From Desulfobacteraceae bacterium (GTDB lineage: Bacteria; Desulfobacterota; Desulfobacteria; Desulfobacterales; SURF-7), in the NCBI GenBank assembly GCA_003599865.1, contig QZKS01000088.1:70682-106055 (forward strand): DNA of 35,374 bases, read 5' to 3'. The translations under genes and the position numbers were made by a program. Shown piece after piece: positions 1 through 35,374 of the stretch. The notes beneath the pieces were generated by a model. It was not told the DNA's origin and did no database searches. It worked only from the letters and a program-made list of their open reading frames with translations. Each line of letters begins with the position of its first letter. Position 1 is the first letter of the stretch.

Positions 1-559
1 TTTCCCGGTATCGGAGAAACACGGAAAGTCCCAGGGTTCGGATCTGACGGCCGGAATCATTCACATAATACTCTTTCTGGACATCATATCCACAGCAGGA
101 AAGGATATTGGCCATGCTGTCGCCGACTGCCGCACCACGTCCATGTCCCACATGCAGCGGTCCTGTCGGGTTTGCACTGACAAACTCAACCTGTACCTTT
201 TTCCCCTGACCGATATTGGATGAACCATAGTCGTTCCCTTTTTCATGGATCTTTTTTAAAAAGGGATACCAGGATTCATTGCGGATAAAAAAATTGATAA
301 AGCCTGGTCCTGCGATTTCATGTTTTTCCAGAATTTGTTCTGAATCTTCAATTGCAGAAACAATTGCTTCGGCGATTTTGCGAGGAGGCATTTTTTGAAT
401 TTTGGACATTTTCATGGCAATATTTGTGGAAAAGTCTCCCTGCGATTCGATTTTGGGTTCCTCGATCTCGATCTCCGGAAACTCGCAAGATGGCAGAAGC
501 TTATTATTGTAGGCTTTTTCGATGGCCTTTTGAATCAGATTCTGGATTTTATTTTTCAT
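1..559 (-). CDS. argS: Arginyl-tRNA synthetase, N-terminal part (runs off the window)
   Basis: Reads from an ATG at 559 to the window edge with no stop, about 186 residues. It charges tRNA-Arg with arginine in the cytoplasm. The first ~110 residues are the Add-1 type N-terminal domain of ArgRS, which contacts the tRNA D-loop. The class I catalytic domain then begins with [19 protein letters not shown], where HVGH is the HIGH signature of the ATP site. The KMSKS loop and anticodon-binding domain lie outside the window. A second in-frame ATG at 568 is possible; neither start has a strong Shine-Dalgarno sequence, and 559 was chosen because the protein then begins MKNKIQ, as ArgRS proteins commonly do. 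A promoter lies just upstream at 615-643. Identity is very secure, the start less so. Confidence 0.95.
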
Positions 560-614
560 GGATTCCATTCTTATTTAGTTTGAATTGAATAGCGTTATCA
601 CTGCAAGAAATCAA

Positions 615-643
615 TTCATAAAGACTTTTGATTTTCAAGTCAA
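615..643 (-). promoter_or_regulatory. Candidate sigma-70 promoter for argS
   Basis: On the minus strand TTGACT (638-643) and TATGAA (615-620) are separated by 17 bases. They match the -35 consensus at 5 of 6 and the -10 at 4 of 6 positions. The predicted start lies about 50 bases before argS and downstream of the terminator at 660-690, which fits an independent argS transcript. Confidence 0.5.
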
Positions 644-659
644 GTTTGGCTTTGGATAG

Positions 660-690
660 AAAGCAAAACCACCCGGACGCGGGTGGTTTC
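660..690 (-). terminator. Rho-independent terminator of the acidic-protein gene
   Basis: A perfect 9-bp stem (667-675 pairing with 682-690, arm AAACCACCC) with a 6-base loop is followed on the minus strand by TTTTGCTTT. It lies 65 bases after the stop of the minus-strand gene at 755-1243 and before the argS promoter, so it separates the two transcripts. Confidence 0.75.
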
Positions 691-754
691 AGTATCACAT
701 GTTCTGTTTCTTTATGTATTGAAAATAAGGGATTACCTGATATGTTCCGATACT

Positions 755-1243
755 CTAAATGTCATCGTCTGCTTGTATTCCATCATCGTCGGCTATCTTG
801 ATTGAAGGTGTTGAGGGTGAAATGGTATCAATATCATCATCTCCAAGAATGGTGTCATCTTCGATATTGCTTTCATCTTCCAACAGGGTATCCAGCTCTA
901 CCGGGTTGGCATCCTCCTCATCCAGGATGACTTCGGGGAAGGTATCTTTTAATATGCTGATATCGTTAAATGAAATTTCTATGGTTTCATTACAGCCGGA
1001 TCCCAGAAAATCCCTGATTCCTTTTGCAATCAGGTCGGCACAGGCATTGACCGGATAGAAGCCTTGTGTTCTGATGGAGGAAATCAAAAAAGCATCTTCT
1101 TTTTCACATGCAGCCTGTATCATTTCTTTGTTATATTTTTGCTCAAATATTGTTGAAAATACACCTTTATCCAACTCGCCGGATTCTCTTATGAGAATTT
1201 CATTTTCATTTTCACCAAGCAAGACACTATATTTTTGTTTCAT
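755..1243 (-). CDS. Acidic protein of unknown function
   Basis: 162 residues, not recognised. The first ~110 residues look like a small folded domain with mixed hydrophobic and charged segments (MKQKYSVLLGENENEILIRE at the start). There are three Cys, near residues 45, 68 and 84. The last ~55 residues are a low-complexity tail very rich in Asp and Glu, with runs such as LEDESNIEDDTILGDDDIDT and a DDDI end. No signal peptide or membrane helix is visible, so it is probably cytoplasmic. The start has a good ribosome site (AGGGGAT, about 6 bases before ATG), a strong promoter at 1284-1311 and a terminator at 660-690. It is therefore a single-gene transcript and very likely a real gene. The acidic tail could bind cations or basic partners, but that is a guess. 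Confidence 0.75.
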   Translation of the reverse strand: MKQKYSVLLGENENEILIRESGELDKGVFSTIFEQKYNKEMIQAACEKEDAFLISSIRTQGFYPVNACADLIAKGIRDFLGSGCNETIEISFNDISILKDTFPEVILDEEDANPVELDTLLEDESNIEDDTILGDDDIDTISPSTPSIKIADDDGIQADDDI

Positions 1244-1283
1244 GATTTATCCCCTGAATTAAAAAGTTTTCATTAACCGGATT

Positions 1284-1311
1284 ATTATATGGAGTTTATT
1301 ATTTTTTGCAA
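1284..1311 (-). promoter_or_regulatory. Candidate sigma-70 promoter for the acidic-protein gene
   Basis: On the minus strand TTGCAA (1306-1311) and a perfect TATAAT (1284-1289) are separated by 16 bases. The predicted transcript starts about 35 bases before the ATG at 1243. Confidence 0.6.
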
Positions 1312-1327
1312 TAGTAATCAGAAAACT

Positions 1328-1339
1328 TTGTTGCAACAA
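1328..1339. repeat. 12-bp perfect palindrome TTGTTGCAACAA
   Basis: A perfect palindrome centred about 25 bases upstream of the -35 box of the minus-strand promoter at 1284-1311, and about 35 bases upstream of the -35 box of the tRNA promoter. The position suits a regulator binding site, but the region is AT-rich and chance is possible. Confidence 0.3.
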
Positions 1340-1372
1340 TATTTTAAAAAGTTGTTTTCCAAACAAAAAAGA

Positions 1373-1401
1373 TTGACCTGTAATTTTCAAGATGGTAATA
1401 A
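1373..1401 (+). promoter_or_regulatory. Candidate promoter of the tRNA-Ser pair
   Basis: TTGACC (1373-1378) and TAATAA (1396-1401) are separated by 17 bases. The -35 is good and the -10 is weak. The predicted start is about 10 bases before the first tRNA, as is usual for a tRNA operon. Confidence 0.45.
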
Positions 1402-1418
1402 GTCGCTTTACATAACGT

Positions 1419-1503
1419 GGAGGGATGGCCGAGTGGTTGAAGGCGGCGGTCTTGAAAACCGTTGAGTGTCAAAGCTCCGTGGGTTCGAATCCTACTCCCT
1501 CCG
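1419..1503 (+). tRNA. tRNA-Ser, anticodon UGA
   Basis: Acceptor arms GGAGGGA (1419-1425) and TCCCTCC (1496-1502) pair perfectly, with discriminator G at 1503. The anticodon loop CTTGAAA gives TGA at 1453-1455. A long variable arm and the T-loop GGTTCGAATCC mark a class II serine tRNA. CCA is not encoded, so it must be added after transcription, for example by the nucleotidyltransferase encoded at 12300-13766. Confidence 0.97.
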
Positions 1504-1515
1504 CTCTTTTTTTGG

Positions 1516-1608
1516 GGAGAGATGGCCGAGTCGGCTGAAGGCGCTCGCCTGCTAAGCGAGTGTGCGGGTAACTCTGCACCCCGGGTTCGAATCCCGGTCT
1601 CTCCGCCA
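1516..1608 (+). tRNA. tRNA-Ser, anticodon GCU
   Basis: Acceptor arms GGAGAGA (1516-1522) and TCTCTCC (1598-1604) pair perfectly, with discriminator G at 1605 and an encoded CCA at 1606-1608. The anticodon stem CTCGC/GCGAG encloses CTGCTAA, giving GCT at 1551-1553, which reads AGC/AGU codons. The variable arm is long, as in all tRNA-Ser. Only 12 bases separate it from the first tRNA, so both are likely cut from one precursor. Confidence 0.97.
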
Positions 1609-1623
1609 TTTCAGAATGTTAAT

Positions 1624-1661
1624 CGCCATTATGCCAATCAGCATGATGGCGGTTTTTTTTT
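1624..1661 (+). terminator. Rho-independent terminator after the tRNA-Ser pair
   Basis: An 11-bp stem (CGCCATTATGC with GCATGATGGCG, one G-T pair) and a 6-base loop are followed by nine T at 1653-1661. It starts 16 bases after the CCA end of the second tRNA. Confidence 0.9.
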
Positions 1662-1786
1662 GGCATAAAAGGCAGAATTGACAGAGATGGATTTCCTTCA
1701 TTTGCCATTATAATCTGCTGGATATACGTATGCAAAAACGGTATATATTTGTTTGCAATTGAAAAATCATCTTAAGGAGGTTGAAT

Positions 1787-2185
1787 ATGACCATTCGGGA
1801 TCAAATGAAAGCAGATCTGGTATCAGCAATAAAGGAAAAAGATGAAGAAAGGAAGAATGCCATTCGGGTTGCATTGGGGGAGTTTGGTAGAATTGATAAA
1901 AAAGATCTGGATCATGAAGAGACCGTCAGGATTTTGAAAAAATTGATCAAATCTGAAAAAGAAATGCTAGAAGCCAAAGGGATTTCGGATGATTCGATGT
2001 TTATTCGAATTCTTGAACATTATTTACCGAAACTGGCTTCAAAAGATGAAATATGCGAATGGATTCGTCAAAACATTGATTTTTCACAATTCAAGAACAA
2101 AATGCAGGCAATGAAACCCATTATGTCTTACTTCGGATCATCTGCCGATGGCAACATTGTGAAACAAATTTTGCAAGAATTGTAG
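1787..2185 (+). CDS. GatB/YqeY domain protein
   Basis: 132 residues, close to the usual ~150 for stand-alone YqeY proteins. The family shares the helical tail domain of the GatB amidotransferase subunit and is thought to interact with tRNA, but its role is not settled. Family traits seen here: the N-terminal helix TIRDQMKADLVSAIKEKDE, the central pair of helices ending with a lone-standing LPKLASKDEICEWI, and the C-terminal MKPIMSYFGSSADGNIVKQIL, which corresponds to the conserved MGxVMxxLxxxxDGxxVxxxV segment. The ATG at 1787 follows AAGGAGG by six bases; an in-frame TTG two codons earlier abuts that ribosome site and is rejected. It sits directly after the tRNA operon and is cytoplasmic. 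Confidence 0.92.
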   Translation: MTIRDQMKADLVSAIKEKDEERKNAIRVALGEFGRIDKKDLDHEETVRILKKLIKSEKEMLEAKGISDDSMFIRILEHYLPKLASKDEICEWIRQNIDFSQFKNKMQAMKPIMSYFGSSADGNIVKQILQEL

Positions 2186-2216
2186 AAAAGAGAACGGTGA
2201 GTCACACGCGGCTGAA

Positions 2217-2354
2217 TTACTTTTGCTCTTTGTTTTTATTCTTTTTTTTTAAACAGATTTTGTCTTTTCGAACAATGGCGCATATTTTTTCATTCTCCAA
2301 CTCCTTGCAATTGGTGTGCGCATAGAGCGGGCATTCAGGATATTGCTTGGACAC
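2217..2354 (-). CDS. Small Cys-rich protein, 45 residues
   Basis: A short frame starting at GTG 2354 after a strong ribosome site (AAGGGGG, about 5 bases away). It encodes 45 residues beginning MSKQYPECPLYAHTNCKELE. The four Cys at positions 8, 16, 25 and 34 form the pattern CPLYAHTNC...KICAIVRKDKIC, and a Lys-rich tail KKKNKNKEQK follows. The Cys spacing suggests a small zinc- or iron-sulphur-binding knuckle. I have an impression of similar short proteins in sulphate reducers, but no named family. A perfect -35 box and an inverted repeat lie about 60-100 bases upstream (2415-2454), which supports a separate transcript. It is convergent with yqeY. Function unknown. Confidence 0.7.
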   Translation of the reverse strand: MSKQYPECPLYAHTNCKELENEKICAIVRKDKICLKKKNKNKEQK

Positions 2355-2414
2355 GGTTCCCCCTTAGCCATTTCAATCGATTCGAATCTTATGAAAGGTA
2401 TTGGATGTTAGCAA

Positions 2415-2454
2415 AAACGTATACTCCAATACGTTTATTTATAGATTGTGTCAA
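2415..2454 (-). promoter_or_regulatory. Promoter with overlapping operator-like inverted repeat
   Basis: On the minus strand TTGACA (2449-2454) and TATTGG (2426-2431) are 17 bases apart. A perfect 8-bp inverted repeat AAACGTAT-N6-ATACGTTT (2415-2436) covers the -10 box and the expected start site. This is a typical repressor position. The transcript would run into the Cys-rich gene at 2217-2354. The remainder of 2355-2655 contains no other gene that I can see. Confidence 0.5.
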
Positions 2455-2555
2455 GAAAATAAAGAGGTTAGGGGGCGAATTGTCTTTCGGACAAGGGTGA
2501 ACCGCTAATATGCTGTTAAACATAAAAAAAACAGATCATGCCTCCGATGTCCATA

Positions 2556-2583
2556 TTGACATGAACTTGGTTTTCCATATATA
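2556..2583 (+). promoter_or_regulatory. Candidate promoter of the aminotransferase-like gene
   Basis: A perfect TTGACA (2556-2561) and TATATA (2578-2583) with a 16-base spacer. The predicted start is about 65 bases upstream of the ATG at 2657. Confidence 0.6.
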
Positions 2584-2656
2584 GCAGAAAAGACTTGAAG
2601 GCGAGTGAAATAACAAACTTATAATTTCGTAATGATAAACAAAACAGGATGATAAA

Positions 2657-4141
2657 ATGATAAATTATAATCAGTCAATGGAATCCGCCAAAGAATTTTC
2701 AGACTGTTTCTGGAAACACAATGGGAAAACCGTTTCCAAAAAACCCCAGAATCCGATTGCAGCAAGGCAGGCGTTGTATAATTCGGATCCAAGACCGGAC
2801 AAGGTTTCATTGGCTCAGGGAATGGTCTTTAATGATAAGGACCGGATACGGGTATACCACAAAAATAGCAAAACCTGGTATGATTCTGTTGCTGAAGCGG
2901 AAGGAAAAGGCCGTTCCCGTGAAGAGTGTGAGGTGTTCGTTAATAAAAAAGGGAAAATTTTTCATTCGCCTGCTGTTTTTATCGCGCAAAGAAGAGCCCT
3001 TGAGCGGTTCAGAGAGCAGCAGTTTGGTGATGATCTGACCAAAAATCCGGCAGCATATGGAACACCGGTTGCTCCGGCACTGCAAGAGGCCATGCGATTT
3101 GATGGAGAAGACATTTATGGAAAGGGCGCCTATGATGCTGAAAAAATCATTTCCTATCAAACGATTGGAATGGCAAGCGGCTATAAACATTTGACGATGC
3201 CGGTACTCAATTCCGTTCGGACGTCTCTGGGCCGTCCCCCCATACAAACCGTTGTTATGGGGTCCAATTTTTATGGAGCTTATGCAGCCACATTTGATCA
3301 TATGAAAATTGTCCGGTATCGGTACATGAATGAAAATGGAGAGTTTGATTTCAAATCATTTCAAAAGGCAGCTGAAATATCGGATCCTCAAACCACCATG
3401 TTTCTATTTGATATGAGTACCGGAAACAATTTTATCGGAACCCGAAGATCAAAAGAGGATAATGAGAATATTGTTCAGGTTCTCGTTGATAGACAATTTT
3501 TCAGCGAGCATGATATTGCGTATCCGAATTTTGATCCGGACTTCCATTCGGATAATGAGATTTACAGAATATTGAAAAACATCGGCGCACCGCATGGAGT
3601 TCAGAGTTCCCGCGGCAAGAAAGATAAATACTCATCCAGACTGGCATTTCATCACCTGTATCTGGGCAATGGAGATCAACGGGCTGAAATATTCAGCCAT
3701 CTTGTTACGGAAAACCGGAATACATTTCTGGCGATGCCGGATACCTGGCTGCATTTAACAGAGATGGCAAATGATCGTTCTCTTGGCGAAGCCCATGAGA
3801 AGGATTGTAAAGCATTTGTAGAAATCGTCGGAAGTTCCAGAAACAGATTGTCGGAGGCTCTTTCCTGGAACTGGATGAAGAAACGGTCCGGAATGTTTGA
3901 TATGGTCAATATCACCCATAAAGGAGCGGATAAAATGGGAGAGGAATTCGGTATTTATGCTGTTCCTGTCCGCAACCAGAACCGTATTGGAGCCGATGGA
4001 TTGCCGGTAGAGGTGATCAGAATTAAACATGGAATGTCGGATGAGAACATTCATAAGGTTGCAGAGGCATTGAAAACCACCATACAGAAATATCCCAGTG
4101 AAAATGGAAAGATCAATCCGGATATAATCTTTGTCGATTAG
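2657..4141 (+). CDS. Divergent aspartate-aminotransferase-like PLP enzyme
   Basis: 494 residues, against ~400 for class Ia aspartate aminotransferases. By eye the chain follows that family: DPRPDKVSLAQGM (44-56) matches the DxRxGKxNLGxG start; G256-N257-N258 with G261 matches the NPTG region, keeping the Asn that faces the cofactor; HDIAY (285-289) matches the Asp and Tyr of DxAY; SSRGKKDKYSSR (317-328) matches SSYSKNFGLYNER, with K321 or K322 as the likely PLP lysine and R328; IRIKHGM (454-460) supplies the Arg that binds the substrate carboxylate. The region SGMFDMVNITHKGADKMGEE with FGIYAV (411-436) also aligns well. Extra length lies mainly at residues 1-35 and 70-135. An amino acid aminotransferase is likely; the substrate is unknown. 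It is a single-gene transcript, with ribosome site AGGAT six bases before the ATG, its own promoter at 2556 and a terminator at 4161. Confidence 0.7.
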   Translation: MINYNQSMESAKEFSDCFWKHNGKTVSKKPQNPIAARQALYNSDPRPDKVSLAQGMVFNDKDRIRVYHKNSKTWYDSVAEAEGKGRSREECEVFVNKKGKIFHSPAVFIAQRRALERFREQQFGDDLTKNPAAYGTPVAPALQEAMRFDGEDIYGKGAYDAEKIISYQTIGMASGYKHLTMPVLNSVRTSLGRPPIQTVVMGSNFYGAYAATFDHMKIVRYRYMNENGEFDFKSFQKAAEISDPQTTMFLFDMSTGNNFIGTRRSKEDNENIVQVLVDRQFFSEHDIAYPNFDPDFHSDNEIYRILKNIGAPHGVQSSRGKKDKYSSRLAFHHLYLGNGDQRAEIFSHLVTENRNTFLAMPDTWLHLTEMANDRSLGEAHEKDCKAFVEIVGSSRNRLSEALSWNWMKKRSGMFDMVNITHKGADKMGEEFGIYAVPVRNQNRIGADGLPVEVIRIKHGMSDENIHKVAEALKTTIQKYPSENGKINPDIIFVD

Positions 4142-4160
4142 CACATCAGTTTGACCCAAA

Positions 4161-4194
4161 ACAGACGGTTTTCGGGAAGCCGTCTGTTTTTTTT
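4161..4194 (+). terminator. Rho-independent terminator
   Basis: An 11-bp stem (ACAGACGGTTT with AAGCCGTCTGT, one G-T pair) and a 5-base loop lead into eight T. It lies 20 bases after the stop of the aminotransferase-like gene. Confidence 0.9.
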
Positions 4195-4246
4195 GTCCGT
4201 CCATTTTTGAATTGTATCGTAGGAGCGGCTGTCATTTATTTCTTAC

Positions 4247-4275
4247 TTGACAGGCGGCTTGCTTTTTCTTAGCTT
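4247..4275 (+). promoter_or_regulatory. Candidate promoter of the TonB-receptor gene
   Basis: A perfect TTGACA (4247-4252) and a weak -10 TAGCTT (4270-4275) are 17 bases apart. The predicted start at about 4282 almost coincides with the ATG at 4284, which favours the later ATG at 4320 as the true start of the receptor. Confidence 0.4.
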
Positions 4276-4319
4276 GCAAGGCAATGAATTTATTTATACA
4301 ATTTTCTGGGAAGGTGGCT

Positions 4320-6497
4320 ATGACAAAATGGCATAAAGTGGTTCTCGCCGGGTTTCTGATCCTGTTTTTCAGCAGCAGTACATACTGCCTTGAACAAGAC
4401 CTATTGAATTCAACAACAGCAGATCATCGCGTCGAAGATGAGATCCGGTGGCTTCAGGCAGAAGCCATTGTCCTTACCGCTTCCAAAAATGAGCAGTCTA
4501 TTCTCAATGCGCCATCTGTTGTTACGGTATATACGGCAGAGGATATCCAACGACAGGGTATCCGTAATGTCAAGGAGTTGCTGGAAAGAACTGTTGGATT
4601 CATGCCTGCACGAAATGCAGCCAACCCATTGATTGGCACCCGAGGGATCGTCGCCGGCGAGAATGAGCCGTTTCTTCTGCTGATTGACGGCCACAACATG
4701 AATAGTATTGTTGATAAGGGCCCGGGTGACTATTTTATCTTCCCATTGCTTTCCCAGGTTAAACGAGTGGAGATTGTACGAGGTCCTGGGTCAACGCTCT
4801 GGGGCAGCGATGCCGCCCTGGGGATTATCCATATTATTACAAAAGACGGCGGAGATATTAATGGGCTGCAGACAACCGTGGACGGAGCAACGGGAGATGG
4901 CTACCGATATGCCAATGTTTTATATGGAAATAAGGAAGACGCGGATCACGATGTCATGCTGTCCTTTACCACCGCAAAAGCAGATGGATATCCTGATGGC
5001 GGTTTTAAGCCGCATCCGGATTGGTTTGCCTATGGTTCCATGGATGAAATCAAGGATTCGTGGGAGATGTATGGGAAGATCAAGCAGCGTCAGTTTATGT
5101 TTACTGCAAGAGCCTCGGATCTGCTGGATTCCCGCCTGGATTCAACGCCGAATTGGTTTGATATCAACTCGCCGCTTGCAACCGAATACAATCGCAGAAA
5201 GCATTATTATATGGATCTGGGGCATAAAAAGGATTTTACAAAACAGGTTTCCCTTGAGACCAGAATATTTACGGATTTGATGGAACGCTGGCAGGGCCAG
5301 GCAAATCCGGTGGTGACATCCGGTTTGACCAAGATAGAAGAATCCTATTACAGCCGGGAGACGCGTATGGGGTTTGAAAGCATGCTGCGGGCAAGAGTCT
5401 TGAGCCGGCATCAGCTGCTTACCGGAGTGAGCATGGTCCGGACCGAGATCGATCCCATTTATCAAAAACTTCAATATCCCCTGCCGGAAGATTCAACCGG
5501 AACAACAACGGAGCTGGTACCCTTGGTCATTCCTGAGGATCGGGATCTGACCATGGCGGCATATGTGGAAGATAACTGGAGTGTGTTTCAGAATTTAAAT
5601 TTGATATTCGGACTTCGGGTTGATCATAATGATTTGCGGGAAGACAAAACCAAAGTGCTCCCCCGGTTTGCATCCATTCTGGGAATTGGTCAGTACTGGA
5701 CGACCAAATATCTGTATAACACAGGGTATGTAAGGCCTCCGGTTGCCAAAAGCTTTCTGGGCCAGAAACCTGTCATTCCCCCTACTGGATGGGAAACAGA
5801 GTCAAAACAATATCTTGGAGTAACCGAGTCAGAGGAGGTGGAATCCCATGACCTGCAACTTATTTATGCCACCAAAAGCATTCATACCAGTATCACCGGA
5901 TATCATACGATTTTCAAGAATGCCTTCAATTTTTATGGTGATCAGATAACGGTAGATGACGTAGAGCATTATCTGTTTTATGTGAACTCGAACAACATTA
6001 CCACCAGCGGACTGGAATTGGATGTCCGTCATCAGCTCCATAAAATGATCACCTGGTATGGAAATTATTCCCGGGTTCTTCGATCCAGGATCGACAATCT
6101 GGAAAGTTCGGCGTATGGATCTTTTTACAGTTTTGAAGGGCAGTTTTTATTTGCAAATGACCGGACACTGCTTCACTTTCCCCACCAGATATGGAATCTG
6201 GGCCTTGATTTGAGTTTTGCTTATAATATAACGGCCAATATTCATTACCGGGGATGGCATTGGATGACCGGACAAAATCCGAATCCCGGGTATTCAACAT
6301 CGTATGAAACCCTTGGCCCGGAACATTTCATGGATATGGCCCTCTTGTTCAAGGACGTGTACTGGAAAACGCTGGATGTTTCCGTCTATGTCAAAAATTT
6401 ATTGGATAACGACGATTCAAAATACACGCTTCCATTGGCCGGGTATTGGCCGGAGAGAGGCCGTTCCCTGGGCCTGAAGCTGTGTTACACATTCTGA
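4320..6497 (+). CDS. TonB-dependent outer-membrane receptor
   Basis: 725 residues from ATG 4320, which follows GGGAAGG by five bases and opens a clear signal peptide (MTKWHKVVLAGFLILFFSSS, cleavage near STYC-LEQ). A start at 4284 would add 12 residues before this signal. The plug domain follows at about residues 45-165: EAIVLTASKNEQSILNAPSV, then VYTAEDIQRQGIRNVKELLE, FLLLIDGHNMNS, VKRVEIVRGPGSTLWGSDAA and LGIIHIITK, all classical plug signatures. The remaining ~560 residues form the 22-strand barrel, ending in KNLLDND and a C-terminal aromatic residue (LKLCYTF), the usual assembly signal. Such receptors import siderophores, cobalamin, haem or other scarce ligands using TonB energy. The ligand cannot be read from the sequence, and no TonB, ExbB or ExbD gene is in the window. 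The membrane-protein gene at 6542 follows after 44 bases and is probably cotranscribed. Confidence 0.95.
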   Translation: MTKWHKVVLAGFLILFFSSSTYCLEQDLLNSTTADHRVEDEIRWLQAEAIVLTASKNEQSILNAPSVVTVYTAEDIQRQGIRNVKELLERTVGFMPARNAANPLIGTRGIVAGENEPFLLLIDGHNMNSIVDKGPGDYFIFPLLSQVKRVEIVRGPGSTLWGSDAALGIIHIITKDGGDINGLQTTVDGATGDGYRYANVLYGNKEDADHDVMLSFTTAKADGYPDGGFKPHPDWFAYGSMDEIKDSWEMYGKIKQRQFMFTARASDLLDSRLDSTPNWFDINSPLATEYNRRKHYYMDLGHKKDFTKQVSLETRIFTDLMERWQGQANPVVTSGLTKIEESYYSRETRMGFESMLRARVLSRHQLLTGVSMVRTEIDPIYQKLQYPLPEDSTGTTTELVPLVIPEDRDLTMAAYVEDNWSVFQNLNLIFGLRVDHNDLREDKTKVLPRFASILGIGQYWTTKYLYNTGYVRPPVAKSFLGQKPVIPPTGWETESKQYLGVTESEEVESHDLQLIYATKSIHTSITGYHTIFKNAFNFYGDQITVDDVEHYLFYVNSNNITTSGLELDVRHQLHKMITWYGNYSRVLRSRIDNLESSAYGSFYSFEGQFLFANDRTLLHFPHQIWNLGLDLSFAYNITANIHYRGWHWMTGQNPNPGYSTSYETLGPEHFMDMALLFKDVYWKTLDVSVYVKNLLDNDDSKYTLPLAGYWPERGRSLGLKLCYTF

Positions 6498-6541
6498 GAC
6501 CTGAAATTTTTCAGTCCGGCAAGGACGGGAACGGAGATGGG

Positions 6542-7243
6542 ATGCAATCCTTTTTGAAATCCATTCACCTTGAAACCAGAGAAAAAGATGCTTTTGTTGT
6601 TCATGCCCTGTTCTCTCTGATCTGTATTCTGATGATTGTCGCGCCGGTCAATGTAAGGACCGGAATCCGTTTGTTTGTTCTGGTCATTGTTTATGATCTC
6701 ATCCTGGTGTTTGTTGGATGGTTTCGCAAGGACCGGGATTGGCTTCAGCTCTGGATTTTTGTTTCGATTCTAAGCCTGTTTCAGGTATTTCCGGACTGGT
6801 TTTTGTCCGCACAACTGAAAATTCTGGTTTTTCCGGAAGACGGATTGTTTAAGATCGGAACGGTTTCCGGATATATGATGGGGTTGTGGACGATCCCCTT
6901 ATTTATCATTGTATTTGTCGGTGAGCAGATGGAAAAGCGGTTTTCATCCGGAAAAGCCGCTCTGGGCGTAGGGTTTTTGTCACTTATCATGTTCGGCGGG
7001 TCCGAGCAGACCTTATGGATGCTGGAGTCCTGGTATGCCCGGAATGTCACCATGGTGGGGCATGTTGCCATTTATATCCTGATTCCGGAGATCATTCTGG
7101 GCCTGGCAACCTGGTACGGATACAAGATGGTAAAAAGCCGCAATGTTCTGTATAAAACAATAGCGGCATTCGGAATCATGCAGCTTTATCTGGGAAGCGC
7201 CGCCTATTTTTATTTTGTTTTGGAAACCTTAGTCCGGTCGTAA
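6542..7243 (+). CDS. Seven-helix integral membrane protein of unknown function
   Basis: 233 residues from ATG 6542, chosen because GGAG precedes it by about six bases; the frame is open further upstream but overlaps the receptor gene there. About seven hydrophobic helices are visible, near residues 18-36, 42-62, 68-85, 106-127, 137-152, 170-193 and 203-226, with short loops. Polar residues inside or next to helices (GSEQTLWMLESW at 153-164, GHVAIYILIPE at 173-183, plus FVGEQME at 126-131) might form a binding site. I cannot assign a family. It follows the TonB receptor closely on the same strand, so a role in handling or sensing the receptor's ligand at the inner membrane is possible but unproven. 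Its stop overlaps the end of the convergent DUF4340 gene by 15 bases. Confidence 0.75.
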   Translation: MQSFLKSIHLETREKDAFVVHALFSLICILMIVAPVNVRTGIRLFVLVIVYDLILVFVGWFRKDRDWLQLWIFVSILSLFQVFPDWFLSAQLKILVFPEDGLFKIGTVSGYMMGLWTIPLFIIVFVGEQMEKRFSSGKAALGVGFLSLIMFGGSEQTLWMLESWYARNVTMVGHVAIYILIPEIILGLATWYGYKMVKSRNVLYKTIAAFGIMQLYLGSAAYFYFVLETLVRS

Positions 7244-8203
7244 TCCTGTTTCTTCTTTCTTTTCATCAAACGCTGCAATAATGGAATCGGCAGTTGTCTT
7301 GTCCAGGGCAAAAATATAATCATTCTGAGAGGATATTGCCGGGTATTCCTGGTTATCCTCATCCATTGCAAAAAGTGAAATAGAATATTCGTTTGGGCCT
7401 TTCAAATGAACCGTACAGATCGCATCCCCCAGGTCATCCCTTGTTTTGTCTGTAAGATATTTTTTGCATTTCAGCTTTGACAACCTGGACAGGAAGGTAT
7501 TCATTTTTAAAAGATCCATGTCTTTTCCGGAAGCATCCTGCCATACCTGCTTTGTTTCCGGTGCGATAGTGTTTTGATTCGGCTTTTCCGCAGATTCGGC
7601 TTTTTTCTCTACCGGAATCTGTTTTTGTACAAAAGCGATTTGTTGCTGTCCTTTCTCGATCAGGACTTCGTGAATATCGTTTTGATGGAACGACAAGACG
7701 GTCTTATCTCTCAGACTTTCCATGGTTTGGTCAAATCCGGATCTGAAATTGTTTCCGGCATGGTAGACCTTGGGATCGGTTTGCAGCCGGATAAAGGTGT
7801 GATTAAAGGATGGCGCGGCTTTTCCGATATAAAACTCTCGTATGATATCGTCTCCCTTAAACGCCTTGACATGGATTCTGTTTTTGTCATCCAGTTCATA
7901 CCGAACGTAATTTTCCGATTCGGAAACCAGTGCCGTAACCGCCAGATCATCAATGACATCCAGCATCCGGCGGATCATTTCTGTATCTGCCGGGTATTGT
8001 TCCGGAACAATCCGCCACTTGTCATCTTTTTTGATCAGGCCCAGTGTTTTTCCATCTTTGATGATTTCTATCTTTGAAATCACATTCTGCTGGATCACGG
8101 AAAGCCGGGGAAGCTGATAATGAATGTTATCCGGTTTATGAAAAACAAGATATAGGGTTAATGCGGCAATGATAACGGCAAGTATGATATATTCTTTTTT
8201 CAT
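7229..8203 (-). CDS. DUF4340 domain protein of the Gld-like ABC module
   Basis: 324 residues from ATG 8203 (AAGG eight bases upstream; an earlier in-frame start at 8239 is less likely because MKKEYIILAVIIAAL is a natural N-terminus). One N-terminal membrane anchor (residues 5-22) is followed by a soluble extracytoplasmic part. Segments such as ISKIEIIKDGKTLGLIKKDD, KWRIVPEQYPADTEMIRRML and REFYIGKAAPSFNHTFIRL are typical of DUF4340 repeats, which recur in proteins encoded after GldG-type ABC genes. A charged, Lys/Glu-rich linker lies near residues 190-225. It is last in the four-gene operon, 40 bases after the GldG-like gene. Its exact function is unknown; it probably works with that complex at the membrane surface. 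Confidence 0.85.
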   Translation of the reverse strand: MKKEYIILAVIIAALTLYLVFHKPDNIHYQLPRLSVIQQNVISKIEIIKDGKTLGLIKKDDKWRIVPEQYPADTEMIRRMLDVIDDLAVTALVSESENYVRYELDDKNRIHVKAFKGDDIIREFYIGKAAPSFNHTFIRLQTDPKVYHAGNNFRSGFDQTMESLRDKTVLSFHQNDIHEVLIEKGQQQIAFVQKQIPVEKKAESAEKPNQNTIAPETKQVWQDASGKDMDLLKMNTFLSRLSKLKCKKYLTDKTRDDLGDAICTVHLKGPNEYSISLFAMDEDNQEYPAISSQNDYIFALDKTTADSIIAAFDEKKEETGLRPD

Positions 8204-8243
8204 TTGGTAACCTTTTTGATCCGTGTGTTGGGCATGCAAATTT

Positions 8244-10451
8244 TTAATTTTTTTGAAAGATCATCTGGATCTGTTTTTTTCGGCCATGACGTTTGAACCA
8301 TATAAACAGTCCGAACAGCGCAACCAGTATCGGCAATCCGGCAATATTGAATGTCTTGATTATGGATTTTGTCAGGGCATCGGTTTCAAAAAGCGGGTTC
8401 AGCCGTTGCTCTTTGCTTCGCATGACAGCAATATCGTCCCGACCGTTCAGATAATCTATGGCATTCAGAATAAACGTGGCGTTCGGCCCTTTTCCTTCTT
8501 CATCGATGATATTGTTTTTGATCATCTCGGAAGATGCAAGGACGAAAATTTTTGCCGACTTGCCTTTGGAAACAAACCGCGCTTTTCCTTCCACGGTTGA
8601 CGGGTCGATCTCCGGCTTTTCTTCATCGGCATCTTCCGGTCCGATCTTTTCAATGTCTTTTTCTTCTTCGATATCCTGCTCCACGGTTTTTACCGGAAGG
8701 GGTTTTCCGTCAAAAAAGCTTTGAAATTCCCCTTCTATGAGATAGGCGAGGGGAAAGCTTTCGTTTGCCTCATCCGATCGCGGAGGCCTGATAAACCGAG
8801 GATCCAGATTGATACGGTCTTTCATTTCCCATGATTTTTCTGAAGAGGAGAAGAGTTTTGTTGCCGTAAGGTTATGGGCTTTTATCTGATCATCCATCAG
8901 TTCAATCGGAGAAATCTTGAAAGCGACCAGACCTTTGATGCTCTTCATAAAAGGCAGATCACTGTTGATATTTTCCTGTTGAATGATGGGTGCAAAATAG
9001 ATGGGGGTTTCACCCCCTCCGAATTGAGGCGGCTTTACTTGTTTATAACAGTTCTCATCCAGCACAAACGATTGTTTGATTTGAATGCCGTAATGATGGA
9101 GAAGTTTTTCAAGCCCGGTATTCAGCGGAAGATACGTCGGTCCCTGATTAAAGGCAAAGGTCTGATTGTTCTGCGGCATTACTTCCTGAAAAGAATCGGC
9201 AAAGATCGCAAGATTTTTGCCGCGCATCAAAAACTGATCGATCTGATATAGTTCATAGTCGGTAAAGTTTTCCGTCGGTCCCACAATCAGAAGGCTGTTG
9301 AGACTTTCCGGAATGTTTTCCTCTTTCAGATTGACCTGTTTGAAAGAATAATTTTGAGAGATTAAAGAGTTGAAATTGGATAATCCTTCGGTCTGGTCTT
9401 GCGGGCTGTTGAAAAGACTCAAGGTGCCGTGGTCGGAGAGAAATCCGATGCTCTCGTTGATATCGATCAGGGTTTCAATATTTTCATTCAGGATATCGTC
9501 CAGATCTTCCATGTTCACCAATTCATACCTTGTACCAATGAGCGGAAATTGGAACATGCTGAGCAGTTGTATATCAATAGTTTTTTTACCGTATTTCATG
9601 ACCAGCCCGATAATACCGGAACCCGGTTCTATATTCCGTTTTGGTACTGCAGGCCACTTCAAGCTCATCAGGCCTTGACGATTTGCTTCTTCCATAAGGT
9701 TGGGATCGGTTGATGGATCAAGGTATTGATATTCAAGCTTGCCATAGTTTTTCCGATTCAGCTTTTCAACCGCTTTTTCGATTTTTTCCGGTAGTGCCGG
9801 CAGGTCCGCCAGCCCCATAAATGGAGCAACTTGTTTCATGGAGGAGGAGAGGTACAGCGTGATGTTGATTTTTTTATCCAGAGCAAGCAGGGCGCTGATC
9901 TTGTTGTTCATTTTCTGGATGGATGTGGTAAGATTGTATTCCAGTCCTTCCGTCGAGGTGATGGTCGGTATTTTTTCAATGATATCGCCGTGGATAATGA
10001 CAAGTCCCATGTATGCATTTTTAAATTTAATTTCATCTCTTTCAATGGCACGAATCTGAACGGGCGTAATTCCGTAGTTTCCGGCAAGCTCCCGATACTC
10101 GTTACCGGATTCCGTCAGATCTTCCCCGTCCGGGCTGATATCGTAAAACCGGTAGTTGAAGTAGTTATGGTACTTGCTTGCGTAAATTGCATATTCTTCC
10201 AGAAGGTCATGGAGATACTGTTCTGTATTGTTATAAGGCGCAGGAAGATTTTTTGTAAAAAACACATTTATGGTCAAGGGTTCGGAAAGCGTGGCAACCA
10301 CTTTTTTACTGGCATCGGATAGGGAATAAATTTTATTGCCGGTCAAATCAACCCTTAAAAACAGTGTTGTGCTTACAATATTCACAAGAACAATGATAAT
10401 CAGGTAGATCATAAATTTGATATATTTTCCGGATCTGTTTGTCGCGATCAT
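8244..10451 (-). CDS. GldG-like ABC transporter auxiliary protein
   Basis: 735 residues from ATG 10451, preceded by AAGGAG at six bases. Helix 1 (about residues 11-32) anchors the protein; a long extracytoplasmic region follows, and a second helix near the C-terminus (IAGLPILVALFGLFIWF) precedes a basic tail. The start of the soluble part, RVDLTGNKIYSLSDASKKVV with LSEPLTINVFFTKNLP, is the hallmark of GldG/ABC_transp_aux proteins (PF09822 type). Later segments (NSLLIVGPTENFTDYELYQI, DQFLMRGKNLAIFADSF, SAKIFVLASSEMI, LNAIDYLNGRDDIA) also fit. In Bacteroidetes GldG works with GldA and GldF in gliding; outside that phylum the same trio is an exporter-like complex of unknown cargo. An acidic insert (EQDIEEEKDIEKIGPEDADE) lies near residue 600. 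The gene lies 10 bases after the permease gene. Confidence 0.92.
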   Translation of the reverse strand: MIATNRSGKYIKFMIYLIIIVLVNIVSTTLFLRVDLTGNKIYSLSDASKKVVATLSEPLTINVFFTKNLPAPYNNTEQYLHDLLEEYAIYASKYHNYFNYRFYDISPDGEDLTESGNEYRELAGNYGITPVQIRAIERDEIKFKNAYMGLVIIHGDIIEKIPTITSTEGLEYNLTTSIQKMNNKISALLALDKKINITLYLSSSMKQVAPFMGLADLPALPEKIEKAVEKLNRKNYGKLEYQYLDPSTDPNLMEEANRQGLMSLKWPAVPKRNIEPGSGIIGLVMKYGKKTIDIQLLSMFQFPLIGTRYELVNMEDLDDILNENIETLIDINESIGFLSDHGTLSLFNSPQDQTEGLSNFNSLISQNYSFKQVNLKEENIPESLNSLLIVGPTENFTDYELYQIDQFLMRGKNLAIFADSFQEVMPQNNQTFAFNQGPTYLPLNTGLEKLLHHYGIQIKQSFVLDENCYKQVKPPQFGGGETPIYFAPIIQQENINSDLPFMKSIKGLVAFKISPIELMDDQIKAHNLTATKLFSSSEKSWEMKDRINLDPRFIRPPRSDEANESFPLAYLIEGEFQSFFDGKPLPVKTVEQDIEEEKDIEKIGPEDADEEKPEIDPSTVEGKARFVSKGKSAKIFVLASSEMIKNNIIDEEGKGPNATFILNAIDYLNGRDDIAVMRSKEQRLNPLFETDALTKSIIKTFNIAGLPILVALFGLFIWFKRHGRKKQIQMIFQKN

Positions 10452-10461
10452 TGTATTCTCC

Positions 10462-11166
10462 TTAATTTTTTTCTTGCATCGCCAGTTGAGCACCATAAAG
10501 GCTGATGACCATTACGCTGATAAAATAGATGATATCCCGGGTGTCGATAATGCCTTTTGAGATGTTCTGGAAGTGAAAATCCGCTCCGATGTATCCAATC
10601 ACACCAAGAATGGAACCGGGAAAAAGGAACAGCATCTTGTCGAGCAGCGTCAGGCTGAAGCAGATGGCCATACCGATGATAAACGCGATGATCTGATTTC
10701 GGGTAAGGGAGGAGGCAAACAAGCCGATGGATGTGAAAGCAGCTCCCATGAGAATGGCACCGAAATATCCGCCGATAATCGGTCCCCAGTCCAGTTCGCC
10801 CAGGAAAGCCACGGTAATCGCATAAGTAAATGTAGGCAGGAGCATGGATACAACCATGGCGATGCCGGCCAATAATTTCCCAAAAATGACATCTTTGAAT
10901 GTGACCGGCATGGTCAGTAGTATTTCATAGGAGCCGATATTGATTTCTTCGGAAAAGAGCCTCATGGTGATGGCCGGAATCACAAACGAAAATATCAGCG
11001 GCAGAAGGGAAAAAAAGTTTCTGAGACTGACCTGATTGTACAGAAAAAAGGTGGAAAAGAACAGCCACCCGGTGACAATGAGAAATACGGAAATCACGAT
11101 GTATGCAATCGGGGATATAAAATAATCTTTGAATTCTTTATTAAAAATATGGATTACCTGCCTCAT
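10462..11166 (-). CDS. ABC-2 type permease, GldF-like
   Basis: 234 residues with about six membrane helices and the classical ABC-2 start MRQVIHIFNKEFKDYFISPI, in which an amphipathic coupling helix precedes the first membrane span. LIFSFVIPAITMRLFSEEIN, then GSYEILLTMPVTFKDVIFGK, is the conserved loop seen in GldF and NosY-like permeases. It should form the membrane channel of the complex with the ATPase encoded just upstream (one base between the stop there and this ATG) and the GldG-like protein downstream. Ribosome site AAGGAGAA lies about six bases before ATG. The length is typical for GldF proteins. Confidence 0.93.
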   Translation of the reverse strand: MRQVIHIFNKEFKDYFISPIAYIVISVFLIVTGWLFFSTFFLYNQVSLRNFFSLLPLIFSFVIPAITMRLFSEEINIGSYEILLTMPVTFKDVIFGKLLAGIAMVVSMLLPTFTYAITVAFLGELDWGPIIGGYFGAILMGAAFTSIGLFASSLTRNQIIAFIIGMAICFSLTLLDKMLFLFPGSILGVIGYIGADFHFQNISKGIIDTRDIIYFISVMVISLYGAQLAMQEKN

Positions 11167-11167
11167 A

Positions 11168-12106
11168 TCAGTTCTCCTTGGTCAGTTCGCGGAATATGTT
11201 TTCCAATGATTTGCCTTCCTGGTGAAAGTCTATCAGTATCCAATCGGTTTCTTTTATTTTTTGATAAATCGTGCTTCGGATATCATCGTCGCTTTTGCAT
11301 GCGAGTGTCAGATTCAATACCGTTGAATCATCTGAAACAGAAGGCGATATACCGGAAATCCCATCAATGGCCATCAGTTGTTTTTGGACATGGTCTATGT
11401 TGGCATTCAACAAAGACAGCCGGATGTCGTATTCCCGGTTGCCTGTCTGTCTCAGGGATTCCGTACTGCCGTCTGCAACAATTTTCCCCTGATTGATGAT
11501 CACGACACGATCACAGGCTGCTTCCGCTTCACTGAGGATGTGGGTAGACAGAACAATGGTTTTTTCTTTTCCGATCTGTCGAATGATTTCGCGGATTTCA
11601 ACAATTTGATTCGGATCCAGACCGGAGGTCGGTTCGTCCAGAACCAGAATTTCAGGATCACTCATCATGGCATGGGCAATGCCGACCCGTTGTTTCAGCC
11701 CTTTTGATAACTCGCTGATGGGTTTGTGCATGATATTGTTCAGGCCGCATAGAGCTGCCAGTTTTTTAAGCCTGGCTATTTTCTGATCCGGCGTGAGCCC
11801 GCGAATATTGGCGACGTAATCCAAATAGTCATAAACCAGCATATTATGATATAACGGTGCGGATTCCGGTAGATATCCGATCAGTTTTTTGATTTCAAGA
11901 GAGTGCTCCCGGATAGAATAATTTTTGACATGGATGTTGCCGGACGTGGGAAGAAAAAAGCCGGTCAGCATTCGGAGCGTTGTTGTTTTTCCAGCCCCGT
12001 TTGGTCCCAGCAAGCCCAGAATTTCACCTTTCCGGATGTGGAGGTTGATTTGATCCACAGCGCAAAATTCATTGTAATACTTTGTCAGGTTTTCAACATG
12101 GATCAT
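11168..12106 (-). CDS. ABC transporter ATP-binding protein, GldA-like
   Basis: 312 residues. All nucleotide-binding motifs are present: Walker A GPNGAGKTT (34-42), the signature LSKGLKQRVGIA (133-144, with K replacing the usual first G of LSGG, as is common in this subfamily), Walker B ILVLDEPTSGLDP (153-165) and the switch His in STHILSEAE. The ~90-residue C-terminal extension after the ATPase core (SLLNANIDHVQKQLMAIDGI onward) is typical of DRA/GldA-type exporters. It is a cytoplasmic ATPase powering the ABC-2 permease at 10462-11166. It is the first gene of a four-gene operon, with AAGGAG before its ATG and a leader carrying a stem-loop (12147-12197). Confidence 0.95.
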   Translation of the reverse strand: MIHVENLTKYYNEFCAVDQINLHIRKGEILGLLGPNGAGKTTTLRMLTGFFLPTSGNIHVKNYSIREHSLEIKKLIGYLPESAPLYHNMLVYDYLDYVANIRGLTPDQKIARLKKLAALCGLNNIMHKPISELSKGLKQRVGIAHAMMSDPEILVLDEPTSGLDPNQIVEIREIIRQIGKEKTIVLSTHILSEAEAACDRVVIINQGKIVADGSTESLRQTGNREYDIRLSLLNANIDHVQKQLMAIDGISGISPSVSDDSTVLNLTLACKSDDDIRSTIYQKIKETDWILIDFHQEGKSLENIFRELTKEN

Positions 12107-12146
12107 ATGTTTCTCCTTCGCATCGATTTATGGGATGTCAAACAAT

Positions 12147-12197
12147 CAAATGGCCGGCTGCTGTTCGAGCATGTACAACGGCAGTAATGGCCATTTG
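12147..12197 (-). promoter_or_regulatory. Stem-loop in the leader of the Gld-like ABC operon
   Basis: A perfect 9-bp inverted repeat (CAAATGGCC at 12147-12155, GGCCATTTG at 12189-12197) encloses a second, nearly perfect 8-bp repeat (CTGCTGTT with AACGGCAG). RNA made from the promoter at 12226 would fold this as a two-part hairpin ending about 40 bases before the ATPase start. There is no T-run after it, so it is not a simple terminator. It could control stability or translation, or hold an operator. Confidence 0.45.
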
Positions 12198-12225
12198 GTT
12201 TGCAATGAGGTTAATTTTTTTTGAA

Positions 12226-12253
12226 AAAATATTTCTTTTTCGATCAATGTCAA
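12226..12253 (-). promoter_or_regulatory. Candidate promoter of the Gld-like ABC operon
   Basis: A perfect TTGACA (12248-12253) and TATTTT (12226-12231) are separated by 16 bases on the minus strand. The leader would be about 110 bases and contains the stem-loop at 12147-12197. Confidence 0.5.
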
Positions 12254-12299
12254 GTACTTTTTTGTAAAGCTGAAAGAGAGATGCATACCGTATCTCAGA

Positions 12300-13766
12300 T
12301 TATAACGATTGGCGATTCTGAATCATTTTTTTCGCCAAAGCAAGACCTTCGTCATAACTTTGTATGGTCCCAAGATCCTGTGCTTCTCTCACAGCTGCCA
12401 GGATCTGACCCAGTTCAGGACCCGGTGACATTCCAAGGGCAAGCAAATCCTTTCCATTGATCAGGCTGACCTGTGCAAGTTGATATCGGATTTCGTAAAA
12501 ATATTGTTTCATGAGATTTTTTGACCAGGCCAGATGACGGTCAAGTGTTGTTTTGTCGGAGGCTGGACCAAGGGTGCTTTTGCAATCAGCCATGGCGATC
12601 ATAATCAGTGAAACGGAATCATCCCCTAACTTGCGGAGCCATTTGAAAATGGTTTTTTCTTTCACATCCGGCCTTGATAAAAACAGGAAATGCATATGAT
12701 TGTCCACCATGGTTTCCAGAAATATCCGGTCCTTTGCGGACAATTTTACCCTTTGGGATAGATCGGAAATGATATTCCGTCCTGTCCGGTCATGACCGTG
12801 AAAAACAAGACGATTCAATTGTTTGTCCGCTTTCCGGGTATCCGGTTTGCCGATATCGTGAAATAAAGCAGCCAGTTTTGTCAATGCGAAATGGTTGTTC
12901 ATCTCCAGATGCTTCTGCACCAGAGCGGCGGATTCCGGAAAAACGTTATGCAGGTTCGACATGATTTTTTCACAATTTTCAAGAACCAGCAGGGAGTGAT
13001 CCCATACATCAAGATGATGATAATCATTCTGTCCGCAACCTTTCAGTTTTTGGATTTCCGGAAATATCATTTCCAGGAGGCCCATTTTATCCATACGCCG
13101 GACATATTGAGCGGAACAACCGGTCTTGAACAGCTTTACAAGTTCGGACATGATCCGCTCAATGGAAACCTTTGAAACCAGATGAATCTGATTCTGGATC
13201 GTTGTTGCGGTCCATGTTTCCAGGCTGAAATTCAGCTCAGCGGCAAACCGGAAGGCACGGAGAATTCGCAACGGATCTGACTGAAATGCGTTTATGGATG
13301 ACATTCTGATCTGTCTGTTTTGTATGTCTTCGGCACCATGCAGCGGATCAATCATTTCTTTCATCCGTCCATCCCTGCCGATGGGAATGGCAATGGAATT
13401 GAGGGTAAAATCTCTTTCCAGAAGATCTTCAAAAATTGAGTTTTTGCGAAGCGGAACAATATCCAGAAAGTTTTTCTTATTATTACGATCAACAACCCGA
13501 TAGCATTCGGCATTCTTTTTTTTATCAAACAGAACGACGGCTGCATCATGATATTGCCCCAGAAGACTTGCCGTCTCCTTTGGTTTTTTACAGGCGATAT
13601 CAATATCCATAATTTCCCGATTCAGAAGGTAATCCCGCACAGCACCGCCGACAAGATAAAGATCAGGCAGGGGTTCGCTTACCGGCGACAGCCATTTGTA
13701 CATTTTTTGTTCAATTGCGTTCAATTTTTTTCCATTGGGGGTATGCGTTTTTGATGATCCAACCAT
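12300..13766 (-). CDS. CCA-adding enzyme / poly(A) polymerase family nucleotidyltransferase with HD domain
   Basis: 488 residues. The class II nucleotidyltransferase head has LYLVGGAVRDYLL (36-48, G-G-x-V-R-D) and the metal pair D54 and D56 in MDIDIAC. ERDFTLNSIAI (118-127) and DPLRILRAFRFAAEL (164-178) are the conserved ERD and RRD-like motifs. An HD phosphohydrolase domain follows (DVWDHSLLVLE near 253-263, ALFHDIGKPDTRK with H303 and D304). The enzyme probably adds or repairs the CCA end of tRNA; the first tRNA-Ser in this window lacks encoded CCA and would need it. Some bacteria divide CCA addition between two enzymes, so a poly(A) polymerase or A-adding role cannot be excluded. The first ~17 residues may not be translated. 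It is a single gene, 193 bases upstream of the ABC operon on the same strand. Confidence 0.92.
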   Translation of the reverse strand: MVGSSKTHTPNGKKLNAIEQKMYKWLSPVSEPLPDLYLVGGAVRDYLLNREIMDIDIACKKPKETASLLGQYHDAAVVLFDKKKNAECYRVVDRNNKKNFLDIVPLRKNSIFEDLLERDFTLNSIAIPIGRDGRMKEMIDPLHGAEDIQNRQIRMSSINAFQSDPLRILRAFRFAAELNFSLETWTATTIQNQIHLVSKVSIERIMSELVKLFKTGCSAQYVRRMDKMGLLEMIFPEIQKLKGCGQNDYHHLDVWDHSLLVLENCEKIMSNLHNVFPESAALVQKHLEMNNHFALTKLAALFHDIGKPDTRKADKQLNRLVFHGHDRTGRNIISDLSQRVKLSAKDRIFLETMVDNHMHFLFLSRPDVKEKTIFKWLRKLGDDSVSLIMIAMADCKSTLGPASDKTTLDRHLAWSKNLMKQYFYEIRYQLAQVSLINGKDLLALGMSPGPELGQILAAVREAQDLGTIQSYDEGLALAKKMIQNRQSL

Positions 13767-13998
13767 ATATCACACGCAAACCAGGAACACGAACGGAATC
13801 ATTGGGCCAATCACCAGGCATTTTGGGTTTTGTGTTGCGCAAGTGTTTATTGTAACTTGACTTTTCAGCATGAATCTTTTACATCCTTTTTTTGTTTTTT
13901 TTTTAAATGAAATAGGGTATTTTGATTACATTTACAGGAAGGTAATTTGCACATCGGCAACATGATTCAAGGATAATGAGGAGTCATCAAATAACGAC

Positions 13999-14376
13999 AT
14001 GATGCTTTCCGGTTTTGAAAAAATAGTGGAAGAGAGGATTCAGAAAGCACAAAAGGATGGCGTGTTTGAGAATCTTCCAGGATCAGGGAAACCATTGAAG
14101 TTCGAAGACGTCAATGTTCCGGAAGATCTTAGAATTGCGTATAAAATTTTAAAAAATGCCAATTTCCTTCCACCGGAGATTGAATTGCGGAAACAGATTC
14201 AAAAAACCGAAGACCTATTGGCCGGAATGAAAGATACCGCAGAAAGATATAAGACAATAAAAAAATTAAACTATTTGATTTTTAAATTAAATTCAACCCG
14301 AAACACATCTGCGGAACGGGACATGCCCCAATATTATCTGGAAAAGGTATGCGATGCCTTGAAATCCGGAGATTGA
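13999..14376 (+). CDS. DUF1992 (DnaJ-homologue subfamily C member 28 type) protein
   Basis: 125 residues. The opening MLSGFEKIVEERIQKAQKDG with VFENLPGSGKPLKFEDV is the hallmark of DUF1992: an amphipathic helix, then the invariant F-x-N-L-P-G-x-G-K-P-L motif. DLRIAYKILKNANFLPPEIEL follows as in the family. The protein has no J domain and no signal peptide, so it is cytoplasmic; its function is not established. The start is one of two adjacent ATG codons (13999, 14002). A GAGGAG lies 15 bases upstream, rather far, and no earlier in-frame ATG, GTG or TTG exists before a stop at 13963. It leads the plus-strand block running to the Sua5 gene. Confidence 0.88.
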   Translation: MMLSGFEKIVEERIQKAQKDGVFENLPGSGKPLKFEDVNVPEDLRIAYKILKNANFLPPEIELRKQIQKTEDLLAGMKDTAERYKTIKKLNYLIFKLNSTRNTSAERDMPQYYLEKVCDALKSGD

Positions 14377-14434
14377 GTTGTGTTCATTGATCATTTGTTC
14401 AAAATAACATTGAAATGCAAGGCAGCTTTTATCC

Positions 14435-14920
14435 ATGCAAAGGAAAGATAAAAATAATCGGGATGGCGTTCTGAAAAGTGTTTTCACCGCGTATTTTATC
14501 CTGGTACTGCATATTTTTTTAATTGCCGCATTAGGGATACTGGTTCTTTTTTTCCGGGGGGTTGTCAGCTATATGCTGTGGATTTTCCTGGGAGGAACAG
14601 CCGCCATCATTTTCATGGGATACATGACACGAAGAAGGTTGAAAGCGGAAGGGAAGTCGCTGAACGATATGCTGTCTCTGCCGATGTTTAAAGGAAAGAC
14701 TGTTGAGGTCAGTGTGTTGGGAGGACTTGCATCCCTCAGGATTGAAAGTCCGGGAAAGAGCAAAGAGATTGGTACCCGCGTAATCAATGACAATAATCTG
14801 CTGGAAGATCCTGAAATGATCCATATTCGGGAATTGACCACCCTTGTCCATATGCTGGATAAAAACTTGATCACGCTTGACGAATATAACAAAGCCAAAC
14901 AGAAGATTTTTAATTCATGA
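14435..14920 (+). CDS. Small two-helix membrane protein with short C-terminal domain
   Basis: 161 residues, no named family recognised. Two membrane helices (about 14-37 and 43-62) are followed by a basic segment TRRRLKAEGK and a soluble part. The last ~35 residues (ELTTLVHMLDKNLITLDEYN and onward) resemble the SHOCT-like motif, in which a short helix pair ends in LIT-x-x-EY/EF-x-x-x-K. VSVLGGLASLRIES near 93-106 looks like a short beta region. The stop TGA overlaps the ddl ATG (ATGA, 14917-14920), so the two are translationally coupled, and a membrane or envelope role near cell-wall synthesis is possible. The ribosome site is weak, so the start is uncertain. Confidence 0.75.
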   Translation: MQRKDKNNRDGVLKSVFTAYFILVLHIFLIAALGILVLFFRGVVSYMLWIFLGGTAAIIFMGYMTRRRLKAEGKSLNDMLSLPMFKGKTVEVSVLGGLASLRIESPGKSKEIGTRVINDNNLLEDPEMIHIRELTTLVHMLDKNLITLDEYNKAKQKIFNS

Positions 14921-15861
14921 ATCGACTAAAAGTCGCCCTTCTTTCCGGCGGGACTTCATCGGAAAGAGACGTGTCATTAAAAAGCGGTGACGGGGTATTT
15001 GATGCCCTGGACAAGAACCGATATCAGATCAGCCGGTTTGATCCAAAATACGATCTCGGAAAACTGGTCGCCGATTCAGAAAAAATCGATATCGCTCTGA
15101 TCATCCTTCACGGACCCAATGGGGAGGATGGGACGATTCAGGGCCTTCTTGATCTTCTGAATGTGCCGTACCAGGGTACCGGTGTTCTGGGGAGCGCTCT
15201 TGCCATGAACAAGACGGCCTCAAAGCAGCTTTATAAGCATGCCGGTCTGATGGTTCCTCATTTTACAATAATCAATAAAAATGAAGCTGTGAATCCAAAG
15301 GAAATTGTCGGGGAAATTGGTTTGCCTGCTGTTATCAAACCGGTCAAGGGTGGATCCAGTATTGGGATGAGCATTGTCAGAGATGAAAATGATCTCTTGG
15401 CTGCCATCCAGGTTGCTTTCCAGTGTGATGATACTGTTCTGGCGGAACAGTATATCAGCGGAATGGAAGTGACAGGGGCCGTCCTTGGAAACCAGGAAGT
15501 CATCCCGTTGCCGCTTGTTGAAATCATTCCAAATGCGGCATATGATTTTTTTAACTATTCTGCCAAATATACTCCCGGTGCCACCAATGAGATCTGTCCT
15601 GCACGCCTTGATGAGCGGCTGACACAAAGGGTCCAGGAATGCGCGAGGATTGCACATAAAGCCCTCTTTTGCGATGATTACAGCCGAACGGATATGATCG
15701 TGGACGGAGAGGATATTTATGTTCTGGAGACAAACACCATTCCTGGAATGACGCCTACAAGCCTTTTACCGCTGGCCGCAAAAACAGCGGGAATCTCATT
15801 TGGACAGTTGCTGGACAGGTTGATTGACCTGAGCCTTGAGCGGTCCAACCGGAAACGATAA
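14917..15861 (+). CDS. ddl: D-alanine--D-alanine ligase
   Basis: 314 residues, normal length for Ddl. It joins two D-Ala in the cytoplasm, using ATP, to make the dipeptide for peptidoglycan. Seen here: LLSGGTSSERDVSLKSG (8-24) with the D-Ala-1 Glu (E16), LHGPNGEDGTIQG (64-76), the ATP-grasp lysine and glycine loop in KPVKGGSSIG (141-150), EQYISGMEVTGAVLG (177-191) and the C-terminal metal- and substrate-binding LETNTIPGMTPTSLLP (270-285). The omega-loop YSAKYTPG (214-221) has Tyr at the position associated with D-Ala-D-Ala rather than D-Ala-D-Lac synthesis. It begins inside the stop of the upstream membrane-protein gene; 37 bases separate it from purD-purE. Confidence 0.97.
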   Translation: MNRLKVALLSGGTSSERDVSLKSGDGVFDALDKNRYQISRFDPKYDLGKLVADSEKIDIALIILHGPNGEDGTIQGLLDLLNVPYQGTGVLGSALAMNKTASKQLYKHAGLMVPHFTIINKNEAVNPKEIVGEIGLPAVIKPVKGGSSIGMSIVRDENDLLAAIQVAFQCDDTVLAEQYISGMEVTGAVLGNQEVIPLPLVEIIPNAAYDFFNYSAKYTPGATNEICPARLDERLTQRVQECARIAHKALFCDDYSRTDMIVDGEDIYVLETNTIPGMTPTSLLPLAAKTAGISFGQLLDRLIDLSLERSNRKR

Positions 15862-15898
15862 TCACTCGGTCTGGATGCAATAATTGGATGGAGGATGT

Positions 15899-17671
15899 AT
15901 GAAAATTCTAGTGGTGGGAAGCGGCGGCAGAGAACATGCCCTTGTCTGGAAAATTGCCAAAAGTCCGAAAGTGAAAACAATCTTCTGTGCTCCCGGTAAT
16001 GCGGGTATTGCGGAGCTGGCCACGTGTATTCCAATCAATGCAGAGGATATTCATAGCCTTCTTGTATTTGCAAAAAAGGAAAACATTGATCTTACGGTTG
16101 TCGGTCCGGAAGCGCCCCTCGCCAATGGGATTGTGGATCTTTTCGAAGCGCAGGGATTGAAAACCTTTGGTGCTTCCAGAAAAGCGGCTGCGCTTGAGGC
16201 CAGCAAATCTTTTGCCAAAAAACTGATGAACAAGTATCATATTCCGACAGCCAAAGGACAAACCTTTACATCTCTTGCCAAGGCAAAAAAATATGTGAAT
16301 TCAACAGGCGCTCCTATTGTTGTAAAAGCCGATGGTCTGGCGGCCGGAAAAGGGGTCTTTGTCTGCACTACCGAAATCGAGGCCCATAAGGCATTGGATC
16401 AGATATTTACCCAAAAAGCGTTTGGTGATGCCGGTAAGCAGGTGGTGATTGAGGAGTGTTTAAGGGGAGAAGAGGCCTCATTTCTTGCTTTTACCGATGG
16501 AAAAACCGTTCTTCCCCTGCCGTCATCACAGGATCACAAAGCGATTTTTGATGATGACAAAGGCCCCAACACCGGTGGTATGGGGGCGTATTCTCCAGCT
16601 CCTGTTGTAACAGATCATATTCATCAGAAAATTATGAATGAGGTGATGATCCCAACTGTCCGGGCCATGGAAGCAGAAGGCAGAAAATATAAAGGAGTAC
16701 TGTATGCCGGCCTGATGATCGATAGGGACAGTATTCGCGTTCTGGAATTCAATGCACGGTTTGGTGACCCGGAGGCCCAGCCCCTGCTGATGCGTCTGAA
16801 AAGTGATATCATTCCGATTATGGAGGCAATATCCGAAGAGCGTCTTCATGAATGTACACTGGACATAGACACCCGGGCAACGGTCTGCGTAGTCATGGCT
16901 TCAGGAGGATATCCCGGGGCCTATCAGAAAGGGATGCCGATTTCCGGGCTCGACAAGGTAAAACGCATGCGGGATACCTATGTGTTTCATGCCGGAACCG
17001 GAAAAAAGAATGATACCATCATTGCTACCGGCGGCAGGGTGCTGGGAGTGACAGCCCTTGGTGATACCGTAGAAAAAGCCATTCAGAAATCATATTCGGC
17101 AACCGCGAAAATTGAATGGAAGGATGTTTACTTTCGCAAGGATATCGGCCGGAAGGCGGTGAAACGTTTATCCCGAAAGCCATTGGTGGGTATTGTCATG
17201 GGGAGTGACTCGGATCTTTCGGTGATGGAAGAAACCATGTCAGCCCTGCGTCAGTTCGGCGTTCCTTTTGAAATCACGGTGGCTTCTGCACACAGAAGTC
17301 CGGAACGGGCGGCAAAATACGCCACAACAGCCCGTGATCGCGGTTTGAAAGTAATTGTTGCCGCCGCCGGTCTTGCCGCCCATCTTGCCGGAAGTCTTGC
17401 CGCCCACACAACCTTGCCGGTCATTGGTGTTCCCATTAATGCATCGGCATTGCAGGGGTTCGATTCCCTGCTTTCCACCGTACAGATGCCGCCGGGTATA
17501 CCGGTTGCAACTGTTGCGATAGGCAAGCCAGGTGCCAGAAATGCCGGAATCCTGGCAGTGCAGATTCTGGCGGTTTCCGATCCGGACCTTGCCGCAATGC
17601 TGGACACCTTTAAGTCGGAAATGGCGGCACAGGTGGAGAAAAAAGCCGGGAAGCTTGAAAAGATTCAATAA
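15899..17671 (+). CDS. purD: PurD-PurE fusion: phosphoribosylamine--glycine ligase / N5-CAIR mutase
   Basis: 590 residues made of two complete purine-synthesis enzymes. Residues 1-425 are PurD (GAR synthetase): KILVVGSGGREHAL at the N-terminus, VVGPEAPLANGIVD (68-80), KADGLAAGKGV (143-153), the DDDKGPNTGGMGAYSPAP loop (218-235) and LEFNARFGDPEAQ (282-294). Residues 427-590 are a class I PurE: GIVMGSDSDLSVME (431-444), SAHRSPER (463-470) with the catalytic His465, AAAGLAAHLAGSLAAHTTLP (488-507) and LLSTVQMPPGIPVATVAIG (524-542). Only about ten basic residues (RKAVKRLSRK) link the halves, and there is no stop or frameshift between them. Steps 2 and 6 of IMP synthesis are thus in one chain. The ATG at 15899 follows GGAGG; a TTG at 15884 is rejected. 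No PurK is in the window. Confidence 0.96.
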   Translation: MKILVVGSGGREHALVWKIAKSPKVKTIFCAPGNAGIAELATCIPINAEDIHSLLVFAKKENIDLTVVGPEAPLANGIVDLFEAQGLKTFGASRKAAALEASKSFAKKLMNKYHIPTAKGQTFTSLAKAKKYVNSTGAPIVVKADGLAAGKGVFVCTTEIEAHKALDQIFTQKAFGDAGKQVVIEECLRGEEASFLAFTDGKTVLPLPSSQDHKAIFDDDKGPNTGGMGAYSPAPVVTDHIHQKIMNEVMIPTVRAMEAEGRKYKGVLYAGLMIDRDSIRVLEFNARFGDPEAQPLLMRLKSDIIPIMEAISEERLHECTLDIDTRATVCVVMASGGYPGAYQKGMPISGLDKVKRMRDTYVFHAGTGKKNDTIIATGGRVLGVTALGDTVEKAIQKSYSATAKIEWKDVYFRKDIGRKAVKRLSRKPLVGIVMGSDSDLSVMEETMSALRQFGVPFEITVASAHRSPERAAKYATTARDRGLKVIVAAAGLAAHLAGSLAAHTTLPVIGVPINASALQGFDSLLSTVQMPPGIPVATVAIGKPGARNAGILAVQILAVSDPDLAAMLDTFKSEMAAQVEKKAGKLEKIQ

Positions 17672-18317
17672 CATTATCAGGATTGACTCCCATTCTCCGC
17701 AGCCTGAATGGATAGAAAAGGCTGTGGAGGCCATTTTGAATGGTAACATTATTGTTTTTCCAACAAGTTGTCTATACGGCCTTGCAGCGGATGCATGGAA
17801 TCCGGTTGCCGTTCAAAAGATTTTTCAGGCAAAGCAACGCCCTGAAACGAATCCACTACTGGTGCTGGTAAAAAATCAAAAAGCCGTTGCTTCTCTTGTC
17901 AATACCATTCCTCCTGTCGCGGTTCTGCTGATGGAGAAATTCTGGCCGGGAAAACTGACCATTGTGTTTGAAGCAAAAGGAAGTCTACCCGGGACGCTTA
18001 CCGCCGGAACCGGCAAAATCGGTATCCGGATACCCGAACACAAGGTTGCTGCCGCACTTGTCAATGCGCTTGAAAACCCGATTACCGGAACCAGTGCGAA
18101 TTTATCTTCGGAGAAAGGATGTTCACACATCTCTGAACTTCATCCGGCAGTCGCCCGATACGCCAGTCTGATTCTGGATGCCGGACTCCTGAAGGGCGGT
18201 TTGGGATCCACAGTGATTGATGTGACGGTTACGCCGCCTGTAATCCTTCGGGAGGGAATGGTTTCTGCAAAGAAAATTCAACAGGTAGTTGAAACAGCGG
18301 GATTGGAATATGAATGA
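17655..18317 (+). CDS. Sua5/YciO/TsaC-type threonylcarbamoyl-AMP synthase
   Basis: About 220 residues from an inferred TTG at 17655 that overlaps the end of purD-purE by 17 bases. In this frame there is no ATG near the domain start, so TTG is the best candidate, but the ribosome site is poor. Family motifs: GNIIVFPTSCLYGLAADA (30-47, matching the PTETVYGLG core), KQRPETNPLLVLV (60-72, matching KxRxxxxPL), FWPGKLTIVF, GIRIPEH, PITGTSANLSSEKG and STVIDVT with LREGMV. The protein should make threonylcarbamoyl-AMP from threonine, bicarbonate and ATP for the t6A base at position 37 of ANN-decoding tRNAs. It may instead be a YciO-like paralogue. It has the short TsaC form without the Sua5 C-terminal domain. 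Confidence 0.9.
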   Translation: MKRFNNIIRIDSHSPQPEWIEKAVEAILNGNIIVFPTSCLYGLAADAWNPVAVQKIFQAKQRPETNPLLVLVKNQKAVASLVNTIPPVAVLLMEKFWPGKLTIVFEAKGSLPGTLTAGTGKIGIRIPEHKVAAALVNALENPITGTSANLSSEKGCSHISELHPAVARYASLILDAGLLKGGLGSTVIDVTVTPPVILREGMVSAKKIQQVVETAGLEYE

Positions 18318-18356
18318 TGCTTTAAAAGCCGGATGATGACAGGGATGGTACATTTG

Positions 18357-18386
18357 AAAAGGCCGGCACGGAAAATAGTACCGGCC
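18357..18386 (-). terminator. Hairpin terminator of the porin gene
   Basis: A stem of about 9 bp with one mismatch (GGCCGG at 18361-18366 pairs with CCGGCC at 18381-18386) is followed on the minus strand by TTTT. It lies 18 bases after the porin stop codon. The U-tract is short. Confidence 0.6.
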
Positions 18387-18404
18387 ATCGTGAAACCGGA
18401 GCGG

Positions 18405-19121
18405 TTAAAAAGCGTATGACGCTCCTGCTCCGCCATATACATCCACATCCTGTTCCGGGAGTACGTCATCATCAAAGGTATCCGTATAGGCGATAAAACC
18501 GTTAACAGACAGTGCTTCGGTAACCGCGTATCCAAGCCCCAGTGAAACGTTATAATCATGAAGCCCGCTGTCTGTGCCGGCCGACATGTCTTCTCCTGCA
18601 TAACCCGCTGTGAAGCCGATATCCATGCTTAGTTTCTCGATAATTTCTCTGCTGTACCCGATATTCCAGCTGATATAGTAATCTTCTACCTCGTCGAAAT
18701 CATAATATACAGTGATACCTGTGCTGAATCCGTCAAGTGGCGTGATGCTGATGCCGCCATATACCTCACGCGTTCCTTGTCCGCCGGCCGGAAATAAATA
18801 TTCAATATATCCGAAAGACAAAGAAACAGACTTGATTTCCATTCCATATGAGAAGGTCAGATCGATTTCGGAAAACTCTCTGTCATCGAGGGTGTTGTTA
18901 TAATCATCAATGTCTATATTCCCCCAGACATTCAAACCAAATCCTCCCTTTGTCACATCCAGAGAGGGCTGAACAACCATACCATCGTTGAATGTAATTC
19001 CTCTCCATACATAGGCGGAGTTTACATCCGTACCAAATGAAGCATCCGCTGCAATCCCATTTCCGACAAAAATTCCTGATAGAACGGTTATAAAAAGTGC
19101 CAAACAAACAAACTTCTTCAT
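18405..19121 (-). CDS. TorF-type putative outer-membrane porin
   Basis: 238 residues from ATG 19121, preceded by AAGGAGAAAG; upstream in-frame starts are rejected because MKKFVCLALFITVLSGIFVG opens a clean signal peptide (cleavage near GIA-AD). The mature part starts with FGTDVNSAYVWRGITFNDG, VVQPSLDVTKGGFGLNVWGN, which is the Gcw_chp/TorF signature (SxYVxRGxS...QPxLD...GfxxgvWgSn). It continues as alternating polar and hydrophobic strands and ends in YGGAGASYAF with a terminal Phe, as expected for a barrel inserted by the BAM machinery. Substrate unknown. A -24/-12 promoter at 19252-19267 suggests control by sigma-54 and an enhancer-binding activator. It has its own terminator. Confidence 0.9.
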   Translation of the reverse strand: MKKFVCLALFITVLSGIFVGNGIAADASFGTDVNSAYVWRGITFNDGMVVQPSLDVTKGGFGLNVWGNIDIDDYNNTLDDREFSEIDLTFSYGMEIKSVSLSFGYIEYLFPAGGQGTREVYGGISITPLDGFSTGITVYYDFDEVEDYYISWNIGYSREIIEKLSMDIGFTAGYAGEDMSAGTDSGLHDYNVSLGLGYAVTEALSVNGFIAYTDTFDDDVLPEQDVDVYGGAGASYAF

Positions 19122-19251
19122 GAACTTTCTCCTTATAATATTGATAAAAGTTGATACTGCTTCTGTTTTTGGGCGATAGACAACTGATTCCGTTTCCGTA
19201 TTGTTTGAACCTCCTTTCTCTTTAGAGTTGATGTTTCTGTTTTTTGGATAT

Positions 19252-19267
19252 TGCATTGGATGTGCCA
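19252..19267 (-). promoter_or_regulatory. Candidate sigma-54 (-24/-12) promoter of the porin gene
   Basis: On the minus strand TGGCACATCCAATGCA has the exact -24 element TGGCAC (19262-19267), an ATGCA -12 element (19252-19256) and the required 10 bases between GG and GC. Only one base of the -12 element differs from TTGCA. It leaves a leader of about 120 bases before the porin ATG. Confidence 0.6.
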
Positions 19268-19659
19268 ACGGATTAAGGTCATTGTTTTAGATTATATGTA
19301 TTTATATTTTAGGTGGTTAATATGTTTTAACGTTTTGATGATCCAAAATGACGAACAATATATATTTCATTTTTGTATATTAAATATTATAAAAATACAT
19401 TTATGTGAAAAAGCGTGACCCGAATTGATCAAAAGTGTTCACAGCGGATGGGTTACAGGCCATCGGATTCAAATGGGAGTTGCTTCAGGCAATTGCATGT
19501 CATTTTAAGATTGTTGCTACTATTGACTTTTTGGGTTTCTTATGAAACTATACCCAGTCGATTCGGTAATTGGAATCCAGGGTTTTCTTGAAATAATATA
19601 TTATATATTTCAATAGATTATGTTTTTTTAATATATTTTCCGGATGAAGGAGTAGGTTC
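19268..19659. other. Intergenic region between the porin and rnfB
   Basis: About 390 bases of AT-rich divergent promoter region without a convincing gene on either strand. It would hold upstream activator sites for the sigma-54 promoter at 19252 and the promoter of rnfB. I found no TGT-N10-ACA NifA site. A 22-base AT-rich inverted repeat with 6-bp arms (GAAATA...TATTTC, 19590-19611) lies about 50-70 bases before the rnfB start, and a weak TTGACT lies near 19523. Confidence 0.4.
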
Positions 19660-21795
19660 ATGTCGGCACTCATCGTAATGGGGACTCTTGGCGTTATCAT
19701 TGGTATTGGTTTGGCGTTGGCCTCTAAAATATTTTACGTATATGTTGATCCATTGGTATTGGCGGTCGAGGCGGCCTTGCCTGGTGCAAACTGCGGCGGA
19801 TGTGGAATGCCGGGCTGCTCCTCCAATGCGGAAGCGATTGTGGCCGGTAAGGCGGCACCCAATTCCTGCGTTGCAGGCAGCGCTGAGCTGGCGGAAACTA
19901 TCGCCGCTCTTCTGGGAGTATCCATTGAAGCCAAAGAACCGGACATCGCTCTTCCCGGCTGTACATACGGGCCGGATAAGGCGGATTTGAAATATCGATA
20001 TGATGGAATACATGACTGCCGTGCTGTTTCGTTATTAAGCGGCGGAATGAAGGTTTGCCATGTGGGCTGCCTTGGACTGGGAACCTGTGCCAGAGCATGC
20101 CCATTTGGTGCCATTCATATGGGGCCGGAAGGATTGCCGGTTGTGGATGAAAAAAAATGCACCGGGTGTGGCACCTGCGAACGGGTTTGCCCGAAACATA
20201 TCATTACCCTTTCTTCCATAACCAGAAGGATTATCCGGGAATATACGACGGATGACTGCACCACACCATGTCAGCGGCAATGTCCGGCCGGAATCAACAT
20301 TCGGGAATATATTCATCAGATTGCAATCGGTGATTACAACCGGGCTGTTCAGGTGATCAAAGAGCGGAATCCTTTTCCAACCGTGATCGGCAGAATCTGT
20401 CCCCGTCCATGCGAAACAGACTGCCGGCGGAAACATATTGATGAGGCCGTGTCCATCAATGCATTGAAACGGTTTGTTGCCGATTATGAACGGGAAAACA
20501 AGAATCGGGTTTTACCATTCAAAGCGCCTTCTACGGATCGCAAGCTTGCGGTTATCGGAGGAGGAATGGAAGGATTGTCCACAGCATTTTTTAGTGCCAG
20601 ACTCGGACATGAACCAACCGTATTTGAGGCCACATCTCAGCTTGGAGGGCTTCTTCGGACGGCTATCGCAAGAAATCGGCTGCCGCTTGAGATTCTGGAT
20701 TGGGATATTGAAGGTGTTCTTGAAATGGGCGTCAAGGTTCAGACTGGAAAGGCCCTTGGAAAAGATTTTACTATCAGTACACTGCTTGCAGATGGCTTTG
20801 AAGCCGTATTTCTGGCCTCCGGAGGATGGGACAATCGTCTTGCCAGAGGCACCGGATCGGATATTGAGTCGTCGATTCCCGGCACCTATTTGCTGATTGA
20901 TCTGTTGAAAAACAATGCGGCATCTGAAACGGAAATTCCGATACAAGACAACGTGGTCATCGCAGGAGGCGGAAAATCTGCATATGATGCGGCAAAAATC
21001 TGTAAGGACCGGGGTGCAAAAGAGGTTACCATACTGCAGAGAGGTGTTTTTCCGGATGATCCGGAAGATCTGGACACCTTACAAAAGCTGGGGGTAAGGG
21101 TTATCGGAAATTCCGGAATCTGCAGCCTGAAAGGAACAGATGATCGTTTGGAGTCGCTGGCGTATGCGGATTTGTCGGATCTTACTCGTACCGCCATCCC
21201 GGTAAACGTTCTTTTCCTTGCATCCGGTCGTTTCCCGGAATTGATTTTTGTGAAAATCAAACCCGAAGAGAGTAAAGAGCCTGAAATGAACGGTCCGGTC
21301 GCATGGGAGGGGATTTCTCCCTATAAGCAGCCGGCCTATAAGGAAGAAATCGGTCTGCTATCGGAAGGTGATCCGATTACCGACATGAGTGCTGCGATTA
21401 AGGCGATTGCGTCTGGAAGAAGGGGTGCTGTTTCCCTTCATAAGGTGATGTATGAACTGGATCTGGAACTTTCAGCAAATGTACTGACACCGAATTTTCC
21501 TGTGCAGGATGTAGATCACCTTGATCATGTGATTGCAACACCTCGTCAAATCATGCGGATTGAAAAAATAAACAATGCAGAAGAACAGGAAATCGAAAAG
21601 GGCCTTGATGAAAATATGGCAAAAGCGGAAGCGGATCGCTGCCTGCAATGCGGTCTGATCTGCTATAAGCAAACGGAATCGACCATTGCACCTGCTCATT
21701 TATTTACCACAGCCGATATTCCAGAATCTTCCTTTTCCGGAACAGAATGGAAGGCGGCAAAGATTTCGTCATCTGATGTCAACCGGATACACTAG
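19660..21795 (+). CDS. rnfB: RnfB fused to a GltD-like flavoprotein domain
   Basis: 711 residues, against ~190-330 for ordinary RnfB. Residues 1-25 are a membrane anchor. Residues 43-70 hold the Fe-S domain NCGGCGMPGC (C45, C48, C53, then C70). Ferredoxin-type clusters follow: C133, C137, C143, C147 (CLGLGTCARACPFGAI) and C167, C170, C173, C177 (CTGCGTCERVCP). From about residue 195 the chain becomes like the small subunit of glutamate synthase: CTTPCQRQCPAGINIREYI, IGRICPRPCETDC (245-255), an FAD-type GxGxxG at 300-305, a second dinucleotide motif VVIAGGGKSAYDAA (432-445) and a C-terminal Cys group near 661-668. The Rnf complex couples ferredoxin and NAD redox to ion pumping, and RnfB carries electrons. 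The added half could let this subunit exchange electrons with a pyridine nucleotide. Ribosome site GAAGGAG. No rnfA, C, D, E or G is in the window. Confidence 0.9.
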   Translation: MSALIVMGTLGVIIGIGLALASKIFYVYVDPLVLAVEAALPGANCGGCGMPGCSSNAEAIVAGKAAPNSCVAGSAELAETIAALLGVSIEAKEPDIALPGCTYGPDKADLKYRYDGIHDCRAVSLLSGGMKVCHVGCLGLGTCARACPFGAIHMGPEGLPVVDEKKCTGCGTCERVCPKHIITLSSITRRIIREYTTDDCTTPCQRQCPAGINIREYIHQIAIGDYNRAVQVIKERNPFPTVIGRICPRPCETDCRRKHIDEAVSINALKRFVADYERENKNRVLPFKAPSTDRKLAVIGGGMEGLSTAFFSARLGHEPTVFEATSQLGGLLRTAIARNRLPLEILDWDIEGVLEMGVKVQTGKALGKDFTISTLLADGFEAVFLASGGWDNRLARGTGSDIESSIPGTYLLIDLLKNNAASETEIPIQDNVVIAGGGKSAYDAAKICKDRGAKEVTILQRGVFPDDPEDLDTLQKLGVRVIGNSGICSLKGTDDRLESLAYADLSDLTRTAIPVNVLFLASGRFPELIFVKIKPEESKEPEMNGPVAWEGISPYKQPAYKEEIGLLSEGDPITDMSAAIKAIASGRRGAVSLHKVMYELDLELSANVLTPNFPVQDVDHLDHVIATPRQIMRIEKINNAEEQEIEKGLDENMAKAEADRCLQCGLICYKQTESTIAPAHLFTTADIPESSFSGTEWKAAKISSSDVNRIH

Positions 21796-21823
21796 AACTT
21801 GAAATTGGCGAAAGGAGATCTCA

Positions 21824-22276
21824 TTGGCAACCGAAGACGGGATTGTCATTAGACTTGAAACAAAGACAGCATGGGTGAAAACCAAAAAATCCAGTGCATG
21901 TGAGTCCTGTGCCTCTCGAAAGTCGTGTAATGTAATGGGCGGTGGTGATGAAATGGAGGTGGAGGTCATCAACTCAGCCGGAGCAGCTATCGGGGATCAG
22001 GTTGTCATCAGTTTTGAAACAGCATCCCTTTTAAAGGCTACATTTTTATTATATGTTTTTCCAATCCTGTGCATGTTTGCAGGTGCTGTAATCGGTCAGG
22101 AAGTTGCCGTTCAGATTCAGCTCGGTGCTTCCGTATCGTCGGCTGTTTTCGGGTTTCTTTTTTTTCTGATTTCAATCGTTTTTATACGGGTAAAAGCGAA
22201 CAAAATGGGAAGGCAGGATCGATATCGTCCCCGCATTATTCGTATCAAGAAGCCGATGCGCTCAAATTCTTCCTGA
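21824..22276 (+). CDS. RseC/MucC family protein
   Basis: 150 residues from a TTG at 21824, supported by AAAGGAG six bases upstream. The N-terminal soluble part begins MATEDGIVIRLETKTAWVKT and holds a Cys group CESCASRKSC (C26, C29, C35), then MEVEVINSAGAAIGDQVVIS; two membrane helices follow (about 72-92 and 103-122) and a basic C-terminus. This order is that of the RseC/MucC family (PF04246 type). In E. coli RseC helps the Rsx (Rnf-like) complex keep SoxR reduced; in anaerobes the gene often accompanies rnf genes. Here it lies 28 bases after the RnfB fusion, clearly the same operon, so it probably assists that redox protein at the inner membrane. It converges on the KamA-like gene with only 14 bases between stops. 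Confidence 0.88.
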   Translation: MATEDGIVIRLETKTAWVKTKKSSACESCASRKSCNVMGGGDEMEVEVINSAGAAIGDQVVISFETASLLKATFLLYVFPILCMFAGAVIGQEVAVQIQLGASVSSAVFGFLFFLISIVFIRVKANKMGRQDRYRPRIIRIKKPMRSNSS

Positions 22277-22290
22277 GGGTATATTCTTTT

Positions 22291-23331
22291 CTAAGCATCC
22301 GGATATTCAAATAGTTCCCCCCTGTAATTGCGCACAATATGTCTGTCATGGTTTGATTGATCAATATAATTGCATTGAAGCGGTACTTTCCCTCCCCCTT
22401 TTGGAAGGTCAATCATATACCGGGGGATGCATAAACCCGATATGTTTCCTTGCAGATATTCCAGAATTTTTAGACCGGTTTGTATGGGGACCCTGAAATG
22501 ATGGGTTCCCTGTACAGGGTCTGGATGATGAATGTAGTATGGTTTGACCCGAATTTGTACCAGTTTCCGCATCAGTTCCTTCATGATATGAGGGGAATCA
22601 TTTACCCCTTTTAATAAAACAGTCTGGCAGCCAAGTGGAATACCCACGTCGGCGAGAATGGAACAAGCTCTTTGGGACTCTGGTGTGATTTCATCCGGAT
22701 GGTTAAAGTGTGTATTGAGATAAATCGGATGGTATTTTCGGATGGTCTCCGCCAGATCATCGGTGATCCGCTGCGGGAGCACACAGGGAATTCTGCTATG
22801 GATTCTAATGATTTCAACATGCTGTATTTTTTTTATTTGCTTCAGGATGTTATCCAGTGTGTTATCGTTCAGCATGAGAGGATCGCCACCGGATAAAATG
22901 ACATCCCGGATTTGTTGATGATCACGTATGTAGGCAATCCCTTTTTCGATTGAACTCTCGTGTTGGGGAAGGTGTCGTCCGATTCTTCTTTTGCGCATAC
23001 AGTACCGGCAATACATGGCGCACTGATTTGAAACCAGGAATACAACACGGTCCGGGTATCGGTGAATCAGGTTGGGTGTTGGCGACTGAAGCTCTTCATA
23101 CAGAGGGTCGTCTTTCAGTGAACTGTTTTCAAGTTCTCTGATATCCGGAACCGCCTGTTTCCATAACCCATCCCCATGTTTTTTGATCAAGGAGAGATAG
23201 TGCGGCGTGATCTTCATCGGATATTTTTCGATGACCCGGTCGATATGATTTTCATCGATTGAAAAATGTTCCGCAAGCTGGATACGGCTTGTGATGCTGT
23301 TGTGGTTTATGTATGGGCCTTTAGGCATCAT
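22291..23331 (-). CDS. KamA family radical SAM protein (lysine 2,3-aminomutase-like)
   Basis: 346 residues from the ATG at 23331; an adjacent ATG (23328) and an upstream in-frame TTG (23352) are alternatives and no clear ribosome site is visible. The radical SAM cluster motif is CAMYCRYC (C104, C108, C111), followed by ILSGGDPLML. Comparison by memory with clostridial lysine 2,3-aminomutase shows the PLP lysine retained (PKGGGKVP, K315) and both Asp that bind lysine (D271 in HHPDPVQGTHHF, D308 in YMIDLP). The enzyme should therefore interconvert L-alpha- and L-beta-lysine, free or on elongation factor P (EpmB). The length resembles EpmB, but the GGGK motif is more KamA-like. No ablB acetyltransferase, efp or epmA is nearby. 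Confidence 0.87.
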   Translation of the reverse strand: MMPKGPYINHNSITSRIQLAEHFSIDENHIDRVIEKYPMKITPHYLSLIKKHGDGLWKQAVPDIRELENSSLKDDPLYEELQSPTPNLIHRYPDRVVFLVSNQCAMYCRYCMRKRRIGRHLPQHESSIEKGIAYIRDHQQIRDVILSGGDPLMLNDNTLDNILKQIKKIQHVEIIRIHSRIPCVLPQRITDDLAETIRKYHPIYLNTHFNHPDEITPESQRACSILADVGIPLGCQTVLLKGVNDSPHIMKELMRKLVQIRVKPYYIHHPDPVQGTHHFRVPIQTGLKILEYLQGNISGLCIPRYMIDLPKGGGKVPLQCNYIDQSNHDRHIVRNYRGELFEYPDA

Positions 23332-23491
23332 GTTTTTTTTCGATATACACAATATTGATCAATTGAATGTATTGATAAAGAATTTTCCTACGACATTAAT
23401 TTTTATTGTAATCCCATATCTCCATAAACGAGGCAACAAAAGATCGGATACAAGCGGTTATTTTTTCAAACCAAATGATGCCGCCTTGAAG

Positions 23492-24667
23492 TCATGACTC
23501 TTCATTTGCTTCGGTCAAAGAGGGAATGCCCCGGACGACCATCTCCTTGCCGTATTTTTCGGTGATGTCATCCATAACCTTATCCACCTTATCCCAGCGG
23601 GGATGACTTACAGGATTGTCAGCAAACAAAGAGAGCTGCATGGGTGTATTGCAGGGGATCAGGCCGGATAGGCTGATACCGATCAGCCTTATTTTCCGCT
23701 TATCCTGATAGGCATTCAACAAACCGACCGACTGGCTGTAAATCGATGCGGTTGTCCGGGTCGGAACCGGAATGGAAATGCTTCTGGTAATCTGTGTGAA
23801 ATCATCATGTTTGATTTTCAGTGTGATGGTTCCGGCTCGAAAACCCGATTTTCGTAGTTGTCTTCCAATGTTTTCAGATTGTATTCTGAGCTGGATCTTC
23901 AGGCGTTCCCTGTCGGTGGTATCTTGCGGCAGTGTTGACTCAATACTCACAGATCTGCGCTCTGATGAAACGGAAACCCTGGAGGGATCGATACCATATG
24001 CCAATTCTTTCAGGCGTTTTCCGAATTTCCCAAAGTGACTGTATAAAATTGAATCAGGATAGTTCCGTACCTGGCCCAAGGTGTGTATGCCGATCTGATG
24101 CAGTTTCTGAGAGGTCTTGTTTCCGACGCCGGGAACTTTGTGTATCGGCAAAAAACAGATAAAGTCGGATACGTTTTCAGGATGGATGATAAAGAGACCG
24201 TCCGGTTTGTTCAGATCAGAGGCGATTTTTGCCAGAAACTTATTGGGAGCCCCTCCGACAGAGCAGGTGAGATTCGTTTCCTGGAATATTGTCTTTTTAA
24301 TCATTTCAGACATTTGAGTTGGGCTGCCGAACAGTCTTTCGCATCCGGAATGATCCACAAAGGCCTCATCAATGGAAACCGGTTCAACCAGAGGGGAAAA
24401 CCGCCGGAGAATGTTCATGATGACAATGGAGACTTCTTTATATCTTTTGATTCGGGGGGCGATAAATACGCCTTCGGGGCAAATCTTTTTTGCGTATGCA
24501 ATCGGCATCGCTGAATGGATGCCTTTTTTTCTGGCAGCATAGTTTGCGGAAGACACGACACCTCTCCGCGACAACCCACCGACAATGATGCATCTGTTTT
24601 TTAATTCCGGCCTGTCAAGCTGCTCCACAGACGTGTAAAAGGCATCCATGTCAATATGAAGAATCAT
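23492..24667 (-). CDS. dinB: DNA polymerase IV (Y-family)
   Basis: 391 residues. The N-terminal HIDMDAFYTSVEQ (4-16) carries two catalytic Asp (D6, D8), and PVSIDEAFVDHSG (96-108) carries the D100-E101 pair, so the active site is complete. The thumb HhH region PVHKVPGVGNKTSQKLHQ-like (IHKVPGVGNKTSQKLHQIGI) and the little-finger domain follow. QLSLF near the C-terminus (MQLSLFADN) is a good clamp-binding pentapeptide. This low-fidelity polymerase copies damaged DNA and is usually under SOS control; I did not find a convincing LexA box in front of it. It starts 127 bases from the divergent NifA-like gene. Confidence 0.97.
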   Translation of the reverse strand: MILHIDMDAFYTSVEQLDRPELKNRCIIVGGLSRRGVVSSANYAARKKGIHSAMPIAYAKKICPEGVFIAPRIKRYKEVSIVIMNILRRFSPLVEPVSIDEAFVDHSGCERLFGSPTQMSEMIKKTIFQETNLTCSVGGAPNKFLAKIASDLNKPDGLFIIHPENVSDFICFLPIHKVPGVGNKTSQKLHQIGIHTLGQVRNYPDSILYSHFGKFGKRLKELAYGIDPSRVSVSSERRSVSIESTLPQDTTDRERLKIQLRIQSENIGRQLRKSGFRAGTITLKIKHDDFTQITRSISIPVPTRTTASIYSQSVGLLNAYQDKRKIRLIGISLSGLIPCNTPMQLSLFADNPVSHPRWDKVDKVMDDITEKYGKEMVVRGIPSLTEANEES

Positions 24668-24794
24668 AGGGGCATTTAATCGTGTTATCTGATTGACAAA
24701 TGGAAATCGGCTATGTTACAAAAATGTTATTTTGTATATTCATGTTGCCAAATCGGTAAATTTTTTCATTTTTATACTATAGAAGATTATTATC

Positions 24795-26318
24795 ATGAAA
24801 CGAATAGAAGAAATAACTCTTTTTTATGAAATCAGCAAGGCCTTGAACGAACATCTGGATTTGAAAAAATCATTATACAGGGTTTTGGATATCCTCTCCA
24901 ATTCCATGGAAATGGTTCGAGGAACCGTAACCATATTAAATCCTCTTCAGAATGAAATCAGCATTGAAATTGCCCATGGCCTTTCTCCCAGTGAGATTGT
25001 CAAAGGCAAATACAAGGTTGGAGAAGGGGTGACCGGGCGGGTAATTCAAGATGGAAAGCCGATTGCCATACCAAAGATCAGCGAAGAACCGCTTTTTCTG
25101 GACAGGACCGCCACGAGAAAGAGTAAGCTGAGAGATGAGTTGTCATTTATCTGTGTCCCGGTAACAAAAGAAAATCAGGTTATCGGAGCGTTGAGTGTGG
25201 ACAAGATTTATCAGCCAAACTATTCTCTGAAAGAGGGGATAGAATATCTTTCGGTTGTGGCGACAATGATTGCAAACCACGTGGTGAATCTTGAAAAAAT
25301 ACGGACGGAAAAAGAAAAATTAAAGAAGGAGAACACCCGGCTCCGGAACGAGCTTGAGAACAAGTATCGGTTCAACAACATTATCGGAAACAGCAACAAA
25401 ATGCGTGAAGTTTATCAAATGATTTCACAAGTTTCAAGAAGCAATGCCACCGTGCTGATTCGGGGGGAGAGCGGTACCGGAAAAGAGCTTGTGGCCAACT
25501 CGATTCATTATAACAGTCCCCGGTCCAAACAGAATTTTGTAAAAGTGAATTGTGCCGCCCTTCCGACCAACCTGATTGAGAGCGAGTTGTTCGGTCATGA
25601 AAAAGGTGCGTTTACAGGTGCCATTAAACAGAAACTCGGGAAGTTTGAACTGGCACATCGAGGAACTATTTTTCTGGATGAAATCGGTTCCATTGATCTG
25701 GATGTTCAGGTAAAATTGCTGCGCGTTCTTCAGGAAAAGGAGTTTGAGCGGGTGGGTGGGCATCGTACCATTAAGTCGGATGTCCGGATCATTGCTGCAA
25801 CCAATAAAAATTTGGAAATGGCGGTGGAACAGGAGGTTTTCCGGGGGGATCTTTACTACCGTCTCAATGTTTTTCCGATTTATATGCCGCCGCTTCGGGA
25901 GAGAAAGACAGATATACTGCTGCTTGCGGATTATTTTCTCGAAAAATACGCAAATGAAAACCATAAGGAAATTAAAAGACTGTCCACGCCTGCCATTGAC
26001 ATGCTGATGGGATATCATTGGCCGGGCAATGTCCGGGAACTTGAAAATTGTATTGAAAGAGCCGTGCTTTTATGTGAAGAAGGCGTTCTCCATAGCTATA
26101 ATCTTCCACCGACCATACAGACCGGGAAGGAATCCAATACCCTACCGGCGCAATCTCTCGATGATGCCGTGGCAAATCTGGAAAAGTGCATGCTGATTGA
26201 TGCATTGAAGAACGCAAGGGGAAATGTTTCAACCGCAGCAGAGATATTGGAAACCACGGTAAGAAAATTTTCATATAAAGCAAAACGTTACAATATTGAT
26301 TACCGTGATTACCGATAA
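24795..26318 (+). CDS. NifA-like sigma-54-dependent activator (GAF-AAA+-Fis HTH)
   Basis: 507 residues. A GAF sensor domain occupies about 20-165 ([38 protein letters not shown]), then a coiled-coil linker rich in Lys and Glu (168-190). The AAA+ domain has Walker A GESGTGKE (224-231), the sigma-54 contact loop GAFTGA (271-276), Walker B TIFLDEIG (291-298) and [18 protein letters not shown] Fis-type helix-turn-helix ends the protein ([20 protein letters not shown], then YKAKRYNID). The N-terminal and linker style resembles NifA of nitrogen fixers, but no nif gene is nearby, and the Cys motif of oxygen-sensitive NifA is absent. It should activate -24/-12 promoters; one lies at 19252-19267. The ribosome site is weak (AGAAG). 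Confidence 0.93.
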
Positions 26319-26339
26319 TTCAGGATGATCGGGTTTTTT
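26312..26339 (+). terminator. Weak hairpin terminator at the end of the activator gene
   Basis: A 5-bp stem (CCGAT at 26312-26316, ATCGG at 26328-26332) with an 11-base loop overlaps the stop codon and is followed by GTTTTTT. The stem is short. Confidence 0.4.
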
Positions 26340-26341
26340 CT

Positions 26342-26370
26342 TTGACATGTCGCCGGCCATCATTTATAAG
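26342..26370 (+). promoter_or_regulatory. Strong sigma-70-like promoter of the PilZ gene
   Basis: A perfect TTGACA (26342-26347) and TATAAG (26365-26370, 5 of 6) are separated by exactly 17 bases. The transcript would have a leader of about 100 bases. Confidence 0.7.
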
Positions 26371-26410
26371 AGCCATGTTTAGAGGGCGTTATTGGATCAG
26401 CTTCCGGTCG

Positions 26411-26438
26411 GGAAAATTTTTTCCGAACGGAATTTTCC
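26411..26438 (+). repeat. Inverted repeat in the PilZ gene leader
   Basis: GGAAAATT (26411-26418) and AATTTTCC (26431-26438) form a perfect 8-bp inverted repeat with a 12-base spacer. The spacer and inner arm contain TTCCG-AA-CGGAA, a competing smaller repeat. It lies 40-70 bases after the predicted start and about 40 bases before the ATG. Confidence 0.4.
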
Positions 26439-26480
26439 GATTGCAGAACAGACATCTGGATTTATCAGTGCAGGATATGA

Positions 26481-26984
26481 ATGATGGATGACGCAAACAA
26501 TTCCAATTCTCCTTTCCAGAAAATTATTCGCAAGCTGGCTTCAGAGGCGAAGGAAATCGAAGCGCGTTCAAAAGCCGACCGGCGCAAGAACGGCCAAACA
26601 TCAAAGCCTGATCATAGAGGTGATGAGAATACAGATGGAGAAGAGGACTCCGGAAGGAGCAGAAGGATCGATATGGACCTATCCCGGGAAAGAAGGAAAT
26701 ATCCAAGGAAATCCTGTTTTCTTTCCGTTCATTATGCTACAGACGAACGTGCGTATCAGGAATTTATACACGATATCAGCACCGCCGGGATTTTCATTGA
26801 GACACGTCAGCCATTGCCCATTGGGCAGAATATTGCCTTGACATTCTCACTTCCAAGCCGTCATGAGAACATCAAGCTGAATGGTACTATTGCCAGAAGC
26901 ACTCCGAAAGGTTTGGGCGTTAAATTTGTCCAGCAAAGTGTGGACCAGAAAAATTATTTGAGTTCGCACATTGTCGACATGTGA
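26481..26984 (+). CDS. PilZ domain protein
   Basis: 167 residues. Residues 1-68 are a charged, probably disordered N-terminal region (RSKADRRKNGQTSKPDHRGD). The PilZ domain runs from about 70 to 165. It contains the c-di-GMP binding RxxxR (R72-K-Y-P-R76) and the D/NxSxxG motif D98-I-S-T-A-G103, followed by the strands GIFIETRQPLPIGQNIALTF and LNGTIARSTPKGLGVKFVQQ. Both binding motifs are intact, so it likely binds cyclic di-GMP in the cytoplasm and passes the signal to an unknown partner, perhaps in motility or surface behaviour. The CheX gene is close by on the other strand. AGGA lies about five bases before the ATG; a second ATG follows directly. Confidence 0.92.
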   Translation: MMDDANNSNSPFQKIIRKLASEAKEIEARSKADRRKNGQTSKPDHRGDENTDGEEDSGRSRRIDMDLSRERRKYPRKSCFLSVHYATDERAYQEFIHDISTAGIFIETRQPLPIGQNIALTFSLPSRHENIKLNGTIARSTPKGLGVKFVQQSVDQKNYLSSHIVDM

Positions 26985-27038
26985 CTTTTTTGTTCGCCGG
27001 ACGGAAATTATGATTCGGAACACCATGTTTTTCAGTCG

Positions 27039-27998
27039 TCAATTGCAAACCGCATCGCCATAATTATCTTTCCCCCACTGATCCAGGAAAAAATGTACAA
27101 TGGACAGATCGGAGGTTCCTTTTTGTGAAATCGTTTCCAGCTTTTTCAGAAGTTCTTCCTTTTTTTCCTGCCTGTTGATCAGTGTATAGATCAACAGACT
27201 TCTTTTATAATAGGATATGGCCTCCTTCTGTTTTTCAATAAAAACCATGGCATCACCGATCGATAAAAGATCCTCCGCAATCCCTTGCTGAAAATGGGCT
27301 TTCTGGTCTGCGCGGAGGGCTTGATGAAAAAAGGGTAAGGATTCAGCGTGACGCGCTGTTTTCATCATCAGGGTCCCAAGGGCAAAATGAGCGGAAGCAA
27401 ATGCCGGGGTGTTTTCTGAATCTATGGCTGTCACAGCCTGCCGGAGTAGTTGTTCGGCTTTCTGGAATTCCCGCTTTTTCGTTAAGAGAATGCCTCTGTT
27501 TATGATGAGCTGAGGGAAGGATATCCCGGCTTGCGCTGAAATCCTTTCCGCCTCTGTCATTACCGTTTCTGCCCGGGATAGCTGGTTGTGGGTGATGAGT
27601 GAGGACGCCTTGTTGGTCAGTGCGTGTATCGCGCCTTTCATATCGTTTAATGTAATATAGGTTGTATATGCTTCATCATAGAACAAAAGTGCCGTTTCGA
27701 CACTGTCTAAGGAGTTATAAACATTTCCGATATTGTTGAGACACATGGCGACGCCTTCCAACCGGTCCGATAATGTGAACAATTCAAACGCCCTGAAAAA
27801 GTGCGTCAGCGACTGGTGATAGCAACCTTTGCGATACAGGAGATTGCCTGAGTCCAATTCGGACATGCTGAGCGTTGTCATGTCATTTTTTTGATCAGTC
27901 AACTCCGGTCCGGCGCAGGCGGTCAAGACCATCCATGCAGTAAGAAGAAGTGTGGAATGAAAACATCTGTACAGGAGGCAACGATTTCTAAAAGTCAA
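27039..27998 (-). CDS. TPR-repeat lipoprotein
   Basis: 319 residues from a TTG at 27998, supported by GGAGG about seven bases upstream. A signal peptide ends in the lipobox LTAC (C28), so it is a lipoprotein. The rest is helical repeats of tetratricopeptide type, about five to six units, including LYRKGCYHQSLTHFFRAFEL, AMCLNNIGNVYNSLDSVETA, GAIHALTNKASSLITHNQLS and EDLLSIGDAMVFIEKQKEAI. Such repeats bind other proteins. The start lies within the end of the CheX gene (11-bp overlap), so translation is coupled. A link to CheX-related signalling at the envelope is possible but not shown; TPR lipoproteins also serve in pilus or secretion assembly. Confidence 0.88.
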   Translation of the reverse strand: MTFRNRCLLYRCFHSTLLLTAWMVLTACAGPELTDQKNDMTTLSMSELDSGNLLYRKGCYHQSLTHFFRAFELFTLSDRLEGVAMCLNNIGNVYNSLDSVETALLFYDEAYTTYITLNDMKGAIHALTNKASSLITHNQLSRAETVMTEAERISAQAGISFPQLIINRGILLTKKREFQKAEQLLRQAVTAIDSENTPAFASAHFALGTLMMKTARHAESLPFFHQALRADQKAHFQQGIAEDLLSIGDAMVFIEKQKEAISYYKRSLLIYTLINRQEKKEELLKKLETISQKGTSDLSIVHFFLDQWGKDNYGDAVCN

Positions 27999-28449
27999 AA
28001 CAGACCTCCATTGTAAAGAGTCCTTCCGGCATGGTGAACGGGATCGCTATTTTGGGACCATCCGTCATATGATAGATGGTATGGTTCTTTCCGGAAAATA
28101 CGGATGGTATGGCACCATCCAGGCGAAGGCCAAGGGCTTCAATTTCACGTCGGGCCTGGCCGGAAATCATATTGGCCAGTTCACCGGCAACTTCCGTAAC
28201 ATCCCGATCCATTTTTTTGATTTCTTCACCAAACATGTTGGAAGCGATTTTGATAATGGATGTTTCTTCAAAGCTGATGGAAAAGGTTCCGGTTGCCTCA
28301 CCGGTCAACCCGACAATGGTGCTGACATCTCCAGTGGCAAAGGCGTCTTTTTTTAAATATGGTTTTGAGGCCTTTGTTTTGATAAATGCCATTAAATTCA
28401 AGACATCAATTGTTGCTTTGATAAAAGGATTAATATATTCGGCTTTCAT
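27988..28449 (-). CDS. CheX-like CheY-P phosphatase family protein
   Basis: 153 residues, the usual CheX length. MKAEYINPFIKATIDVLNLM is the typical CheX start. The single phosphatase motif appears in the long helix DVTEVAGELANMISGQARRE (about 82-101), with the conserved Glu and Asn (E-x-A-N) of CheC/CheX/FliY proteins. TGEATGTFSISFEETSIIKI and the C-terminal strands (IAIPFTMPEGLFTMEVCF) complete the fold. CheX proteins form dimers and dephosphorylate CheY-P. Some stand-alone members serve other response regulators. No che genes are adjacent; instead it is coupled to a TPR lipoprotein. AAGGAAA lies a few bases before ATG. Confidence 0.9.
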   Translation of the reverse strand: MKAEYINPFIKATIDVLNLMAFIKTKASKPYLKKDAFATGDVSTIVGLTGEATGTFSISFEETSIIKIASNMFGEEIKKMDRDVTEVAGELANMISGQARREIEALGLRLDGAIPSVFSGKNHTIYHMTDGPKIAIPFTMPEGLFTMEVCFDF

Positions 28450-28842
28450 TGATTTCCTTTAAGGTGACGGTCATCCATGTTTTTCTGGTATATCAAACAA
28501 TAAAGAATCTTGCGCCATGTTGCATCACGGATATCGATTTTTGGTAATTATGCTACAGTTGCTATGCTGGGAACCGGATATCAGCAATTCAAAAGAAATA
28601 CATAAAAAAAGGGATAGGCGAACGAATACATATTTTTGATGAAAGCAGTATGCCGAAAAGAAAATCATCTGTCAAGAGATTAATGAATACAGTATCTTGT
28701 GGGATTTTAAGGGGCTATCATTTCACGCTTGACACCAATTGGCAGTTCATCCATATTAACAACTATTTAACAAAATAATAACCGGCCTTTCGTTTTAACA
28801 GGCAGACCGGTCCTATCGATTCCGATTGGGGGAAAATTGTAA
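28450..28842. other. Intergenic region between cheX and the BMP transporter
   Basis: 393 bases without a convincing gene on either strand; the longest frames are under 20 codons or lack ribosome sites. It holds the BMP promoter at 28729-28757 and, after it, a possible imperfect hairpin (ACCGGCC with GACCGGT, about 28782-28814) in the leader. The promoter of cheX must also lie here but is not obvious. I saw no match to a purine riboswitch. Confidence 0.4.
28729..28757 (+). promoter_or_regulatory. Promoter of the BMP transporter operon
   Basis: A perfect TTGACA (28729-28734) and CATATT (28752-28757, 4 of 6) with a 17-base spacer. The transcript would begin about 80 bases before the ATG of the binding-protein gene. 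Confidence 0.6.
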
Positions 28843-29859
28843 ATGGTTGACAGGGCGCTCCCGGCGATCTGCATTTATTGCTGGATTTTCACAATTATCC
28901 TTTTTCCTGCAACAGCAATGTCCGGATGTGGAGATGGTAAGACATTCTGCATTGGACTGGTTACAGACGTGGGTGTGATTGATGATAAATCATTTAACCA
29001 GTCCGCCTGGGAGGGGGTGCAAAAGGCCGGAGCGGAACTGGGGGCGGTCATTAAATATATGGAAACAAGGGATGCAAAGGATTATGAGCAGAATATTCAT
29101 ATGTTTGCCAAAAACAATTATGATGTGATTCTGACTGTTGGGTTTGCACTGGGAGAAGCAACCATTCAGGCAGCCGGAAAGTATCCGCGAATTGCCTTTA
29201 TTGGTATTGATCAGTTTCAGGCAAAACCGGTTCACAATGTCGCGGGGTTGATTTTTCGAGAAGATATTGCCGGTTTTAAAGCAGGCGCTCTCTCATCCAT
29301 GCTTTCCAAAACGAATATCATTGCGGCTGTGATGGCAACCGACCTGGTTCCGCCGGTTGCGGCGTTCCAAAAAGGCTATAAGGCGGGCGCACGCTATATC
29401 AATCCGGATATTAAAATTATTTCCTCTTTCCATCCCGGAGGGTTGGATGCCTCATTCACCGATCCGGAATGGGGTGCTTCTACTGCAGCACAGGCCATTG
29501 CGCAGGGAGCCGATGTTGTTTTTGCCGCAGGCGGGCTGACAGGAAATGGAGCACTGATTGAGGTGGCAGCGCATAGAGGAAAGTATTGTATTGGTGTCGA
29601 TACGGATCAATGGTTTACGGTCCCATCTGCAAGGTCTTGCCTGGTTTCCTGCGCGTTGAAACAGATTGCTCCTGCAGTGTTTACATTGATCAAGCTGGCG
29701 CATCAGGATCAATTTCCGGAAGGCAACTATTACGGTGATGTAGCCTTATCCTCATTCCATGATTTTGATAAAAAAATACCGGAGAAAATCAAGCAGGATC
29801 TTCTTGAAATTGAAAGCCGCATAAAAGATGGGCGCATTACGATATCAGCTGATGAATAA
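28843..29859 (+). CDS. BMP family substrate-binding lipoprotein (nucleoside type)
   Basis: 338 residues. A signal peptide leads to a lipobox-like AMSGC (C29; Met at -3 is unusual), so it is probably a lipoprotein facing the periplasm. The hallmark of the family is GLVTDVGVIDDKSFNQSAWE followed by GVQKA; further matches are DVILTVGFALGEATIQAAGK, VHNVAGLIFREDIAGFKAGA and DVVFAAGGLTGNGALIEVA. Relatives include PnrA of Treponema, Med and BmpA; those characterised bind purine nucleosides. VIDDKSFN and the D-T-D-Q-W segment (GVDTDQWFT) carry the likely ligand-binding Asp and aromatic residues. First gene of a four-gene importer operon; GGGGGAAA precedes the ATG by eight bases. Confidence 0.95.
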   Translation: MVDRALPAICIYCWIFTIILFPATAMSGCGDGKTFCIGLVTDVGVIDDKSFNQSAWEGVQKAGAELGAVIKYMETRDAKDYEQNIHMFAKNNYDVILTVGFALGEATIQAAGKYPRIAFIGIDQFQAKPVHNVAGLIFREDIAGFKAGALSSMLSKTNIIAAVMATDLVPPVAAFQKGYKAGARYINPDIKIISSFHPGGLDASFTDPEWGASTAAQAIAQGADVVFAAGGLTGNGALIEVAAHRGKYCIGVDTDQWFTVPSARSCLVSCALKQIAPAVFTLIKLAHQDQFPEGNYYGDVALSSFHDFDKKIPEKIKQDLLEIESRIKDGRITISADE

Positions 29860-29918
29860 TCATTCATTGGCGATTCCGTGATCAAGTTTTGGTTTTACCA
29901 AACGAATTGAGGGGATTG

Positions 29919-30992
29919 ATGATTCTGCTTTTACGATCATTCCTGGTACCTGCCGGGTCGGTTTTGCTGGCCTTTCTGACAGGAGGTATTCTTCTTTTCC
30001 TTTCCGGTTCACATCCGGTGGAAGCATATATCGCACTTTTTCAAGGCGCTTTCGGTGATTTGTCTTCCATTTCACGCACGCTTGAAAAGGCAACACCGCT
30101 GATCATGAATGGGCTTGCGATTGCGTTTGCTTTAAAAGCCGGGCTTTTCAATATCGGAGCGCAAGGTCAGTTTTTGTTTGGCGCCTTTGCCGCAGCCGTT
30201 GCAGGATTTTATGTGCAGGCGATTCCTTCCGTTTTTCATATACCCCTTGCCATCTTTGCCGGTATGACGGCCGGCGGGATTTACGGGCTTGTTCAGGGGG
30301 CCCTGAAAGCATTTTCCGGTGCCCACGAGGTGATTACCGGAATCATGTGCAACTATATCGCCATCAACATGACGGATTATCTGGTAAATCATCCGTTCCG
30401 GGATCGATCGCCGGGAAATATTGTTGCAAGAACACCACAGATCCTGGATACAAGTCGTTTTCCGGATGTAGCGGGTATTCCCTTAGGTTTCATTGCCGCG
30501 ATTATCGCAGCTATTCTGGTGTGGTGGATTGTAAGGTATGCGGTTTTCGGGTTTGAAATCAGGGTTGTCGGGTCCGGGATCAATGCTGCCCGATATTCCG
30601 GGGTGCGGATTCGGTCTGTTTTAATGGGAACCATGCTGATCAGCGGCGCACTTGCCGGATTGGGCGGTGCCGTGGAAACACAGGGAGTCGTTCATCGATT
30701 TCAGCCGGGCTTTAATACGGGGCTCGGCTTTGAGGGTATTACCATTGCATTGCTGGGTCGGGTCCACCCTTTGGGCATTATTCCGGCTGCAATTCTGATC
30801 GGGGCCATGAAAGCCGGTGCCGGTATGATGCAGTTTTCAGCCGGTGTTGAGAATGAGATCATCGATGTCATCCAGGCTTTGATTTTATTTTTTGTAACCG
30901 CGGATGTAATTCTTCAGAAAATGCTTCCCGGAATAAAATGGGCGGAAGGCGAACGCCTGTCACTCAGTACGGGGTGGGGAGGCAATTCATGA
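29919..30992 (+). CDS. BMP-type ABC importer permease 1
   Basis: 357 residues from ATG 29919, which follows GAGGGGA by about four bases; an in-frame TTG at 29889 is rejected. Eight or more membrane helices are apparent. GLAIAFALKAGLFNIGAQGQ (about 65-84) and the loop VVGSGINAARYSGVRI (217-232) with GALAGLGGAVETQGV and FEGITIALLGRVHPLGII are the conserved permease signatures (BPD_transp_2 family, in which NIGxxGQ and the E/N-A-A-x-xxG-I loop contact the ATPase). It forms the inner-membrane channel together with permease 2; their genes overlap by the ATGA at 30989-30992. Confidence 0.95.
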   Translation: MILLLRSFLVPAGSVLLAFLTGGILLFLSGSHPVEAYIALFQGAFGDLSSISRTLEKATPLIMNGLAIAFALKAGLFNIGAQGQFLFGAFAAAVAGFYVQAIPSVFHIPLAIFAGMTAGGIYGLVQGALKAFSGAHEVITGIMCNYIAINMTDYLVNHPFRDRSPGNIVARTPQILDTSRFPDVAGIPLGFIAAIIAAILVWWIVRYAVFGFEIRVVGSGINAARYSGVRIRSVLMGTMLISGALAGLGGAVETQGVVHRFQPGFNTGLGFEGITIALLGRVHPLGIIPAAILIGAMKAGAGMMQFSAGVENEIIDVIQALILFFVTADVILQKMLPGIKWAEGERLSLSTGWGGNS

Positions 30993-31996
30993 TGGCGGTT
31001 TCCCGATTGCGGCCGGGAGCGAGAGGGGAGATGTTATGTGTCTTTCTGTGGATATCCGTGACGGCATGCATTGTCTGCAGTTACTGGATTTCTCCGGTGG
31101 TTACGGTTGCCGTTCTTTCATCGGCATTGAGACAGTCCACGCCTCTGGTTCTCGGTGCGATGTGCGGCCTGTTATCGGAGCGTTCGGGTGTTATGAATAT
31201 TGGTATTGAAGGACAGATGCTGATGGCGGCTTTTTGGGGGTTCCTGATGCATGTCTGGACCGGAAGCCTGATGATGGGAGTGATTTCAGGCCTTGCTGCC
31301 GGTGCTTTTGCCGGTTTTTTGTTTGCATGGATGTCCGTATCCATGAAAATGGATCAGATCATTGCTGGAACGATTATTAATATCCTGGCGGTTGGATTGA
31401 CCGGTTTTTTTTATCCGACCGGTATGAGTTCGGCCGGAAAATTGAAAATCTATTCTGTTCCCCTCCTGTCGGAAATCCCTTTGGCCGGGCCGGTTTTGTT
31501 TCGAATGTCTCCCATCGTTTTTCTGACCATTTGTATTGTTTTTCTGCTTCATTATTGCTTGTTTTATTCCCGCTGGGGATTGAGAACAAGAGCGACGGGC
31601 GAGCATCCGAAAGCTGCGGCTACCATGGGGATCAGTGTGGTTAAGCTCCGCTATGGAAATATTATGATTGGTGGCTGTATTGCAGGCCTTGCCGGGGCAT
31701 TTCTTTCTTTGGAATCGGTCGGGGTTTTTGAAAGAGGAATGACCAACGGAAGAGGGTTTATTGCCCTTGCCGTGATGATTTTTGGAAAATGGACCCCTAT
31801 CGGCGCATGGGGGGCAGCTCTTCTTTTCGGCCTTTCCATGTCTGTTCAGACCCAGTTGCAGTTTGACCGGGTGCTTTCCCTTCCGCATCAGTTTACGGGA
31901 ATGCTTCCGTATCTGATCACCATTATCGTGCTTGCGATTTTTATCCGACGGAATCGTCCGCCCGCATCGCTGGGCGTTTCCTGTGAAAGGGAATAG
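30989..31996 (+). CDS. BMP-type ABC importer permease 2
   Basis: 335 residues from the ATG that overlaps the stop of permease 1, with GGGAGG seven bases upstream. Hydrophobic helices alternate with short loops. LVLGAMCGLLSERSGVMNIG, then IEGQML, is the NIGxEGQ signature; RATGEHPKAAATMGISVVKL is the ATPase-contact loop, and GRGFIALAVMIFGKWTPIGA matches the other conserved segment. It is the second permease subunit expected for this importer class. The ATPase gene follows four bases after the stop. Start certainty is high because of the coupled overlap and ribosome site. Confidence 0.95.
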   Translation: MMAVSRLRPGARGEMLCVFLWISVTACIVCSYWISPVVTVAVLSSALRQSTPLVLGAMCGLLSERSGVMNIGIEGQMLMAAFWGFLMHVWTGSLMMGVISGLAAGAFAGFLFAWMSVSMKMDQIIAGTIINILAVGLTGFFYPTGMSSAGKLKIYSVPLLSEIPLAGPVLFRMSPIVFLTICIVFLLHYCLFYSRWGLRTRATGEHPKAAATMGISVVKLRYGNIMIGGCIAGLAGAFLSLESVGVFERGMTNGRGFIALAVMIFGKWTPIGAWGAALLFGLSMSVQTQLQFDRVLSLPHQFTGMLPYLITIIVLAIFIRRNRPPASLGVSCERE

Positions 31997-31999
31997 CCT

Positions 32000-33523
32000 A
32001 TGGATGGTTTTCCCGTGCTGGAGTTAAAAGGAATTTCAAAATCATTTCATGGTGTGATGGCGAATTCGGGAGTGGATTTCAAATTGAAAAAGGGTGAAAT
32101 TCATGCGCTTCTGGGAGAAAATGGCGCAGGAAAATCAACCCTGATGAATATGATTTGCGGGTTGCTTCAGCCGGACAGGGGCGAGATTTTTATCCAGGGG
32201 AACAGGCGGAAAATTCAAAATCCAAAGATCGCCATTCAATTGGGCGTTGGAATGATCCATCAGCATTTTATGATTGTTCCGGGGTTTACATCGCTGGAGA
32301 ATATTATTTTAGGAAGTGAGCCTGTAACGAGAATGGCGATTGATTTCCGGAAAGCCCGAAAGCAGATCGCAGCGCTTTCCGATCAGTATGGGTTCTCCAT
32401 TGATCCGGATGCGGTTACGGAAGACCTGCCGGTGGGAATTCAACAGCGGGTTGAAATTTTCAAGGCCTTGTACCGAAAGGTTGGTATTTTAATTCTGGAT
32501 GAGCCGACAGCCGTTCTCACCCCCCAGGAAACAGAAGATCTGTTCCGGGTCATGCGCCGGCTGGCCAGAAAAAGCGTATCCATCATTTTTATTACACATA
32601 AATTACGGGAAGTGATGCAGATTGCGGATTCGATTACCGTTATGCAGCGCGGAGCCATCAAGGGGGTTTTATCTCCTGGAGAGACCGATGAACAATCCCT
32701 TGCAAGAATGATGATCGGAAGAGAAATCAACATGATAAGCAACGACAGGTCGGCTGGTGCGGGCAGGACCGTGTTTGAGGCAAGCGGTTTATCCGTAAAC
32801 AGCTCCCGCGGTTTTGAGGCGGTCTCGGATGTTTCCTTTTGTGTCCGGGAGGGTGAGATTGTCGGGATTGCCGGTATCCAGGGAAATGGACAGATGGAAT
32901 TGTCGGAAGCCATTGCCGGTCTCCGGGAGATCGCGTCCGGAAACATCATTCTTTCCGGAAAAGTCATGCCGGCGTTACATCCCCGAAAAATGATGGAAAA
33001 CGGATTGGCCCATATTCCGGAGGATCGTTTGAAATATGGACTTGTACTTCCTTTTTCAATCGCGGAAAATCAGATATTATGCACCTATTACCGTAATCCT
33101 TTTGCCCGGTTTATGTGGCGAAACCGGAAAGCCATGCTGAATAATTCAAGAGAACTGATGGATCGGTTTGATATCAGAGCCGGAGGACCGGAAGAATCCG
33201 TAAAAACACTTTCCGGAGGAAACCAGCAGAAGGTGATTATATCCAGGGAATTCAGCAGAAACAGTATTTTTCTTCTGGCCAATCAACCGACCCGCGGGCT
33301 GGATGTAGGATCAATTGAATATGTTCACAGACAGATGCTCACCTTGCGGGACAAGGGGGCAGGGATTCTGCTTATTTCTTCAGAACTGGATGAAATCCTG
33401 TCACTCGCGGACTCGATTCTTGTCATCTATCGGGGAAGACTTATTTCCATGGCCGGGAAAGAAGGGGCCGACAGGGCGTCTTTGGGGCTGATGATGACCC
33501 GGGGATTGGAAAGAGAGAAATAA
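32000..33523 (+). CDS. BMP-type ABC importer ATPase (two nucleotide-binding domains)
   Basis: 507 residues, two ABC domains in one chain as in other nucleoside and ribose importers. Domain 1: Walker A GENGAGKST (39-47), signature-like LPVGIQQRVEI (143-153), Walker B ILILDEPTAVLTP (163-175), switch His in FITHKL (197-202). Domain 2: a degenerate Walker A GIQGNGQ (292-298, no Lys), intact LSGGNQQKV (404-412) and a Walker B lacking the acidic residues (LLANQPTRGLDVG, 425-437). The same loss is known in the second domain of related sugar and nucleoside ATPases, so it is not a defect. The gene order here (binding protein, permease, permease, ATPase) places the ATPase last. AAGGGA lies seven bases before ATG. 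Confidence 0.96.
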   Translation: MDGFPVLELKGISKSFHGVMANSGVDFKLKKGEIHALLGENGAGKSTLMNMICGLLQPDRGEIFIQGNRRKIQNPKIAIQLGVGMIHQHFMIVPGFTSLENIILGSEPVTRMAIDFRKARKQIAALSDQYGFSIDPDAVTEDLPVGIQQRVEIFKALYRKVGILILDEPTAVLTPQETEDLFRVMRRLARKSVSIIFITHKLREVMQIADSITVMQRGAIKGVLSPGETDEQSLARMMIGREINMISNDRSAGAGRTVFEASGLSVNSSRGFEAVSDVSFCVREGEIVGIAGIQGNGQMELSEAIAGLREIASGNIILSGKVMPALHPRKMMENGLAHIPEDRLKYGLVLPFSIAENQILCTYYRNPFARFMWRNRKAMLNNSRELMDRFDIRAGGPEESVKTLSGGNQQKVIISREFSRNSIFLLANQPTRGLDVGSIEYVHRQMLTLRDKGAGILLISSELDEILSLADSILVIYRGRLISMAGKEGADRASLGLMMTRGLEREK

Positions 33524-33533
33524 TGATGCCCTG

Positions 33534-33549
33534 TGGCTCAGCCTCTGCA
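33534..33549 (+). promoter_or_regulatory. Possible sigma-54-like promoter before the MORN gene
   Basis: TGGCTCAGCCTCTGCA has GG and GC separated by 10 bases and differs from TGGCAC-N5-TTGCA at two positions. It lies 128 bases before the MORN gene start, much like the porin promoter's distance. The rest of the gap (33550-33676) also contains weak sigma-70-like boxes (TTGCAA...TAATAC near 33585-33615), so this call is tentative. Confidence 0.3.
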
Positions 33550-33676
33550 GGAATACGGAAAATCTCAGGTGGAGGTAACGGCAGTCTTGCAATTATTGAA
33601 AAATCGTATTAATACAAAATGATATGAAATCGATTCTGAAAAGAATGAAAAAAGCACCCCTTATCCGGGAGAGAGA

Positions 33677-34375
33677 ATGATCAGGTTTTACTTTGTATAT
33701 ATTGGCATGGTCATCCTGATATTGTTTTGTGCAACGGAGTTGGTTGCGGAAAAGGTCGTTCCCTGCAAAGTTCTGGATCAGGATATTGCCGGATCATATG
33801 AGGGAGAGTGTCTGAACGGCCTGGCCCATGGGAAAGGAAAAGCCAAGGGAAAGGACTCCTATGAGGGGTCATTTTTCAAGGGCTGGGAGCATGGTGAAGG
33901 CCTTTATCGCTGGGCAAGCGGGGATGTTTACAGCGGGGAATGGAAGGAAGGAAAACGGACCGGTTGGGGTATCCTGAATCTGCCCACAGGAGCACTGTAT
34001 GAAGGGGAATGGAAAGAGGATCAGTGTCACGGAAATGGATCATATAAATGGCCGAATGGTGCCTATTACGAAGGCGGATGGAAGAATAACAAAAGAAATG
34101 GGCAAGGGGTTTTTTATGGATCCGACAAATCCTACTACAAGGGAGAATGGAAAGATGGAAAGCAGCATGGAAAAGGTTTTTATCAGCTGTCTAACGGAAT
34201 ACACCTGGAAGGGGTGTGGCAGGAAGGTGTGTTTGTGAAGGAAGCCAGAAAAACACTGGAAGTCAGCCTGGATCGAAAACTATATGATTTTATAGAAGAA
34301 GAGCGGAACAAGACCGGTGAAAGCATATCCGATGTGGTTTCCCGGGCACTCATGCGTTTGATGGACCGGAAGTAG
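33677..34375 (+). CDS. Exported MORN-repeat protein with ribbon-helix-helix-like tail
   Basis: 232 residues. The N-terminus MIRFYFVYIGMVILILFCAT reads as a signal peptide or signal anchor (possible cleavage after ELVA). Residues 39-184 are about six MORN repeats with the YEGEW-x-x-G-x-x-HGxGxYxWxxG pattern (YEGECLNGLAHGKG, YSGEWKEGKRTGWG, YEGEWKEDQCHGNG, YEGGWKNNKRNGQG, YKGEWKDGKQHGKG, LEGVWQEG). MORN repeats fold as stacked beta hairpins that bind lipids or proteins. Residues 192-231 (TLEVSLDRKLYDFIEEERNK then TGESISDVVSRALMRLMDRK) look like a CopG-type ribbon-helix-helix: one strand, two helices, with a conserved-looking S-x-S-D-V-V-x-x-A. A DNA-binding fold in an exported protein is odd. 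The ribosome site GGGAGAGAGA precedes the ATG. Confidence 0.85.
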   Translation: MIRFYFVYIGMVILILFCATELVAEKVVPCKVLDQDIAGSYEGECLNGLAHGKGKAKGKDSYEGSFFKGWEHGEGLYRWASGDVYSGEWKEGKRTGWGILNLPTGALYEGEWKEDQCHGNGSYKWPNGAYYEGGWKNNKRNGQGVFYGSDKSYYKGEWKDGKQHGKGFYQLSNGIHLEGVWQEGVFVKEARKTLEVSLDRKLYDFIEEERNKTGESISDVVSRALMRLMDRK

Positions 34376-34435
34376 AATTTCCGCCTGTCCATGCCTCCAT
34401 GATTTTCTTCATGAGTAATCCTTTTTTTGTCTGTT

Positions 34436-35059
34436 TTATACATTGTCCGGATTGAGGGTTTGCAGGCGTCCGGCAAAAATCGATCCCAGAATGGCCAGAC
34501 TCTCCGCGTCAAGGTATTGATCCGCATGCCTGTCAAAAAGGACAGAGCAGCTTGCCGGAAACTCATGATCCTTCCGATTGAACAGGAGCAGCGCCGGAAT
34601 TTTGGGAAGGAGCCGGAACCGCTGCGAGAGATCATACGGGAGACGCTCTTCCGGCAGCACGCCATTGAGGCGTCGGCAGGCATCGCTCAAATCTTCCATA
34701 CGATTTGAAAACGTTTCGGCAATGGCTGACTCCACTTCATTTTTCCAATAAACCGTCAACGGGCCGCTGTCTTTCAGATCCCGGAATGCAACCCAGCAGG
34801 TTGTCCGGGCTTGGAGATCCGGTGCCATGAGCAGATACCGGAACAGAATGATGCATACATCCAGTCCGGGCTGTTTTCCGTTTTCATCGACAATGCCTTT
34901 GGGCGACACCATGTATGACCGGTTCAGGAGGGGAATAAAGGCATTGTCTTTTTCCACGGTTATGTCAAGCCGCTTTTGTACGATCCGGAAATCGATATTT
35001 CCGATCTGTTGCAGATAGTGCTGATAGGTTTCCGCAAATACCGGTGAAGGTGCTGTCAT
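34436..35059 (-). CDS. DUF3786 domain protein
   Basis: 207 residues. AETYQHYLQQIGNIDFRIVQ, a short beta region with IPLLNRSYMVSPKGIVD, then LDVCIILFRYLLMAPDL and TCWVAFRDLKDSGPLTVYW follow the arrangement of DUF3786, which is found mainly in anaerobes and whose function is unknown. The C-terminal half (FRLLPKIPALLLFNRKDHEF, then SCSVLFDRHADQYLDAESLA) also fits. There is no signal peptide, so it is likely cytoplasmic. GAGGAT precedes the ATG. A perfect inverted repeat stands 22 bases upstream (35081-35101), so it is probably regulated. It converges on the MORN gene with about 60 bases between them and no clear terminator. Confidence 0.85.
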   Translation of the reverse strand: MTAPSPVFAETYQHYLQQIGNIDFRIVQKRLDITVEKDNAFIPLLNRSYMVSPKGIVDENGKQPGLDVCIILFRYLLMAPDLQARTTCWVAFRDLKDSGPLTVYWKNEVESAIAETFSNRMEDLSDACRRLNGVLPEERLPYDLSQRFRLLPKIPALLLFNRKDHEFPASCSVLFDRHADQYLDAESLAILGSIFAGRLQTLNPDNV

Positions 35060-35080
35060 GAAAGATCCTCTTTGAAGCAG

Positions 35081-35101
35081 ATGGTAGTTTCATACTACCA
35101 T
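35081..35101 (-). promoter_or_regulatory. Inverted repeat before the DUF3786 gene
   Basis: ATGGTAGT-N5-ACTACCAT is a perfect 8-bp inverted repeat. On the minus strand GATAAT (35113-35118) lies 12 bases upstream, which would put the repeat at about +5 to +25; another candidate promoter is TTGAAC (35172-35177) with CATAAA (35149-35154) at 17 bases. Either reading fits a repressor operator or an mRNA hairpin in the leader. Confidence 0.55.
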
Positions 35102-35374
35102 TATTCGACCATATTATCATGATTGCTTTATTCCATTGGATCACCATCTTTATGCCATGACGGATCGGGTTGTTCAACAGAAAATCTTTGAAAAGCAGAG
35201 AGGTGACTTTTATGACCTTTACCAGGGACACTTGAGAGCAATATAACAATCCGGACAGCTTTTTAAGGAAATGGAACTATTATTTTTCTATCTGTGAGGC
35301 AGGCTTTGCCAAGCATGTACTTTTTGCTGGAAATCCTATTGACAGTCCATGTTTTTTCATCCATCATGCAAAGG
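35102..35374. other. Region at the window end without an assigned gene
   Basis: About 270 bases. It holds the candidate promoters of the DUF3786 gene (35113-35177). One minus-strand frame is open from the window edge to a TAA at 35263-35265 (about 36 codons, starting MMDEKTWTVN if the ATG pair is used). It could be the end of a gene beyond the window or chance; I do not call it. Confidence 0.3.

Follow-up and report, generated by a model that had tools for sequence, protein, structure and literature searches.

The caution in a first-pass annotation of the DNA analyzed here, that long RnfB proteins might already be known, was correct. According to the available text of two reports, the Tol2-type RnfB of Desulfobacula toluolica and of the Desulfobacteraceae Rnf2 complex is about 700 aa long and carries NAD-binding sites (PMC5109826; PMC11887813). 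The available part of PMC11887813 reports that the Desulfobacteraceae, cosmopolitan carbon oxidizers of marine sediments, form Rnf2 constitutively and as a core complex, and draws it as a link between the NADH, ferredoxin, and NADP pools. In the corresponding part of PMC5109826, the RnfC of Rnf2 is said to need a partner other than NAD. As far as their available text goes, these two sources differ in their views on what Rnf2 oxidizes or reduces. A further report describes a set of a cytochrome and rnfCDGEA in Desulfotignum phosphitoxidans and, in its available text, names no rnfB within that set (PMC4046663).

We analyzed an rnfB–gltD fusion gene in the window, the whole stretch of 35,374 nucleotides from a Desulfobacteraceae bacterium (C10:70682-106055). 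In the following, A denotes window-type detached second RnfB fusions, and B denotes RnfB–GltD fusions encoded inside an rnf cluster.

Fusion gene and its domains

The first-pass annotation had described a 711-residue fusion of RnfB with a GltD-like half, followed after 28 bases by an RseC/MucC gene. Both were confirmed by ORF coordinates and domain searches, with Pfam and NCBIfam for the two halves of the fusion and PF04246 for RseC (Table 1). Pfam matches above cut-off in the 711-aa protein were FeS (PF04060, residues 40–71), Fer4/Fer4_7 (137–183), Fer4_20 (200–281), and Pyr_redox_2 (295–527); the last places an FAD/NAD(P)-binding fold in the second half, as the annotation had supposed. Profiles and alignments also showed the features that mark an RnfB, namely the membrane anchor, the PF04060 4Fe-4S domain, and the ferredoxin-type clusters. 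The NCBIfam model for rnfB (TIGR01944) matched the first half with a score of 72.4, narrowly above its cut-off of 68.7. The second half gave strong GltD-type NCBIfam matches of up to 298 bits, yet below the cut-offs of those models. Two dinucleotide-binding motifs had been assigned to the second half; the first holds, with an intact FAD fold, but the second was found only in degenerate form.

The AlphaFold model of A had a mean pLDDT of 72, with residues 92–141 below 50. In Foldseek, the best solved matches of the second half were the large subunits of NfnABC and StnABC, with low TM-scores (0.36) and an rmsd of about 15 Å. In our view, the low TM-scores come from uncertain domain placement in the model, and the structural likeness is argued from E-values and sequence matches, not from TM-scores.

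Table 1. Positions of the fusion gene, its domains, and rseC in the window
Feature	Position	Strand	Basis
Group A RnfB–GltD fusion gene, 711 aa, ATG to TAG	19660..21795	+	ORF call; Pfam/NCBIfam profile matches; orthologues in 93/146 genomes of the order
N-terminal membrane helix, residues 1–25	19660..19734	+	AlphaFold helix 2–24; aligned with RnfB anchors
RnfB 4Fe-4S domain PF04060, residues 40–71, Cys45, 48, 53, 70	19777..19872	+	Pfam; cysteines invariant in A1 and A3
Two ferredoxin-type 4Fe-4S sites, Cys133/137/143/147 and Cys167/170/173/177	20056..20208	+	Pfam; alignments
Fer4_20 entry domain of the GltD-like half, Cys200, 204, 208, 247, 251, 255, Lys270	20257..20502	+	PF14691, 81.5 bits
FAD-type Rossmann fold, residues 295–425	20542..20934	+	Pyr_redox_2; conserved in A; Foldseek matches to NfnABC/StnABC
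Degenerate NAD(P)H-type Rossmann domain, residues 428–515	20941..21204	+	Low identity within A; YRR..MPAN signature of B absent
C-terminal cysteine motif RCLQCGLIC, residues 660–668, possibly a further Fe-S site	21637..21663	+	Three cysteines invariant in A3
rseC, 150 aa, sole RseC found in the genome	21824..22276	+	PF04246, 122.8 bits (cut-off 24.4); single match in genome search

Rnf and nqr clusters of the source genome

A PF02508 profile search of the genome gave six places, corresponding to two rnf clusters (C36 and C78) and one nqr cluster (C8). One rnf cluster is of the cytochrome type and ends in its own 695-aa RnfB–GltD (B), and the other is classical. This B is an Rnf2/Tol2-type RnfB, a kind already published in the available text of PMC5109826 and PMC11887813, and the window fusion shares 36.6% identity with it over the full length. 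As annotated, rnfA, C, D, E, and G lie outside the window; rnfCDGEA was found on C36 and C78, and the rnfB–rseC pair on C10 is indeed isolated. The idea that the window gene is the end of an rnf cluster broken at a contig edge was rejected: the gene sits some 90 kb into C10, a further 13 kb or more of contig follow it, and both rnf clusters are on other contigs. Since an intact in-cluster B is present, A is not required in this genome on present evidence.

The RnfC on C36 and 28 further sequences of the same kind lacked FMN/NADH motifs; the rnfC matches of L154 and L164 in this comparison were partial. Across the order, nqrF was found in 64 of 146 genomes.

Distribution of A and its link with Rnf2

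Mapping of the fusion showed that A is widespread, with 93 of the 146 genomes of the order carrying it, a count in which partial matches, among them a 278-aa fragment at a contig end (G018), are included. Gene absences are affected throughout by the incompleteness of MAGs. A Rnf2-type RnfC was found in 86 of the 93 A genomes versus 30 of the 53 others (Fisher p = 7e-7, uncorrected for kinship). Among the seven A genomes where it was not found, six are less than 90% complete, and G086 (91%) has a classical Rnf with its own RnfB. Three A genomes taken as Nqr-only (G008, G048, and G065) proved to carry a Rnf2-type RnfC on other contigs. Two Desulfotignum MAGs also carry A, as D. phosphitoxidans presumably does, and Desulfatibacillum alkenivorans DSM 16219 has a match to A together with an RseC ORF at that locus.

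We then compared rnf clusters in regions of our own choice, where the ORF filter hid some rnfD and rnfG. Eight A carriers (G044, G110, G061, G109, G102, G015, G123, and G083) had no RnfB domain adjoining a Rnf2-type cluster in which rnfC and rnfA were found; the G044 contig ends 940 bases past rnfA. In a ninth carrier, G055, only a 76-aa fossil of B stood beside the cluster. A was the sole RnfB-domain gene in 7 of 20 genomes, a non-random set chosen by us. The window gene is not encoded with rnfCDGEA, whereas A-type genes lie directly after rnfA in three relatives (L152, L154, and L156). At L153, a rnfA-like piece stands just before A, and at all other loci seen A is outside the rnf cluster. 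In G071 (99% complete), rnfC, D, E, and A were present, and no A-type gene, RseC, or RnfB domain was found; such an Rnf core may therefore work without RnfB or with another protein.

Because clusters without rnfB occur, A can be the sole RnfB, and A follows rnfA at three loci, A is very probably a trans-encoded RnfB of Rnf2. The window gene, next to rseC and at a distance from the cluster, probably supplies the cytochrome-linked ion pump Rnf2 (Tol2-type) with an alternative RnfB subunit in trans. The suggestion that the fusion acts inside an Rnf complex encoded elsewhere is thus supported by the co-occurrence with Rnf2-type RnfC, the replacement of a missing in-cluster rnfB, and the position after rnfA in relatives.

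Phylogeny and decay of the NAD(P)H-type domain

The A and B fusions were separate from 16 other GltD-like proteins (support 99) and from 41 standalone RnfBs (97). A formed a clade (100) in the C-domain tree, joined to three in-cluster B, mostly of Desulfarculaceae (95); in the N-domain tree, A was not strictly monophyletic. Both are quick trees with SH-aLRT support only. Two independent fusions for A and B were rejected, since both trees hold A and B together. Judged from these sequences, the GltD half of A is a clade derived from in-cluster RnfB–GltD fusions.

Loosened constraint in A was confined to one domain. The mean identity of the NAD(P)H-type domain was 39% within A versus 75% within B. 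This comparison used 12 B rows, most of them from close relatives of the family to which the window belongs; in five A rows, an in-frame TGA delays the start. At least one species has UGA at the Cys45 position of RnfB. The Fe-S region of A had 76% mean identity, and the RnfB electron-transfer cysteines, the Fe-S cysteines, and the FAD fold were conserved. The NADP(H)-type signature (YRR..MPAN), kept in the B paralogue, was lost in all 33 aligned A sequences, and the GGG loop was retained in 28. A thus lacks the full set of GltD/NfnL NADPH enzymes (intact Rossmann fold, GGGNxAxD, and YRR..MPAN); of the features of Tol2-type long RnfBs, it has the length of about 700 aa, the FAD fold, and, in those 28 sequences, the GGG loop, but not the NADP(H) signature. 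This decay weakens the earlier idea of direct electron transfer between ferredoxin and NAD(P)H by the fusion. Since the GGG loop mostly survives, A may bind NAD(H).

As a trans-encoded subunit, A would dock on RnfCDGEA through its RnfB half and take electrons from reduced ferredoxin into membrane flavins. From there, electrons would pass to the c-type cytochrome of the cluster, with pumping of Na+ or H+. Because FAD is kept and the NADP(H) signature is lost, the GltD-like half would relay electrons or provide a docking surface instead of acting as an NADPH dehydrogenase. In genomes with both A and B, one Rnf core could have two exchangeable RnfB heads, of which the B head might accept NAD(P)H electrons and the A head would not by itself.

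NuoE–NuoF as candidate partner

A different role is possible, though we hold it with less than even confidence: A could join a bifurcating NuoE–NuoF pair (BfuBC) of the HydBC/StnAB kind as its third partner. NADH electrons (through the FMN of BfuB) and ferredoxin electrons would then have a joint way into or out of the Rnf pump via A's FAD and RnfB clusters. A takes an operon position often filled by BfuA. At least 45 of the 93 A genomes (27 family codes) had a BfuB-type NuoF on the same strand immediately upstream of A, at gaps of 24–561 bases, but no adjoining NuoF was found for the other 48 among the matches listed. NuoE was also found in all six loci that extend far enough. This upstream survey covered 69 loci, not deduplicated, and includes G085, which is outside the at least 45 genomes. 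In G136 and G117, NuoF was followed directly by RseC with no A between, and in G060 a contig-end piece of A followed NuoF. In the window genome, however, the NuoEF pair (NuoF 79% identical) is on C56, away from A, and in G128 a NuoF of the same kind precedes NuoG-like and molybdopterin genes, which indicates that the pair has other partners.

The adjoining NuoF has an FMN/NADH domain, an N-terminal 2Fe-2S site, and C-terminal 2x4Fe-4S sites. Its best PDB match was 7t2r_B (857 bits), the B subunit of a bifurcating NiFe hydrogenase. Of the published Bfu marks (PMC9304861), it carries Ala202 and Met204, but Phe182 had no match, with Phe180 in both NuoF and 7t2r_B. The NfnABC/StnABC likeness of A's second half fits a bifurcating partner, and the loss of the NADP(H) signature in A itself would make sense if another subunit provided the nucleotide site. 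However, A has neither the NuoG-like A1/A2 clusters of BfuA nor a Fer2/NuoG domain by Pfam. The Bfu Type 4 arrangement has no BfuA (PMC9304861), and only an arrangement like Type 4 would fit A.

For about half of the A genomes of the order, we tentatively propose, as something less than an even chance, that A, NuoE–NuoF, and the Rnf2 core form one machine. It would carry out confurcation of NADH and ferredoxin electrons (or the reverse bifurcation) into or out of the Na+/H+-pumping Rnf. A would fill the BfuA slot, and the nucleotide site would have shifted from RnfC, first to RnfB–GltD in the case of B and, in the case of A, on to its NuoF partner. A single machine would thereby combine electron bifurcation with redox-driven ion pumping, a coupling not seen in print within the open-access literature and among the matches listed.

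RseC and the remaining alternatives

In the 93 A genomes, RseC was directly downstream of A in at least 72, elsewhere in 18, and not found in 3; such adjacency counts, like those for NuoF, are lower bounds. No RseC adjoined A at the Desulfobacula, Desulfotignum, and Desulfamplus loci, so the pairing is not universal. In Escherichia coli, RseC/MucC is linked to rpoE. In Clostridium ljungdahlii, rseC deletion abolished autotrophy and repressed rnf, according to the available text of PMC9124969, and by analogy with these genetics RseC is probably an Rnf helper in activation or assembly.

It is unlikely that A and RseC work apart from Rnf as a stand-alone ferredoxin:NAD(P)H oxidoreductase of the membrane, and the separate membrane dehydrogenase proposed in the first-pass annotation is disfavored. 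The isolated bicistron, the FAD fold with the frequent GGG loop, and the position of A away from rnf clusters at all loci seen except the four named above would fit such an enzyme. However, the NADP(H) signature is lost throughout the aligned A sequences and A replaces in-cluster rnfB. Furthermore, among 48 genomes chosen by us, all 19 with A have PF02508 and all 9 without PF02508 lack A, and A working without Rnf was rejected.

It is similarly improbable that A–RseC serves to assemble or repair Rnf/Nqr (Fe-S or flavin loading) instead of being a working electron-entry subunit: RseC, the partner of A, is a membrane protein with a link to the function of Rnf, and A occurs also in genomes with an intact B, but its electron-transfer cysteines and Fe-S region are conserved and no other RnfB was found in the 7 of 20 chosen genomes.

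Comparison with known systems

We propose A, encoded in trans, as the RnfB missing from some Rnf2 clusters; in some carriers, this stray gene is the only RnfB-type subunit found for the Rnf pump. A single Rnf2 core is often accompanied by two candidate RnfB heads that differ in their nucleotide sites. A together with the candidate bifurcating NuoEF partner makes the question of Rnf2 substrates testable.

Rnf2/Tol2-type RnfB has the same domain order as A, an RnfB followed by a GltD-like half, at 36.6% identity, and its companion RnfC is without NADH motifs. A differs in its place next to rseC and outside the rnf cluster, in the loss of the NADP(H) signature, and in forming a derived clade in the C-domain tree. 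Classical RnfBs align with about residues 5–192 of A (7zc6_B and 9eri_B) or residues 3–93 (8ahx_B) and have no GltD-like half, whereas A has one. RseC matches its family (PF04246) over the full length and adjoins a detached rnfB here, whereas in C. ljungdahlii it is linked to rnfC. The GltD-like FAD half of the StnC/NfnABC large subunit (BfuA of Nfn-Bfu) aligns over its length with A, and Lys170 and Arg239 of StnC correspond in the alignment to Lys270 and Arg340 of A, both invariant in A. Unlike StnC/NfnABC, A has no NuoG-like domain, is fused to RnfB instead, and carries a degenerate second Rossmann fold.

The rnfB-gltD and rseC gene pair

The first-pass annotation had described an RnfB-GltD fusion followed after 28 bases by rseC, and this was confirmed: both ORFs are real and lie on one strand, and the domains are present. 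The protein consists, in order, of an RnfB membrane helix, the PF04060 cluster, two Fer4 sites, Fer4_20, two Rossmann folds, the first of FAD type, and a cysteine motif at the C terminus. Fer4_20 is the entry domain of GltD/NfnL/DPYD proteins. Since both flanking ORFs are on the other strand, the fusion and RseC form a bicistron of their own. A relative of the downstream KamA-family gene was also located downstream of the pair in two other loci (L054 and L055).

Coordinates of features in the window, its genome and related loci (G, genomes; L, individual loci; C, contigs)
Feature	Location	Strand	Length	Remark
Window	C10:70682-106055			genome 5.0 Mb, 97% complete
PurD-PurE fused protein	window 15884-17671	+		GARS plus AIR carboxylase
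ORF before the pair	window 18405-19268	opposite to pair		no Pfam match; outer-membrane-like by eye
RnfB-GltD fusion	window 19660-21795		711 aa	
RseC	window 21824-22276		150 aa	
KamA-family radical SAM gene	window 22291-23352	-	353 aa	under lysine 2,3-aminomutase equivalog cut-off
Reference NuoF (bifurcating type), with NuoE where seen	L056:4129-6430		NuoF 595 aa	FMN/NADH domain, N-terminal 2Fe-2S, C-terminal 2x4Fe-4S
DUF3786 proteins	L017:6468-7274; L018:6828-7637			PF04060 FeS domain at the N terminus; window genome has two or more copies
Fossil of the in-cluster fusion gene after rnfA, G055	L094:7893-8114			first 76 residues only
rnfC, D, E, A cluster, G071	L106, C50:138000-151000			genome 99% complete

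Distribution of the two groups of fusions

A search of the window genome for other rnf genes, as had been proposed, recovered two clusters with their own RnfB. The cytochrome c3-rnfCDGEA cluster on C36 ends in a 695-aa RnfB-GltD (36.6% identical to the window protein over the full length), and the classical rnfCDGEAB cluster on C78 has an RnfB of 304 aa. The PF02508 profile matched six places, in these two clusters and in an nqr cluster on C8. The window copy of RseC is the only one in the genome. Fusions of the window type are called group A, and those that are the last gene of a cytochrome-rnf cluster group B.

Among 12 genomes of the family, group A was present in six and full-length group B in seven. 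RseC followed A in 6/6, with differing flanking genes in several genomes, and all seven B genes were inside an rnf cluster without an adjoining RseC, contig ends cutting two of these loci. The mapping was extended to the order, where A was found in 93 of 146 genomes. RseC came directly after A in at least 72 of the 93; in 18 it had another location, and three gave no RseC match. In named records, RseC was absent beside A in Desulfobacula, Desulfotignum, and Desulfamplus loci. The cytochrome-linked type of RnfC (Rnf2) occurred in 86/93 A genomes versus 30/53 others (Fisher p = 7e-7, kinship ignored). No second match at E <= 1e-110, that is, no full B, was obtained in 30 of the 93.

Group A in place of the in-cluster rnfB

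By tblastn, no RnfB domain was detected beside the Rnf2-type cluster, with rnfC and rnfA found, in eight genomes (G044, where the contig ends 940 bases past rnfA, G110, G061, G109, G102, G015, G123, and G083), all of which carry A. G055 retains a fossil of the B gene and has kept A. In a genome-wide RnfB profile search (E <= 1e-15) of 20 chosen genomes, A was the sole RnfB in seven (G008, G044, G048, G065, G094, G102, and G134); the remaining A carriers gave further matches, namely other short RnfBs, a B inside the cluster, or fragments of such a B. In G071, which has an rnfC, D, E, A cluster, the same profile found no RnfB domain anywhere in the genome, and RseC was also not found.

An A-type gene stands directly after rnfA in L152, L154, and L156, with RseC adjoining on the opposite strand in L152 and L156. 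These arrangements point, on genetic grounds, to A proteins being RnfB subunits. The first-pass option of a place inside an Rnf complex was right about Rnf. For Desulfotignum phosphitoxidans, the set given in the portion of PMC4046663 available comprises a cytochrome gene and rnfCDGEA, with no rnfB named; A is present in two Desulfotignum MAGs.

Nucleotide site and origin of the fusions

Mean pairwise identities within the 33 A sequences were 76% for the RnfB Fe-S region, 78% for Fer4_20, and 63% for the FAD fold, but 39% for the second Rossmann domain, compared to 75% for that domain within 12 B sequences. The B signature GGGNxAxD...YRR...MPAN is gone from A. Its second Arg, found in 12/12 B, is Glu in 30/33 A and Gly in the window protein. 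Lys270 and Arg340 are conserved in A and align with Lys170 and Arg239 of StnC, a BfuA-type subunit whose residue roles are described in PMC10482914. The glycine loop and ECEP motif of classical RnfC were missing from 29 cytochrome-type RnfC sequences in a comparison with four classical ones, and across 21 loci both motifs appeared in only two classical rows.

Because these RnfC motifs are absent and the signature is kept in B and lost from A, B may bear the NAD(P)H site of the complex on RnfB. A is expected to be an RnfB head lacking this site, unless it has switched to NAD(H), which is possible given the bare GGG loop retained in 28/33 A. With the NADP(H) signature lost, direct electron transfer between ferredoxin and NAD(P)H by the fusion, as the first-pass annotation had proposed, is probably wrong.

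In their GltD-like halves, A and B together formed one group, from which 16 other GltD-like proteins were separated (support 99); in their RnfB halves they likewise formed one group, separate from 41 standalone RnfBs (support 97). In the C-domain tree, A was a clade on a long stem (support 100), joined to three in-cluster fusions (support 95), two of them from Desulfarculaceae. The N-domain tree placed these three B rows within A, beside the A rows L157 and L158. The simplest history would be a single fusion event within an Rnf cluster, after which one branch, some members of which are still in-cluster, lost the NADP(H) signature; relocation would have come last, with rseC in many lineages.

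A possible NuoE-NuoF partner

A possible reading, in which A works with a bifurcating NuoE-NuoF pair, comes from NuoF lying directly upstream of A in at least 45 of the 93 genomes (27 family codes). NuoE precedes NuoF in all six loci extending far enough. The best solved relative of NuoF was 7t2r_B, the B subunit of a bifurcating NiFe hydrogenase (857 bits). NuoF has Ala202 and Met204, named marks of the bifurcating (Bfu) family; no counterpart of the mark Phe182 was matched, and Phe180 is present in both NuoF and 7t2r_B. On the same side, RseC comes directly after NuoF in G136 and G117, A being absent from between them, and a contig-end piece of A follows NuoF in G060. However, the pair is unlinked to A in the window genome, lying on C56, and in G128 the same kind of NuoF precedes NuoG-like and molybdopterin genes. 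The partnership, named Rnf-Bfu, is therefore given as the leading novel reading and not as a verdict.

In-frame TGA at an RnfB cluster cysteine

Seven genes carry an in-frame TGA at the codon for A position 45, where the RnfB 4Fe-4S domain otherwise has its invariant first cysteine; in the window gene this codon is TGC. Five are A genes (L074, L077, L087, L082, and L085) from G039, G134, and G098 of one family and G125 and G085 of another, near kin that make few independent cases. The other two are RnfBs of other rnf clusters (L131 and L132; G130 and G083). Each of the seven has a hairpin that begins 9-11 bases after the TGA, with a perfectly paired stem of 5-8 pairs and the loop CGGGT or CGGGTT. 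Some stem of at least five pairs was found in 9/27 cysteine-codon A genes; among these nine, the GGGT loop of L091 sits at a different offset, and L026 combines a similar GC stem with a larger loop. Folding energies by themselves were unremarkable (z -0.6 to -1.6). Of the seven genomes, five have SelB above cut-off; G125 and G085, which are fragmented MAGs, gave no match over it. The TGA, the downstream hairpin, and SelB together suggest a candidate selenocysteine in these RnfBs.

Comparison with known systems

In Clostridium ljungdahlii, Rnf-dependent autotrophy is reported to need RseC, which has a positive, perhaps indirect, effect on rnf expression (PMC9124969). Bfu types listed in PMC9304861 include hydrogenase, Nfn, Fdh, Mbh, Nuo, and others; 'Rnf' occurs once in its text, within the reference list. 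Neither the detached A-rseC pair nor its NuoEF link was found described in the main texts of the open-access literature searched. The window fusion is a variant of a known subunit, with ordinary parts in an arrangement that is unreported as far as searched. The Tol2-type complex, or Rnf2, is described with a long RnfB bearing NAD-binding sites and an RnfC without the NADH domain (PMC5109826; PMC11887813).
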